NCBI GenBank assembly: GCA_026003475.1
Contig: BPHJ01000001.1
Span: 1,363,189 to 1,427,188, forward strand
DNA from: Candidatus Kapaibacterium sp.
GTDB taxonomy: Bacteria; Bacteroidota; Ignavibacteria; Kapaibacteriales; NICIL-2
DNA: 64,000 bases
Reading direction: 5' to 3'
In this document: piece by piece, positions 1 to 64,000 of the stretch
Layout of the letters: the number at the start of each line of letters is the position of its first letter
How positions within the stretch are numbered: the stretch's first letter is position 1
Program-made: the position numbers and the translations under genes
Notes under the pieces: model-generated
Database searches by the model: none
What the model was told of the DNA's origin: nothing
What the model saw: the letters and a program-made list of their open reading frames with translations, nothing else

Positions 1-35
1 AGTTTGGCTGTGCGAAAATAGACCTATCGTCACCG

Positions 36-1253
36 ATGAAACTGGAAGCCTCGATCGCCTTTCGCTACCTGCGGAATCAGCGCGCGGTTCAATTTAGCGG
101 GCTGATCGCTGGTCTTGCGCTGATCGGCATTACGATCGGTGTTGCAGCGGTCGTGTGTGTTGCTTCGATCTTTTTGGGGTTCCGTCAACTGTTCGAGGAG
201 CTCATGCTCCGCATTGATCCGCATGTTCGCATTGTCGGGCGCCAGGGGAAATATCTTCCTGCACTGGATTCGTTACGGCACACACTTCAACAGGCAACGA
301 CGGGTGTCGTCGCAGCGGTGCTCGACGGTCGTGCCTTGGCAATGCACCGGGGCGCAATGCACGTCCTCCAAGTCCGTGGTTACGATGATTCGTCGCTGGT
401 GCGCCTTCGCTCGCTTGGCAGCGTTATCCTGGTTGGCACCATGACGCAGAGACCCGACGAAATCATTCTCGGTACAGGCGCTGCCGATCGGTTGGGCGTT
501 CTACCGGGTGACACCATTGACCTTGTTTCTCCGGAGTTCATCCACTCGGCTGCGGTAGGGTTTGGGCTGCTCAACTGGCGCCCGGTGCGTGTGGTAGGCC
601 TTGCTCTCACGGGCGATCGCACCTACGACAACTCCCTTGCACTGACAACGCTCAGCACAGCAGCTAGTCTGTTTGCGACCACCGAAAGCAACGCAACCGC
701 GCTTGAGGTGTTCTGCCCTGACCGCGAGCAGGGCACTGCACTTGTCGAGCATCTTCGCAAACGGTTAGACCAACGCTACCGCGTCCTGAGTTGGTATGAT
801 CTCCACCGTCCGATGTATGCCGTCATGGAGTGGGAGCGCATTGCATCGTTTCTGCTGCTTTCGCTCATCATTTTGCTGGCGGTCTTCAACATTGTGGCAA
901 TGCTCACGATGACGGTTGTTTCAAAGCAGCGTGACATTGCCATCCTGCGGACAATGGGAGCGCCCGCCGGCACGGTTAGTCGGATTTTTCGGCTTGAAGG
1001 AGCAATGGTGGGCGCAATCGGCACCACGCTCGGTGCTGCACTGGGAATTGTGCTCTGTCTTGGACAGCAGCACTTCCACTGGATTCTACTCGATACAGAC
1101 GTGTACGTGATGCAAGAACTCCCCGTTGCACTCGATTGGGGTGCAGTGGCGGCAGTCGTTCTCATCAGCATGGGCACATCGCTCCTTGCGTCGGTACCAC
1201 CAGCACGTCGCGCCATGCACACACCGATTGCGGAATCACTCCGGTTCGAATGA
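36..1253 (+). CDS. ABC transporter permease, LolC/E / FtsX-like family
   Basis: 405 aa ORF; N-terminal 'EASIAFRYLRNQRAVQFSGLIAGLALIGITIGVAAVV' and C-terminal 'KQRDIAILRTMGAPAGTVSRIFRLEGAMVGAIGTTLGAALG' typical of the lipoprotein-releasing permease (MacB/FtsX) family. Confidence 0.85.
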   Translation: MKLEASIAFRYLRNQRAVQFSGLIAGLALIGITIGVAAVVCVASIFLGFRQLFEELMLRIDPHVRIVGRQGKYLPALDSLRHTLQQATTGVVAAVLDGRALAMHRGAMHVLQVRGYDDSSLVRLRSLGSVILVGTMTQRPDEIILGTGAADRLGVLPGDTIDLVSPEFIHSAAVGFGLLNWRPVRVVGLALTGDRTYDNSLALTTLSTAASLFATTESNATALEVFCPDREQGTALVEHLRKRLDQRYRVLSWYDLHRPMYAVMEWERIASFLLLSLIILLAVFNIVAMLTMTVVSKQRDIAILRTMGAPAGTVSRIFRLEGAMVGAIGTTLGAALGIVLCLGQQHFHWILLDTDVYVMQELPVALDWGAVAAVVLISMGTSLLASVPPARRAMHTPIAESLRFE

Positions 1254-1609
1254 TGGATACCAGCGCAGCAGGGAGACAGGGCGAGGCAATCGCGGAAGAG
1301 TACCTCCGTAGCCTTGGTTATCGAATCGTGGGACGGAATTTCCGACTGGGACGACACGGGGAAATTGACCTGGTCGCTTTCGACGGTACAACGCTGGTCT
1401 TTGTCGAGATCAAGTATCGGCGAAACCGCTCTTATGGTGCACCCGAAGATTCAATCACGGAGCGGAAACGCGCTCAGCTTCGCCGCGTTGCGGAAGGATT
1501 CCTCTTTGTGCATCCCCACGCCGCCAGCGAATACCGCTTCGATGTTATAGCCATCGAGGGTTCACCGGCAGAACCAACGATTCGCCATTGGAAGAATGCC
1601 TTCTGGTGA
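1250..1609 (+). CDS. YraN/UPF0102 family protein
   Basis: 'GRQGEAIAEEYLRSLGYRIVGRNFRLGRHGEIDLVAFDGTTLVFVEIKYR' matches the YraN nuclease-like fold; ATG overlaps the upstream stop (ATGA). Confidence 0.9.
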   Translation: MMDTSAAGRQGEAIAEEYLRSLGYRIVGRNFRLGRHGEIDLVAFDGTTLVFVEIKYRRNRSYGAPEDSITERKRAQLRRVAEGFLFVHPHAASEYRFDVIAIEGSPAEPTIRHWKNAFW

Positions 1610-1611
1610 CC

Positions 1612-2100
1612 TTATGCCCTGTGCATGGTGATGACAACTTCGATACCGGGATCATGGTGCACAAATTCCAGTACATCAACCAATGAGCGCATCAAGAACA
1701 CTCCACGCCCTCCTTCACGGAGGAGATTTTCTCGCCGCCGGGGATCGGGAAGCGCTTGCGGATCGAAACCGCTCCCATAATCGCGCACATGAACCGTGAT
1801 TGCATCGTTGTCTTCGTCCACCCAAATCTCAACATTTTTTTCGGGGTTGGACTTGTTGCCATGGACAATAGCATTGGTAACAGCCTCCATGGTTGCAACG
1901 ATGAGGTTGAACCGTCGCTCTGGGCTCAGTTCTTCGACAGCAGGAATGCTGCGCAGAAACGACTCGATGCGCGGGATAATTGCTCGATCACTTGGTTCGA
2001 TCAACTGGTACCGTTCCATGTAGCGGGAATAAGAGTGCTCCAATTGCGCCAGCATAAGACGTGTATATTTGTGTTGAGTGTTTTTGTGTTGTGCATTCAT
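1612..2100 (-). CDS. ATP-binding protein, RsbW/SpoIIAB-like anti-sigma factor HATPase
   Basis: 'ERRFNLIVATMEAVTNAIVHGNKSNPEKNVEIWVDEDNDAITVHVRDYGSGFDP' N-box/G1-box. True start may be 2055 or 2019. Confidence 0.8.
   Translation of the reverse strand: MNAQHKNTQHKYTRLMLAQLEHSYSRYMERYQLIEPSDRAIIPRIESFLRSIPAVEELSPERRFNLIVATMEAVTNAIVHGNKSNPEKNVEIWVDEDNDAITVHVRDYGSGFDPQALPDPRRRENLLREGGRGVFLMRSLVDVLEFVHHDPGIEVVITMHRA
2044..2071 (+). promoter_or_regulatory. Bacteroidota-type promoter (TTG-N17-TATATTTG) for the MerR gene
   Basis: TTG at 2044-2046, 17 nt spacer, TATATTTG at 2064-2071; start codon 2115. Confidence 0.5.
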
Positions 2101-2114
2101 CGCACCATGAGCCG

Positions 2115-2549
2115 GTGAAGCAGGCGTCTATTCCGAAGCTGTACTATTCCATCCGCGAAGTCTGCGAGCTTTTCGACGAAGAGCAACACATTCTCCGCCA
2201 CTGGGAACGCGAGATCGCAGCATTGCGTCCGAACAAAAATCGGGCTGGCAACCGCGTCTATACCGAACGCGACCTGCGCATCCTCCGTGTGCTGAAGGTG
2301 CTCATTCGCGAGCAACACAAAACCATCGCAGAAGTGCGCGAACTTCTTGCAAACGGCATACCAGACCAGCTGGTGCCCATCGCCAACGACACAAGCATCG
2401 AGCAGCGGTATGCCGAGAAACGCCGCTCTGCTGCAATGGAGGCAAAGCTCCGTGGCAACGACGACACCGTTGTGCTTCCCCGTGCGGAAGCAGAACGCCT
2501 GCTGGGAACACTCAAGCGAATCGAAGAACTGCTGGGAAATACCGAATAA
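2115..2549 (+). CDS. MerR family transcriptional regulator
   Basis: 'YYSIREVCELFDEEQHILRHWEREIAALRPNKNRAGNRVYTERDLRILRVLKVLIREQHKTIAEVRELL' HTH_17/MerR; GTG start at 2115 inferred. Confidence 0.85.
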   Translation: MKQASIPKLYYSIREVCELFDEEQHILRHWEREIAALRPNKNRAGNRVYTERDLRILRVLKVLIREQHKTIAEVRELLANGIPDQLVPIANDTSIEQRYAEKRRSAAMEAKLRGNDDTVVLPRAEAERLLGTLKRIEELLGNTE

Positions 2550-3553
2550 TGCTCCATCGCACGTTGACAGCCCATGCGATTGCAGCGGCAATCCTGATTG
2601 TGTGTGCAGCAGCGCAACCGGCTGTGCGCACTATCCCCAATGCCCATAGTGGCGATGTTCTTGGAGTATTCATCAACGAAGCAAATACTGCTGTCGCCAG
2701 TTGTAGCATTGACGGAAGCATCAAGCTTTGGCACTTGCCCACGCTGGAGCCGCTCTGCACACTCAGTGGCCATAGCAGCAGCATCAACAACGTATCCTTC
2801 TCCGGTGACGATGCCTTCGTTGCCAGTGCAAGTAGTGATCGAACGCTTCGCATATGGAATGCGACCAGCTGCACACAAGCAACCGTACTCCGTGGCCATC
2901 AGGGCGATGTTCTTTGCGTGTACTTTAGCCAAAGCGACACTGGGCACTATGTCGCCACTGGGGGTACTGATCGAACTGTCAAAATTTGGGATTGGCGCAG
3001 CGGTGCAGAACTGAAGACACTCCGTGGACACACAGGAGCAGTTACGGGCGTTGCCTATAGCTACAACGATAGCCTCATCGCATCCTGCGGCGACGATATG
3101 CAGGTGTTGGTCTGGTCTCCAGCAAAGCCAGTACCAGTCATTGCATTGGTCGGTCCACCGCATACCGCGCCGTGCACAGCGGTTCTGTTTTCGTTCGATA
3201 GCCGCTATCTTGCATCGGCTGACCGCGATGGGTTCATCAAAGTGTGGAGCCTTCCGCAGGGACAACTGCTGCGCACCATTGATGCCCACGATGGCTATGC
3301 CAGCGATATCACCTTCGCAGCCGACAATACAACACTGATCAGTGCTGGGCATGATGGAGCCATTCGCGTTTGGGATATCCTCACCGGCACAGCACTCGAT
3401 AGCCTTCAGCTTGATGTCCCGATCTGGAGCATTGACGTAACCAGCGATGGCGGCACCGTTATCGCTGGCTGCAGTGATGGAACGCTCCGCGTCTGGCGTC
3501 GCACAGCCACCAATGATGACAAGAAATCTCCACCTCTTCGGAAAAAGCGTTGA
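2549..3553 (+). CDS. Secreted WD40-repeat beta-propeller protein
   Basis: Signal peptide then repeats 'GHSSSINNVSFSGDDAFVASASSDRTLRIWNA', 'GHTGAVTGVAYSYNDSLIASCGDDMQVLVW'. Confidence 0.9.
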   Translation: MLHRTLTAHAIAAAILIVCAAAQPAVRTIPNAHSGDVLGVFINEANTAVASCSIDGSIKLWHLPTLEPLCTLSGHSSSINNVSFSGDDAFVASASSDRTLRIWNATSCTQATVLRGHQGDVLCVYFSQSDTGHYVATGGTDRTVKIWDWRSGAELKTLRGHTGAVTGVAYSYNDSLIASCGDDMQVLVWSPAKPVPVIALVGPPHTAPCTAVLFSFDSRYLASADRDGFIKVWSLPQGQLLRTIDAHDGYASDITFAADNTTLISAGHDGAIRVWDILTGTALDSLQLDVPIWSIDVTSDGGTVIAGCSDGTLRVWRRTATNDDKKSPPLRKKR

Positions 3554-3951
3554 TGAAACAGGTTCTGTACGTTCTTGCATTAGCTATCGTGCCACTCTGC
3601 GCGCAGATTGAACCGACGGCGCTGCTGCGTGGAACCATCCGCGATGGTAGCCAGCCCGTCCGCGCTGAGCTGCAGTTCCGTGACGAATCCGGCAAAACGA
3701 TTCGTGCCAAAAGTGCCAGCGATGGCTCCTATCAAGTGATCCTTCCCCCTGGCCATTCCTATGGTGTGACCATCACAACCGATAACTTGGATCGCTATAC
3801 GTTCACCTACACCGTGCCGCCTGCAACCAAGTATATGGAACTGACGCAGGATTTTTCGATCGGTGCGACGTTCGCCAGTGCCTCCAAGCAGTCTGAGCAG
3901 CCGAAGCCAGCCCAAAAGAAGAAGGTGAAAAAATCGAAGCGACGCAAGTGA
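3550..3951 (+). CDS. Secreted carboxypeptidase-regulatory-like (CRD) domain protein
   Basis: Signal peptide, 'LLRGTIRDGSQPVRAELQFRDESGKTIRAKSASDGSYQVILPPGHSYGVTI', Lys/Arg-rich tail; 4-bp overlaps with both neighbours. Confidence 0.7.
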   Translation: MMKQVLYVLALAIVPLCAQIEPTALLRGTIRDGSQPVRAELQFRDESGKTIRAKSASDGSYQVILPPGHSYGVTITTDNLDRYTFTYTVPPATKYMELTQDFSIGATFASASKQSEQPKPAQKKKVKKSKRRK

Positions 3952-4655
3952 AACGTACGATTGGTATGATCTTCCTTGCCATCGTCCTTGGAGCCTCACC
4001 AGCCGATGCACAGGTTGGAGCGACCGTGCTGCTCCAAGGTGTTGTCCTCGATGCACAGACGCGGAAACCAATCACCGCTCAACTTACCATTCGTGATGCA
4101 AGTGGCGCAAAGGTCAATGAAACGCGCTCGAACGCTGCCGAAGCAGGGACGTACCAGTGCATCCTCAAGCCGAACACACGCTATACCGTGGAGCTGCAAG
4201 CCGACGGATACATGAAGCGTCGTGACACACTCACCCTCCCACCCGTCCGAGCATACACCGAACTATCGCGCGATTTTATCCTTCTGCCCAAAATCCAAGG
4301 GCAACGTTTCGTTGTCACCATTCCTCTTTTCGAAATCAACCGTGTAACGTTTCGGGTTGGCGCCGAGGAGGAGCTCGGCAGCTACGCCGAGTTGCTCAGC
4401 GATAATCCCGACGTTCACATCGCCATCGAGTGTTACCCCGATCGAAGTGATGAAGCATCCCAACTTTCGACCCTTGCTGCAGCACGAGCAGAAGCGATTC
4501 GCCAGTTCTTTATCCAGCGAGGAATTTCTGCATCTCGGCTCAGCACGACGCCAGTGGCAACAACCGATCCCTACAATCCACCACCACGGAAGCTCCGTCC
4601 AAAAGGCCGATTCTACTTCGGTGGGACGTATTTTGTCATCACACGTGTTCAATAG
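3948..4655 (+). CDS. CRD domain plus OmpA-like C-terminal domain, outer-membrane/periplasmic protein
   Basis: CRD 'LLQGVVLDAQTRKPITAQLTIRDASGAKV' followed by divergent OmpA '...NPDVHIAIECYPDRSDEASQLSTLAAARAEAIRQFFIQRGISASRLS'. Confidence 0.75.
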   Translation: MKRTIGMIFLAIVLGASPADAQVGATVLLQGVVLDAQTRKPITAQLTIRDASGAKVNETRSNAAEAGTYQCILKPNTRYTVELQADGYMKRRDTLTLPPVRAYTELSRDFILLPKIQGQRFVVTIPLFEINRVTFRVGAEEELGSYAELLSDNPDVHIAIECYPDRSDEASQLSTLAAARAEAIRQFFIQRGISASRLSTTPVATTDPYNPPPRKLRPKGRFYFGGTYFVITRVQ

Positions 4656-4703
4656 CAGTCGCCACTGCATGCAGGGTATTCCCACGTTGTCACATTGTAG
4701 CTG

Positions 4704-6254
4704 ATGCCTTCCCGACGTGATGTCCTCCGCATCCTACTTCTGGGGTCAGGGGCACTGTACTTGGCTCCTGGGTTGGGAAGTTGTACGCAAACAAAGCAGC
4801 AATCCGTCCATCGGGCAAGTAGGCATTCCCCAGGCGTTGAGCACCAGCGATTCGAAATCGCCCACCGTTACATACGCGACCACCAAACGAACACTCTCGA
4901 TTGGCAAGCAACCCGCAGCTCTTCCATAGACGTCGCAATCGTTGGTGCAGGTCCGGCAGGGCTCACAGCCGCTGCTCTTCTGCGCACGGCAGGATACGAC
5001 GTTGCACTCATCGAAAACGAACCTGTCGGTGGTGGCGCCGCCCGCGCAGGCACCTACAACGATGTCCGCTACCCACTGGCAGCAATTTACTTTGTCGAGC
5101 GTGAGGGCATCGTCGCCGATCTGTGTCGCCTGGCTGGGGTTACACCAATTCCGGTGCCCGAAGATTCACTCATCCTCGACGGTGCAAGTTTTGCCAATCT
5201 CTGGGACGACGCAACTATTACCTCGCTGCCGATCAAGCCGACAGAGAAAACTTCCCTCCGTTGTTTCCGGGACGACCTCCTCCGCCTGCGCCAGCAAGAG
5301 CAAGTCCCTGAGTATCCTCTCCCCGAAGAACTTCCTCCGCACTGGCGCAGGCTCGATGCGATGGATGCTGCTACATACATTGCTGGCTACCAATCGCCGC
5401 TGCTCCGCTCCTTGTTGGATATGTACACGCGCTCATCGATGGGCGGTATGCTCGAGCAAGTCAATGCTTATGCACTGCTCAACTTCTACGCAAGCGAGAT
5501 CGGAACTCAGCGCTACACATTCGCCGGTGGATTGGCTGGACTGGCAGCACCACTTGCTGCAATGCTCGGCAGCGCTCTCCATACCGGACTTACCTGCATT
5601 CGGATCAGTGATGACCGCACCGGTGCAAATGTCTGGGCAATTGATCGGGATGGTGGCTTGCATCGTTTCCATGCACGCGCAGTGATCGTTGCTACGCAGA
5701 AATTCATGCTCCCGTGGATCATCCCCGAACTTCCCGCTGCACAACAAGCCGCAATGCGTTCGCTGCAGTACGCTCCATTCCTGACAGTACACCTGTGCGG
5801 GAAAGAGACCTTGCTTCCTCCTGGCTTCGACGTTTGGGTTCCTGGTGGAGACAAACTCTTTACGGACATCATCAACGCGAATGCAACCAGTGCACCCCCT
5901 TCGAACAATGGCGTGGTTGCAAGCATCTACGCACCCCGAACCTCGGCAGACCGAGCGATTCTGCAAAGCGAGGATGTCTTGGCAGCGTTTGCGCGAACCA
6001 TCGCCGAACGCGCAACACACGTACTCCCTACCATCAATGCGGATGCGGTCGAGGAAGTGCACGTATTCGGCTGGGGTCATGCTCTCGTTGTTCCTACACC
6101 TGGATCGCACAGCGGCCTTGCTCAAGCAGCACGCCGCCCCTTTGGTCACATCCTCTTTGCCAACACCGACAACGATAGTTCCCCCGCCTTCGAGAATGCC
6201 GTAAGCCACGGCGCTCGTGCAGCAGAGTCGGCTATTGCGTTACTGAAGCAGTAG
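4704..6254 (+). CDS. FAD-dependent oxidoreductase (flavin amine oxidase-like) with Tat/lipobox-like N-terminus
   Basis: 'SRRDVLRILLLGSGALYLAPGLGSC' then Rossmann 'VAIVGAGPAGLTAAALLRTAGYDVALIENE'. Confidence 0.8.
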   Translation: MPSRRDVLRILLLGSGALYLAPGLGSCTQTKQQSVHRASRHSPGVEHQRFEIAHRYIRDHQTNTLDWQATRSSSIDVAIVGAGPAGLTAAALLRTAGYDVALIENEPVGGGAARAGTYNDVRYPLAAIYFVEREGIVADLCRLAGVTPIPVPEDSLILDGASFANLWDDATITSLPIKPTEKTSLRCFRDDLLRLRQQEQVPEYPLPEELPPHWRRLDAMDAATYIAGYQSPLLRSLLDMYTRSSMGGMLEQVNAYALLNFYASEIGTQRYTFAGGLAGLAAPLAAMLGSALHTGLTCIRISDDRTGANVWAIDRDGGLHRFHARAVIVATQKFMLPWIIPELPAAQQAAMRSLQYAPFLTVHLCGKETLLPPGFDVWVPGGDKLFTDIINANATSAPPSNNGVVASIYAPRTSADRAILQSEDVLAAFARTIAERATHVLPTINADAVEEVHVFGWGHALVVPTPGSHSGLAQAARRPFGHILFANTDNDSSPAFENAVSHGARAAESAIALLKQ

Positions 6255-7140
6255 CAAAGCGGCGGAGAATTTCCTGCCGGACATGATTCATGTACCACTG
6301 CGGAGTGCTGGTCGCCCCCGTAATGCCCACCGTTTCCACGCCCTCGAACCACTGCGGACAAAGTTCGCTGCTGTCCTCGATGAAATAGGTCCGAGGATTT
6401 TCTTCATGAACAACTTGGAAGAGCACTTTGCCGTTCGACGACTCCCGACCAGCAACGAAGATGATAACCTCGTGCTCACGAGCAAAGCGGCGCAAGTCCT
6501 GCTCACGCCCAGCCACTTGCCCACAAATGGTGTCCTTGGCATGGAACTCGGATGCGATACCCTGCATTTCCTCGACAACCAATTCGGCAATGCGCGCTCT
6601 GAGTGCATCGCGGAGCCGTATGAATGTCGGCCTATCCATTGTCGTTTGGGAGAAAAGTGCAGTCTTCCGCCGGAGATCAACGCGTTCGAGCGCTTCCTCG
6701 ACGCTGCTGACGACGACACACTCATCGTTGCACACACCCCGGACACCGAGCACTTCTGCATGGGTTGCTTTCCCGAAGACGACGATCTGATAGCCGAGGT
6801 CGTAGAACTTCCGCACACGTTCTTGGAGCTTGGTAACAACTGGGCAGGTTGCGTCAATGATTTCGATCCCGTTCTGGAATGCCTGGCGGTAGGTTTCCGG
6901 CGGCTCTCCATGCGCACGGATAAGAACTTTCGAACCTTTGGGCAATCGGGAAATATCATCACGCGAAATTGTTGCAAGCCCAAGGGATTCGAGCCGTTCA
7001 ATTTCGCGTGGATTGTGAATGATATGTCCCAGAACGTACACTGTGCCCGGTGGGTTTGTGCGCAGCACCTCCTCGGCGATCTGCACTGTTCGCACAACGC
7101 CCCAACAAAAACCTGCGCGCGGATCAATTGTGACTTTCAT
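6232..7140 (-). CDS. ispH: 4-hydroxy-3-methylbut-2-enyl diphosphate reductase
   Basis: 'GFCWGVVRTVQIAEEVL...VLGHIIHNPREIERL..RAHGEPP..DATCPVV' IspH signature Cys residues. Confidence 0.93.
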   Translation of the reverse strand: MKVTIDPRAGFCWGVVRTVQIAEEVLRTNPPGTVYVLGHIIHNPREIERLESLGLATISRDDISRLPKGSKVLIRAHGEPPETYRQAFQNGIEIIDATCPVVTKLQERVRKFYDLGYQIVVFGKATHAEVLGVRGVCNDECVVVSSVEEALERVDLRRKTALFSQTTMDRPTFIRLRDALRARIAELVVEEMQGIASEFHAKDTICGQVAGREQDLRRFAREHEVIIFVAGRESSNGKVLFQVVHEENPRTYFIEDSSELCPQWFEGVETVGITGATSTPQWYMNHVRQEILRRFATASVTQ

Positions 7141-8522
7141 TGTTCGAGACTCGATGAATTCAACACTGCCGTTCGCTGGCGGACGTAGTCGAGGATGCGC
7201 TCGACTTGTTCTTCGATGGTCAAATTCGTTGTATCAATAACAAGTGCATCGCTTGCTTTTCGTAAGGGGTTATGTTCACGAGTGGAATCGAAACGGTCGC
7301 GTTGATCGAGTTGGCGTTTGATTTCCTCTGCCGTTACCGTGGGATTGGACTGGTGCAGTTCTGCTTGGCGGCGCCGGGCACGCGTGTCGAGATCAGCTGT
7401 CATGAACACCTTGATATCGGCATCAGGAAAGACAGCGGTGCCAATATCCCGACCATCCATCACAACTCCCCCGTGACGACCAAGCTGTTGCTGTACACGC
7501 ACCATGACGCGACGCACTGATGGAAACGAACTGACCATACTCACATGAGCTGTAACGTCGGGCTCACGAATGCGCTCGCTAACATCGCGACCATTGAGGA
7601 AGGTTCGTTGCCCGCTCGGTGTATGCCGGAGTTCGATCGAAATCCGATCCAGTAGGTCAGCAAGCGCATCATCTGTCAACGGTATGCCTTGTTCCAATGC
7701 GGCTAGTGTCAGCGCGCGGTACATTGCACCAGTGTCGATGTAGGTGTACCCGAGTCGCTCAGCAAGCAGCCTTGCCGTGGTTGTTTTGCCTGAACCTGCT
7801 GGACCGTCAATTGCGATGATCAACTTACGACTCATCGAAGCCTGGGAAACAATTCGCTGCAAACTTAGGGCAACCTCGCCAAGATGACGAAAACATGCCG
7901 TCGGTTGGTGTGCTTGCAGCGTATCGAACGAAAACGGTCCCGTCGCAACAGCAGCCGACCAGATCTGGTGCGCGCGGGCACACGCAATATCGTTGGGAGT
8001 ATCCCCGACGACAATCGGTGGCACAGGGAGCGGCGCGGGAAAGCGACTCCGTGCCCAATGCAGTGCTTGTCGAACCAGTTCGCTGCGCTTCAATGCAGCG
8101 CAACCGAAAAATCCCTCGACGAAATACTCTTCCACACCGGCAATGCGCAGCTTATGCCAGCCGCAACGGCGTTCGTTACCTGTCAGAATCACAAGTGTCG
8201 TTCCGCTCTGTTCCATTGCATGGAGAAAGTCGCCTACGTGCGGACAGAGCGAGATAGCATCCGATTGGATGGACTCGACAGCAACCTGAGCGAGCGTATC
8301 GAAGAAGGCTGGCGCAATAGCCTGTGCAGCAGAGCGATCGCCGAGAAGTTGAGCTAAAATCTGGAGATCAGTTTTGCCTGCCATCGAATCAAGGCGATTC
8401 CAGGGAACCTGCCCACCGAGAACTGCCGCCCATGCATCCGACCATACTCGGCGTGTGACCGTACGATCGACACGAAGCAGCGTTCCATCAATATCAACCA
8501 GCAGCAGCAACATACTCATCAA
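7137..8522 (-). CDS. cmk: Fusion protein: N-terminal HAD-family phosphatase, C-terminal cytidylate kinase
   Basis: Residues 1-229 HAD ('LLVDIDGTLLRV','VVGDTPNDIACA'); residues from Met230 (7835) 'SRKLIIAIDGPAGSGKTTTARLLAERLGYTYIDTGAMYRALTLAAL' Cmk; no intervening stop. Confidence 0.9.
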   Translation of the reverse strand: MMSMLLLLVDIDGTLLRVDRTVTRRVWSDAWAAVLGGQVPWNRLDSMAGKTDLQILAQLLGDRSAAQAIAPAFFDTLAQVAVESIQSDAISLCPHVGDFLHAMEQSGTTLVILTGNERRCGWHKLRIAGVEEYFVEGFFGCAALKRSELVRQALHWARSRFPAPLPVPPIVVGDTPNDIACARAHQIWSAAVATGPFSFDTLQAHQPTACFRHLGEVALSLQRIVSQASMSRKLIIAIDGPAGSGKTTTARLLAERLGYTYIDTGAMYRALTLAALEQGIPLTDDALADLLDRISIELRHTPSGQRTFLNGRDVSERIREPDVTAHVSMVSSFPSVRRVMVRVQQQLGRHGGVVMDGRDIGTAVFPDADIKVFMTADLDTRARRRQAELHQSNPTVTAEEIKRQLDQRDRFDSTREHNPLRKASDALVIDTTNLTIEEQVERILDYVRQRTAVLNSSSLEQ

Positions 8523-9072
8523 GCAAACGGTTCCACTCTTTCCACCCTTGCCATGCTAAGACCACGAAAATGCCGTACAGGACAACGTAGAGGTGTAGCC
8601 CTCGCGTCCAGTACACAAGGGCGTATGCAGAATCAATGACAATCCAGAGCAACCAATTTTCCAGGTAGCGGTGCGCTTGCATCCACGTAGCAACCAGGCT
8701 TGCGCTTGCTAAGGCTGCATCAATTTCGGGAATAGCTGCGTTCGTCCAGTTCCGGAGCATCGCCGCCCAAACGAGACTGCCACCGATCCAAATCAGCACA
8801 AGACGGGACCATGTTCGCCGTTGTCGAAGAGAGCCAATGGGTTTTGTTTTTGCTTCTGGGGATTGTTTCCACCACAGCCACCATCCATAGCATCCCATCG
8901 CAAAGTACACTCCTTGCAACAGCATATCAGCGTACAAGCGTGCTTCCCAGAACGAAACCGCCTGCAGTGCGACGCTGATATTGCCTGCAACCCAACAGAG
9001 GATATTCCGCCGAATCATCAGCAGCACGTATGCAATGCCGAGCAGCGTTGCTGTCCACTCAACCCACCCCAT
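8494..9072 (-). CDS. pnuC: PnuC-like nicotinamide (riboside) transporter
   Basis: 'MGWVEWTATLLGIAYVLLMIRRNILCWVAGNISVALQAVSFWEARLYADMLLQGVYFAMGCYGWWLWW'. Confidence 0.88.
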   Translation of the reverse strand: MGWVEWTATLLGIAYVLLMIRRNILCWVAGNISVALQAVSFWEARLYADMLLQGVYFAMGCYGWWLWWKQSPEAKTKPIGSLRQRRTWSRLVLIWIGGSLVWAAMLRNWTNAAIPEIDAALASASLVATWMQAHRYLENWLLWIVIDSAYALVYWTRGLHLYVVLYGIFVVLAWQGWKEWNRLLDEYVAAAG

Positions 9073-10231
9073 CACCCGAACGCGATGGTTTGCTTCCAGA
9101 GTAGAGCTCGAATTCGAGCAAACGGCATTCAATGTCAGCATTGAAGAAGAGATGGCGACGGCGTGGTCGTAGCCCGATGTGCTTTGCATTCTCGAGCGTC
9201 GTCAGCACAAATCCACGCATCCCAGTGCAGGCGTGTTTGAACCAATCACCAAGTTGCTTATAAAGCAACGGTATGCTTTGTTCTTCTCCGATCCGAACTC
9301 CGTACGGTGGATTGACAATCACTGTTGCTGGTGGTGCTGGTAAGGGAAGGTGCTGATAATCACAGTGAAAAAACGTAATTGCTTGCTCGACCAAGGCTGC
9401 ACGTGCATTCTCTTTTGCTGCTTCTATTGCAGCGGCATCGTTGTCGCAGGCAAGTATTGCCGATGTTGCTCCGCTGATCGTCGCGCGCGCACGTTCTCGT
9501 TCGTTGTCCCAGCATTCGGGTTGGTACCCTCGCCACTGCATGAATGCAAACCTTGTCCGGTGCAATGATGGCGGAATGTTCTGTGCGAGAAATGCCGCCT
9601 CGATAGCAAGCGTTCCACTCCCACACATTGGAAGCACTAAGGCTTCCGGGAATCTCCACTTTGTTGCGTAGAGAATCGCTGCTGCCAATGTTTCCGATAG
9701 TGGTGCATGCGCTGGATTCTTCCGATACCCTCGTTTGGAGAGCGGTATGCCGCTGGTGTCCACGTAAACCGACACGTGCTCGTTCCGCCAGTAGAGGAAA
9801 ATGACCACACCCTCTCGTCGCCCGTCGCTGTTTGGTCGCTGGCCAAGCCGATTCCGCAAACGATCAGCAATTGCATCCTTGAGCTTTTGACAGGCGTAGA
9901 GTGAATTTCTGATCGAGTCGTTCTGGACCGAAGCAGTCACCGTCACTACCCGCGATGGTAGAATGTGGTCTTCCCACGGAAGGTTTACCGCCCAGCGATA
10001 GAGATCAGCAGCAGTAGAGGCGACACCACTTGCCACAAACAGGAGCACGCGATGCGCACACCGTAACCAGAGGTTGAGACGATACAACGCATCCGTTTCC
10101 CCGACAAGCTCGATTGCAGCATGCCCGCGCTGCAAGGCTTTATACCCGAGCGACTCAATCTCCGCCTGGAGAAACGGGGCAATCCCTTTGGGACAGGTGA
10201 CGATAAACCTCTGCTGCTGGCTCTTACCCAT
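9059..10231 (-). CDS. THUMP-domain class I SAM-dependent RNA methyltransferase (RlmL/Trm14-like)
   Basis: 'LVLPMCGSGTLAIEAAFLAQNIPPSLHR..FAFMQW', 'VIVNPPYGVRIG' NPPY motif. Confidence 0.9.
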   Translation of the reverse strand: MGKSQQQRFIVTCPKGIAPFLQAEIESLGYKALQRGHAAIELVGETDALYRLNLWLRCAHRVLLFVASGVASTAADLYRWAVNLPWEDHILPSRVVTVTASVQNDSIRNSLYACQKLKDAIADRLRNRLGQRPNSDGRREGVVIFLYWRNEHVSVYVDTSGIPLSKRGYRKNPAHAPLSETLAAAILYATKWRFPEALVLPMCGSGTLAIEAAFLAQNIPPSLHRTRFAFMQWRGYQPECWDNERERARATISGATSAILACDNDAAAIEAAKENARAALVEQAITFFHCDYQHLPLPAPPATVIVNPPYGVRIGEEQSIPLLYKQLGDWFKHACTGMRGFVLTTLENAKHIGLRPRRRHLFFNADIECRLLEFELYSGSKPSRSGDGVG

Positions 10232-11492
10232 CGCATGCTCGAAGACGTTCGATAATCATGAGCATCGCCGCAGCACATGCACGCACGCGATTAGTCTCGC
10301 GATCGGTTCCGAAGGCAAAGCGTCGTGCATCAACACCGCGCTCATCAGCAAGGGCGATCCAGATGGTACCGACTGGTTTCTCATCACTTCCTCCGCTGGG
10401 CCCAGCAATACCCGAGATCGCAACAGCGATATCGCTGCCGTAGGCTGCTCGGACGTAGCGTGCAAGCTCCTCGACAGTCTGCTGGCTAACAGCTCCATAC
10501 TGAGCCAGTGTTTCCGGTCGGACACCCCCAAAGTGGATTTTCACAGCATCCGCATAACAGATCAGACCACCGAGAAAGTAGGAGGAACTTCCGGGAACCG
10601 ACGTGATTTCTGCTCCGAGCATGCCACCGGTGCAGGACTCGGCGACAGCAAGCGTTTTCCCATGAGCGATACACTTGCGATGCAGCACGTCCACTAACCG
10701 TTCATCACGATCAGAGAGCATCGCAGAACCGAGCGCTGGTGCAAGAAGTGAAACTGCATCATCGAGGATGCGGCGGACCTCCGCTCGCTTGCCAACTGCT
10801 CGAAGCCGCAGGCGCACACTCAGTGCCGAAGGAAGAAACGCCAGTTCGACCGTCGAAGGCAATTGTCGTCGGATAGGTTCGATTCGATCCGCAAGCTCCG
10901 ATTCCGGCACGCCTGCAGTCAGGAGAACCCGCTCAGCGACCACATCGCATTCCCTACGCTCCATCGCTGCGGCGATTCGTTCGAAGCCCGACTGCTCCAT
11001 AATCAGCTTCATCTCGCGTGGTACACCAGGCAAGACAATCACTGCTGCACCAGTGGTAGGCTCAAAGTACAATCCGGGTGCTGTTCCCAGTGGGTTGGGA
11101 AGCACCTGCGACGTCGAGGGAACCAAAGCTTGCGAACGCAAGCGCTCGCTGTTCGGATCGCGACCGCGCTCGATTGCATACTGCTCCAGATGTGCAAGGG
11201 TTGGTTCATCGAGCACAAGATGATCACCGAAGAGTTCAATCAGTGCAGCAATAGTGCAGTCATCGTGGGTTGGTCCCAGTCCACCTGTTGTAATGACCAT
11301 ATCGCAGCGCTCGCGAAGGTCAGCCAGCGCTTCGACAATGGTGGGAACATGATCGGGAACAGTACGCTGCTCAACAACAAGTGCACCGAGCGAAACACAG
11401 CGCGCTGCCAACCACGCTGCGTTGGTGTTGAGCGTATCACCGCTGAGCACTTCGTTGCCAATCGAGAGGATGGTGATGCGATAGAGATTCAT
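10224..11492 (-). CDS. cinA: CinA family nicotinamide-nucleotide amidohydrolase / competence-damage protein
   Basis: 'ITILSIGNEVLSGDTLNTNAAWLAARC', 'ITTGGLGPTHDDCT', C-term 'AVAESCTGGMLGAEITSVPGSSSYFLGG'. Confidence 0.92.
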   Translation of the reverse strand: MNLYRITILSIGNEVLSGDTLNTNAAWLAARCVSLGALVVEQRTVPDHVPTIVEALADLRERCDMVITTGGLGPTHDDCTIAALIELFGDHLVLDEPTLAHLEQYAIERGRDPNSERLRSQALVPSTSQVLPNPLGTAPGLYFEPTTGAAVIVLPGVPREMKLIMEQSGFERIAAAMERRECDVVAERVLLTAGVPESELADRIEPIRRQLPSTVELAFLPSALSVRLRLRAVGKRAEVRRILDDAVSLLAPALGSAMLSDRDERLVDVLHRKCIAHGKTLAVAESCTGGMLGAEITSVPGSSSYFLGGLICYADAVKIHFGGVRPETLAQYGAVSQQTVEELARYVRAAYGSDIAVAISGIAGPSGGSDEKPVGTIWIALADERGVDARRFAFGTDRETNRVRACAAAMLMIIERLRACDG

Positions 11493-11566
11493 ACGCGACT
11501 AAGAAAAGCAATGCCCGCTGCGAAATTAGTCGCAAGCGGGCATGTGGAATGCGTGTATTCAAATGG

Positions 11567-13639
11567 TCAACTGTTCGGCGTGTCGTCTGCTGGCAGATCA
11601 TCCGATGACGGAGCTGCTGTGGAATCGGACGATTGCTGTGGCTGCGCTTCTGCTGCGACTGCACCTGAGTTCTCCGCTGACTCCGAGGGTTGCTCGGCTG
11701 TCGCTTCAGACGAATCGCTCGGTGAACTTGGTGATGGCGCTGCTTCAACCGTCGGAATTGCAGCATCCACGGTCGGTAGATTCATTGGTGGTGGTGGGCT
11801 ACTTGGCAGCGCGCTCAGTGCATCAATCGGAGTGAATGCGTATTCATCTGCTCCAGGTACTGGGTGCGCTTGGTTGTACGCTCGGATTGCTTCCTCCCCT
11901 TTGTCGCGGAGTGCATCAACGGCAGAAAGTACGATCCGCTTATCTTCGTCATGGAACTCGACAACCTTCAGCGGCAGCACATCGCCAATGGCAAAGTAGT
12001 CGGCGATGGTTTTGACCGGTGCAAACGACAAGTGCGATGCGGGAACAAATCCCTCCACTCCTTCTGGCAATTCTACGACGACGCCTTTGTCCACAATCCG
12101 GAGGATTTTGCCTTCCGTAAGATTGCCGGGCACGAAGCGGTCAGCGTAGATTTCCCATGGGTTCTCGGTCACTTGTTTATGCCCAAGCGAGATCCGGCGC
12201 TGTTCAGCATCGAGTGCAAGCACCACAACATCGAGCGGATCCCCGCGGCGAACCATTTCACCGGGATGGCGGATTTTTTTCGTCCACGATAGGTCGCCGA
12301 TGTGGACCAAGCCCTCGACACCAGGCTCGAGTTCAACAAAAACACCATAGTTGGTGATATTGCGGACGATGCCTTTGTGCACAGAACCAACCGGATACTT
12401 GGCCACAATTTGGTTCCATGGATCGGGTTGAAGTTGCTTGATCCCAAGCGCCAGTTTGCGATTTTCCTTATCAATACTCAACACCACTGCTTCGATGACT
12501 TGCCCCAAGGACACAAGCTGCGAGGGGTGTTTGATGTGCTGTGTCCAGGACATTTCGCTAATGTGGATGAGTCCTTCGATGCCCTTTTCAATTTCAATGA
12601 AGGCACCGTAGTCGGTGATGCTCACCACGCGACCGGTGACCTTTGTCCCTGGTTGGTACTTGTCGCCGATCTGCTCCCACGGATGCGGGGTGAGTTGTTT
12701 CATCCCGAGCGAAATCCGCTTTTTCGCATCGTCGAAGTCGAGGACGACCACTTTGACCTTTTCGTCGAGGCTGACAACTTCAGACGGATGATTGACCCGT
12801 CCCCACGACAAATCCGTAATGTGCACCAACCCATCAACACCGCCCAAGTCAATGAACACACCAAAGTCGGCAATTGCCTTGACGTGCCCTTCGAGGACAA
12901 GTCCGCGCTCGAGCATGTTGAGAATGCGCTGCCGTTGTTCCTGGATTTGCTCTTCGAGCAGAACCTTGTGGCTGACAACAACATTTTCGCTGGGGTTGTT
13001 GACTTTGACCACTCGAACATCGAGTGTTTTGCCGATCCAGGCGTCGAAATCCCGAACTGGGCGCATATCCACCTGCGAACCGGGCAAGAATGCTTCGATC
13101 CCGAGCAGATCCACGACGAAGCCACCCTTGATGCGACGCAGAATGCGAACATTGACAATTTCCTGCTTCTCGTAGAGCTCGACGATCTGTTGCCAGGTCT
13201 TCATGAAATCCGCACGACGACGAGACAGAACAAGACGCCCTTGACTGTCTTCGAGCCGATCGACAAAAACATCAATTTCATCTCCCACGCGGAGGGTATC
13301 GGCTGCTTCGCTGAACTCAGCGCGTGGTATTACGCCCAGCGATTTGAAGCCAACATCTACCCAGATTTCGTCTTTGGTGATAGCAGTGATCTTCCCGTGG
13401 ACCATCTCGTCTTCTTTGATTTGCCGAGTCCGCTGCTGGATCATCTCGGCAAAGGTTCCATCGTCTATTCCGGGAATGGGAATATCGCCCTCAAGAATTG
13501 CTGCTAGAACCGACTTCGACGTTCGGCGAGCGCGGTGCTCACCCTGCTCCGGTTCGATAGTTTGCGTATTGTCCTGGCGTTGCTCGCCGGACCCAGTATC
13601 GGGATTTTGGGTCATTGGCAGATCGGCAGTTTCCGTCAT
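11567..13639 (-). CDS. rpsA: 30S ribosomal protein S1
   Basis: Six S1 RNA-binding repeats ('GFVVDLLGIEAFLPGSQVDMRPV', 'GVFIDLGGVDGLVHITDLSWGRVNHPSEVV' etc.) and acidic/Ser/Ala-rich tail; GGAG ribosome-binding site upstream of ATG 13639. Confidence 0.95.
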   Translation of the reverse strand: MTETADLPMTQNPDTGSGEQRQDNTQTIEPEQGEHRARRTSKSVLAAILEGDIPIPGIDDGTFAEMIQQRTRQIKEDEMVHGKITAITKDEIWVDVGFKSLGVIPRAEFSEAADTLRVGDEIDVFVDRLEDSQGRLVLSRRRADFMKTWQQIVELYEKQEIVNVRILRRIKGGFVVDLLGIEAFLPGSQVDMRPVRDFDAWIGKTLDVRVVKVNNPSENVVVSHKVLLEEQIQEQRQRILNMLERGLVLEGHVKAIADFGVFIDLGGVDGLVHITDLSWGRVNHPSEVVSLDEKVKVVVLDFDDAKKRISLGMKQLTPHPWEQIGDKYQPGTKVTGRVVSITDYGAFIEIEKGIEGLIHISEMSWTQHIKHPSQLVSLGQVIEAVVLSIDKENRKLALGIKQLQPDPWNQIVAKYPVGSVHKGIVRNITNYGVFVELEPGVEGLVHIGDLSWTKKIRHPGEMVRRGDPLDVVVLALDAEQRRISLGHKQVTENPWEIYADRFVPGNLTEGKILRIVDKGVVVELPEGVEGFVPASHLSFAPVKTIADYFAIGDVLPLKVVEFHDEDKRIVLSAVDALRDKGEEAIRAYNQAHPVPGADEYAFTPIDALSALPSSPPPPMNLPTVDAAIPTVEAAPSPSSPSDSSEATAEQPSESAENSGAVAAEAQPQQSSDSTAAPSSDDLPADDTPNS

Positions 13640-13740
13640 GCACATCTCCTTCGGTTTGCAACAGAGCATGGACGCCGCACTCGCCCACCTTCGTTGCAAC
13701 CGCAATTAGTGGAACGAATACACACGTGCGGATTGGAGCG

Positions 13741-13748
13741 CAAAAATA
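13741..13748 (-). promoter_or_regulatory. -7 element (TATTTTTG) of a Bacteroidota-type promoter upstream of rpsA
   Basis: Exact TAnnTTTG on the minus strand about 100 nt upstream of the rpsA start; no clear -33 TTG. Confidence 0.35.
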
Positions 13749-13795
13749 CGACACCGCTGTAATTTTACGCCGACGGAACGATAGCTTCCTCCGCA

Positions 13796-14884
13796 ATGCG
13801 CATACTGGATCGCTACATCCTCACCGCAACTGTTGCAAGTATGCTCTTCGCCTTGCTGGCGCTTTCGTTGGTGTTCATAGTGGTCAACCTGATCGAAAGC
13901 CTCGACCGTTTCATAGACCAGCGAGCCAACATTGGTATCATCGTCGGCTACTACCTGTACTTTCTGCCAGAAATCATCAAACTCCTACTTCCGGTGACCG
14001 TGCTGGTTGGAACGCTCTTCGTCGTTGGTAAGCTAACCGACAACTACGAAACAACGGCGATGAAAAGCGCGGGAATTAGCCTGTACCGGTTGATGCTGCC
14101 GCTCCTGCTGCTAAGTGCCGTGATTGCTGCAGGGCACCTCTACTTCAATGGATGGGTTGTTCCCCGCGTCCTAACAAAGAAGTTTGCAATCGAGCGTCAA
14201 TACCTTGGCAGAAATACGGGAGGAATGCAAGAACAACTCTATGGTCTCTACTTACGGGATACACCCGGCCGCATCGTTTCGATTGGTTCCTACAACCTGC
14301 AGACCGCATGCGGCACCGATCTCAGCATCGAAGTCTATCGCGACGAGCAGTATCCTCACCTGCAGCAACGACTCGATGCTCGGCGCTTTTGTTGGGATTC
14401 CGTGACGCGGTCATGGCATGCAGAAGAATGCTTTCTCCGAACAGTAACGGGCACAACGCTGCAGACAACGTATCTGCCGACAATGACCCTTACCCTTGCT
14501 ACTGACCACCACCGTCTGGCCACACTGCAGCGTTCACTGGAAGAGATGACCTACACCGAACAAGCCGACTATATCGCTTTTCTTCGACAGGGAGGACGTA
14601 ACACTCGTCAGCTCGACATTGCCCATGCCGGCGACTATGCTTTCCCTTTTGCGAATATCCTCGTTGTCGCAATAGCTGCACCTTTTGCCTCTGTCAAGAA
14701 ACGGAGTGGACTGGCAGCAAATATCGCCGCCGCAATGACCCTGACATTTCTGTACTTGGTATTGACCAAAATTTTTCAGGCAATTGGGATTGAAACACCC
14801 CTTTCACCAACCATCGTCGGTTGGAGTGCCAATATTGTGTTCAGCGTTATCGCAGCTATTGTCCTTGTCCGAACACCAACCTAA
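13796..14884 (+). CDS. LptF/LptG family LPS export permease
   Basis: 'MRILDRYILTATVASMLFALLALSLVFIVVNLIESLDRFID...YYLYFLPEIIKLLLPVTVLVGTLFVVGKL' YjgP/YjgQ family. Confidence 0.92.
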   Translation: MRILDRYILTATVASMLFALLALSLVFIVVNLIESLDRFIDQRANIGIIVGYYLYFLPEIIKLLLPVTVLVGTLFVVGKLTDNYETTAMKSAGISLYRLMLPLLLLSAVIAAGHLYFNGWVVPRVLTKKFAIERQYLGRNTGGMQEQLYGLYLRDTPGRIVSIGSYNLQTACGTDLSIEVYRDEQYPHLQQRLDARRFCWDSVTRSWHAEECFLRTVTGTTLQTTYLPTMTLTLATDHHRLATLQRSLEEMTYTEQADYIAFLRQGGRNTRQLDIAHAGDYAFPFANILVVAIAAPFASVKKRSGLAANIAAAMTLTFLYLVLTKIFQAIGIETPLSPTIVGWSANIVFSVIAAIVLVRTPT

Positions 14885-14903
14885 CCACTCCCGCAGGTAA
14901 TCA

Positions 14904-15701
14904 ATGCCCGAACTGATTTCGCTTGCTTCACCGGAGGGACGGAGATTGTACCGGCAACTGTATTCGACACTGCGCACCGAGCAGCAGCGTGGCGCAGGCG
15001 AAACGCTCCGCATCCTCTGGCAAGTTGCAACTGGCGCCCGCACAGTGCAAGAGTATAGCAGCAACGACATTACCATCCGTTACCCATTAGGGCTCCTTGC
15101 AGGCACACGACTTTGGCTTGAGGAAATTGTCAGCCGGTACTACTACTCAACAGTCCTGTCGTTCGTGTACGGAGGTGCAGCGATCCTGCTGGTTGTCATC
15201 GGACTACGCCGCTTTTCGTCGAGCATCAGCGATACGGTGGTTCTCCTCAGCGTTGGATTGGAAGCACTCCTGCTCCTGCTGCTGTTCACGGTGATGTTTT
15301 TTAGTCCTGCTGAGGATCACGACCCCCACACAGCCGCCATCGGTGAACTTCTCAGTGAAGTTGGGGAGATCGGGCGTGACTATGCCATCGTGCTCCATCA
15401 ATTGGAAACCACGACCACCGCAATCACCGAACTGGTCAGCCAGACAACTCGTCTTGCAGCAGCAGCAGAACAAGCAGCTCAAGCCGCCAGCGCCGCAACA
15501 TCCCCTTCGCCGGCACTGGTCGAACATCTTCGCTCGGTCAATGATGCACTCGATCAATTGCGCACCCGCATCGAGATGCTTGCTGACGCCGTTGGTGCTA
15601 TCAAACAGGACCGTATCGAGCATGCCGTCCGCACGCAGCTTGCACAGTTGCTGGAAGCGCGGATCAGCGATCGCTCACCATCTGCTCCCCCACAGCACTG
15701 A
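14904..15701 (+). CDS. Hypothetical membrane protein with GldL-like architecture
   Basis: Two TM helices 'VLSFVYGGAAILLVVIGLRRF' and 'VVLLSVGLEALLLLLLFTVMFF' (Glu in TM2), then coiled-coil; directly coupled to the next gene. Confidence 0.5.
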   Translation: MPELISLASPEGRRLYRQLYSTLRTEQQRGAGETLRILWQVATGARTVQEYSSNDITIRYPLGLLAGTRLWLEEIVSRYYYSTVLSFVYGGAAILLVVIGLRRFSSSISDTVVLLSVGLEALLLLLLFTVMFFSPAEDHDPHTAAIGELLSEVGEIGRDYAIVLHQLETTTTAITELVSQTTRLAAAAEQAAQAASAATSPSPALVEHLRSVNDALDQLRTRIEMLADAVGAIKQDRIEHAVRTQLAQLLEARISDRSPSAPPQH

Positions 15702-17176
15702 TGCGCCGCCGTGGTATCGAAATCTATTTTGTTCTGTACTTAGCAGCGCTGATGCTGCTGCTCTCGGACTCACCGAAGCAGGAACGGGAGCTTGCAAGCA
15801 CCGCCCTGCGCAATCTGCTCGCTTCCACGTTTAACTTGATCGCTGAAAAACCCACCCTCCTCTGCCGAGCACTCGTGGAGCGCGATTCGCTTGCCTTTCT
15901 TCACTTCGACAGCACCAACACCATCATCCCGACGGGATTTGTTGACAGCATCCACTACCGCATCATTGCCGACGATCAAGCGACAAACCAGCAGCGACCA
16001 CTTGCTATCGGTACACCGACGCGGGTAGGGAACATTCTCTTCACCATCGAGCAAATTGGGCAAGCGCTGCGCTTTCGCTGGACCCCTACATCTGCCCAGC
16101 CAAGCCCGCGGTTGTTCCGCATCCACATCGAGGCGACAGCACTGCCACAACTTCCGCCAACACTTCCCCCTGACCAACGCCAGCAACTTTCGCTTCTGTT
16201 AAGCCAGAGTGACCAGCGACTGCAGAGCCAGACTTCGTTCATCGTTGGCTATCTGCCGCAGCAACCTGCAGTGGAACAAGCACCGCCCCAGCCATTGGAC
16301 AGCACCATCATTGCACGGTTGGAAGAACTCGTTGCCCAACGGCAACCGCAACCCCAGCTCGGAAGCTTTGCTCTTGTACCAGAGCACACAACCATTGGCA
16401 CGCTCCCCTACGTCCAATGGGAAAATCGCATCGCCGTGTATGGGGCATCGCCCTTGCGTGACATTGCTGCTCCACCACAAGTGAGCGGACTACCGTCGGC
16501 TTTCGTCACGATCGAGGGGAATACCATCGTCGTCCGGAGCATCAGCACACAGGCATCCAGCGCAAACGTCAACGTCCGTCTTACCCGCCGAGATGGAGTC
16601 GAAGCAAGCACCACGTTCAGTGTCATCACCTATCCACTCCAGCCACCGATACTCCCCACCGTCATGCATCCAGGCATCGAGTACCGTTTCCTTCCCAATC
16701 TGTCGAATCTTTCGGGCATTGATACACGTGCACTGCTCCGCGATGAGCAGAACGTCATTCGTGCCAGCAGCAGTGGGGAGCCGATGACCTTCACGCCTGC
16801 GCTGAGCGACACCGGACGCTTGTTTTACTTCGAACGGTATGCCGGGAAAGAGCGGATCGGTCAGGTCATCACCATCCCATGTGAAATGTATCCAGCGCCA
16901 GAAATCCTCAGCGTCCGCCGTGATGGTGAGCGTTCGTTCGTGGTTGTCTGTCGGGGGTACGGCTTGGCAACCGACGGACGCTCGCGCCTACGGCTCGACC
17001 TGGATCCATCGAACGGAGCGCGCGTCCAAGAACTCTACGGCGACTACACCTATGATGAGGACCTCCACGCCCGGGTGCAACACTTTCGGCTCACCCTGAT
17101 TGGTGGGGCATCGCTCAAAATTGCCGCTGTCAATGGATACCAACGGCGTTCTCCCTGGCGAGACCTACCGCAGTAA
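15701..17176 (+). CDS. Hypothetical protein with GldM-like architecture (single N-terminal TM, periplasmic Ig-like domains)
   Basis: 'MRRRGIEIYFVLYLAALMLLLS' TM then 470 aa periplasmic, beta-rich; follows a GldL-like gene. Confidence 0.5.
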   Translation: MRRRGIEIYFVLYLAALMLLLSDSPKQERELASTALRNLLASTFNLIAEKPTLLCRALVERDSLAFLHFDSTNTIIPTGFVDSIHYRIIADDQATNQQRPLAIGTPTRVGNILFTIEQIGQALRFRWTPTSAQPSPRLFRIHIEATALPQLPPTLPPDQRQQLSLLLSQSDQRLQSQTSFIVGYLPQQPAVEQAPPQPLDSTIIARLEELVAQRQPQPQLGSFALVPEHTTIGTLPYVQWENRIAVYGASPLRDIAAPPQVSGLPSAFVTIEGNTIVVRSISTQASSANVNVRLTRRDGVEASTTFSVITYPLQPPILPTVMHPGIEYRFLPNLSNLSGIDTRALLRDEQNVIRASSSGEPMTFTPALSDTGRLFYFERYAGKERIGQVITIPCEMYPAPEILSVRRDGERSFVVVCRGYGLATDGRSRLRLDLDPSNGARVQELYGDYTYDEDLHARVQHFRLTLIGGASLKIAAVNGYQRRSPWRDLPQ

Positions 17177-18217
17177 ACGTGCTGATGCAAACTGTTCCCG
17201 CTGCCGTAACACTTGGTGGTAACGGCGGACATTTGCAAGGTGCTCGGCATAGGTACGCGCAAAGCGATGGGTACCGCTGCTATCACCGCTACCACAGAAG
17301 AAGAGAAAGTCGTGCCGTTCAGGATTGAGCACCGCCTCGATCGCATTGGTGGTCGCCACTTTCACGGGTCCAGGCGGCAATCCCACGATGCGATAAGTGT
17401 TGTAGGGATGCTCGACACGGTAGTCATCAAAGGTCAGCCGACGCGACGGAAAGCCCAATGCATACTGCACCGTCGGATCTGCTTCCAGTTTCATTCCACG
17501 GTTGAGACGGTTCCAATACACCCCTGCTACCCGCCGATACTCAATCGGATTGACCACTTCACCCTCGACGATGCTTGCAAGAGTCAGAATTTGGTATCGG
17601 CTCAATCGGCACTGGCGCGCACGATCGGCAAAACTCTCTTCCCAGATACGCTCAAACCGATTGACCAACCGGCCGAGCGCATGCTCAACTGGTTCCCGTT
17701 CGAACAATTCATAGGTAGCCGGAAGTAAAAAACCTTCTACCGAGCGTGCATCGTCTCCCAAGTTCCACGCCTGCGCCAAGCTATCGCTTCGCAACAACCG
17801 GAGCACACGGACAGAATCATCATCGAGCGTGCGTGCAAGGGCACCTGCAACATGCGTGGTTGTTTCCCCTTCGTAGATGGTCAGGCGCCGTACAAGCCGA
17901 TTGCGACCGCGGAGGAGATTGTTGAACAGCTCTGCATGCGTCGTTGTTGGCGATAGCTCGTAGGAACCCATGTGAGCGCCGAGTGTGATGACGCGGCTGC
18001 CCACGCGAGCCAAGAGATGCCAGACCCATGGTGCGCGCACTGCACCCTCGGATTGGAGCTGCTCTAGTACGCTCTGGAGCGTTGCGCCTGCAGGCACAAA
18101 CAGGACATGCCTCTCATGCACTGGCAGCGGAGACAGCAGGAGCGCTCCGAGAGCAATAGCAACGACAGCCAGCACGAAGCCACTAACGAACAGAATCCGA
18201 CGAAGAATGCGCAGCAT
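17165..18217 (-). CDS. mltG: Endolytic transglycosylase MltG (YceG-like)
   Basis: 'ILTLASIVEGEVVNPIEYRRVAGVYWNRLNRGMKLEADPTVQYALG', 'PYNTYRIVGLPPGPVKVATTNAIEAVLNPERHDFLFFCG'. Confidence 0.95.
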   Translation of the reverse strand: MLRILRRILFVSGFVLAVVAIALGALLLSPLPVHERHVLFVPAGATLQSVLEQLQSEGAVRAPWVWHLLARVGSRVITLGAHMGSYELSPTTTHAELFNNLLRGRNRLVRRLTIYEGETTTHVAGALARTLDDDSVRVLRLLRSDSLAQAWNLGDDARSVEGFLLPATYELFEREPVEHALGRLVNRFERIWEESFADRARQCRLSRYQILTLASIVEGEVVNPIEYRRVAGVYWNRLNRGMKLEADPTVQYALGFPSRRLTFDDYRVEHPYNTYRIVGLPPGPVKVATTNAIEAVLNPERHDFLFFCGSGDSSGTHRFARTYAEHLANVRRYHQVLRQREQFASARLLR

Positions 18218-18241
18218 GAAGATATGACGTCAAGGAATGGT

Positions 18242-18274
18242 TTGCTTCTAAAAAACATAACTGCTGTAGTTTTG
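18242..18274 (+). promoter_or_regulatory. Bacteroidota-type promoter (TTG-N22-TAGTTTTG) for citrate synthase
   Basis: TTG 18242-18244, TAGTTTTG 18267-18274; ATG 18396. Confidence 0.5.
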
Positions 18275-18395
18275 CAAAAGCCTGCCTGTTACACCAAGCA
18301 TTGAACACCCGAGCACGCTACACCAGCTGCACGCGGTATCGACAGCAGTGCTGTTCCACATTGCACGTATTACACACTTTGTACGATTGGTTCCT

Positions 18396-19685
18396 ATGGA
18401 CGTACTCAAAACCAAGCTCTTGCAAGTTTTGCCTCAATTCCGTGCCAAGCGTTCCGCGCTCTTGGAACAGTACGGCGACGTTCCTGTTGCCACTGTCACG
18501 GTCGAACAAATCATCGGCGGCATGCGTGGTGTCCCATCGCTCCTGTGCGATACGTCGTCGGTTTCGCCGTCGGAAGGATTGCGCATTCGAGGTATTCCCA
18601 TCCTCGAGCTGACCGATGCTACACCGGAAGAGATCTTTTTTCTGTTGGCTACTGGCCAACGCCCAACCGAGGACGAACGGCGCGCTCTCTCCCAACTGCT
18701 AACGGCGCATGCAACCGTTCCCGAGAGTGTGCTCGCCGTACTGCGCGCAATGCTCCCGGATGCACATCCGATGGCGATGCTGTCGGCGGGTCTGTTGGCA
18801 ATGGAGCATCAGTCTGCCTTCCGCAAGGCCTACGAGGACGGCACTCCGAAAGATCAACTGTGGGAGTACGCGTTAGCCGATTGCATCCAGTTGCTTTCCA
18901 GCATCACTGGTATTGCTGCAGCGATTTACCGTCTCAAGTTTCGGGATGGAACGCTCATCGAGCCTGATCCAGCGCTGGATTGGAGCACCAACTTCGCGCG
19001 GATGCTCGGCGTCAGCGACGACCCAGCATGGGCAGATTTGGTGCGCCTCTACCTTGTGCTCCATGCCGATCACGAGGGCGGAAATGTCAGCGCATTCACC
19101 GGTGTAACGGTTGCGTCTGCACTATCGGACGTGTTCTACGCAATCAGCGCTGCACTCAATGGGCTTGCCGGACCTCTGCATGGGCTTGCCAATCAAGAAT
19201 GCTTAGCGTTTATTCTCGAGCTTCGCGATCGCTTCGGTGGTGTGCCAACTGCTGAGCAATTGCGCGATCTGTGCTGGGAACGGCTCAATAATGGCCAGGT
19301 CATTCCCGGCTACGGACATGCTGTCCTCCGCGTCACCGACCCGCGTTTTACGGCGTTCTACGCGTTTGCGGAAAAGTACAAGCTCGACCGTGAATGCATC
19401 GCCATTGCCAAGCGCCTCTATCAAGTCGTACCCGACGTCCTTCGTCAACATGGGAAAGCAAAAAATCCCTACCCCAATGTTGATGCTATCAGCGGTTCAC
19501 TCCTCTACGAATTCGGGATGACAGAGTTTACCTTCTACACGGTCATGTTCGGCGTCTCGCGTGCACTCGGTATTTGTGCACAGATTCTCTTCCATCGCAT
19601 GGTTGGTTCGGCAATTGTTCGACCCAAGTCGGTCACCCTCGACGAACTCGAACAGATGGCACGGCGGGCAGCGGTCACTACCTAA
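18396..19685 (+). CDS. gltA: Citrate synthase, mitochondrial/Si-like type
   Basis: 'IIGGMRGVPSLLCDTSSVSPSEGLRIRGIPI', 'HADHEGGNVSAFTG', 'NGLAGPLHGLANQE', 'PGYGHAVLRVTDPR'. Confidence 0.92.
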   Translation: MDVLKTKLLQVLPQFRAKRSALLEQYGDVPVATVTVEQIIGGMRGVPSLLCDTSSVSPSEGLRIRGIPILELTDATPEEIFFLLATGQRPTEDERRALSQLLTAHATVPESVLAVLRAMLPDAHPMAMLSAGLLAMEHQSAFRKAYEDGTPKDQLWEYALADCIQLLSSITGIAAAIYRLKFRDGTLIEPDPALDWSTNFARMLGVSDDPAWADLVRLYLVLHADHEGGNVSAFTGVTVASALSDVFYAISAALNGLAGPLHGLANQECLAFILELRDRFGGVPTAEQLRDLCWERLNNGQVIPGYGHAVLRVTDPRFTAFYAFAEKYKLDRECIAIAKRLYQVVPDVLRQHGKAKNPYPNVDAISGSLLYEFGMTEFTFYTVMFGVSRALGICAQILFHRMVGSAIVRPKSVTLDELEQMARRAAVTT

Positions 19686-19709
19686 CACGCGCGCTGCTCA
19701 GCTCCCCGG

Positions 19710-19748
19710 AAAAAGCCAAAGCCCTGTCGGTTGTCGGCAGGGCTTTGG
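19710..19748 (-). terminator. Rho-independent terminator downstream of tRNA-Val
   Basis: Perfect 11-bp stem CCAAAGCCCTG/CAGGGCTTTGG with 11-nt loop; on the minus strand followed by C-TTTTT. Confidence 0.75.
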
Positions 19749-19754
19749 TGCTTG

Positions 19755-19828
19755 TGCGGTCTAGTGGACTCGAACCACTGGCCTTCACGATGTCAACGTG
19801 ACGCTCTAACCAACTGAGCTAAGACCGC
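19755..19828 (-). tRNA. tRNA-Val (anticodon GAC)
   Basis: Cloverleaf on minus strand: GCGGTCT-TA-GCTC..GAGC-G-TCACG-TTGACAT-CGTGA-..-AGTGG-TTCGAGT-CCACT-AGACCGC-A; 3' CCA not encoded. Confidence 0.95.
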
Positions 19829-19843
19829 AGCATCACGGCGGCG

Positions 19844-19875
19844 CAAAAATACGGGAGCTCGGCCTATTTGTGCAA
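19844..19875 (-). promoter_or_regulatory. Bacteroidota-type promoter (TTG-N21-TATTTTTG) for tRNA-Val
   Basis: Minus-strand TTG (19873-19875) and TATTTTTG (19844-19851), 15 bp upstream of the tRNA. Confidence 0.6.
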
Positions 19876-20002
19876 GGGTGTCGGCGCTGGGGCGTTGTAT
19901 ATTGCGCTTTGCACGATCGTCTCGCCTTCCTGATGCTGCCTCTGTTGTGAGGGGTCGTGCGGCTGAATTCTCCACCTGTTGTCGAACTACTTGTGTCCGT
20001 GT

Positions 20003-22105
20003 ATGGTCACCGTCGCAATTATTGCGTGTGGCGTATTCGCTTTGCTTGTTGCACTGTTTTTCGCACGTGCTATCCGTGGTATTCCGGTTGCAGAAGGAGT
20101 TGCTTCGACCGAGGAGGCACAGCGCCTGACCGAAGTCACTGCTGCCATTGCTGAAGGAGCGATGGCATTTCTTACCCGTGAGTATCGGACGTTGGCACTG
20201 TTCATGCTGATCTTTGGCTTCCTCATCTGGATGGCCGTTGATAACGGACTCTACACGATGATCAGCTTCCTATCGGGTGCTGCCGCCTCAATGCTTGCCG
20301 GGTTTATCGGAATGCGGATCGCAACAATCGGGAACGGCCGGACTGCCGCAGCAGCGCGAATCTCCCTGCAGCGCGCCTTCAGCATTGCGTTCCGATCTGG
20401 TGCGGTGATGGGTTTCGGGTTGACCGGTATTGCCATTGTGGGGTTGATCGTTGTGTACTTAGGGCTCGATGCTCTCTTGCCCAATCTGGAGCGGCATATT
20501 CTGATGGAAATCCTCTCCGGCTTTGCATTGGGGGGCTCGTCGGTTGCACTCTTCGGGCGCGTCGGTGGTGGCATCTACACCAAAGCTGCCGATGTCGGTG
20601 CTGACCTGGTCGGCAAAGTTGAAGCTGGCATCCCTGAAGATGATCCTCGGAACCCAGCGGTCATTGCTGATAACGTCGGTGACAATGTCGGTGATATTGC
20701 CGGCATGGGCGCTGACCTGTTCGGCTCGGTTGCGGAATCAACCTGCGCTGCATTGGTCATTGGTGCATCAGCCTTTCACATGGTGCCCGAATCCATGAAA
20801 GAGGGTGCATTGCTGTTCCCTGTCCTGGTCAACGCGGTCGGTGTGCTCGGCAGTTTTATTGCGCTCTTTTTTGCTCGGCCAAAGTCCGAAGACTCCATCG
20901 AGAGTGCCCTCAAGCGTGTGCTCATTGTCGCCACGGTCGTCATGGCGATTGTACTCTACCCCATCACGATGGCATTGCTGCCAGCAACCTTTACCCTGGA
21001 AGGGAGCAGTAAACTCTACACGAACGCAGGTGTTTATTGGTCGTTGCTGGTTGGATTGATATCCGGCCTGCTTGTTGGTATTGTTACCGAGTACTACACT
21101 GCACATCGTTACCGCACGGTTCGCTCCGTCGCGGAAGCATCCCAGACAGGTGCAGCAACGAACATCATCTACGGACTTGCGCTCGGCTACAATTCGTCGG
21201 TTGTGCCGATGCTCCTGTTGGCGCTCACCGTTGTCGTGGGGATTTCGTTTGCGGGGATGTACGGCATTGCGATCGGCGCCCTCGGCATGCTTTCGACGAT
21301 CGCTGTTGGCCTGACCATTGACGCGTATGGTCCAGTCTCCGACAACGCTGGTGGCATTGCGGAAATGTCGCACATGGGCAAGGATATCCGATCGCGGACC
21401 GATGCACTCGATGCTGCGGGCAATACAACCGCTGCTATTGGGAAAGGCTTCGCGATTGGCTCGGCAGCCTTGACCTCGCTGGCGTTGACGTCGGCATTTT
21501 TGACGCGTGCCAAGATTGCACCCGATTCGCTGGGCTTGACCACGCCGCCAGTACTTGCAGGATTACTCATCGGCGGTGCACTTCCTTTTGCTTTCTCCGC
21601 AATGACGATGCGGGCTGTGGGCAAAGCTGCCTTCGACATGATCGCCGAAGTGCGCCGTCAGTTTCGAGAAATTCCGGGACTACTCGAAGGTACTGCGCGA
21701 GCTGATTATCGCCGATGCGTGGACATCTCTACGCAAGCATCCCTGCGCCAAATGATCGCACCTGGTTTGCTTGTCATTCTCACGCCGCTGGTGGTTGGTT
21801 TTCTCTTTGGAGTTCATACGCTCGCTGGTGTGCTCATTGGAGCGCTCGTCTGTGGGGTGATGCTGGCAACCTCGATGGCCAATGCCGGCGCAGCGTGGGA
21901 CAATGCGAAAAAGTTCATCGAGAAAGGAAACTTCGGTGGCAAAGGCTCTGATGCCCACAAAGCTGCAGTCGTCGGTGATACCGTCGGTGATCCGTTCAAG
22001 GACACTTCCGGACCATCGCTAAACATCCTGATCAAACTGATGGCAATTATCAGCTTGGTGTTTGTACCATTCTTCATCAAGTACGGCGGCGTTCTGCTGC
22101 GGTAG
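20003..22105 (+). CDS. hppA: Membrane-bound ion-translocating pyrophosphatase
   Basis: '[55 protein letters not shown]', '[23 protein letters not shown]'. Confidence 0.96.
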
Positions 22106-23162
22106 CCCCAAGCCGAACAGTGGCAGTTGTGTTCTGGGCAGGCGATGCGTTGACATCGCCTGCTTCGTTCTGGGCAGCACCACTGAGTGCGCTCCAGATC
22201 AATTCCAACAACTCGCCAATACTTTCCCTTGTTGCCGACGACACAAAAAGCGGCTTCCCATAGTTAGGGAATTCAAGGAGGCTCAGCTCGGCGCGCTGCG
22301 TCTGGTCGAGCGTATCAGCCTTGCTGATGCAGATGATGCGTCGTTTGTTGGCCAACAATGGATTGTGGCGGACCAATTCTCGTTCGAGAATTGCGTATGC
22401 CTCCACGGGTGGAAGCATGTGCGGGTCCAGAAGGAACACCAACACACCGGTTCGCTCGATATGCCGCAGGAACTCCGTTCCAAGCCCTTTGCCGGTGCTT
22501 GCTCCCTCGATGATGCCGGGAATATCAGCAACGACAAAGCTGCGTTCGAAGTCGAGCTGCACCATGCCAAGATTAGGGACCAAGGTCGTGAATGGATAGT
22601 CGGCGATTTTTGGTTTCGCTGCCGAGATAGTGGCAAGAAGGGTGGATTTGCCAACATTGGGGAAACCAACCAGCCCCACATCGGCCAACAGTTTCAACTC
22701 GAGTTCTAACCAGCATTCGTGTCCTGGTTTGCCCTGTTCTGCTGTGCGAGGCGCACGGTTAGTCGGTGTGGCAAATGCTGCATTTCCCCTTCCACCAGCG
22801 CCACCATGGAGGATAATCTCCCGCTGGCCAGCCTCGATAAGTTCAGCCAGCACCTGACCGCTTTCGGCATCGCGGATAACCGTTCCCGGCGGCACGCGGA
22901 GCACAACATCGCGGCCACGCTTGCCACTCCGACGGTTCGGACCGCCTGGCGCTCCATTGCCTGCTGCGAAGTGCCGCTTGTAGCGAAAATGCAGCAGCGT
23001 ATTTAGATGGGGATCGGCGATAGCAACGACGTTACCCCCACGGCCACCATCGCCACCATCGGGGCCACCTTTGGGAACAAACTTTTCTCGATGGAAACTA
23101 ACCATGCCATCGCCACCAGAGCCGGCTTTGGCATAAATGCGAACACGATCAACAAAGTTCAT
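22077..23162 (-). CDS. obg: Obg family GTPase
   Basis: '[44 protein letters not shown]' Obg fold; '[37 protein letters not shown]'. Confidence 0.96.
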
Positions 23163-23205
23163 CGTTGAGATGGAGGTGGTATCGTTTATCTTGAGGCAAA
23201 CAGCC

Positions 23206-25182
23206 TTACGCCATAGTGTAGCGTTTGACGAGGGCTAAGCGAAGTTCTTGTGCCGCTTTGATGGTGGGATCGAGTGCATGCTCAGCAAGGAAGCGATCGA
23301 ACTCGTTGAGTGCCGATCGAACCGACGTGGCAGCATCAAGGCGACGGAGCAGACTGTTGTATTGCTCCACGTCATGCGCGCAGAGTTTCTTGAGCACCAC
23401 CTCTTTGAGCTCCTCGCTGAGCACATCCGAGAGCAACGGTTGTGGAGCCAATTGTTCCGGCACCCGAACGCGCACATGCTGTAAGCCGCTCTCGAGCAAC
23501 TGATCCAAATCCGTGGACAATTCCGCTACTGCCGCGCTGCTCTGGGTAAATTCCTTGGCGGTCTGACTCGATGCTGTACTGTGATCGTCGGGTACGGGTT
23601 CAGGTTGATCGGTTTGGCTGTCGGTGGTTGTAAGCATGAACTCTCGCTCGAGTGCACGGCGCTGTTCCGGTGTTGCAGTTTCAAAGCTGCCCTGAGACTG
23701 CTCCGGATGCGCAAGAAGCGCATTGATTTCCACAACGTCATCGTCGAGCAGTTCTTCCTCTGCATCAGTGCTGGGAGCAGGCTCGTCTTCGGAAAGCGGC
23801 ATCTCGAGCTCATCCCCATGCAGGCGGTGTTCGCTGTCTTGACTGCTGGATATCTGTTCCGGCTCAACAGCTTCAGGGGACCAAACCTCCACAGTCTCCA
23901 CCGCAGCTTGCAATGCATCCTCGGTCGGTTCATCGGCACCGTCAAGTGGGAAAGCATCGGCCTTACCGGTTACGCTTGCTATCTCGACCTCGTCGAGTGC
24001 TGAGGGCGTCTGGGCAGCTTCGATTTCGTCCAATGCAGCATCGCTTATCTCTGGCAAGTCGATGGCACTGCTTTGGTCATCATCTGGAGAGTGCTCTTGA
24101 GCATCATCGGGTACCATCGGTAATACACCACCGACTTGCTCCTCCTCGACCGCCGACGGAGCTGAATCCACCACGGGTTCTTCCTCAACAACGGGCTGCG
24201 GCTCGTCCACCTGCACCTGTTCCACTGTTTCCGTTATTGGTGCGGGATGGACCGGTTCGAGATCAGCAGGCTCATCTTCCTGCACCGAACTCGAATCAGT
24301 CTCGAAGGTAGTGGTTTCGGTGACCGTTGATGTTTGCAATGGGGTTTGGCTTCCCTGTTCCTGCTCGAGTTCTTGGAGCACTTGATCAACAACGCGCAGA
24401 ATCGTATCCCGCGTTACCGTTCGAATCCCATCGTGGTAGAGCATGCGCTCGAATTTTTGAGCAATCACCTGAATGTCCTTGTCATCGAGGAAGACGATGA
24501 GTGCTTCGATGGGAATCGCCTCCAAGGCTGGCGGCGTGGGTGTTTCGTTGAAGAAGCGAAAGACTGGATCGAGGAGTTCGATGAATTGGCTTGTCGAAAG
24601 GTCGAGAATATGCTCGTCGTCGAGTTGTTTGATGAGTCGCTCAAACTCAAAGACAGGCATGATATGGGTGCTGGTACTATCCAGCTCGCGTTCGCGCATC
24701 CACTGCTCAAAACCGGTGCGAATGTAGGGATAATCGGCAAAGTAGCGCAAGCGCAAGAGAATCTCGCAGACAGGCTTGGTCGGCTCACCCCGATAGACGA
24801 ACCATTTGAGCGTTACTCGCGGACGCACGCGGTAGTTGAGCACGCTCTTGACGGCTGCATCGAACAGTGAAAGTGCATGCTTTCGCTCGAATCGCGCATG
24901 GCGGCGGACGTAATCCTCGACTTGCCCCCAGACACGACGGAAGAGCGGGTCGGTCGGATCAATCGGCAAGTTCAATTGTCGTTGGATACGATCCTGGTAG
25001 AGGAGCCACTCCACTTCCGCACGGAGAAATTCCTTGTATGCTCGGTCAACCGTGGGATGATCGAGCACGTCGGCAAGGTGGAGCCCACCTCCGGCACGCG
25101 GCAGCAGCAGCTCCGCGAGCTGAATTTTTGTGCGCTCAATTTCCGCTTCGAACATACCCTGCCGGGGACAATAGTGGAGCAA
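23206..25182 (-). CDS. Hypothetical protein with long acidic disordered central region
   Basis: 658 aa; helical N-terminus, E/D/P/S/V-rich linker of roughly 270 aa, helical C-terminal segment. Confidence 0.7.
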   Translation of the reverse strand: MLHYCPRQGMFEAEIERTKIQLAELLLPRAGGGLHLADVLDHPTVDRAYKEFLRAEVEWLLYQDRIQRQLNLPIDPTDPLFRRVWGQVEDYVRRHARFERKHALSLFDAAVKSVLNYRVRPRVTLKWFVYRGEPTKPVCEILLRLRYFADYPYIRTGFEQWMRERELDSTSTHIMPVFEFERLIKQLDDEHILDLSTSQFIELLDPVFRFFNETPTPPALEAIPIEALIVFLDDKDIQVIAQKFERMLYHDGIRTVTRDTILRVVDQVLQELEQEQGSQTPLQTSTVTETTTFETDSSSVQEDEPADLEPVHPAPITETVEQVQVDEPQPVVEEEPVVDSAPSAVEEEQVGGVLPMVPDDAQEHSPDDDQSSAIDLPEISDAALDEIEAAQTPSALDEVEIASVTGKADAFPLDGADEPTEDALQAAVETVEVWSPEAVEPEQISSSQDSEHRLHGDELEMPLSEDEPAPSTDAEEELLDDDVVEINALLAHPEQSQGSFETATPEQRRALEREFMLTTTDSQTDQPEPVPDDHSTASSQTAKEFTQSSAAVAELSTDLDQLLESGLQHVRVRVPEQLAPQPLLSDVLSEELKEVVLKKLCAHDVEQYNSLLRRLDAATSVRSALNEFDRFLAEHALDPTIKAAQELRLALVKRYTMA

Positions 25183-25223
25183 CCAACTCGGAATGCAACT
25201 TACAAAACCGTCCCAGCAGCAGC

Positions 25224-27578
25224 CTACCGTAGCTGGACGTAGGTCGTCCCCCAGTCAGTGGAGCCAGCTTGTCCGACGCGATACGAGGCAACCAGCGGAT
25301 GCCCCTCCAGCATCGAATGGATTGCCTGGCGGAGTTGCCCAGTGCCCGTGCCGTGCAGAATCGTCAACTGGAATACCCCACCGAGCACAGCATCGTTGAG
25401 TGCGCGTTCGACGGCGGCAAGTCCATCGCGCACACGCATTCCGCGAATGTCAATCGCTGTTGGCGAATCCATTTTCGGTGGAGGCATGTTTCCGGTTCGA
25501 TGTTCCTGTGCTGGTGGCTGCGTGCGGCGGACCGAGTCGGCTGAAACACGCACCCGCACCGAACCAATTTCGACCACAATGTGCTTGGATGTCACGTCGA
25601 GGACTTTTCCCTGCTGCCCCGATTGCAGAAGCACGACGTAGTCGCCCGGATGAATCGGCTCAGCCTTAGCAGCAGGTGATTGTTGTGGCTGCAATTGCGT
25701 GGTGATGCGTTCTTCTAACTCTCGGAGCTGTTGGCGCGCATTCTCCACCGAGGCATGCGCCGCCACGTGTCGAATCTGGCGCAGCTCTTCCTTCGTGCGA
25801 GCAATAAGCTCTGCAGCTTCCCGGCGCGCTGCATCGAGGAGTTGCGTGTACTTGGCTTTGAATTGCTGAAATTTTTCCTCGTACTGTGCCCGATACTGCT
25901 CGGCTGCTGCATGCTCCTGGGCAGCGCTTGCACGAAGTTGCTCCATCTCGGCCCGCAATTGCTGGAGTTGATGGATGCTCGATTCGATCCGCTCGTGATC
26001 GGTGCCGACATAGGCGCGCGCACGTTCGACGACGTCTCCAGGTAAGCGCAATGCCGCTGCCAATTCCAGCGCGTACGAATTGCCCGGCACTCCGGCCAGA
26101 AAGCGGTATGTTGGCTCCAGGCGAGCGGTATCGAATTCCATGGACGCGTTCAAGAGTCCAGGACGAGTGAGCGCATAGGTTTTGAGCGTGAACTGGTGCG
26201 TCGTTGCAACGATGGAACCACCGCGATCGAGCACGCCATCAATAATGGCTGCCGCCAGTGCACTTCCTTCGCTCGGATCGGTACCCGCACAGATTTCGTC
26301 CACGATCACCAGCGTCTGGTGGTTACAGAGAGCCAGAATATCCCGCAACCGCACCAGCTGGGATGAAAAGGTCGAAAGATTGCTCTCGATGCTCTGATGA
26401 TCGCCAATTGCTGCCAGAAGCGTCACCGGTGAGATGGTCATTTCGCCCAACGGATAAATGCCCGCTAATGCCATCGCTGCACTCACTCCGAGCGTCTTGA
26501 TTGCGATGGATTTGCCGCCGGCATTCGGCCCACTGACCAAGTATCCGCGCTGTTGACGGTCGAAGCGAACACTGAGCGGGACGACGTGCTCTCGCCCTTT
26601 GGCAACGACCAGCAGTGGATGGTACACCTTCTCCAGTTCGATGGTACCATCGGAAACAATTCGTGGGTGGTGACAGCGGTAGTGCTCAGCAAACAATGCT
26701 CGTGCTCGCAAGGAATCGAGCACTGTCAGGACGCGATCGGCAGCCAGAATGCTCTCGGCATGCGCTCCAACTTCGGCGGTTAGTGCTTGCAAAATGCGCA
26801 AGAGTTCTCGCTCTTCCGCACTCCGCAGTTCAGCAAGCTCGTTATTGAGCTCGAATACCTCACTCGGTTCGAAAAAGACCGTCGCTCCTGTCTGCGAAAT
26901 ACCGTGGATGATGCCCGACAGCGAGCGTTTGTATTCGACCTTGAGTGGAACGACCAAGCGACCATCGCGTTGAGTGTAGAAATCGTCCTGGAGCAAGTCT
27001 TCATCGCCGAGGCGTTGGAGGATGCGCCGGAGCTTGGTCCGGAGGCGAGCGCTCACTTCGGCGATGCTGTTGCGTATGCGCCGAAGCTCGGCTGAAGCAT
27101 CATCGCGCACTGCACCGGTGGGATCAATGGCATCGCGGATGTGCCGCTCCAAGAGGCGGTGTTCGACCAGCGGCTCTGCAAGAGCAGCAATTGTCGGCAT
27201 CTGGTCGGCATGCTCACCGATGAAGGAGCGAACGCGACGACTGACGCCAAGCAGTTCCAGGATCGAAAGCAGCTCGCTGGCACTCAGGTATGCCCCAGCA
27301 AGCATTGATCGGTGGAGAAGGCGCGCGGGGTCATCGGTTCGTTCCAATGGCAAGTCGTCACCTCGAGCGCGCAGTTGCAACAGTTCTGCAATGGCAGCAT
27401 GTTCGTTGGCAATCTGCTGGGCATCGAGCAGAGGCCGTAGCCTGCGCAGATGTGCTGCAGCGCGTTCGGTAAGTGCAAACGGCACGAGAAGCTCGAGAAC
27501 TTTATTGAACTCCAGCTCGGCAAGCGATTGCTCAACAAGTGCCGGGCTTGGTGTTCCAGGGAGCTCGCTTGTGCTCAT
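25224..27578 (-). CDS. mutS2: Endonuclease MutS2 with C-terminal Smr domain
   Basis: 'GYLVSGPNAGGKSIAIKTLGV', 'ATTHQFTLKTYA', C-term 'IDIRGMRVRDGLAAVERALNDAVLGGVFQLTILHGTGTGQLRQAIHSML'. Confidence 0.95.
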   Translation of the reverse strand: MSTSELPGTPSPALVEQSLAELEFNKVLELLVPFALTERAAAHLRRLRPLLDAQQIANEHAAIAELLQLRARGDDLPLERTDDPARLLHRSMLAGAYLSASELLSILELLGVSRRVRSFIGEHADQMPTIAALAEPLVEHRLLERHIRDAIDPTGAVRDDASAELRRIRNSIAEVSARLRTKLRRILQRLGDEDLLQDDFYTQRDGRLVVPLKVEYKRSLSGIIHGISQTGATVFFEPSEVFELNNELAELRSAEERELLRILQALTAEVGAHAESILAADRVLTVLDSLRARALFAEHYRCHHPRIVSDGTIELEKVYHPLLVVAKGREHVVPLSVRFDRQQRGYLVSGPNAGGKSIAIKTLGVSAAMALAGIYPLGEMTISPVTLLAAIGDHQSIESNLSTFSSQLVRLRDILALCNHQTLVIVDEICAGTDPSEGSALAAAIIDGVLDRGGSIVATTHQFTLKTYALTRPGLLNASMEFDTARLEPTYRFLAGVPGNSYALELAAALRLPGDVVERARAYVGTDHERIESSIHQLQQLRAEMEQLRASAAQEHAAAEQYRAQYEEKFQQFKAKYTQLLDAARREAAELIARTKEELRQIRHVAAHASVENARQQLRELEERITTQLQPQQSPAAKAEPIHPGDYVVLLQSGQQGKVLDVTSKHIVVEIGSVRVRVSADSVRRTQPPAQEHRTGNMPPPKMDSPTAIDIRGMRVRDGLAAVERALNDAVLGGVFQLTILHGTGTGQLRQAIHSMLEGHPLVASYRVGQAGSTDWGTTYVQLR

Positions 27579-27731
27579 AGCATCAACATAGATGGAGAAA
27601 CTTCCTCGGCACAACCGTTGCCCTCCGACCATACCACGAGCGGAAAAGCAACGCTGCGTAGTGCATTCATACAGAGTGAACGTGGGATGTACTTTACAAC
27701 TGCAATATCGTACACTCTCGATGAATGCCCC

Positions 27732-27739
27732 TATTTTTG
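27732..27739 (+). promoter_or_regulatory. -7 element (TATTTTTG) upstream of mfd
   Basis: Exact TAnnTTTG 25 nt upstream of ATG 27765; no clear -33. Confidence 0.3.
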
Positions 27740-27764
27740 CGCACCACGTTTGCATCACCACTGC

Positions 27765-30700
27765 ATGCAGAAACGGACTGATCCTTTCGAGCGCGTCGTC
27801 GAATGCATTCGGTCAACAGAGTGGTTCCGCGCGCTCGAATCCCGCCTCCCGACAGAGCGTAGTTTGTCACTGAAAACACTTCACGGCTCGCTGGGATGTT
27901 TTGTCCTGGCAGCGTTCTACCCATCGCTTGACCGTCGGATCGTCGTCGTCACTGCTGCCGATTCTGTCGAGCGATGGACACACGATTTAGAGCAGTTTGG
28001 CATTTGCACACGCGCATGCATTCCCACGCGGCGGCGACGCACGGCGACCACCGCCCCCGAGCACAGCGAATTGAACACAGCGCTGGATGCTCTCTCCACT
28101 TACTGGCAGGAACGGGCAACCGTGTTGGTTGTGGCTCCGGAAACGTGGCAATTGCGTTTGCCCCCTCCCGAATGGTTCCAGGAAAACGCGATCACGCTCC
28201 ACGTGGGCGACGAGCTTCCTTTCGAGGAGTTCCGGCAGTTCTTGGTCCTGGGCGGTTACCATCGTACCGACTATGTCACCGAGCCAGGCGAACTATCGGT
28301 TCGCGGTGGCATCGTGGATCTGTTCCCCCTTGGATGGCCGCTGCCATTGCGATTGGAATTTTTCGGCGACCAAATCGAATCCATCCGAGAATTCGATCCC
28401 CTCTCGCAGCGAAGCATTCGCCAACTGGAGGAGGCGTCTATCTTCGTCGCCTATCCACGCGACGAGCAATTGTTTACTGCGTCCATCGAAGATTTTCTCG
28501 AACCGCAGACGGTTATCGTTATCGAGCATCCCGACGAAATAGCGCAACGGTGGGAGGCGCTGGCAGTATCACCACAACTCCGCGACTGCACGCGCTTGCT
28601 GCTCAATCCCCTTGGGAAAGCCGATATCACGGTTGTCTCCTCTCCCCAACCCTCGTCGGGGGCAGCCGTTGGGCATGTGTACGATCTTCTTGCTGAACTG
28701 GAGCATGCCGGATCGCTCGTGGTGTTGTGTGCCGACAGCGCTATTCACCTGGAACGGCTCCGGGCGCTGCTGCGCTCACTTGGGGAGCAGCGCGCGCACG
28801 AAACGTCTCTCCGTTTGGATCGCATCGTCTGGTGTCCACGAACACCGGATGCTGGTTTTCTCTTACCGCGCGAAGGGGTTGCTGTTATCACCGAGCATCA
28901 AATTTTTGAGCGTCGCCGCGTTCGATCCGAGCAGCAGCGACGTTCTGCACTGACACTGCGCGAACTCCAACAGCTCCGCCGCGGTGATTATTTGGTGCAC
29001 ATTGATAAAGGCATCTGCCAGTTCGATGGACTCGACACAATCACCATCAATGGACACCAGCAGGAATGCATACGCTTGCTCTTTGCCGATGGCGACACGG
29101 TGTATTTGCATCTGAACAACATCAACAAGGTCGAACGCTATTCTGCCGCCGACGGCACTCCACCGGCACTGAGCAAGCTTGGCACGCGAGAATGGGAACG
29201 TAAAAAAGCGCGCGTCAAGGGCAAGATCAAGGACATCGCCCGCGATTTGATCGCCCTCTACGCCAAGCGCAAAGCATCCACCGGTTTTGCATTCCCGCCC
29301 GATACTGCATGGCAAATCGAGCTGGAAGCGTCGTTCATGTACGAAGACACTCCCGACCAAGCACGTGCCACCGACGAGGTCAAACGCGATATGGAATCCC
29401 CCAGTCCGATGGATCGCTTGATCTGTGGAGATGTTGGGTTTGGGAAAACCGAGATTGCCATCCGTGCAGCATTCAAAGCAGTTCAAGCAGGCAAGCAGGT
29501 GGCCGTTCTGGTACCAACGACAATTTTAGCACGGCAGCACTATCAAACGTTCAGTGAGCGCTTGGCACGGTATCCCGTACGCGTCGAGATGCTCTCTCGG
29601 CTGCGCAGCAGTGCTGAACAACACACGGTGCTGAACGACTTAGCTCAAGGAAAAGTGGACATCATCATCGGGACACACCGCCTGCTATCAGACGACGTTC
29701 GATTCCAGGACCTGGGCTTACTCATCATTGACGAAGAGCAGCGTTTTGGGGTCGCCGCAAAGGAAAAGCTGCGTCAACTTCGCGCTACGATTGACACGCT
29801 CACATTGACAGCTACTCCCATTCCGCGAACGCTGAACTTTTCGCTCATGGGTGCGCGCGATTTGAGCATCATCGAAACCCCGCCGCGAAACCGTCTGCCG
29901 GTCGAAACCGAAGTCATCGAGTGGGACGAAGGCCTACTCCGATCGGCTATCACACGGGAGCTTGAACGTGATGGACAGCTCTTTGTCGTTAGCGATTCCA
30001 TTGAGGACATCCCCGCACTCCAACAGCGGCTGCTGGCGCTGGTACCGACGCTCCGTATCGGAATCGCCCATGGACAACTGCACCCCCACGCACTCGAAAC
30101 CGTCGTCGAGCGATTCTTGGAGCGCAAGTACGACGTCCTACTGGCAACCAAGATCGTCGAGAACGGATTGGACATGCCCAACGTCAACACGATCATCATC
30201 GTCAACGCTGAGCGGTTCGGGCTTGCCGAATTGTACCAGCTCCGGGGTCGCGTTGGACGATCGAATCGGCAGGCGTACTGTTATCTTGTGGTGCAATCGT
30301 TGCAGAAGTTGAATCGACAGGCACTGGAGCGATTGCGGGCTATCGAGGAGCTGACCGATCTTGGCAGTGGCTTCCAGCTTGCCCTCCGTGACTTAGAGAT
30401 TCGCGGTGCTGGAAATATCTTCGGTGCTGAACAGAGCGGTTACATCAACGAACTCGGCTTTGATACGTACCACCGAATTCTCGACGAAGCGGTCCAGGAG
30501 CTTCGCACCGAGGAATTTGCTGAATTGTTCCCCGATCAGGAACGCTCGTTTGTCAACGACAGCATTGCCATCGAACTGCCCGATGATGCGCTTCTCCCAG
30601 CCGCCTACGTTCCCAGCGATGCCGATCGCTTCCAATGGTACAAGCGCCTCTACCGCTGCACATCCGTTGCAGAGTTGAGCCAGATTCGGGAAGAGTTGCA

Positions 30701-31058
30701 TGATCGCTACGGTCCGCTTCCGCCCGAAGCCGAGCAGCTCCTCTACGGGGTACACCTTCGGATGCTGGGTTCGCAACTTGGCGCCGATCGTATCCGCGTC
30801 GAGGGTTCGCTACTGAGCATCGAGCTGCCGCGTGCTGCACCCCAGTGGTACTACGAGCAGATGTTCCCCACCATCGTTGCAGCCGCCGCCGAAATCACCG
30901 GAGCACGCTTCCGGCAGGTCAACTCTGTTGCCATTCTCGATGTACCGATTGCGTCGGCTGCACATGCTGTGGAGGTTCTCGAGCAACTACTGGCAGCAAC
31001 AGCGCAGCTCCGCCGGGAGACCAGCCGCAGGCTCAAAACAGCTAAAACATCTCCGTAA
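27765..31058 (+). CDS. mfd: Transcription-repair coupling factor
   Basis: '[17 protein letters not shown]' RID, helicase motifs '[24 protein letters not shown]', '[10 protein letters not shown]', TRG motif region. Confidence 0.96.
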
Positions 31059-32217
31059 GGTTGTACTCGTGCAGTTTGCGATACAGCGTGCGTTCACTAA
31101 TCCCCAACGCACGAGCAGCACTGCGCCGGCTCCCGTTGAAGCGTTTGAGAGCAGCAACAATCAAGCGCCGCTCCATTTCATCGAGCCGAAAATCATCCGG
31201 ATCGCGACTGAAGACATCATCCTCGCTGCGCTGGGCTGAGATCATCGGTTGCCACTGGGCGATGCGCTCTGCCAATGCACCCAAGGCACCGCGGAGGGCG
31301 CTCATTTCTGCTTGAATCTGCAAGAGCGTGTGATAGACCAACGCCAGATCAATGGGCTGCGCTTGCGCATGCGCTGCAGAGTGCAGAACCAATGCACGCG
31401 ATGGCTCAGGGATTTCCTCCCGCTTCAGATACCGCCGCACATCCTCGGCTGTGATTCGCCGCCCATGACCAATGGTAACTAGCGTCTCAACCAGATTGCG
31501 GAGCTCACGAATGTTGCCGCGCCAGTTATGCTGCTGCAAGAGGAAAATGGCATCGTCATCAATCCCCTCGTAGGTAGTACCGATGCGCTCGGCAACCTTA
31601 GCAGCAAAGTACTCGACCAGCAACGGAATGTCCTCAGGTCGCTTCCGCAGCGGTGGAAGGTGCAGGTGCACAGCATTGAGTCGGTAGTAGAGGTCTTCGC
31701 GGAACATGCCCTGGCGCACTTCGTATGCCAAGTCGCGATTGGTCGCTGCAATGACGCGAACGTTGACCGTAATAACCTTTGTTGATCCAAGCCGTGTGAA
31801 TTCACCCGATTCGAGAACACGCAATAACTTGACCTGCGTGCCTAACGGCATTTCACCGATCTCGTCGAGGAAAATCGTTCCGCCGTCTGCTACCTCGAAG
31901 AATCCCTTCCGCTGCTCGACAGCACCAGTGAAGGCGCCCTTTTCGTGTCCGAAGAGCTCTGATTCGAGCAAGGTTTCAGGGATTGCACCGCAGTTGACGC
32001 TGATAAAGGGTGCTTTCCGCCGCGGACTCAAACCGTGAATTGCACGCGCGAAGACATCCTTGCCAGTTCCAGTTTCTCCCGTGATGAGGACGGTCAAATC
32101 CGTCGGAGCAACTTGCAACAATTGCTCAATTGCTTCGACAATAGCCGGTGATTCACCGATGATCCCATAGCGAAGCTGTAACAGGCGCAGTGCAGCAGTT
32201 TTGGCTTGTTGGCTCAT
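31042..32217 (-). CDS. Sigma-54-interacting transcriptional regulator (AAA+, Fis HTH), no receiver domain
   Basis: 'TGETGTGKDVFARAIH', 'ELFGHEKGAFTGAVEQRKGFFEVADGGTIFLDEIGEMP', C-term Fis-type HTH '[26 protein letters not shown]'. Confidence 0.93.
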   Translation of the reverse strand: MSQQAKTAALRLLQLRYGIIGESPAIVEAIEQLLQVAPTDLTVLITGETGTGKDVFARAIHGLSPRRKAPFISVNCGAIPETLLESELFGHEKGAFTGAVEQRKGFFEVADGGTIFLDEIGEMPLGTQVKLLRVLESGEFTRLGSTKVITVNVRVIAATNRDLAYEVRQGMFREDLYYRLNAVHLHLPPLRKRPEDIPLLVEYFAAKVAERIGTTYEGIDDDAIFLLQQHNWRGNIRELRNLVETLVTIGHGRRITAEDVRRYLKREEIPEPSRALVLHSAAHAQAQPIDLALVYHTLLQIQAEMSALRGALGALAERIAQWQPMISAQRSEDDVFSRDPDDFRLDEMERRLIVAALKRFNGSRRSAARALGISERTLYRKLHEYNLTEMF

Positions 32218-32894
32218 TGCTCCCGCGGTGCATCTGGTTTGGTGATGTACTCGTTCCAGCCGCCCAGGTAGATGAACACATGCTCAAACCCCACCGACCG
32301 CAGCAACTCCGAGAGCTTATGGCTTAGCTCACAGTTGCCGCCACCGCAGTAGGTGACCACGGGTCGGCTCTTGTCGAGGCTATAGAGCATCTGCATCACC
32401 TGGTTACGATACATTGGATCAAGCTCGAATTGCTGAATGTCCACATTCTGTGCACGCGGTATATGCCCAGCATCGAACTCATCCTTCCGACGCGCATCGA
32501 GGAACATCACCTCTTCATTGCGGAGCATCATGAGCACTTGCTTGTAGGTCACCGCACGAACATTCTCAGGTGCTGGCGGTGGAGTAGCGTCATTCTGTGG
32601 TGGCAGGCGTGGTTCGGTTGACTTGGCTAGTGGCATTGTTTGAGCTGATGGTGCTTGGTGAGAATGCGGCGCCGTATCACGCAGGGGAAGCCGGTTAGCG
32701 TCGGCTCGGGTAACAGTATCGCGTCGGTGTTGGGACAAAATGCGCAACAGTGAGTCGGTGCTTGCGGTGTCCACAACACGCGGCTGACGAATCCACGGTA
32801 ACGGTTTGACCGAAAATGCTGCATTGTACACCAGACCAAGCCCAGCGCCCAGTCCAACAAGCAACGCTACCTCAGCAAACGTTCGTTTGATCAT
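32214..32894 (-). CDS. Membrane-anchored rhodanese-like domain protein
   Basis: TM 'EVALLVGLGAGLGLVYNAAF'; 'VMFLDARRKDEFDAGHIPRAQNVDI..VVTYCGGGNCELSHKLSELLRSVGFEHVFIYLGGWNEY'. Confidence 0.87.
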   Translation of the reverse strand: MIKRTFAEVALLVGLGAGLGLVYNAAFSVKPLPWIRQPRVVDTASTDSLLRILSQHRRDTVTRADANRLPLRDTAPHSHQAPSAQTMPLAKSTEPRLPPQNDATPPPAPENVRAVTYKQVLMMLRNEEVMFLDARRKDEFDAGHIPRAQNVDIQQFELDPMYRNQVMQMLYSLDKSRPVVTYCGGGNCELSHKLSELLRSVGFEHVFIYLGGWNEYITKPDAPREQ

Positions 32895-32949
32895 GATCGG
32901 TTGAACAGAATTGACCGGCGAAAGTACTGTGCAAGACGTAGCCAATCCA

Positions 32950-33321
32950 TTAGAATTTGCGAACCGCTTTCAAAATTGCATAGGCACGGTTGATGTCTTG
33001 GGTCCGGAGTACCGCAGCGCGTTGTTGCTGCTCGGATGCATGCGCAAAGCGATCGGGATGCGTGCGTGCGATGGCTCGTCGGTAGGCAGCCTTGATTTCG
33101 TCGTTGGTCGCCGACGGGGAAATACCGAGTGTGCGGTATGCCCACTCGACCACACCGGTTGTGCCAGGGGCTTGCTGCTGCTGTGCTCGCGGGCGATTGA
33201 GCTCCTCGATGATGCGCCGGAGTTCTTGATCGCCATTGTCGAATGGCTCGTGTTCGAACGAACCGAGATGATCATGTACTTCGGCGCGAAGGATCCTCAG
33301 GATACGCTTGAAAATGCCCAT
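32950..33321 (-). CDS. J-domain (DnaJ-like) protein
   Basis: 'AYRTLGISPSATNDEIKAAYRRAIARTHPDRFAHASEQQ' with HPD motif. Confidence 0.88.
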   Translation of the reverse strand: MGIFKRILRILRAEVHDHLGSFEHEPFDNGDQELRRIIEELNRPRAQQQQAPGTTGVVEWAYRTLGISPSATNDEIKAAYRRAIARTHPDRFAHASEQQQRAAVLRTQDINRAYAILKAVRKF

Positions 33322-33325
33322 ACTG

Positions 33326-34096
33326 CTACTGGCGATGGACAACGGTGGCACTTGCTTGGTCAGTGGGCAAGATGAGAACATCCCCAATGGTCACGTGTGC
33401 TGGGCGTGTCGCACAAAACAGCGCCACTTCGGCAACATCGCGACCATTGAGTGGTTTCATGCCCGCATAGACGGATGCAGCTCGCTCGGTATTTCCTCGG
33501 AAGCGCACCACCGAAAATTCCGTCTCGACCATGCCTGGGTCTATGTTCACCACACGCACGCCGCTGCCGCAGAGCTCCAGTCGCATTGCCTGACTGAGCG
33601 CGCGGACCGCATGCTTTGTCGCGCAGTACACGTTCCCATTGGGGTACACTTCCCGCCCTGCAATAGAGCCAATGTTGATGACCATGCCGCGCCCCCGCTC
33701 GATCATTCCCGGAAGGAGTGCGTGCGTAACGGCGAGCAATCCACGGAGATTGGTGTCAATCATTTCGTCCCAATCCTCGAAGGAGCCTTCGTGCAGTGGT
33801 GACCACCCGCGCGCCAGTCCAGCGTTGTTGATCAGGATGTCCACTGCCTTCCATTCTGGTGGCAACTGGCCAATGGTATCGGCAACCTGCTGGCGGTCCC
33901 GCACATCGCAGACGGCTGTTCGCACCGGAACACCTGTCCGATCGGTTATCGTCTGCGCAATTGCATCGAGCCGATCAGCACGACGGGCAATCAAGATCAA
34001 GCGCGAACCTGCTTCGGCAAATAGGTCCGCGCATGCAGCACCAATGCCGCTGGATGCTCCAGTAATCAGCGTGATTTGTCCTTCGAGTGCGCCCAT
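33326..34096 (-). CDS. SDR family NAD(P)-dependent oxidoreductase
   Basis: 'ITLITGASSGIGAACADLFAEAGSRLILIARR', 'LINNAGLARG', 'YCATKHAVRALSQAMRLEL'. Confidence 0.93.
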   Translation of the reverse strand: MGALEGQITLITGASSGIGAACADLFAEAGSRLILIARRADRLDAIAQTITDRTGVPVRTAVCDVRDRQQVADTIGQLPPEWKAVDILINNAGLARGWSPLHEGSFEDWDEMIDTNLRGLLAVTHALLPGMIERGRGMVINIGSIAGREVYPNGNVYCATKHAVRALSQAMRLELCGSGVRVVNIDPGMVETEFSVVRFRGNTERAASVYAGMKPLNGRDVAEVALFCATRPAHVTIGDVLILPTDQASATVVHRQ

Positions 34097-34193
34097 GTAG
34101 ATATGCCAGTGGTGTTGGAAGGTGCCGAAAATACTGCTGTTGGTGGTAGCAGGGTATCTTTGCAGCGAACGTTCACTACCCCTGCAAGTGGCT

Positions 34194-35525
34194 ATGACGA
34201 AGGTACCACGGCTGGAGGTACCCCAATTCCATTTTCCGGAGCCAATCTCGATCGCAACACACAACGGCGCAGGCATCTTGCTTGTACCGATGAAAACGGC
34301 TACGACAATCTCGCTTGCCGTTGTTGCACGGGAGGGATACAGCACCGAACCCATCGGTGGCCTTGCGGCACTGACTGCATCGCTGCTAGTGTGCGGAACA
34401 CGCCAGCGCAGCGAAGCTGACTTTGTGCGAGCAATTGATCGGCTTGGTGCGACGATTCAGCCGCTGATGTCGGCTCAGAAAATTGGTATCGAAATCGTTG
34501 GCTTACCCGAACACCTTGCCGAGCTTGTCGCTCTTGGTGCTGAATGCATCCTGGAACCTGCCTTCGATCCGACAGAGTTTGAGAAAGCCAAAACGCGGTT
34601 ACTGTCCTCCTTCCCGCTTGCACTGTCGCAATCGGGTTATCGTGCAGAGCGTATCTTCAGCAAACTCCGCTTTCCCAATCATCCCCTGAGCCGTCCCAGG
34701 AACGGAACGCCAACGTCAGTTGCCTCGATCGAATGCGACCAGGTGCGCCAGTGGTATCAGGCAATCCTCCGGGAGGGCAAATGGCATGTTCTCATGATTG
34801 GTGCGTTCGATCCTGCCACTGCAAGCGAGCTGCTGGTGCGGTCCTTTGCAACGTTAGGTGCTGGCACACGGCAGCAACCCACCATTGCCCCCGATCCACC
34901 GTCAGCAGTTGGTATTGGACAGGGACTTCTGACCGAGCAAGTGGAACTCCGCTTGGGGGTACCAACGCTACCCTACACCAGCGATGGCTATCCTGCTGCA
35001 TTGCTTGCAAGCACAGCATTTGCCGGACATTTCCGTTCCCGCATCAATCTGCTGGTGCGCGAACAACAAGGCCTCACCTATGGTGCATTCGGCAACCTTA
35101 CGGCTGGGAAACACACCGGCACGTTCATTCTCAGCACCAGCACCACACCAGCCAACCTGCCGCTCATGATGACCTTGCTTCTGGAACAGTGGCAGCGTCT
35201 GGCAACGGAACCGTTCACCGAGGACGAAATCCACGCTGCCCGGCAATTTCTCTACAGCAGTTTCTGGCGTAGCATTGAGACACCCGATGCAATCGGTTCG
35301 ATAGCGATCACACTTGCGCTGGACGACCTGCCACCAGACTACTACACAAGGTTGCTTACGACACTGGAACGCCTTGAACCTTCACACCTGCTGTCGGTGC
35401 AAGAGCAAGTGTTCGCCCCAGCACGCTTGCTCATTGCTGCCGTCGGTTCGCTCGAACATCTCCAGGAGGTCATGGCACGCTACGGCACACCGCAGCATAT
35501 CCTGCTGGAGGAAGAGCAACAATAA
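34194..35525 (+). CDS. M16 family peptidase-like protein
   Basis: M16 architecture '...REGYSTEPIGGLAALTASLLVCGTRQRSEADFVRAIDRLGATIQ', 'RSRINLLVREQQGLTYGAFGNLTAGKHTGTFILSTST'; no HxxEH visible, so possibly inactive. Confidence 0.82.
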   Translation: MTKVPRLEVPQFHFPEPISIATHNGAGILLVPMKTATTISLAVVAREGYSTEPIGGLAALTASLLVCGTRQRSEADFVRAIDRLGATIQPLMSAQKIGIEIVGLPEHLAELVALGAECILEPAFDPTEFEKAKTRLLSSFPLALSQSGYRAERIFSKLRFPNHPLSRPRNGTPTSVASIECDQVRQWYQAILREGKWHVLMIGAFDPATASELLVRSFATLGAGTRQQPTIAPDPPSAVGIGQGLLTEQVELRLGVPTLPYTSDGYPAALLASTAFAGHFRSRINLLVREQQGLTYGAFGNLTAGKHTGTFILSTSTTPANLPLMMTLLLEQWQRLATEPFTEDEIHAARQFLYSSFWRSIETPDAIGSIAITLALDDLPPDYYTRLLTTLERLEPSHLLSVQEQVFAPARLLIAAVGSLEHLQEVMARYGTPQHILLEEEQQ

Positions 35526-35580
35526 ATTTTCCGCCGATGTGTCAACGCACCCGACGTTTCACCGACCAGCCAGACACGCA

Positions 35581-36561
35581 ATGAGTTCTGACATCGAACA
35601 GCTCAAAGAGCTCGGCTCGGCAATTGCTCGAGTCCGCCGTGAAGTTTCCAAAGTGATCATTGGTCAGGAGCCGATTATCGAGCAGCTCTTGGTCTCCTTG
35701 TTCGCACGTGGTCACTGCCTTCTGGTGGGCGTGCCGGGGCTTGCAAAAACTCTCATCGTACGCACCCTAGCCGACACGCTGGACCTGAAGTTCTCGCGCA
35801 TTCAATTTACGCCGGACCTGATGCCGAGCGACATCACCGGCACCGAAGTCATCGAAGAGAACGTTACCACTGGCACCAAGCAATTTCGCTTCGTACGTGG
35901 ACCAATCTTTGCGAACATTGTTTTGGCCGATGAGATCAATCGCACGCCACCCAAGACGCAGGCAGCACTGCTGGAAGCAATGCAGGAACATCGCGTCACT
36001 GCTGCAGGAACAACCTATCCCCTCGACGAGCCATTTTTTGTGCTTGCAACCCAGAACCCCATCGAACAGGAAGGGACCTATCCGCTGCCGGAAGCGCAGC
36101 TCGACCGCTTCATGTTCATGCTCGAGCTGAACTACCCATCGTTCGAGGAAGAAGTACGGATCGTGCAAACGACCACGCTCGAAACAATGCCCAGCGTCGA
36201 GAAGGTTCTCCATGCTGCCGACATCTTGCGCTACCAGAACTTTGTCCGCCGTGTACCGATTGCGGAGAACGTCGTCGCCTATGCTGTTCGCCTGGTGCAG
36301 GCAACGCGACCGCAGACGACCTCGCTCGATATCGTGCGTCGTTACGTGAGCTATGGTGCTGGCCCGCGAGCATCGCAGTACTTGGTGTTAGGTGCAAAAA
36401 CACGGGCGGCGCTCGACGGGCGATTCACGCCGGAGATTGCCGACATTGATGCAATTGCTGCATCGGTTCTTCAGCATCGGATCGTGCTCAATTTCCAAGC
36501 CGAGGCAGAAAATATCACTGCTGCACAGTTGGTCAATGAGCTGGTGGCATCGCTCGATTAG
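35581..36561 (+). CDS. MoxR family AAA+ ATPase
   Basis: 'KVIIGQEPIIEQLLVSLFARGHCLLVGVPGLAKTLIVRTLADTL', 'ADEINRTPPKTQAALLEAMQEHRVT', 'LATQNPIEQEGTYPLPEAQLDRF'. Confidence 0.96.
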   Translation: MSSDIEQLKELGSAIARVRREVSKVIIGQEPIIEQLLVSLFARGHCLLVGVPGLAKTLIVRTLADTLDLKFSRIQFTPDLMPSDITGTEVIEENVTTGTKQFRFVRGPIFANIVLADEINRTPPKTQAALLEAMQEHRVTAAGTTYPLDEPFFVLATQNPIEQEGTYPLPEAQLDRFMFMLELNYPSFEEEVRIVQTTTLETMPSVEKVLHAADILRYQNFVRRVPIAENVVAYAVRLVQATRPQTTSLDIVRRYVSYGAGPRASQYLVLGAKTRAALDGRFTPEIADIDAIAASVLQHRIVLNFQAEAENITAAQLVNELVASLD

Positions 36562-36727
36562 CTCCCGAGCACGTCAGCGGGCGCGGCAGGTGTTCGTGGC
36601 ATTGGTGCTGGCTATGGCAACAGTCGATCGGCGCGAGACACTGCGAGCACCCCTTCCCATTGTGCAGAACACCCAGTGGCAACCGCCTCCCCTACCTCTG
36701 CTTCGCCTCCGGGCATTCGGTCCGCGT

Positions 36728-37315
36728 TTAGTTTAGTTTCGCTTGAAGGTTGAGCAGTGCCAGTGCTGCCGGGTGGTAGCTTGGCTCCAGCATCAAGGCG
36801 GTGTAGTATTCGTGAAGGGCACGAATCCACTTCCCTCGCCGTTCATAGAGCCGTCCCAAGTTGTAGTGCGCATAGTGGCGCGTGGCGTACCGCGGTGCAG
36901 CGATCGCTTTTTCGAACCAGGATTCCGCCTCGTCGAATCGTCGCAATTCCATCAAGTACACGCCAATGTCGTTGTAGGGGTTCCCATAGGCAGGATCAAG
37001 CTCGATGGCACGCATGCATTCAGCAATCGCTTGCTGGTAATTGCCGACGTAGGAATATGCCCATCCCAAAAATGTATGTGCTTCGGGCGTTGGGTGCAGC
37101 TTGATGCTCTCACGGTAGAGTTCGATCGCTTCTGCAACGCGACCCTCGCGGTGAAGGCGATATGCCTGCTGGCATACCTCGAGTGCTCGCAGTTGCTCTG
37201 CTTCTGCTGGAAAAAGATGCTCCATCGGTGTAAACCACAACTGTGTATTGTTCTCAGGATGCAGAGGCAGGAGCATCCTTACTCCACGCGTGCGGTCCAT
37301 CACCATCTCATCCAC
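36728..37315 (-). CDS. TPR-repeat protein
   Basis: 'AYRLHREGRVAEAIELYRESIKLHPTPEAHTFLGWAYSYVGNYQQAIAECMRAIELDPAYGNPYNDIGVYLMEL'. Confidence 0.85.
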   Translation of the reverse strand: MDEMVMDRTRGVRMLLPLHPENNTQLWFTPMEHLFPAEAEQLRALEVCQQAYRLHREGRVAEAIELYRESIKLHPTPEAHTFLGWAYSYVGNYQQAIAECMRAIELDPAYGNPYNDIGVYLMELRRFDEAESWFEKAIAAPRYATRHYAHYNLGRLYERRGKWIRALHEYYTALMLEPSYHPAALALLNLQAKLN

Positions 37316-37366
37316 TGAGGCATATCACGGTGCCGTGACAGCGAGCATTGCTTCCCGTCCGTTGGC

Positions 37367-39241
37367 TTAGTCAAAGAATGTCCACGCAACGCTCAGCGTA
37401 ATATGTCGGTCAAGCTGCGGAAAAGTTGAGAGCGTCGAGTAGTAGGTCGAAAGAATATTCCCCACAGCCAGTTTCACGGTTGCATTTCCCAATTCTGCTG
37501 TCAGCGCGACTGTTCCACCATCGAATGCGGCAGGCAACCACTGATCCCCTGGCAGATACGCCCATGTAAAGGGAACGAAGCGATCGGCGACAACGCCCGT
37601 CCGTGATCGAACAAACAGCTCACCAAGAAGCCGATTCCGTCCGATCCGATGTTCGTATCGAATCGAAATCGTGCCGTAGAGCAATGGCACTTGCCGAGCA
37701 CCCTCGAAGCTGAACACCACTTGCGGTGCGATGCGAATATTTCCGATCGCCTGCGTCGCTTCGATGGTTACTCCGCTGGCAAGCTGCTGCCCATCGAGCA
37801 GACGCGTGCGAACGCCAAGAACGGTATCACCACGCAGCAGAGGAATAACCTCGCGTTGCTGGCGCCACCGAAGGTATGCACTGGCCCCAATCGAGAACAC
37901 GCTATCGCTCTGTTCGGCTCGAAGAAGAAGCAAGTGCGCACGCTCTGTGCCCAGACCGCCATCAACACTGGCAGGAGATTGGGCGCTGGTGCTCGCATCG
38001 AGTGTGATGGTGAGCGGCGCATGGCGATATTGAACTGCCGCACCGAGAATGGGTACGAGCTTACCACTTTCGATGACGAAGCGACCGCCACCACGAAGCA
38101 GCACCGTCGGTGTGATGTCCCATCGAGCGTATCCAAATGGCGATAGGTTTACTGTGCGCGATGCCGTCGTGTACGCTGCTGCAGTCGTCTGCAGGAGTGC
38201 TGCATCCATCCCTGCGATGAGCCCCAAAGCTGGGAATAATTGTTCTTCCCAGCGCACCGTACCACGAAGTGCTGTTGCATTCCACCGTACATGGGTGCTC
38301 GAGTCGGACGCTGTGGCGAGCATAGTGGAGCGATAAATATTCCATTCATCAAACGTGACGCCAAGGCTTGCCGAAATCACACGTTGCGGGGCTTGCTGCG
38401 TCGTTGCAAGAAACTGCAATTCGTGGCGAAATAGCCGCTGGTCAAGTCCGGGATAGAGCCCAACAGCGGTTCGTTCATTCGTTGGGTCCTCTGAGAGCAC
38501 TGGGTTGAGCCCACCATTAGTACCAAGGCCCCAATTGGTGAAGCGGTGCAGCAGGGAAATACTTAGCGCGTCCGATGGATTCCATCGCACCAGTGCTCGC
38601 GTGTTCCAACTGTCGAGCCACTGCCCCTGATACCGACCTGGTGTTACCATCCGCCGAAAGCCAAGCGTTGCATTGACGTTGGGCGCTACATTCTGCGAAA
38701 AGATTCCATCCGTCGCGATGAAATCGTAGGCTGATTGGCAGTACCACACACGCGTGTAGGGAGTCCGTGTATTGTACCACGGTTGCTGCACCCAGTAGGC
38801 AGTGCCGGTGGTTGCTCCTGCAAGGATAGCTGCATCAACGCCAACGAGGATAGCCAGTTGCTCCATGAATTCCGGCATTACCCACGCTGGCGGATACAAA
38901 CCAACGGTGTGCTGCGCCGCGGCAATGCCATCGTAGGCGACAACCTGCTGGCCCGGACGTTCGCCAAAGAGCAGTGGCATATTCCAATCGCCAAGCAGTC
39001 CTGTCGAGAGCGTGTAGGATGGTGTGCGCCACTCGAGGATATCGTCAAGGGTGCGGTAGGGCAGCGAGCTGATTGCTGCTCGGCTCATCGAACGATAGGG
39101 AACGACGATGCCGAGCGCGCTGACTGCTCCGTGAAAAGGTAACGGGCGGTAAAGAGTGTCGTGCTGGGCGAGGCTATCTGTACTGCCGAATGCGCCAAGG
39201 GGCATTATCACAAGCAGCAGTACTGCAGGCATGCATTTCAT
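37367..39241 (-). CDS. Outer-membrane beta-barrel protein with TonB-plug-like N-terminus
   Basis: Signal peptide, 'YRTLDDILEWRTPSYTLSTGLLGDWNMPLLFGERPGQQVVAYDGIAA' plug-like, barrel-like remainder ending in 'LSVAWTFFD' with terminal aromatic strand. Confidence 0.6.
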   Translation of the reverse strand: MKCMPAVLLLVIMPLGAFGSTDSLAQHDTLYRPLPFHGAVSALGIVVPYRSMSRAAISSLPYRTLDDILEWRTPSYTLSTGLLGDWNMPLLFGERPGQQVVAYDGIAAAQHTVGLYPPAWVMPEFMEQLAILVGVDAAILAGATTGTAYWVQQPWYNTRTPYTRVWYCQSAYDFIATDGIFSQNVAPNVNATLGFRRMVTPGRYQGQWLDSWNTRALVRWNPSDALSISLLHRFTNWGLGTNGGLNPVLSEDPTNERTAVGLYPGLDQRLFRHELQFLATTQQAPQRVISASLGVTFDEWNIYRSTMLATASDSSTHVRWNATALRGTVRWEEQLFPALGLIAGMDAALLQTTAAAYTTASRTVNLSPFGYARWDITPTVLLRGGGRFVIESGKLVPILGAAVQYRHAPLTITLDASTSAQSPASVDGGLGTERAHLLLLRAEQSDSVFSIGASAYLRWRQQREVIPLLRGDTVLGVRTRLLDGQQLASGVTIEATQAIGNIRIAPQVVFSFEGARQVPLLYGTISIRYEHRIGRNRLLGELFVRSRTGVVADRFVPFTWAYLPGDQWLPAAFDGGTVALTAELGNATVKLAVGNILSTYYSTLSTFPQLDRHITLSVAWTFFD

Positions 39242-39837
39242 CGGCCCTCACCCATGGAGGTCTGCAGAGGCTGGTAATCATCGGCAAGTCCGAGTTGAAG
39301 CCACCAGGTCCGCCCCTCCAATAGAGGTCGCACCAGTGGCGCTTGCGTTGAATCTACCGGTATCTCAGGCGGCGGAACATGCCGCAACCCACATCGCTCG
39401 ATCCACCGCACCCGGGCTGGGATCGTATCGCGATGGTACGCAACAGCGGCGACATGATAGGCGCGGAATTGTGCCGCACTCCAGCCGTAGCGATTCAACT
39501 GGACTGCAAGCTCCCGCTGCACACGACGGTGTATTCGTTCGATCGCGCTGCAATCAGTAGTCGCTTGCGCAAGGAGCGTTGCGACCCGCGTGCAGCTATC
39601 GCAGATTCCCGCAAAGACCATCCAATCCCCAAGCCAATAGCGATCAGGGATGGAGTCGCTTTGCACCATCACTTGCTCGGCCAGCGGCGGGAGCGGTCCC
39701 TTGCGCGCGGTGATCATCAGTGGACGAAGAGTGCGCTGCACGGTAAGCAGCACAACAAAAGTCCCGGCCAACAACACTAACAGGGCAACAGCGACTGCAT
39801 TTCGGAAATACCCTCTGCCGATGCCCCACCAGCGCAC
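39238..39837 (-). CDS. Hypothetical membrane-anchored protein
   Basis: 199 aa with N-terminal TM 'NAVAVALLVLLAGTFVVLLTV'; overlaps next gene by 4 bp. Confidence 0.6.
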   Translation of the reverse strand: MRWWGIGRGYFRNAVAVALLVLLAGTFVVLLTVQRTLRPLMITARKGPLPPLAEQVMVQSDSIPDRYWLGDWMVFAGICDSCTRVATLLAQATTDCSAIERIHRRVQRELAVQLNRYGWSAAQFRAYHVAAVAYHRDTIPARVRWIERCGLRHVPPPEIPVDSTQAPLVRPLLEGRTWWLQLGLADDYQPLQTSMGEGR

Positions 39838-39845
39838 TGCCGCCC

Positions 39846-40844
39846 TTACACCGATTGTTGCACAGGTGATTCGGCAAAGAGCGCTTCGACGAATGCAATC
39901 GGATCGAATGGCTGCAGGTCGTCAATGCGTTCACCGACGCCGATATATCGTACCGGAAGCTGAAGCTCATCGGCGATTGCCAGCACAACTCCTCCCTTGG
40001 CGGTTCCATCGAGCTTGGTGACAATCAGCCCCGTCAGCGGAGTAACCTTTGCGAACTGGCGCGCTTGCTGGAGCGCATTCTGGCCAGTGGTTGCGTCAAG
40101 AACCAACCAGACGTCGTGCGGAGCATCGGGAAGCTGCTTTTTGAGAACACGCGATATTTTTTCCAGCTCCTGCATGAGCCCACCTTTGGTGTGGAGTCGC
40201 CCGGCTGTATCAATCAAGCATACATCGACCTTGCGCGCGATCGCTGCTTTGAGTGTATCAAATGCAACGGCAGCAGGATCGGCTCCACGTAACTGCTGGA
40301 CAATTTCAACGCCCGCACGCTCGGCCCAGGTTGATAGTTGCTCATTGGCAGCAGCGCGGAAGGTATCGGCTGCACCGATGATGACGCGCTTACCCTCCCG
40401 CTGGAAATTGTAGGCGAGCTTGCCGACGGTTGTGGTCTTACCTACCCCATTGACTCCAACAATCATCACCACATACGGGGAGGGCAGTTCGGTTCGAGCA
40501 GGAGCAGCAGCATGTGTTGCGACCAAGCGCTCGGCGATTTCTGTTTTGATAGCATCGAGCACCGCGTCTGGATTATTCGCATCAATGGAGCGTGCCCGCT
40601 GCCGCAAACGGTCGAGGATATGGTCGGTTGTTCGGACGCCAACATCGGCAAGGAGCAGTGCTTCTTCCAATTCCGCAAGTAGGGATTCATCCAGGGAACG
40701 TCCGCGCAAGACTGCAGCCAACCGACCCAGCAGTGCTGAGCGTGTCTTGGCAAGTCCGTCCTTGAGACGGTCCAAGGCAAGCGCATCGCTGACTTTCTGT
40801 GCAGCAGAGCGAACTTTTTCCTTGAGACTATCGAACAAACCCAC
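39846..40844 (-). CDS. ftsY: Signal recognition particle receptor FtsY
   Basis: 'VMIVGVNGVGKTTTVGKLAYNFQREGKRVIIGAADTFRAAANEQLSTWAERAG', 'LIVTKLDGTAKGGVVLAI'; GTG start inferred. Confidence 0.96.
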   Translation of the reverse strand: MGLFDSLKEKVRSAAQKVSDALALDRLKDGLAKTRSALLGRLAAVLRGRSLDESLLAELEEALLLADVGVRTTDHILDRLRQRARSIDANNPDAVLDAIKTEIAERLVATHAAAPARTELPSPYVVMIVGVNGVGKTTTVGKLAYNFQREGKRVIIGAADTFRAAANEQLSTWAERAGVEIVQQLRGADPAAVAFDTLKAAIARKVDVCLIDTAGRLHTKGGLMQELEKISRVLKKQLPDAPHDVWLVLDATTGQNALQQARQFAKVTPLTGLIVTKLDGTAKGGVVLAIADELQLPVRYIGVGERIDDLQPFDPIAFVEALFAESPVQQSV

Positions 40845-40859
40845 AGCACTATGCAATTG

Positions 40860-41390
40860 TTAGTGAGACGTGCGTTGGGGACGAATTGCCCCCCAAAGAC
40901 GTGCAGCATACACCAGCAGCGACCAGCCCAGCAGCGCGCTACTGACCAACGCAAGACCATCGAGCAGTGGAGCACCAATGCCCGCAATCGCAGCAAGCAA
41001 CACAATGCCGATGCTTGTCGCTGCTACTTTTCCGATTGGTAGTGATGGCGGCACGCTCCCTACACGCGAGCGCAATGCCAAACCACCAGCGACGATCACC
41101 ACATCGCGCCCAATAACGGTTGCAGCATACCAGAGCGGCACTGCGCCCTGCCAGAGAAGCGCCACTGCCACCGAGGCTGCTAACACTTTGTCGGCAAGCG
41201 GATCGAGAATTCGCCCAAGCTCTGATTCTGCACCATAACGGCGAGCGATGGCGCCATCGAGCGCATCACTTGCCAGCGCAACCACGCCAAGCACCAGTGC
41301 AAACCCGCGATCACCGCTGTAAATTGCCCACACCAGCGGTATCGCCAGCGCCAGACGAGCAGCGGAGAGTATGTTCGGTAGATGCTTCAT
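40860..41390 (-). CDS. CDP-alcohol phosphatidyltransferase family (PgsA-like)
   Basis: 'LPNILSAARLALAIPLVWAIY', 'ASDALDGAIARRYGAESELGRILDPLADKVLA' (DG-AR-G-D-D motif). Confidence 0.92.
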   Translation of the reverse strand: MKHLPNILSAARLALAIPLVWAIYSGDRGFALVLGVVALASDALDGAIARRYGAESELGRILDPLADKVLAASVAVALLWQGAVPLWYAATVIGRDVVIVAGGLALRSRVGSVPPSLPIGKVAATSIGIVLLAAIAGIGAPLLDGLALVSSALLGWSLLVYAARLWGAIRPQRTSH

Positions 41391-42324
41391 CCCGCGGTGA
41401 TGCATTTGTGATCTGTGCACGGAACCACGCGACTGTTCGAGCAATGCCCTCGGAGAACGAGACCGACGGCTGCCAACCTACGGCCTGCTGGATCCGCTCT
41501 ATGCTCAGCACAATGCGCGCCTGCTCGATTCGGGGTGGACCGAACAGCGGCTCCCGATCGGTGCCTACCGCTCGGGCAACTTCACGGTACACCTCGAGCA
41601 CCGTCCGCTCAATGCCCGTCCCGACGTTGAACGTTCCGGTCACCGGTTGCTCCAGTAACCGACAGTTAAGTTCTGCAATATCCCCGACGTAGATGTAGTC
41701 CCGCGTATGGGTACCATCGCCGAAGATCGTCGGACGATCGCCGCTGAGTAGTTTGGTTGCGCATGCTGCCACCAAATTCCCTTCCCCATAAACGCGCTGG
41801 CGTGGGCCGAACACATTTCCGTACCGCAGAATCGTTGTCCGAAGCGATGGATACTGCCGGGCGTACATGTTCACAAACTCTTCTGCTGCCAGCTTGGAGA
41901 CACCGTACGGAGATGTTGGCACCGTCGGATCATCTTCGCGATAGGGCATGCGTTCCTGCTCGGCATACACAACGCTGGTCGAGACAAAGATGAACTGCCC
42001 CACACCACTCCGAACGGCTGCTTCGAGCAAATTCACCGTGCCAACGACGTTGACCGTTGTGTATGCAACCGGTATGCGGAATGACTCCGGAACGCTAATC
42101 AGGCCGGCATGATGGTTGATGACGTCGAATCGCTCGCGCTCGATGAGTTTGCCCGCGGCAGGATCGCAGATGTCAAGCTCGACAAGCTGTACACCATCGG
42201 GGACGTTCGCCGGAACGCCCGTGCTGAAGTCATCGAGAACGGTTACTTGGTGGCCGCGATCGCGGTATGCTTCGGCGATGTGGGAACCGATGAAGCCAGC
42301 ACCACCGGTAACGAGCACCTTCAC
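41311..42324 (-). CDS. NAD-dependent epimerase/dehydratase (UDP-glucose 4-epimerase-like)
   Basis: 'VKVLVTGGAGFIGSHIAEAYRDRGHQVTVLDDFSTG', 'SPYGVSKLAAEEFVNMYARQY'; GTG start overlapping purD stop. Confidence 0.92.
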   Translation of the reverse strand: MKVLVTGGAGFIGSHIAEAYRDRGHQVTVLDDFSTGVPANVPDGVQLVELDICDPAAGKLIERERFDVINHHAGLISVPESFRIPVAYTTVNVVGTVNLLEAAVRSGVGQFIFVSTSVVYAEQERMPYREDDPTVPTSPYGVSKLAAEEFVNMYARQYPSLRTTILRYGNVFGPRQRVYGEGNLVAACATKLLSGDRPTIFGDGTHTRDYIYVGDIAELNCRLLEQPVTGTFNVGTGIERTVLEVYREVARAVGTDREPLFGPPRIEQARIVLSIERIQQAVGWQPSVSFSEGIARTVAWFRAQITNASPRDEASTEHTLRCSSGAGDTAGVGNLQR

Positions 42325-43622
42325 AAGCGGTCCTCCATCAGGTGAAGCATCCGCAGGGCCCGCGCTCCAATATCGGTGCGGTAGTACATGTTCTCGAAGT
42401 GGATACAGCGGACTGCCTGATAGCACCGCTCGACGGCTTCTGCCAATGATGCACCATGCGAGGTAACATTGAGCACGCGTCCGCCGGCGGTGATGAGCGT
42501 TCCATCAGCATCGCGCGCAGTTCCAGCATGGTACACACGCGCCAGTTGTTCGGCTTGCTCGATGCCGGTGATGCGGTGGCCTGTTGTATAGCTGCCCGGA
42601 TACCCTTTGCTTGCTAAGACGACGGTGCAGCTCCACCCATCGGCGATGGCGTTGATAGCTGTGCGATCGAGTCGCCCGCGTGCCGCACTGTAGAGCAATC
42701 GCGCAAAATCACCGCGGAAAACCTCGAGAACAGACTGCGTTTCGGGATCGCCAAAACGAGCATTGTATTCGACAACGAAGGGTTTGCCGTTGGCAAGCAT
42801 CAAGCCAACATACAAGCAGCCAACAAACGGCGCATTCTCGGTCACCATCCCCTGTAGGGTTGGCTCGATGATTTGGTGTTCGATCTGAGTAAGAAGGTCT
42901 GCTGTCAAGAGGGGCGATGGAGCATAGGCGCCCATTCCACCGGTATTGGGACCGCGGTCGCCGTCGTAGATGCGTTTGTGATCCTGCGCTGTTGCCAGCA
43001 GTGCGTAGGTGGTCCCATCGCAGATTGCAAAGACCGATGCTTCATCACCAGCGAGGAAGTCTTCGATGATGACACGCTGGCCTGCTGGCCCCAATCCACC
43101 GCTGAACATTCGCTCCAACGCTGCCAGTGCTTCCTCGTGCGTACCAGCAACGACGACCCCTTTCCCCGCTGCCAGTCCATCAGCTTTGATGACAACCGGT
43201 AACGGGTGGGAGACAACGTACTGCCGCGCATCATCGGCTTCGTCGGCGGTAAAGCTTGCCCATTGAGCCGTCGGGATGCCGTAGCGCTGCATGAATCGCT
43301 TGGCATACCATTTTGAGGACTCCAAACGCGTCGCCGCTTGGGAAGGACCAAAAACAGGTATCTCTTCGATCCGCAGTGCATCTGCCAGCCCAGCAGCCAG
43401 CGGTGCTTCCGGCCCGATGACCACTAAATCAATCTCGTGCTCGTGGCAGAATTCCGCCAGTGCGCTGGGATCGAGCGGATTGGTGAGCGGGATAGGTTGG
43501 GCGATCTGGAAAATACCAGGATTACCCGGTGCCGCCCACACCATCGGACGTGAGGGCGACGATGCAATCGCTCGCACAATTGCATGCTCCCGCCCACCAG
43601 AACCGATCACAACAACACGCAT
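42321..43622 (-). CDS. purD: Phosphoribosylamine-glycine ligase
   Basis: 'MRVVVIGSGGREHAIVRAIASSPSRPMVWAAPGNPGI', 'VIKADGLAAGKGVVVAGT', 'NTGGMGAYAP'. Confidence 0.96.
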   Translation of the reverse strand: MRVVVIGSGGREHAIVRAIASSPSRPMVWAAPGNPGIFQIAQPIPLTNPLDPSALAEFCHEHEIDLVVIGPEAPLAAGLADALRIEEIPVFGPSQAATRLESSKWYAKRFMQRYGIPTAQWASFTADEADDARQYVVSHPLPVVIKADGLAAGKGVVVAGTHEEALAALERMFSGGLGPAGQRVIIEDFLAGDEASVFAICDGTTYALLATAQDHKRIYDGDRGPNTGGMGAYAPSPLLTADLLTQIEHQIIEPTLQGMVTENAPFVGCLYVGLMLANGKPFVVEYNARFGDPETQSVLEVFRGDFARLLYSAARGRLDRTAINAIADGWSCTVVLASKGYPGSYTTGHRITGIEQAEQLARVYHAGTARDADGTLITAGGRVLNVTSHGASLAEAVERCYQAVRCIHFENMYYRTDIGARALRMLHLMEDRL

Positions 43623-43631
43623 AGGATCCAC

Positions 43632-43982
43632 CTAAAATGGGACTTCATTGCTGGCATCGAACGGATACTCTTGGGATGCATCACGCACAGGCAACTCATT
43701 CCCAAGTGGCTCGATTCGCCAAACATCGAGGCTGGTAAAGTATATCGGCTCGCCATCGCGACCCTGAACTTCCCGCCCGGAAATGGAGAAGGTCACCTTC
43801 AATTCGGTTCCAAGGTCATATCCATCAATCAAGCCGCAGCGGTCCTGCTTGAGTACGAATTTGACATGCTGCTGATACATGCCGTCTTGAATGCACAAAA
43901 TGAACTCGCGCTTGCGAAAGCGCTCGGTGACCTGCTGTTCAGGAAAAACCTTGTAGAGCGTTCCAACTGCTTCGTAGGGCAT
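43632..43982 (-). CDS. DUF3127 domain protein
   Basis: 'YEAVGTLYKVFPEQQVTERFRKREFIL.....YQQHVKFVLKQDRCGLIDGYDLGTELKVTFSISGREVQGRDGEPIYFTSLDVWRIE'. Confidence 0.88.
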   Translation of the reverse strand: MPYEAVGTLYKVFPEQQVTERFRKREFILCIQDGMYQQHVKFVLKQDRCGLIDGYDLGTELKVTFSISGREVQGRDGEPIYFTSLDVWRIEPLGNELPVRDASQEYPFDASNEVPF

Positions 43983-43995
43983 AACACACCGTGCG

Positions 43996-46557
43996 TTAGT
44001 CTTGGGGAATCCATTGTTCGAGAAGGAGCGGAAACTGCGCGACCACACTATCGAGCTGTTCGATCTGGTGCGCACCGGCAGTCGCCAACGTGGGACGGCC
44101 GCCGCCCTTACCACCGAGCTGTTCGGCAACGCTGGCAACTAATTTGCCTGCATGGTACTGGGAAGCAAGATCGTCGGTCACCGCGCAGACAAGGTGCGCT
44201 TTGCCGTTGAGCTTGGCAGCCAATAAGGCGATGCCGCCAGTGCGCATCTGCTGACGCAGAGACTCGGCAATCGCACGCAGCTCGTCGGTCGTCTCGATTG
44301 CGTCAACGGTTGCAGCGACAACGCGGATGCTGCCGACCATTGCCGCGTGGCTGAGAAGCTCAGGCAAGAGCACTGCCATTTTCTGCTGATGCCGGAGTTT
44401 CTCTGCCTCGCGTTCGACAGACCGTAGCCGTTCGAGCAGCGTCGTCTGTTGGCTGGCGCTTTCTTCGAGTGCCTGGCGCAAGCGCTCCATGTACGAGACA
44501 AGTCCGCTACCGGTAACCGCCTCGATCCGCCGCATACCCGCAGCGATTGCCGATTCGTCGGTGAGAGCAAACAAACCAATCTCGCTGGTGTTGCGCACAT
44601 GCGTTCCGCCGCAAAATTCCGCCGAAAATGTTTCATCAACGATGACGACGCGGACGATGTCGCCGTACTTATCGCCGAAGAACATCTTGACGCCGGGAAT
44701 GCGACGGGCTTGCTCGATTGGCAGAATGCGCGTTTCAACGGGAATGCGCTCGAGAATTTTCGCGTTGACGATCTGTTCGATTGCCTGGAGTTGGTCGGCA
44801 CTGACTTTAGCAAAGTGCGAAAAATCAAAGCGCAGGCGATCGGGCGCAACCAGTGAACCGCTCTGTTTGACGTGATCGCCGAGCACACGCCGGAGCGCCT
44901 CGTGAACCAGGTGGGTTGCCGTGTGGTTACGCTGAATGCTCCACCGACGCTGACTATCAACACGTGCATAAGCTATGCGACCCTGCAATGAGGGTGGCAC
45001 CTCCTGACGGCAGACATGGACAATGGCTCCACCAACGCGCCGAACATCCTCCACATCGAGCGTCAGACCATCCACCGTGATGGTGCCAGTATCGCTGACT
45101 TGCCCGCCAGACTCAACGTAGAATGGCGTTGCAGCCAGCACGAGCGCATTCCCCTCGACGGCAACGACGCGCGTTTCGACTTCGAGCGTGTCGTAGCCGA
45201 CAAACTCTGTCTCAGCATCAATGCTGGGGAGGATCACTTCGGCATGCTGACGCTTCTGCGCCTGACGTGATCGCTGCCGCTGTTGTGCCATACACTCTTC
45301 GAAGCCGACATGGTCAACGCTCAACCCATCATCGCGTGCCATTAGTTCGGTCAGGTCCAGAGGGAAGCCGAACGAATCGTAGAGCAAGAACGCATCCTCG
45401 CCGCGGATGACCGATCCACCGCGCGCTTTGGTCTGCGCTGCAATTGCCATGTAGCGCTCAATACCGCGATCGAGGGTAGCGTAGAACGCTTCTTCTTCGC
45501 CACGGATGACACGTTCAATGGTTGCGCGGTGCTGTCGCAGTTCCGGGAAGGCATCCCCCATAATGTCGGCAAGAACCTCGACCAAGCGATAGAGCACGGG
45601 TTCGGTGAAATCCAGGTTTCGGGCGTATCGGACCGCACGGCGAAGAATGCGGCGCAGCACATAGCCACGCCCTTCGTTGCCAGGCAATGCACCATCTGCA
45701 ATCGCAAACGACAACGCCCGCACGTGGTCTGCCATTACACGCATTGCCACCCCAACCGGTGCACGAAGCTCGCAGTCATACTGTTTGCCGGAGAGTTCTT
45801 CCACCCGCCGAATTAGCGGCATGAAAAGATCCGTCTCGTAGTTCGAATCCGTGCCCTGGAGCACGGCAGCGATGCGTTCCAGTCCCATGCCTGTATCCAC
45901 ATGCTTGCGCGGAAGCTCCTGGAGTGTTCCGTCACTGGTGCGGTTGTACTGGATGAAAACGTTGTTCCAAATTTCGATGACATGCTGGGTGCCCGCATTG
46001 ACCAGCTCCCGCCCACTGCAATCCGGCGTGCGGTCGTAATGTATTTCAGTGCAGGGCCCGCAGGGACCGGTTTCTCCCATTTCCCAGAAGTTGTCCTTAT
46101 CGCCGAAGCGGAGAATGTGGGATTCGGGCAAATGCCGCTTCCAGAGCGCGTAGGATTCGTCGTCGCTGTGATGAACGGTTGCGTAGAGCCGCTCTGGTGG
46201 CAGCTTCCATTCGACGGTGAGTAGCTCCCATGCCCATGCGATCGCCTCGGCTTTGTAGTAGTCGCCAAACGACCAGTTCCCCAGCATCTCGAAGAACGTG
46301 TGATGGTAGGTATCGTAGCCGACTTCCTCGAGATCGTTGTGCTTGCCGCTGACCCGTATGCACTTTTGTGTATTCACTGCACGTGTGTACTCCCGCGTTC
46401 CGATGCCGAGGAAAACATCCTTGAATTGGTTCATGCCGGCATTGGTAAAGAGCAGCGTGGGATCACCATGCGGAATAACCGGGCTGCTGGGGACGATGCG
46501 ATGCCCACGGGCAGCAAAGAACGCTAAAAATGAGGAACGAATTTCGTGTGACCGCAT
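43996..46557 (-). CDS. alaS: Alanyl-tRNA synthetase
   Basis: 'MRSHEIRSSFLAFFAARGHRIVPSSPVIPHGDPTLLFTNAGMNQFKDVFLG'; 'CGGTHV' editing motif. Confidence 0.97.
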   Translation of the reverse strand: MRSHEIRSSFLAFFAARGHRIVPSSPVIPHGDPTLLFTNAGMNQFKDVFLGIGTREYTRAVNTQKCIRVSGKHNDLEEVGYDTYHHTFFEMLGNWSFGDYYKAEAIAWAWELLTVEWKLPPERLYATVHHSDDESYALWKRHLPESHILRFGDKDNFWEMGETGPCGPCTEIHYDRTPDCSGRELVNAGTQHVIEIWNNVFIQYNRTSDGTLQELPRKHVDTGMGLERIAAVLQGTDSNYETDLFMPLIRRVEELSGKQYDCELRAPVGVAMRVMADHVRALSFAIADGALPGNEGRGYVLRRILRRAVRYARNLDFTEPVLYRLVEVLADIMGDAFPELRQHRATIERVIRGEEEAFYATLDRGIERYMAIAAQTKARGGSVIRGEDAFLLYDSFGFPLDLTELMARDDGLSVDHVGFEECMAQQRQRSRQAQKRQHAEVILPSIDAETEFVGYDTLEVETRVVAVEGNALVLAATPFYVESGGQVSDTGTITVDGLTLDVEDVRRVGGAIVHVCRQEVPPSLQGRIAYARVDSQRRWSIQRNHTATHLVHEALRRVLGDHVKQSGSLVAPDRLRFDFSHFAKVSADQLQAIEQIVNAKILERIPVETRILPIEQARRIPGVKMFFGDKYGDIVRVVIVDETFSAEFCGGTHVRNTSEIGLFALTDESAIAAGMRRIEAVTGSGLVSYMERLRQALEESASQQTTLLERLRSVEREAEKLRHQQKMAVLLPELLSHAAMVGSIRVVAATVDAIETTDELRAIAESLRQQMRTGGIALLAAKLNGKAHLVCAVTDDLASQYHAGKLVASVAEQLGGKGGGRPTLATAGAHQIEQLDSVVAQFPLLLEQWIPQD

Positions 46558-46569
46558 CGTGGTGGATTG

Positions 46570-48867
46570 TCAGTGTGGAACAGCAGTCGCTGTATCGAAA
46601 AGACGGGGGAGAGCCTGCTCCCATGCATACTGCAGTAACGACAACGGCCATTGGCCCGCCTGCGCGATGACGAGAGAGTCCCCGCCCGTTGTCCCAATCG
46701 CAGAGAACGGCACTGCATGCGTGCGACAGACAGCTTCGAATGCATCGGCATTGGTAGGCGCAACGCTGACGATAACCCGCGAGGGAGCTTCGCCAAAAAG
46801 ATTCCCCAGCGTTGGCGCAAACGGAAGATGGAACTGCCCGCCAATCCCTTCGCAGAGTGCAGCTTCTGCAAGCGCGACGGCAAGGCCACCTTCGGCGGTG
46901 TCGTGGGCTGAACGTACCAATCCGGACCGAATCGCATCCAGCAAGCAACGCTGCAGCCGCACTTCGTTTTCGGGATCGAACGGTGGTGCTGTGCCAAGCG
47001 GTTCACCCGCAAGCATGAGAACCAACTCGCTCCCATCCAGCCGATCTTGCTGCCAACCGAGCAAATACACCCGATCGCCTTCGCCTTGAAATCCTGATGG
47101 CGTGATATGCTCAAGCGATTCGATGATACCGAGCATCCCGATCGTAGGCGTCGGATAAATCGCATGTTCCTGCGACTCATTGTAGAAGCTCACATTGCCA
47201 CCCGTGACGGGCGTATCCAGGAGGCGACACATTCGACCAATCCCCAGAACCGCTTCGCGAAATTGCCAGTACACCTCGGGGTCGTAGGGATTACCGAAGT
47301 TCAAGCAATTGGTGATGGCAACCGGCTCTGCACCAGCACAGACGCAGTTCCGCGCCGCTTCCGCAACGGCGAGCATTGCTCCGACGTGTGGGTCCAGGTA
47401 GACGTACCGGCTGTTGCAATCGGTCGAGAGCGCGAGCGCTTTGCCGGGCAATTCTTTGAGGCGAACAATGGCAGCATCGCACGACCGCTCGACAGTATTG
47501 GTTCCTACATGGCGGTCGTACTGCTCGAAAACCCAGCGCTTGTTAGCGATCGTCGGTCGGGACAGCAGCGCAAGGAGCACCTCTTCGACGCTGCGATCGG
47601 CATGGCTGCGTTCAAAGGCTGCTTGGTCGAATGCGCGAGTATGTGCCAGATATGCTGCTGGATGCCACTCCCTCTCATAGACAGGTGCACCACCACCGAC
47701 GACGAGTGCATCCGCCGGCACGCAGGCGACGCACTCTCCGTTCCGCCAGCAACGGACCATGCCATCATCGGTGACGACGCCAATCTGCACAAGCGGAACA
47801 TCCCACTTGCGGCAAATCTCCTCTGCGATTGCTTCCTTGCCCCGCTCGACAACGACGAGCATTCGCTCTTGCGATTCGCTCAGGAGAATTTCGTAGGCGC
47901 TCATGTCCTGCTCGCGAAGCGGAACGCGGTCAAGGTCAATATCCATGCCGACGCCACCTTTGGCGCTCATTTCGCTGGTCGAGCAGGTAATACCGGCGGC
48001 TCCCATATCCTGCATGCCGACAACACAACCGGACTCAATCAATTCGAGCGCTGCTTCCAAGAGCAGTTTTTCGGCAAATGGATCACCCACTTGTACGGTC
48101 GGTCGCATATCGGCACTCGATTCGTCGAATTCGCGTGAGGCAAGCAACGACGCACCGTGGATACCGTCGCGCCCTGTGCTCGAGCCCATCAGCATCACAG
48201 GGTTGCCGACACCCCGCGCTGCCGACGACACGACGTGGTCAGTACGAACAAGTCCGACTGCCATCGCATTGACCAACGGATTGTCGTTGTAGCAGGAGTC
48301 GAAGTACACTTCGCCGCCGACGGTGGGCACACCGAACGAATTGCCATAGTCACCAATTCCGCGCACCACTCCCCGCACAAGGTATGCAGTACGTGCCATC
48401 GCCGGATCGCCAAAGCGCAACGAGTTGAGCGCTGCGATAGGACGGGCACCCATGGTAAAAATGTCGCGCAGAATTCCGCCGACTCCCGTTGCAGCGCCTT
48501 GGTACGGTTCAACGGCTGATGGGTGATTATGCGATTCGATCTTGAACGCTACTGCATATCCGTCGCCAAGCGAAACCAGGCCAGCGTTTTCTTTGCCAGC
48601 TTCAACAAGGACGCGTCCCCCACTTCGTGGCAGCGTCTTGAGCATCAGGAGCGAGTTTTTGTACGAGCAATGTTCGCTCCACATGACGCTGAACATGCCC
48701 AGCTCGGTGTAGGTCGGCACTCGACCAAGCAACTCGATGATACGGGCATATTCCTCTTGGCTCAGCCCGAGCTCGAGTGCAAGCGATTCGTTGACGGGGA
48801 CCTCCGACCGAAGCTCGGCCGATGGGGACTCGACGTGTAGAGATTCCATCAGGGCGTGTGTTGACAT
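46570..48867 (-). CDS. purL: Phosphoribosylformylglycinamidine synthase subunit (small PurL type)
   Basis: '[23 protein letters not shown]', '[40 protein letters not shown]'. Confidence 0.96.
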
Positions 48868-48898
48868 CAATAGGTTGCCTCCGGCGAGGCAGCGGATG

Positions 48899-48931
48899 CA
48901 AAAATACCGTACTGCCGTCCCTAATAGGCAA
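48899..48931 (-). promoter_or_regulatory. Bacteroidota-type promoter (TTG-N22-TATTTTTG) for purL
   Basis: Minus-strand TTG at 48929-48931 and TATTTTTG at 48899-48906, 32 bp upstream of ATG 48867. Confidence 0.5.
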
Positions 48932-51900
48932 CCTCTGCATCGAACTCTGCCCGTGAGAGCACAGGAATTGGCAGCGCACCATCGCGGTGGAGCTGGTCGT
49001 TGATTGGCGATAGCTCTTGTGCGACCATCCGATCGAGCCATTGTGCTGCTCGACCAATGCGATCGGCATATTGCTCGGTAAGCTGTTCTTGCTCGGCCGT
49101 TGGTGCGCCGGGATAGTAGGCAACTGCGGCGTACAGATCAGCAAGCTTTTCCCGCAGTTGCGGTTCGGTATCGGCAAACAGCGAGGCTTTCCGCGCAACG
49201 AGTGTGTAGTAGGCCGAGTCGAGCTGAGCAGCAAGCCGGCGCATCGAAGCTTTCAGCGGTTCAGTGACGGTGGCACTCCGGCTCACCAGTGAATCGCGCA
49301 TTCTTACCATGCGCTCGACGATAAACGCCAAATCCTCGATCAGCCGGTAGAGTCGCAGCAGCGCAGCACTATTTGCCCGACGCTCAGCAAGGGTAATGCC
49401 CGAACTGGTGTCGTGGCGTATCGTCACCGTTGTCGTGGCGATGCGGTCTCCCTTGGTAATGCGGATTGTGTAGCGGCCTGGCAACACGATCGGACCGAAG
49501 GACCCACCACCAGGATTGGGCGAGCGCGCCACACGGGGCGGATTGATGCGCATACCCCACCCGATGCGATTGATCCCTTTGCGTTTGCCGGGTGGAATCG
49601 TTGCGATGACGTTTCCCGCCGAATCCAGAACCTCCACTTTCATTTGCCCGATCAGGTGCCGCGTGCGCAAATAGTACACAATGGATGCATCGTCGCTGGG
49701 CGACGGAGCGACGTACAGATCGGAGCCGCTGAATTCCTGGAAGCCGCTTTCGAAACGCTGCACTGTCGGGCGGCAGGGCAGTACGACAAGTTCCGAATCG
49801 AGATCGTCCGGTCGCAGTGCACGCAGCGGAGTTATGTCGTCGAGGATGTAAGCGCCGCGTCCATGCGTTGCAACAATCAGGTCGTGTTCACGTGGGTGAA
49901 TTTGGATGTCACGAACAGGGGTTGCAGGGATTGCTTTGAATCGGGCAAAGTGTTTACCGCCATCAATCGAGATGAACAACCCCAACTCCGTACCGACAAA
50001 GAGCAGATTTGGATTGACCACATCTTGCCGGACAACATGGGCAAAACCACGGATGCTATCGCTGGAAAGTCGTTCCCATGTTTGCCCAAAGTCGGTCGTG
50101 CGATAGATGTAGGGAGACATATCCCCGCGCGTGTGGTTGTCGAAGGTAACAAAGCACGTGCCTGGGTGGTGAGGACTCGGCTCGACACAACTAACCCACG
50201 TGCCCGTCGGAAGCGAAGGTGGAAGCTTGCTCCGAAGATTGGTCCAACGTTTTCCACCGTCAGTGGTCAATTGGAGATTGCCATCGTCGGTGCCAACCCA
50301 AATGATGCGTTCATCCTTGGGGGAATCAGCGATGGTGTAGATGGTACAGTGATTTTCGGCACTGGTGTTATCGCGGGTGACACCCCCGCTTTCCTGTGGG
50401 TCGTACTTGGCAGAGTCGTTCGTTGTTAGGTCGGGAGAGATTCGTTCCCACGTTGTACCGTGATCGGTAGATCGGTGCAGATACTGCGATCCGATGTAGA
50501 GGTAGCGCGGATTGGCGCTGCTGATGACAATGGGCGTGTTCCAGTTGAAGCGCAGCTTTGGCTGGCCAACGCCTGCACGTGGCTGAATCGAGCGTGTTTC
50601 GTTGGTGCGTAAATTTCGACGGACAGCATCGCCGCCCTGCGATTCAAAGTAGATGAACTCTGGTCGAATGCGATCACGAACGACGGCGAAACCATCCCCC
50701 CAACCAGTTGCTTGCCACTCGCAGTTTGTGATTGCTCCACCTCGCACGCGATGAGGCGCCATCCAGGAACCATTGTCCTGCAATCCGCCCATGATGGAGT
50801 ATGGATCGTCGAAGTCGTAGCTGATGCGGTAGAATTGCGACAGCGGCAGATTCCGGAACATACGCCAGCTTTGCCCGCGGTCGAAGCTTTCATAGACGCC
50901 ACCATCGGTGCCAATCAGGAGGTGCTGCGGATTGAGCGGGTCAATCCAGAATGCATGGTGATCGGGATGAAGAGCGCCGCCGTAGGAGAACGTGTTGAAG
51001 GTTTTTCCGCCGTCGTCGCTGATCGCAAGCTGGAACGTCAAGCGATAGACGCGGTCTGGGTCGTCGGGGTCCACTGCCATTGCTGAAAAGTAGAACGGAC
51101 GGGCTGTTACGTTGACAGCCGAGGAGCGTCGTTGCCAGTGTTCCCCACGGTCGGTTGTACGATAGAGCGCACTCTCTTTTGCTTCAACCATTGCGTACAC
51201 GATCTCCGGCTGCGATGGCGCTATGGCAAGCACGACACGTCCGAGCTCCCCGCTGGGTAAATCCGTTGTCAACTTCCGCCACGTGGTGCCGCCATCGGTG
51301 GACTTGTAGAGTCCGCTTCCCGGACCGCCGGACGAGAAGCTCCACGCTTTCCGCCGGAATTGCCACATCGCAGCGTACACGATGCGTGGATCGGCCGGAT
51401 CAATGGCAACATCGGCACAGCCGGTTTTCTCGTCCACATACAGCACACGCTCGAACGTTGCACCACCATCGGTCGAGCGGTACAGTCCGCGGTGCGGTGA
51501 GTCGCTCCACAGTGCACCCAACGCTGCCACGAAAATGCGGTCCGGGTTACGTGGATCCAGTGCAATCTTGGCAATGCGCTCGACACTATCGAAGCCAACC
51601 TTTTTCCAAGTCTTACCTCCATCGGTGGTGCGGTAGAGACCACCACCGATCGAAACGCTATTGCGAACGTTCGATTCACCAGTTCCAACCCAGAGAACCG
51701 AATCTTGGTGCCGTGGATCGAGCGCCATTGCACCAATGGATTGGTAGTCTTGCTTGTCGAAAATCGGTTCGAAGGTTGTGCCGCCGTCTCGCGATTTGAA
51801 CACGCCACCAGCAGCAGAACCGACATAGATCACCAGCCGGCGGTCGTTGGGATGGTGCGTATCCACCGGAACATAGGTTGCTTCGATGGCTGTGATGCGA

Positions 51901-52028
51901 CCCGAACACGTCGCTGGTCCGAGAGCACGCGGTGTGAGATTCCCCCACACTGCAGGACTTGGTTGTTGAGCGATTCCACTCGATTCGATCGCAACGAGAA
52001 GGACAAGTGTGCACCACACGTATTTCAT
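48921..52028 (-). CDS. VPS10/sortilin-like BNR (Asp-box) repeat 'glycosyl hydrolase' family protein, secreted
   Basis: Multiple Asp-boxes '[10 protein letters not shown]','[11 protein letters not shown]','[11 protein letters not shown]','[11 protein letters not shown]' and signal peptide. Confidence 0.88.
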
Positions 52029-52049
52029 CGTGACTTTGTTCCTGTGGTT

Positions 52050-52754
52050 TTACTTGGCTGGGGGAGCAAACAATGCAGCATCGAGTGCAGGGTTGAGCTC
52101 GTAGCGTTCAACCAGGAGAAGACCGTTGGAGGTATCGAGCACCATCGGCAGCAGGACGCCTTCGACACGCTGGTAGTTGCCGAGGGTCGCGTTCCACTGA
52201 ACCTCTTCGCCGTTGATGGAAGCTTCGACGGTGACCTTGACCAACAACCCTAAGTCAGGATCGAGAAAGTATGTCCAGACCGACCCATCAGCATGGCGGG
52301 CACGAAGCTTATGGCAATCGGATCCATCGATCTCTTCGGTGCCCACGTATTCGAGTGTTGCAGCGGGGTTGAGCAAATCATTCTGCCATAAGCGAGCCAT
52401 CACCTGCAATCGCCACAGTGCCGCTTGATTGAGTGGCTGGGGAACCAGGGACTGCGTCCACGGCTGAATACTCCACCCATGTGTGCCATCGGTCCAACTT
52501 GCAGCAACGATTCCCGGTTGGAGTACCAGTTCGGTGCGAACCTTGGCGCCCTCGACCCATGCACGGTAGCTACGTTTCCACGTGCCATCTGGGCTGGAGA
52601 TTTTTCCCGAGATGCTCCACGAACGAAGCGTTGAAAGATTCTCTGCATCGCCTATGGCTTGCCGATAGGCGGCAACAATATGGGCAGCATCCTGCGCTAC
52701 TGTTGGTAGCGAGAATGCAAGCACCGCGATACCAGCTATGAGCACTCTGCGCAT
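52050..52754 (-). CDS. LolA-like / outer-membrane lipoprotein-sorting-fold periplasmic protein
   Basis: Signal peptide; 'RSWSISGKISSPDGTWKRSYRAWVEGAKVRTEL...HKLRARHADGSVWTYFLDPDLGLLVKVTVE'. Confidence 0.6.
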   Translation of the reverse strand: MRRVLIAGIAVLAFSLPTVAQDAAHIVAAYRQAIGDAENLSTLRSWSISGKISSPDGTWKRSYRAWVEGAKVRTELVLQPGIVAASWTDGTHGWSIQPWTQSLVPQPLNQAALWRLQVMARLWQNDLLNPAATLEYVGTEEIDGSDCHKLRARHADGSVWTYFLDPDLGLLVKVTVEASINGEEVQWNATLGNYQRVEGVLLPMVLDTSNGLLLVERYELNPALDAALFAPPAK

Positions 52755-52831
52755 TGCATCAACAAAAGTTGTTCGACGTTCATCGCGCTGGGTGGTGTGT
52801 ACCTACGCATGCACTGTCGGTTCGGTTACAG

Positions 52832-53746
52832 CTACCGCTGAGCAAGACGTTCGGCAACAGCAAAGATGCACTCGACGTAGTCGCGGCTGTTGTTGTAGTG
52901 AAACAGTGCCGCCTCTTGTTGCTCACGGCGCTCCGACCAACCATTTGCACGGAGATAGTTTGCTACACTGGCGATTGCATCGGCAGGATCGAACAGGTCC
53001 ACTCGTCCATCGCCGTTGCCATCGCGTGCCCACTGCGTGTAGCTCGAGGGAATAAATTGCGGTAACCCAAACGCACCTGCCCATGATCCCGTAAGCGAAA
53101 GCACGTCGAAGCTTGAGTCCTTCGCCAATCGAGCAAGCGTTTCCAATTGCGAGAGCGCCCACGCCGCCTTCCGTCGCGAGCGCACTTCCACCAGAGAATC
53201 CAGATACGCACGCCGCTGGGGATCGGCAATCGTGTCGCGATAGGTCTGCTGATTTGCAGCAATGTTGTCTGGTTCATCGGCGGTTGCCAGCGATGCATAG
53301 ACGCTCCAGACATGGTGGGTGCCGGTGAATTTGCCGAACTTGGTTTCTACCCACAAAATGGCTGTGATAATCTCGGCAGGAACACCATACGTGCGCTCAG
53401 CTTTCTGGAGTAGCTCACGGGTGGAATCCATGAAGGCACGGCAGGCTGTAATGGATGCATCGCTCCAGTTCGGTGAATAATCCACTCGGCGGAGAAAACC
53501 GACGACATTGATTCGGAGCATCTGCGGCAAGAACGTCGTGTTTGGATGGTGGAAGGCAGCCCAGAGGAATGCTGAATCCACCCCCCGTTCGAGGAGCCGG
53601 TACACCGTCGGTGCAAAGCGTTGGTCGCTGCCGGCAAGAATAGCGCTGGCTTGTTCCATGCGACGACGCACCACTGGATCAAGCGTGGAGCAATCACTAA
53701 GCATGAGCACCGCCACGCCCACCATGATCAACCAACGAGAGCTCAT
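52832..53746 (-). CDS. Lytic murein transglycosylase B-like (SLT_2)
   Basis: Lipobox 'LMLSDCS'; 'ITAILWVETKFGKFTGTHHVWSVYASLA', 'GSWAGAFGLPQFIPSSYTQWARDGNGDGRVDLFDPADAIASVANYL'. Confidence 0.9.
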   Translation of the reverse strand: MSSRWLIMVGVAVLMLSDCSTLDPVVRRRMEQASAILAGSDQRFAPTVYRLLERGVDSAFLWAAFHHPNTTFLPQMLRINVVGFLRRVDYSPNWSDASITACRAFMDSTRELLQKAERTYGVPAEIITAILWVETKFGKFTGTHHVWSVYASLATADEPDNIAANQQTYRDTIADPQRRAYLDSLVEVRSRRKAAWALSQLETLARLAKDSSFDVLSLTGSWAGAFGLPQFIPSSYTQWARDGNGDGRVDLFDPADAIASVANYLRANGWSERREQQEAALFHYNNSRDYVECIFAVAERLAQR

Positions 53747-53750
53747 GCGC

Positions 53751-55898
53751 TTATTGCTTGGCGCCATTGGTGATTGGTGTCTCGATGGTGATCTGCACGG
53801 TGCGGCAGTAGGACCGTCCCTCCGGCGTTGCATTGTCATAGAGCAGCTCATCACTTCCCTTGGGATCGAGCGTGACCGCACTTGGAGAGAGTCCCAAGAC
53901 CCGTTGAACTTCCATACAGCGCCGCCGTGCTAACTCGCGGTTGTAGTCGGGATCCCCGCTGCGATCGGCATACCCAGCGATCAGGACCCGCGAATTCGGC
54001 TGAATCCGCGATTTGACCTCCGTCAGAAACTGGCGATGCACCGGCGTCAGATCCGCTTTGTTGAAATCGAAGACAATCAGCGAGAACCGATCAATGCGTT
54101 TGTCATCGCGTTGCTCGAAGCGCTTTTGGCGAACGGTCAACTGTTGAACATTGAGCTGAACCGTTTTCTCCATTGTTTGCCCCGTGCTGTCCTGAACGGC
54201 ATAGGTGACGGTTACCGGCTCGTCAAGTTTGGGATATGGTTGCTCGGTTACGTTCCACCGGTATGGTCCTGGCTGGCCGGATTCACCCGCGATGGTTCGC
54301 ATCGTTCGCCCATCTTGTTCGATGCTTGCTCGCCAATGTTGGAGCCCAGCTTCCGATTGCACCGTCGGCACAAACTCGACCAGCGGAGGCGTTGCGCTTA
54401 CGGTCAGGTTGGAAATCGTCACCGGGCGGAGGATTTCTGGTCGGGATGCACTGATTTCGACGCGGCGGTTTTCCTCCTGACCTTCCGGTGTTGCGTTGTT
54501 GGATGGCGACGCTGGCAAATTTCGAGCTTGAATTGTGATGCGACTTGGTTCTATTCCCCAGACGCGCACAAGGTAGTCGCGCACAGCGACAGCTCGCGCT
54601 CTCGACAGTGCGATGTTTCCAGACTCGACTCCAACGCCAGCATTTGTGCCGGTCAAGACCAGTCGTGCATCCGGATACGCACGCATGCGGGAACCAACAA
54701 TGTTGAGCAGGTGACGATATATCTCCAACGTTGCCGGGGGCAAGCGTTTTTCGTCGAACCCCGCGGTATCGGTTTGCTCGAGCAATGTAAGCCGACTTAG
54801 TTCAAGCGTTGCACTCCCTTCCGGAAAGAACACCTGCGGGAGCAACGGAAAACTTTCCTCAACTTCCGTTTCTTCGATAACAACTTTTTCCATGCTATCG
54901 AGCGGCGTTCCATCACTCCGGAGGGGACGCACAGCAACGTCCACAGTCAGCAGCGCTGCTCTCGGCACGCGCCGTTGGTAGTGTTCGGTGATTGTGGTTG
55001 TCGAATAGATGAGCTTTTGATCGCCCTGCATCTCGGTGCGTTCACGTGTCGAAACTTCGGTAGCAGTACGCATCACTTCCTCCCGCTCAAGCCCAACAAC
55101 AGCGATGGTACTGGTATCACGGGCATAGATCGTATCGCGGAACAAGCGCGGCGGTGGCGGTGGATAGAACGCGTAGCGCACACTTGCACCAATCGCAATT
55201 GGGGCAATCTGCCATTGCACGTCGCGCGTGACTTGGACTAAGGGGTAGTAGTACCGCAGTTCGGGCGTGATGGTGAGCTCATTTGCGATGGGAAAGTCCA
55301 CACCGGCTGAAAAGCTCAGATGCAGTTGTGCGCGATTGACATTGCCGACTGTACCGGTGCTGATATTCCGCTGGCGGGAGGAATCGGGAAGGTAGAACAC
55401 GTAATCGGGTTGGGTCAGCGTTTCGGTTTGGCGGAACGTGTGCTCGAGCAGGTACGACAGGCGCAGACCGATTCCCAACCGTACCCGACGGAAGAGCACT
55501 CCACCAAGAACAGGCTCGATCGTTGCAGCAGGGAATGTTGTAAAAAGCTCGTGCATCGCCTCGACGGTTGTCGTTTGATTCCCACCACCGATGTCGGCAG
55601 TATTCCCAATTGTCTCGCTCCGGAAGAGTCTGCCACTGAGCGGAGCATACCCAGCACGGAGCTCGACGGCAAATACATTCCCCAGTGGATAGGTAGCAAG
55701 AAGTCCGGCGCTCCCGACACCGCCGGTGCCCGTCGTGTAGTTCGGACCGCACCGGAACGCATTAGGGAGCGACTGGAAATCGGCTGATTGAATGTTGTTT
55801 TGGTAGGCTATCCATCCGCCGATGTACAGCCACGGCTGGGGATGCTCCTGTGCCCAGAGACCAATGCTGATGAGCACAAGCCAAACGGCTATCTTCAT
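53751..55898 (-). CDS. Outer-membrane barrel protein carrying two OmpA-like peptidoglycan-binding domains
   Basis: Domain 1 'VFFPEGSATLE...RARAVAVRDYLVRVWGIEPSRITIQARNLPASPSNNATPEGQEENRRVEI'; domain 2 'IVFDFNKADLTPVHRQFLTEV..RVLIAGYADRSGDPDYNRELARRRCMEVQRVLGL..DELLYDNATPEGRSYCRTVQI'. Confidence 0.85.
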   Translation of the reverse strand: MKIAVWLVLISIGLWAQEHPQPWLYIGGWIAYQNNIQSADFQSLPNAFRCGPNYTTGTGGVGSAGLLATYPLGNVFAVELRAGYAPLSGRLFRSETIGNTADIGGGNQTTTVEAMHELFTTFPAATIEPVLGGVLFRRVRLGIGLRLSYLLEHTFRQTETLTQPDYVFYLPDSSRQRNISTGTVGNVNRAQLHLSFSAGVDFPIANELTITPELRYYYPLVQVTRDVQWQIAPIAIGASVRYAFYPPPPPRLFRDTIYARDTSTIAVVGLEREEVMRTATEVSTRERTEMQGDQKLIYSTTTITEHYQRRVPRAALLTVDVAVRPLRSDGTPLDSMEKVVIEETEVEESFPLLPQVFFPEGSATLELSRLTLLEQTDTAGFDEKRLPPATLEIYRHLLNIVGSRMRAYPDARLVLTGTNAGVGVESGNIALSRARAVAVRDYLVRVWGIEPSRITIQARNLPASPSNNATPEGQEENRRVEISASRPEILRPVTISNLTVSATPPLVEFVPTVQSEAGLQHWRASIEQDGRTMRTIAGESGQPGPYRWNVTEQPYPKLDEPVTVTYAVQDSTGQTMEKTVQLNVQQLTVRQKRFEQRDDKRIDRFSLIVFDFNKADLTPVHRQFLTEVKSRIQPNSRVLIAGYADRSGDPDYNRELARRRCMEVQRVLGLSPSAVTLDPKGSDELLYDNATPEGRSYCRTVQITIETPITNGAKQ

Positions 55899-55931
55899 GC
55901 ACGCTGCATGCAAAGCTGTGGACAAGCAGGG

Positions 55932-55939
55932 CAAATATA
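55932..55939 (-). promoter_or_regulatory. -7 element TATATTTG upstream of the double-OmpA gene
   Basis: Exact TAnnTTTG, 33 nt upstream of ATG 55898; -33 element unclear. Confidence 0.3.
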
Positions 55940-56107
55940 CCAGCCTCTCCTGTGAACGCGTGTGCAGCAGTCAGAACGCGGCTGGTGCTGCGTTGCTAAA
56001 TCGGTAGCAATGCCTTCGAACCTGTCCGGCTGCGCGTATTACCTTGCTTCGATGCACCCGCACCGCAGGTCGAACAACCCCATCACTCTCACCACGGAAG
56101 AGAAATC

Positions 56108-58933
56108 TCACTTCGCAACAGCCAGAAATGTTCGATAGGTGCCAGCCGGCGTTGTCAGAACGACTACGACGACACCACTCGGCATCGCATCCAGTGGCAG
56201 CGGAATCATGGCCTGATCACCTGCTGGCAATTCCATCACTCGGCGGAGGAGCACTGCACCACTGAGACTGGAAAGCTCGACAGCATACTGCCCTTGCACA
56301 GGCTTGCGGATTATCAGAGTCGCTTCGTCGGTTGCTGGATTGGGATTGAGTTCCATCGCCATGGATCCGGCGGTGAGCACAACTTCTCGCGGGAAGCAAT
56401 ACGTTCCGAGCGTCAGCATTCCATTCCGCACTTGGACGATAGGTTGTTTGAGAACATCGCGCACCACCAACGAGGTAATGTACACCGAATCACGAAAGAT
56501 CCGTGAGGCTAATCCAATTCCTTCAAACATCCCCAACAGCTGCGGTTCTGTTGTGCGGAGTGTGACTCCTTCACGGAGCACACGAATCGTGTACCACCCA
56601 TCACGGTCTATGCTGGCATCGAGGACAATGCCCGGACGTGTGCTGCGATAGTCGAAAAGCTTACCGTTGATTCGTACCGTGTACTCAATCGTTGCATCAA
56701 TGATCGAATCCTGTTCCTGAGCAAGCTTCACTGTTACGGGAATAGAGATCGCCTCACCAATAAGACCGTGCGCGCTGATCACCTCGGCAACAGCAGTAAT
56801 GCGTTTGTCGTAGGACGAGAGCATGATTGGCTGCACAAACGTCCAGGGACAGGGCAGCACAACATCCAATTCAACACGCACAACGGTTGTATCCGGAACT
56901 TGCGGCGAATACTTGAGCGACACATCGAGTCGTTGACCGACTTGCAGTACTGCACCGACAACGCTGGCAAGAGGTCGTCCGTCAATAGCAAGCCGCGTTA
57001 TCCGAAGGTCGGGATAGTACGGTGTGATACGAATCGCGTTGAGCGTAAGAGGTTCGTCGTCGGTATTGACAAAGTAGATTGTTTGCTCAGGGTATTCGAG
57101 CAATGTTTCTCGGTCGAGAAAGCGATTATCCCCACCACCTGACATCGAAACGGGATTGAATTCTGTGCGGAATGGCTGTGAACTTCCCGGACAGCCGATG
57201 CTATCGTACACTGTTACGGTAAACGTTCCCGGCTGGCTTACAGCAATAGTCTCGGTCGTTTCGCCACTGCTCCATTGGTACCGTGCGAATCCTGGTGTTG
57301 CGCGGAGTTGGATTGTTGTACCAGCACAGAACTTGGTCGGTCCTGTGATTGTCGGTTGTGGTGTTGTATTTGCTCTCACGGTCTGTGGTGGCGAGGTGTT
57401 CACGCATCCGTTGGTGTCAGTAACGGTCACCGTGTAGGTGCCTGCTTGCTGATCGCTGATGGTGATGCGTCGAGTGCGTTCACCGTTTGACCAGATGTAA
57501 TCGGTATAGCCTTCGCCAGCATCGAGCGTGGTTGTCTCCCCTGGGCAAAGGTGCGTCCTCCCATCAACGACGACAACCGGTTGCGGTAAGGGATGAACAC
57601 GGACAAAGGCCTCAGCGTTGTAGTCGCAACCTCTTCCGCGATCGTGCACTGCAAGCGAGACGCGCGAAATCCCACTGCTATCCCAGCGGATGCGGACAAC
57701 GTTGGACATCGGGTCACCGATAATGACACCGCCTGCACCCACAATGCTCCATTGGTAGTCGTAGAGCCGATTGTAGGCAGTTCCAAAAACGATGGTCTTG
57801 CCTTGACAAATCTCTGGAGGCAAGGCGAATTCCGCCAGTGGTTGTTCGCCGACAGTGACAGTCATTGTGGCGCGTTGCGTGCACCCTTGTGCATCGCGTA
57901 CCAGCAAGCGGTACACTCGCGATGCGGGCGGAATAATTCGTTGTACCGCGCTGGTGCGGTCGAACGTGTCTTGCACTGGACGTCCCTGCGCATCGAATGC
58001 TTCCCATTCGAACTGGTACGGTGGCCTGCCACCACTGACCATTGCCGAATCCCCAAGCTGGATTTCCTTCCCAAAACAAATAGACGTATCCCGCAACCGC
58101 ACAACCATTGCTGGCTTGACGCGAACAAGAACGCTATCGGTACGGGTGCAGCCTTTTGCATCCGTAACGGTGCAGTAGTACATCGTCGTTGCTGTTGGGA
58201 ACACTGTGGGATTGGGAATATCCGGCGAGCTAATCATCGTTGCTGGCGACCATGAAATGCGGTACGGCGCTGTACCCCCAGTTGCTAACGGATTGGTACC
58301 AACTTGGACAGGCTCTCCAGCGCAAATGTCCGTCGAACGCCGAGGAATCGCAAGTACAATAGGCTGGGTAACATTGATGCGGGCAGTATCGAAAGCATCG
58401 CACCCACGTCCGTCCCGTACGCGAAGCACAATGGTAAGTTGTTGCACACGCTCAGCGCGAAAGGTCGGATTCGATGAAGTGCTATTCTGCGTCGTTGCCG
58501 GTAAACCGAACCATTCGAATTGGTAGGGTTGCAATCCACCATAGGCGGTTGGTGCTCCACCCAAGATGACATCTTGCCCAACACAGACTTCGATTGTACC
58601 GCCAGCGGTAATTCGCGGTGGCGAGTACATCATCACCAACACGGTATCACGACCGATCGCGCCATCGGCATCGGTGACGGTGAGGATATAGCGCTGCATC
58701 GAGCGAAACGCTGTCACCGTTGGATTTGGTGCAGATGGGTCGTCAAGCCCAGCAGGTGGGTCCCATTGGTAACGATACGGTGCGCGGCCGCCGAGCGCTG
58801 GCGGCGAGCCACCAAGTTGTGCGGTCTGTCCTTGACACAACTGGAGGGTATCCTTCCCGGCATCAACAACGATCTGCGCGTGCACCACATTCCAGGATGC
58901 AAGCACGCAGACGGCGGCAATCATCTTCCGCAT
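56108..58933 (-). CDS. Large secreted repeat protein (SprB/PKD-like repeats) with type IX secretion-type C-terminal sorting domain
   Basis: Signal peptide; repeated 'CxGxxxxLGxxPxxxGGxxPYxYxWxP' units; C-term 'LNPNPATDEATLIIRKPVQGQYAVELSSLSGAVLLRRVMELPAGDQAMIPLPLDAMPSGVVVVVLTTPAGTYRTFLAVAK'. Confidence 0.85.
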   Translation of the reverse strand: MRKMIAAVCVLASWNVVHAQIVVDAGKDTLQLCQGQTAQLGGSPPALGGRAPYRYQWDPPAGLDDPSAPNPTVTAFRSMQRYILTVTDADGAIGRDTVLVMMYSPPRITAGGTIEVCVGQDVILGGAPTAYGGLQPYQFEWFGLPATTQNSTSSNPTFRAERVQQLTIVLRVRDGRGCDAFDTARINVTQPIVLAIPRRSTDICAGEPVQVGTNPLATGGTAPYRISWSPATMISSPDIPNPTVFPTATTMYYCTVTDAKGCTRTDSVLVRVKPAMVVRLRDTSICFGKEIQLGDSAMVSGGRPPYQFEWEAFDAQGRPVQDTFDRTSAVQRIIPPASRVYRLLVRDAQGCTQRATMTVTVGEQPLAEFALPPEICQGKTIVFGTAYNRLYDYQWSIVGAGGVIIGDPMSNVVRIRWDSSGISRVSLAVHDRGRGCDYNAEAFVRVHPLPQPVVVVDGRTHLCPGETTTLDAGEGYTDYIWSNGERTRRITISDQQAGTYTVTVTDTNGCVNTSPPQTVRANTTPQPTITGPTKFCAGTTIQLRATPGFARYQWSSGETTETIAVSQPGTFTVTVYDSIGCPGSSQPFRTEFNPVSMSGGGDNRFLDRETLLEYPEQTIYFVNTDDEPLTLNAIRITPYYPDLRITRLAIDGRPLASVVGAVLQVGQRLDVSLKYSPQVPDTTVVRVELDVVLPCPWTFVQPIMLSSYDKRITAVAEVISAHGLIGEAISIPVTVKLAQEQDSIIDATIEYTVRINGKLFDYRSTRPGIVLDASIDRDGWYTIRVLREGVTLRTTEPQLLGMFEGIGLASRIFRDSVYITSLVVRDVLKQPIVQVRNGMLTLGTYCFPREVVLTAGSMAMELNPNPATDEATLIIRKPVQGQYAVELSSLSGAVLLRRVMELPAGDQAMIPLPLDAMPSGVVVVVLTTPAGTYRTFLAVAK

Positions 58934-59164
58934 GGCGTGCCCGGGAATTGTTATCGGTTTGATTGTTGACAGCATAAACTGTGCCAAAGCTCCTGTGGGA
59001 ACGCCACCTCCGATGCGCTACAAACATACGCACTCGAAGTTACCGCGGTTTAGTCCGCAGCGTGGCATACATACTCCACTGACTACCACACAGAGCCTGC
59101 GACACCAGCTCCCCATACGTATCGGCATTGCACCAAGAAACTACACTCGCAGCGATCCCACGCA

Positions 59165-59614
59165 TTACCCCAACAGCTCGTGGTAGCGTCGTGCTCGATA
59201 TGCGAAGATGCGCTCGAGTTGTCGCCGAACCCAGAGGGCATGCACCGCACGACCCACGATCCCATACGGCAACAGGTACAGCACTTCATCTTCGATGAGT
59301 GTGGCATGGTCGCTCACAGCACGAAACGTGTGGGTGTGATGCCAGAACGAGTACGGACCCCGCACTTGAACATCCACGAAACAATGCGGCGGTTCATACC
59401 GCGCTATGTAGGTCGTCCATCGCAGCGGTATCCCTGTAATTCGAACAGTGTAGTCAATGAGTGTCCCCTTCTCCATCGTTATTGGCGATGGAGTCAGGAT
59501 CCGAAAGTTCAACTCCGGCGGCGTGATGCTATCGAGGTTTTCTGGTCGCTCGAAGAAAGCAAAGACTTCTTCGATCGGACGCTCAACACGTTGAGTACAG
59601 TACAGACGGTGCAT
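59165..59614 (-). CDS. SRPBCC / polyketide cyclase-dehydrase-like ligand-binding protein
   Basis: 'VERPIEEVFAFFERPENLDSITPPELNFRILTPSPITMEKGTLIDYTVRITGIPLRWTTYIARYEPPHCFVDVQVRGPYSFWHHTHTF'. Confidence 0.9.
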   Translation of the reverse strand: MHRLYCTQRVERPIEEVFAFFERPENLDSITPPELNFRILTPSPITMEKGTLIDYTVRITGIPLRWTTYIARYEPPHCFVDVQVRGPYSFWHHTHTFRAVSDHATLIEDEVLYLLPYGIVGRAVHALWVRRQLERIFAYRARRYHELLG

Positions 59615-59713
59615 TGCGTGCCACTTGATCAGTTCAACCATGGATGCAACGCACCCAACCAAGACACTTCCCTCGATAGTTCCACTGCCAGTTATTCGAC
59701 GCGCTCCATCCAC

Positions 59714-60726
59714 TTACCGCACGATCCACACCAACCGACTCTGCCACACGTCGCCTACCCGAATCCGCACAACGTACACACCGCTCCCAACATCGCCTAT
59801 CCACAACCTGCCACATCCCTTCCCACCGACTTCCCTCCACATCACAAACGCCACCCCCCCCCACTCGCATACGAACCCAAACATCCCGCAGCGACACCGA
59901 CGACGACGACCGCACCAGAACCGATAACTCCGCTCGCTCTCCAGCACCAACCTCCACTGACGCCGGCTCTACCGATACCTCCACATTCGACCGCGGCTGC
60001 ACTCGCACCCACGCCATCGAACTCATCCAACAACCATGCGCATCCTCCATCACCCCGCGATACTGCCGGTCCACGTCCCCTCGCACGCGATACCGACACT
60101 CACTGCTCACTACCTGACCATCGCTCTCCTTCCACCAACACCGCACTCCATTACCCTCCAAAACCAACTCCGCTTCCTCTCCTGCGCACACACTCACATC
60201 GTGCGTCCGAACATCTATCACCGGATACACACCTACTTCGACCGTATCGCTGCCCGTACATGCTCCCTGCATCCTCCGTACCACGTACGTACAGCTCCCA
60301 TCCAGCACGACCGTCACCACTACACCGCGGCCAACCTCCTGACTACTGCTGTCGTACCAACGATACTCCGCTCCTGCAACCGTATCGCGCACCGGCAACT
60401 CCACCGCCTGACCCTGACAGGCAACAACATCCACCCCTTCCACCGCTATCCCATCTTGTTCCCTTCCCCTGCCGATACCACCACCACATTCCCCCGACAC
60501 ACCACCGTGTCCAATCGTACCGCACGCGGTACCGAACATCAACGATACAGTTAAGAGATGGGTAATCCAGTGGTGTTAGTAAAATGTTCATATACCATGC
60601 TTCCCACTCACCACAGTTGCAATCGGTCGGAGGACAACAGTTCGGCATTGGCGGTAGATTGCACCACGGCTGTGCCCACACAAGCGACATCAACAATAGC
60701 ATCTGCCCATGCATCATTGCTTTCAT
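59714..60726 (-). pseudogene. Frameshifted secreted Ig-like protein with type IX CTD-like terminus (pseudogene, slippage-regulated gene or assembly error)
   Basis: Signal peptide and Cys-rich start in the 60741..60343 frame; Ig-like body in the 60542..59634 frame; CTD-like end 'IGDVGSGVYVVRIRVGDVWQSRLVWIVR' in the 59950..59714 frame; shifts near G5 (60491-60495) and at G9 (59854-59862). Confidence 0.6.
59854..59862. repeat. C9/G9 homopolymer tract inside the coding region
   Basis: 'ccacccccccccactcg'; the reading frame of the secreted protein switches here. Confidence 0.9.
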
Positions 60727-60737
60727 GGCATTGCTCC

Positions 60738-61217
60738 TCACCGTGTAACCTGAAGAATAATGCCTTCTCCGACGTCACTATCGCCACGTACCACCACAAT
60801 GTAGCTTCCGGACAAGACTGACGACAGATCTACGACCACCCGCTGTTCTCCTGGTGAATACCTCGCTCTCGGTACTCGCACAACTACGCGACCATTCATG
60901 TCATAAACAACTATCTCTCTGTGTCCTGCTGCCACTAAACGAAAGCTGACTTCTACTCGGTCCCACGCTGGGTTTGGCGTTACCCACAACACCTCTCGTC
61001 CAGCGGAACGCTGGCCCACAACCTCCTGTGTGGATAGGTGCACTCGCATCCATGTCTGACTTCGGTCGAAGCTCACGTATGCGCTGCCATCACGACCACC
61101 TACCCACAATATCGAACCACTACGACTGGCCCCAACAAATCGCCTCATCACACCATCCGCCGTCGCCATCATTACGCTGGTCAGCGCAACCAAAAGAAAT
61201 TCCACGAATGTCTTCAT
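60738..61217 (-). CDS. Short secreted protein: one Asp-box plus type IX C-terminal sorting domain
   Basis: Signal 'MKTFVEFLLVALTSVMMATA', 'GGRDGSAYVSFDRSQTWMRV', CTD 'VTPNPAWDRVEVSFRLVAAGHREIVVYDMNGRVVVRVPRARYSPGEQRVVVDLSSVLSGSYIVVV'. Confidence 0.75.
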   Translation of the reverse strand: MKTFVEFLLVALTSVMMATADGVMRRFVGASRSGSILWVGGRDGSAYVSFDRSQTWMRVHLSTQEVVGQRSAGREVLWVTPNPAWDRVEVSFRLVAAGHREIVVYDMNGRVVVRVPRARYSPGEQRVVVDLSSVLSGSYIVVVRGDSDVGEGIILQVTR

Positions 61218-61762
61218 TGCTCCTCCCTCCCTATGGACACACATTCGTACATGATAGCTGGCACTGAACCGGTGTCACCGTATTCTGCCGAGGACCAGGA
61301 TTGCCCCACGCATCCTCGATATAGCAGCAATACTGATCCCCACATCCAACGATACAACCATTGGCACCATCGACAACCCAACAACTGGGGGTGGATTACG
61401 CGAACCACATTGTACGTGTTGAACCATCGAAACGGATCGTAGCTGAACAGTGTCATGCGAACTGCCCCGATGAGTTCCTCCAGCGTGAAGGACGGATTGG
61501 TCACACAATCGCTCTTACCGGCACTACCCAGAACTGGCGTGTAGCACATACGATTGAAATAGTATTCCCCAATCTGCTCATTGGGACAGTGGAACAAAAT
61601 CAAGTCCACCCGATACCAACATGTGACCGTTGATACACCCCAACACACCATTGTAGTCAGTGTATCAACATCAATGGCTGCACAATGTGGCCCACGACAT
61701 GGTTGCGCTGTGCTGCCAACCACCGCCATCAACAGCACCGCAACAACTGGCGTCGTTTTCAT
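61214..61762 (-). CDS. Secreted Cys/Trp-rich hypothetical protein
   Basis: Signal 'MKTTPVVAVLLMAVVGSTAQ', 14 Cys; 4-bp overlap with next gene. Confidence 0.6.
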   Translation of the reverse strand: MKTTPVVAVLLMAVVGSTAQPCRGPHCAAIDVDTLTTMVCWGVSTVTCWYRVDLILFHCPNEQIGEYYFNRMCYTPVLGSAGKSDCVTNPSFTLEELIGAVRMTLFSYDPFRWFNTYNVVRVIHPQLLGCRWCQWLYRWMWGSVLLLYRGCVGQSWSSAEYGDTGSVPAIMYECVSIGREEQ

Positions 61763-61889
61763 CGAACATCACCATACTTGTGAAACATGATTGGGATTAC
61801 CGACCGCTCTGCTACACGTCCTGCACCCAAACTGCCAGACATGCTCCCTCGGCGGAGGACGCTCCAACCATGCTTGCCACGCCAGTAAA

Positions 61890-61902
61890 TGTGTGTGTGT
61901 GT
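61890..61902. repeat. (TG)n dinucleotide microsatellite
   Basis: tgtgtgtgtgtgt in an intergenic region between divergent clusters. Confidence 0.8.
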
Positions 61903-62116
61903 CAGCTTCTGCTCGGTAAACATCGCCCTGCCCCATGCCCTGCGGCTGGGCCGCACCCACGAGCGGTGATGTTGCCAATACCTCTGCATCCGAACACCAT
62001 CGTTTCTCCATCACCAAAACGGTAAAAACCAAATGATTTTTCTCCCACCTCCCAATAGCATTGGCATTGTTCTTGCAGTGCTCCAGAAGAGAACGTTCCA
62101 CCATCGCACGGATGCA

Positions 62117-62407
62117 ATGGCACGGATGCTTACGACCGAAACACTCGGTGCACTCATTGATAAACTCGCTATAGTCAATCTCAAGCTTTGGCATTGCCAA
62201 GAGCTCCTCTACGGAACTGCAGATACCCCTCCCGAACAACGCTCCGAACTCGAAGAGAAGAATCGCTCCCTCCTCCAACAGCGCCACCGACTCATCGAAA
62301 CCATTGACCAATGGATCGAACAAGCAACCACCGATCCATCCGACATGCTCATCACAAGCCCACAGAATAAGCTCTACGGTCGTTTCCGTACGGATACCCA
62401 GCTATGA
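62117..62407 (+). CDS. Small DUF4254-like protein, first of a tandem pair
   Basis: 'ETLGALIDKLAIVNLKLWHCQELLYG...QQRHRLIETIDQWIEQA'; overlaps next ORF by 4 bp. Confidence 0.6.
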   Translation: MARMLTTETLGALIDKLAIVNLKLWHCQELLYGTADTPPEQRSELEEKNRSLLQQRHRLIETIDQWIEQATTDPSDMLITSPQNKLYGRFRTDTQL

Positions 62408-62721
62408 CTCGCACAGTGGACATTCGGCACGATAGGCTCGGACCGCGCACCTTCGGTGAAATGATTGATGCACTCATCATCATGAACATTCGCATGTGGC
62501 ATGCGCAGGAGCTCTTTTTCGACCTCGACAAGCTCTATGCCTTACCCCATGACCAGGTGCTGCCCCTCCTGACGGAAACAACTCGGCTCAATCTGCTTCG
62601 CAACCAAGCTATGGACGGTATTGATGCACTGCTGGCCACTCACGTGGAGCGGCGATTTCCTCGGCGAGATGCTCAGCACCAGCAACCGCAAACAACCGAC
62701 ATTATCTGGGAACCAGTATGA
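62404..62721 (+). CDS. Small DUF4254-like protein, second of a tandem pair
   Basis: 'RTFGEMIDALIIMNIRMWHAQELFFD...LRNQAMDGIDALLATHV'; overlaps next ORF by 4 bp. Confidence 0.6.
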   Translation: MTRTVDIRHDRLGPRTFGEMIDALIIMNIRMWHAQELFFDLDKLYALPHDQVLPLLTETTRLNLLRNQAMDGIDALLATHVERRFPRRDAQHQQPQTTDIIWEPV

Positions 62722-63878
62722 GTCAGAACATTCGCATCCCGGTCTATCAACCATGGCTCTGTGGCAACGAGGAACGCTACGTACTCGATTGCCTCCGCTC
62801 GAATTGGATTTCCAGCAAGGGTGCCTACATCACCGCATTCGAAGATCGTTTCGCTGCAACCGTTGGCGTGCGTCATGCCATCAGCGTCTGCAACGGTACT
62901 GTTGCACTCCACGTTGCGTTGGCAGCGCTCGGCATTGGTCCAGGCGACGAAGTCATCGTCCCAACGTTTACCTACATCGCTCCAGTCAATGCGATTGTGT
63001 ACTGTGGTGCCACGCCGGTCTTCGTTGATTCCGATCCTCACACCTGGCAACTCGACCCAACCGACGTGTATCGCCGCATCACTTCACGAACAAAAGCAAT
63101 TCTTGCCGTTCATCTTTATGGTCAGCCCGCAGAGATGGACGCGCTTAGCTCGCTTGCACGGGAGCATGGCTTATTCTTGGTGGAAGATTGTGCCGAAGCT
63201 TTCGGCGCTCGCTACCGTGGCAACCACGTCGGCACATTCGGCGACATCGCAACGTTTTCCTTCTACGGCAACAAAACAATCACCACCGGCGAAGGTGGTA
63301 TGGTTGTCACCAGCGACGACATGCTTGCCGAGCGCGTCCATCGCCTCAAAGGGCAAGGCTTAGCACCCTACCGCGAATACTGGCATGATATCGTTGGATA
63401 CAACTACCGTATGACCAACATTGCTGCCGCTATAGGACTTGCTCAACTGGAAAACGCCGAACTCTTTCTCACCCGCAAACGTGCGATTGCCAAGTGTTAC
63501 CGTCAATTGCTTGCGGATACGCCGCTCGAATTCCAGCACGAAGCACCGAACACGGAACACTCCTGGTGGATGGTCTCGGTGCTAACCCCTACCGCACACG
63601 ACCGTGACATCCTTCGTTCCGAGCTTCGGCGCGCTGGCATCGAAACTCGCCCAACGTTCTATCCTGTCCATACAATGCCGATGTATTCCCAGCGCTACGA
63701 ACGCCACCGTATCGCGGAATCGCTTGGACTGCGAGGAATCAACTTGCCCAGCTACCCAGCGCTGGGCGACGACCAAATCGAAGAAATCTGCCACATCATT
63801 GGCAACGTCGCGGCACGTTTTCCAAGCGAACCCGAACAACATCATCCCAGGTCACCTATTCCAGCACCGATGCAATGA
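62718..63878 (+). CDS. DegT/DnrJ/EryC1/StrS family sugar aminotransferase (perosamine synthase-like)
   Basis: '[54 protein letters not shown]', '[19 protein letters not shown]'. Confidence 0.95.
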   Translation: [386 protein letters not shown]

Positions 63879-64000
63879 ACCACCTCCCGTGCAGAGTCTG
63901 CGGCGAAGCGGCAACATTCCTCTTTTCCGCAACGGTACTCAGCAAGCATGCAGTCGCCTACTACCAGTGCTCGCGGTGTGCGGCTGTTCAAACCGAAGAA
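63875..64000 (+). CDS. Partial: N-terminus of a putative Zn-ribbon SAM-dependent methyltransferase
   Basis: 'MNHLPCRVCGEAATFLFSATVLSKHAVAYYQCSRCAAVQTEE' resembles the N-terminal CxxC..CxxC domain of sugar/glycan C-methyltransferases; truncated by window end. Confidence 0.5.
   Translation, partial: MNHLPCRVCGEAATFLFSATVLSKHAVAYYQCSRCAAVQTEE

Follow-up and report, generated by a model that had tools for sequence, protein, structure and literature searches.

How does a lineage that possesses the translocon and the cargo, and no recognised motor, power its type IX secretion? The question is raised by two adjoining genes, here termed L and M, in a window of 64,000 nucleotides (the whole stretch of DNA that was analysed), which belongs to a genome assembled as a single contig of 2.16 Mb and 95% complete. 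The genome encodes SprA and a C25-peptidase protein of the PorU type, and three PorV-family proteins and 34 C-terminal type IX tails score above cut-off; sprA and porV, which an earlier sequence-only reading of the locus had singled out for checking, are thus both represented. That reading had also allowed that canonical gldL or gldM might lie elsewhere in the genome, but the curated models detect neither in the 2.16 Mb. Weak matches of the GldL model TIGR03513 to other parts of the genome (best E=9e-4) were dismissed as coiled-coil noise, covering profile positions 85-243 and beyond and leaving the transmembrane (TM) hairpin uncovered. The GldN model has no match in the genome either, an absence that is less certain because control genomes are silent as well. 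Type IX secretion thus seems to operate in this lineage without a known motor, and since SprA, PorV and type IX tails are present and canonical GldL, GldM and GldN are not, the one GldLM-like pair found in it, L-M, is the best candidate for the missing motor.

The locus and its two proteins

Genes L and M share one base, the stop codon of the former and the start codon of the latter lying in TGATG, and the coordinates that the sequence-only reading had assigned to both proved exact (Table 1). An LptF/LptG-family permease gene ends 19 bases upstream of L on the same strand, and LptFG-L-M is a probable operon with LptFG as its first gene; mltG lies downstream of M on the opposite strand, convergent with M and overlapping its end. 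As had been stated from the sequence, no gldK- or gldN-like gene adjoins the pair in the window, and the gldK-gldL-gldM-gldN cluster is absent from the locus, where the order is LptFG-L-M, then mltG. Single-sequence family scans yielded no Pfam or NCBIfam model above cut-off for L or M, and the matches obtained for the two proteins and their family members were rejected as coiled-coil or Ig noise. Elsewhere in the window, a small ORF on the minus strand (60777-60977) carries a type IX C-terminal tail (Por_Secre_tail, 33.9 bits), near which a large secreted-looking protein of 959 aa is encoded (56108-58987, minus strand).

Table 1. Features of the L-M locus, in window coordinates
Feature	Coordinates	Strand	Evidence and remarks
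LptF/LptG-family permease	13796..14884	+	PF03739, E=4e-67; context, not motor part
Gene L, GldL-like two-TM subunit, 265 aa	14904..15701	+	ORF, alignments, hhalign, AlphaFold2 model
L N-terminal cytoplasmic extension, residues 1-80	14904..15143	+	Conservation, AlphaFold2; ends in helix 64-79 before TM1
L TM helix 1, residues 81-104, Y-x-GAA motif and R102/R103	15144..15215	+	AlphaFold2
L TM helix 2, residues 110-133	15231..15302	+	AlphaFold2
E120 codon, invariant TM2 Glu, equivalent to GldL E49	15261..15263	+	Alignment
L C-terminal cytoplasmic helical/coiled-coil region, residues 141-257	15324..15674	+	AlphaFold2, helices 141-198 and 203-257
Gene M, GldM-like subunit, 491 aa	15701..17176	+	ORF, alignments, hhalign
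M single TM helix, residues 5-22, motif [IV]-E-I-Y-F-x-L-Y	15713..15766	+	Alignment
E7 codon, acidic residue at start of M TM helix	15719..15721	+	Invariant in 37/37
M periplasmic domain D1, residues 45-187, beta-rich	15833..16261	+	AlphaFold2
M periplasmic domains D2-D3, residues 224-407, aligning with GldM D2-D3	16370..16921	+	AlphaFold2, hhalign
M periplasmic domain D4, residues 412-489, beta	16934..17167	+	AlphaFold2

Conservation in L was read from alignments of 19 (A1) and 39 (A4) sequences, and its structure was predicted by AlphaFold2 from the family alignment (mean pLDDT 85.8). The model contains helices at residues 10-26, 31-44, 64-79, 81-104 (TM1), 110-133 (TM2), 141-198 and 203-257, in keeping with the two TM helices and the coiled coil recognised from the sequence alone; the TM2 glutamate in GldL-like context, also recognised there, is E120 and sits in a G-x-E-A motif. 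Conservation of this glutamate in orthologues had been set beforehand as a test that could refute the reading, and E120 is invariant in all 39 L sequences. R103 near the end of TM1 is nearly invariant in the same set, and the distance from the GAA motif to E120 is 29 residues in 36 of the 39 proteins. The unusual N-terminal extension, originally put at ~85 aa, is real: it comprises residues 1-80 and has its own invariant positions (G12, R13, W39, G63, G67, E74 and R78 in the 39-sequence alignment). A Foldseek search with the L model gave no match below E 0.85.

M was treated in the same way, with alignments A2 and A3, a set of 37 sequences from which invariant residues were read, and an AlphaFold2 model from the family alignment (mean pLDDT 87.2). 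In the model, a TM helix and a linker helix precede four domains of almost exclusively beta structure, in agreement with the earlier description of an overlapping second gene encoding one short N-terminal TM helix and a long beta-rich periplasmic region. Within the TM motif, E7, Y9, F10, L12 and Y13 are invariant in all 37 proteins. Foldseek matched the M model to hundreds of Ig-repeat proteins, a generic Ig-fold likeness that is uninformative for a four-domain rod; GldM is absent among the 50 matches listed, and PDB profile searches with A2 and A3 found no GldM.

Comparison with GldL, GldM and ExbB

Canonical reference sets were assembled from the phylum of the window and comprised 20 GldL (A5) and 20 GldM (A6) sequences. 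The L profile aligned with canonical GldL at an hhalign probability of 93 and a score of 56.4, pairing the GAA of TM1 with GldL G16-A17-A18 and the TM2 glutamate with its counterpart, and M aligned with canonical GldM at a probability of 61 and a score of 45.9 over D2-D3, at nearly equal positions in the two proteins (profile columns 241-418 versus 246-412). For L, the controls reached 28.8 and 29.6 with reversed alignments, 18.0 with the best of 20 column shuffles and no more than 25.7 with 15 unrelated families encoded in the neighbourhood; the corresponding values for M were 18.3 and 18.6, 19.5, and 23.0. The TM hairpin of L alone scored 29.4 against GldL, as opposed to 8.1 when reversed. 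The profile similarity to GldL and GldM that the sequence-only reading had anticipated therefore lies well above all controls. In the PDB, the L profile reached GldL (7sax_C) at E=0.025, a weak match among coiled-coil matches and the only biologically sensible one.

By the curated models, on the other hand, the pair would go unnoticed: L is not matched in its own genome by TIGR03513 (cut-off 68.3 bits), a model likewise absent among the 25 families listed for the 39 L members, and M is matched neither by TIGR03517 nor by the Pfam models of GldM. The earlier reading of a GldL/GldM-like motor thus stands on all three counts raised in advance, namely profile similarity, conservation of E120 and the absence of canonical gldL and gldM from elsewhere in the genome. 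The pair remains far below the curated cut-offs, which makes it GldLM-like and not a member, and its role in type IX secretion is suggested by gene content. L and M are not filed as GldL and GldM here because they fail the curated models and lack both the characteristic gene cluster and the N-terminal motif of GldM.

With GldL/PorL (TIGR03513), L has in common the two-TM hairpin, the GAA of TM1, a proline after TM2, the C-terminal cytoplasmic coiled coil and the position of its gene directly before an M-type gene. Towards the end of TM1, both have a basic residue (K27 in GldL, invariant in the 20 canonical sequences; R103 in L), and 29 residues is also the commonest GAA-to-Glu spacing in canonical GldL. 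Canonical GldL lacks the conserved N-terminal domain of ~80 aa, its alignment starting near the TM region. The motor of Flavobacterium johnsoniae cannot function without E49 of GldL, whereas E59 is required for gliding, not for secretion (PMC8986121). At this position, ten residues beyond the E49 equivalent, L has only hydrophobic residues, in contrast to the acidic residue of F. johnsoniae GldL.

M resembles GldM/PorM (TIGR03517; PF12081, PF21601, PF12080) in its single N-terminal TM helix and its length of ~500 aa. Four periplasmic domains are likewise predicted, a resemblance qualified by D1, which is beta-rich in M and helical in GldM. The TM stretches also differ: that of GldM reads PRQKMI-N-LMY and is devoid of acidic residues (P8, R9, Q10, M12 and Y17 are invariant in A6), whereas M has [IV]EIYFxLY with its invariant glutamate, and the P-R-Q motif before the TM helix is absent from the M-family alignments. 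With the 5:2 motors of the MotA/ExbB/TolQ type (PF01618), the pair shares the general layout of a multi-TM ring protein and a single-TM periplasmic partner. L of the window has no Pfam PF01618 match, its genome encodes three separate PF01618 proteins, and comparison with 30 ExbB-type sequences from the order revealed no profile similarity (hhalign score 13.5).

Distribution of the pair and its relatives

A scan of bacterial genomes with M returned 20 loci, in each of which an L gene precedes M, and the nearest named relatives are Kapaibacterium, Chlorobiota and Ignavibacteria MAGs. One M and one full-length L were found per genome in 34 of 34 sampled genomes of the Kapaibacteriales-type order; outside it, the pair occurs in a few close outgroups, and among the 396 genomes of the phylum that were surveyed, one further genome of the class (G128) carries it. 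L and M are adjacent in the loci examined. The order LptFG-L-M is kept in most relatives, LptFG not being seen beside the pair at four loci (L013, L015, L016, L018), and some relatives have TolC/MacAB-like genes as neighbours. Canonical GldL is present in 95 of the 396 phylum genomes and in none of the class of the window. Of 96 good class genomes, every one has SprA and 47 have the L hairpin family, so that the family is not universal across the class. About half of these genomes thus have SprA and neither the hairpin family nor, in those sampled, canonical GldL.

Elsewhere in the class, outside the order, an L-like hairpin gene is followed directly by an M-like gene with a YFVLY TM helix (L074, L075, L078, L079, L143-L145). 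These L-like genes match the L hairpin at an hhalign probability of 99 and keep the invariant glutamate and arginine; they differ from L in having no N-terminal domain, and their M-like partners are often only ~200 aa long. At these loci and at L141, the two genes form four-gene clusters with two genes for secreted proteins. Such clusters occur several times per genome in G252 and G055, G252 having at least three L-M-like pairs, and their proteins, where examined, have no Pfam or NCBIfam match above cut-off. At L016 and L150 it is the long L-M pair that is followed by two secreted proteins, an arrangement that connects it with the four-gene clusters. The secreted proteins are similar to one another across lineages; their identification as GldN was rejected, as there is no similarity (score 24 over 11 columns).

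Most members of the order have one or two additional hairpin proteins of ~320-520 aa with extra N-terminal hydrophobic segments, which match the L hairpin at a probability of 98. The one in the genome of the window (G000:C1:1108066-1108584, minus strand; L065:6106-7665, minus strand) is ~445-519 aa long, depending on the start codon, and has a GldL-type hairpin with a glutamate in its C-terminal half, separated by a long stretch from extra N-terminal TM segments. Its gene and the PorU-like C25 gene downstream of it are 32 bases apart, a neighbourhood that is not kept in the relatives L067 and L070.

A putative motor and its alternatives

L and M very probably constitute a GldLM-type motor pair, as judged from sequence comparison, and probably represent a divergent sister form of GldL and GldM with the same way of working. 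If the pair is a motor, the gene content makes it likely that type IX secretion is what it drives. The full reading, in which L and M are the outer ring and the inner axle of a proton-driven motor of the GldLM kind that energises type IX secretion in Kapaibacteriales, is the one we favour, with somewhat better than even confidence. We propose that Kapaibacteriales lost, or never had, recognisable GldL, GldM and GldN.

Stoichiometry, proton use and rotation are suggested here by analogy. Several L subunits, possibly five, would encircle the TM helices of a dimer of M. Protons may pass through the L-M interface by way of E120, assisted by the TM1 arginine and possibly by E7 of M, all of which are conserved. 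Driven in this manner, M would turn or bend, its predicted rod of four beta domains would transmit the motion across the periplasm, and its tip may push outer-membrane machinery serving the SprA/PorV translocon. In the cytoplasm, the conserved N-terminal domain of L and its coiled coil probably serve to anchor the ring or to regulate it. A divergent relative retains only what the mechanism requires; hence the elements common to GldLM and L-M (the GAA motif, the TM1 basic residue, the TM2 glutamate and M domains D2-D3) point to the functional core, and the differences (the N-terminal domain, D1, the missing E59 and the extra glutamate in M) are testable.

Several observations sit uneasily with a type IX role. 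The pair has no physical or genetic link to any type IX gene, its neighbours being LptFG, mltG and, in some relatives, TolC/MacAB-like genes; the hairpin protein encoded near PorU could be the ring subunit instead of L; and the presence of SprA without the hairpin family in about half of the class means that type IX secretion there uses another or an unrecognised motor. The pair might then be a GldLM-type proton motor that powers a different envelope process, such as lipid/LPS traffic, outer-membrane constriction or motility, an alternative that we regard as unlikely, though of some weight. It would fit the gene order of most relatives, in which the pair probably shares an operon with an LptF/LptG-family permease, and the several L-M-like pairs per genome in some members of the class, which suggest diversified roles. 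The position of LptFG may be incidental, however, since LptFG has a housekeeping role and an ATPase of its own, and the permease is not seen beside the pair at the four loci named above. The order has type IX secretion and no other recognised motor for it, and M is unique in each genome, which argues for the type IX motor.

The missing P8-R9-Q10, the non-helical D1 and the lack of GldM among the listed Foldseek matches also count against the favoured reading. If the pair were no motor, L would be a coiled-coil scaffold in the membrane, M an Ig-like protein of structural function in the periplasm, and the GldL look a convergence of hydrophobic helices and Ig folds; the empty single-sequence family searches, the commonness of Ig-like domains and the generic Ig matches agree with this. 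It is nevertheless quite improbable, given that the glutamate buried in TM2 never varies, that the TM1 arginine is conserved and that the profiles of both proteins at once score far above shuffled, reversed and unrelated families. Less improbable, but still doubtful, is that L-M forms a rotary motor type of its own, in which ring and axle alike have acidic residues in their TM regions (E120 and E7, respectively), and which is part of a wider family of motors in the class that bridges GldL and MotA/ExbB. To our knowledge, the essential proton-binding acid of known 5:2 motors is thought to reside on one side only. This doubtful reading would also take in the proteins of ~320-520 aa, in which the GldL-type hairpin would form the C-terminal half of a MotA-like layout with extra N-terminal TM segments.

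On the favoured reading, L-M is a candidate driver of type IX secretion for a lineage in which translocon and cargo are present and a recognised motor is not, and the pair is a warning that current GldL and GldM models miss motors in annotation. No account of it was found in the literature on GldL/GldM relatives of Kapabacteria and Ignavibacteria that was searched, most subscription journals lying outside that search.

A third hairpin type of ~320-345 aa was encountered at several loci (L068:5408-6424, minus strand; L071:4948-5979, plus strand; L073, L084, L080 and L148), followed by a gene for a large ATPase in L071 (AAA_16) and L084. A GldL/GldM/GldN-like cluster that the models recognise weakly occurs in a different lineage of the phylum (L081:3328-6136, minus strand), with GldL at E=1.5e-7, below cut-off, and the second domain of GldM at E=0.007; this cluster is another divergent, putative type IX motor.
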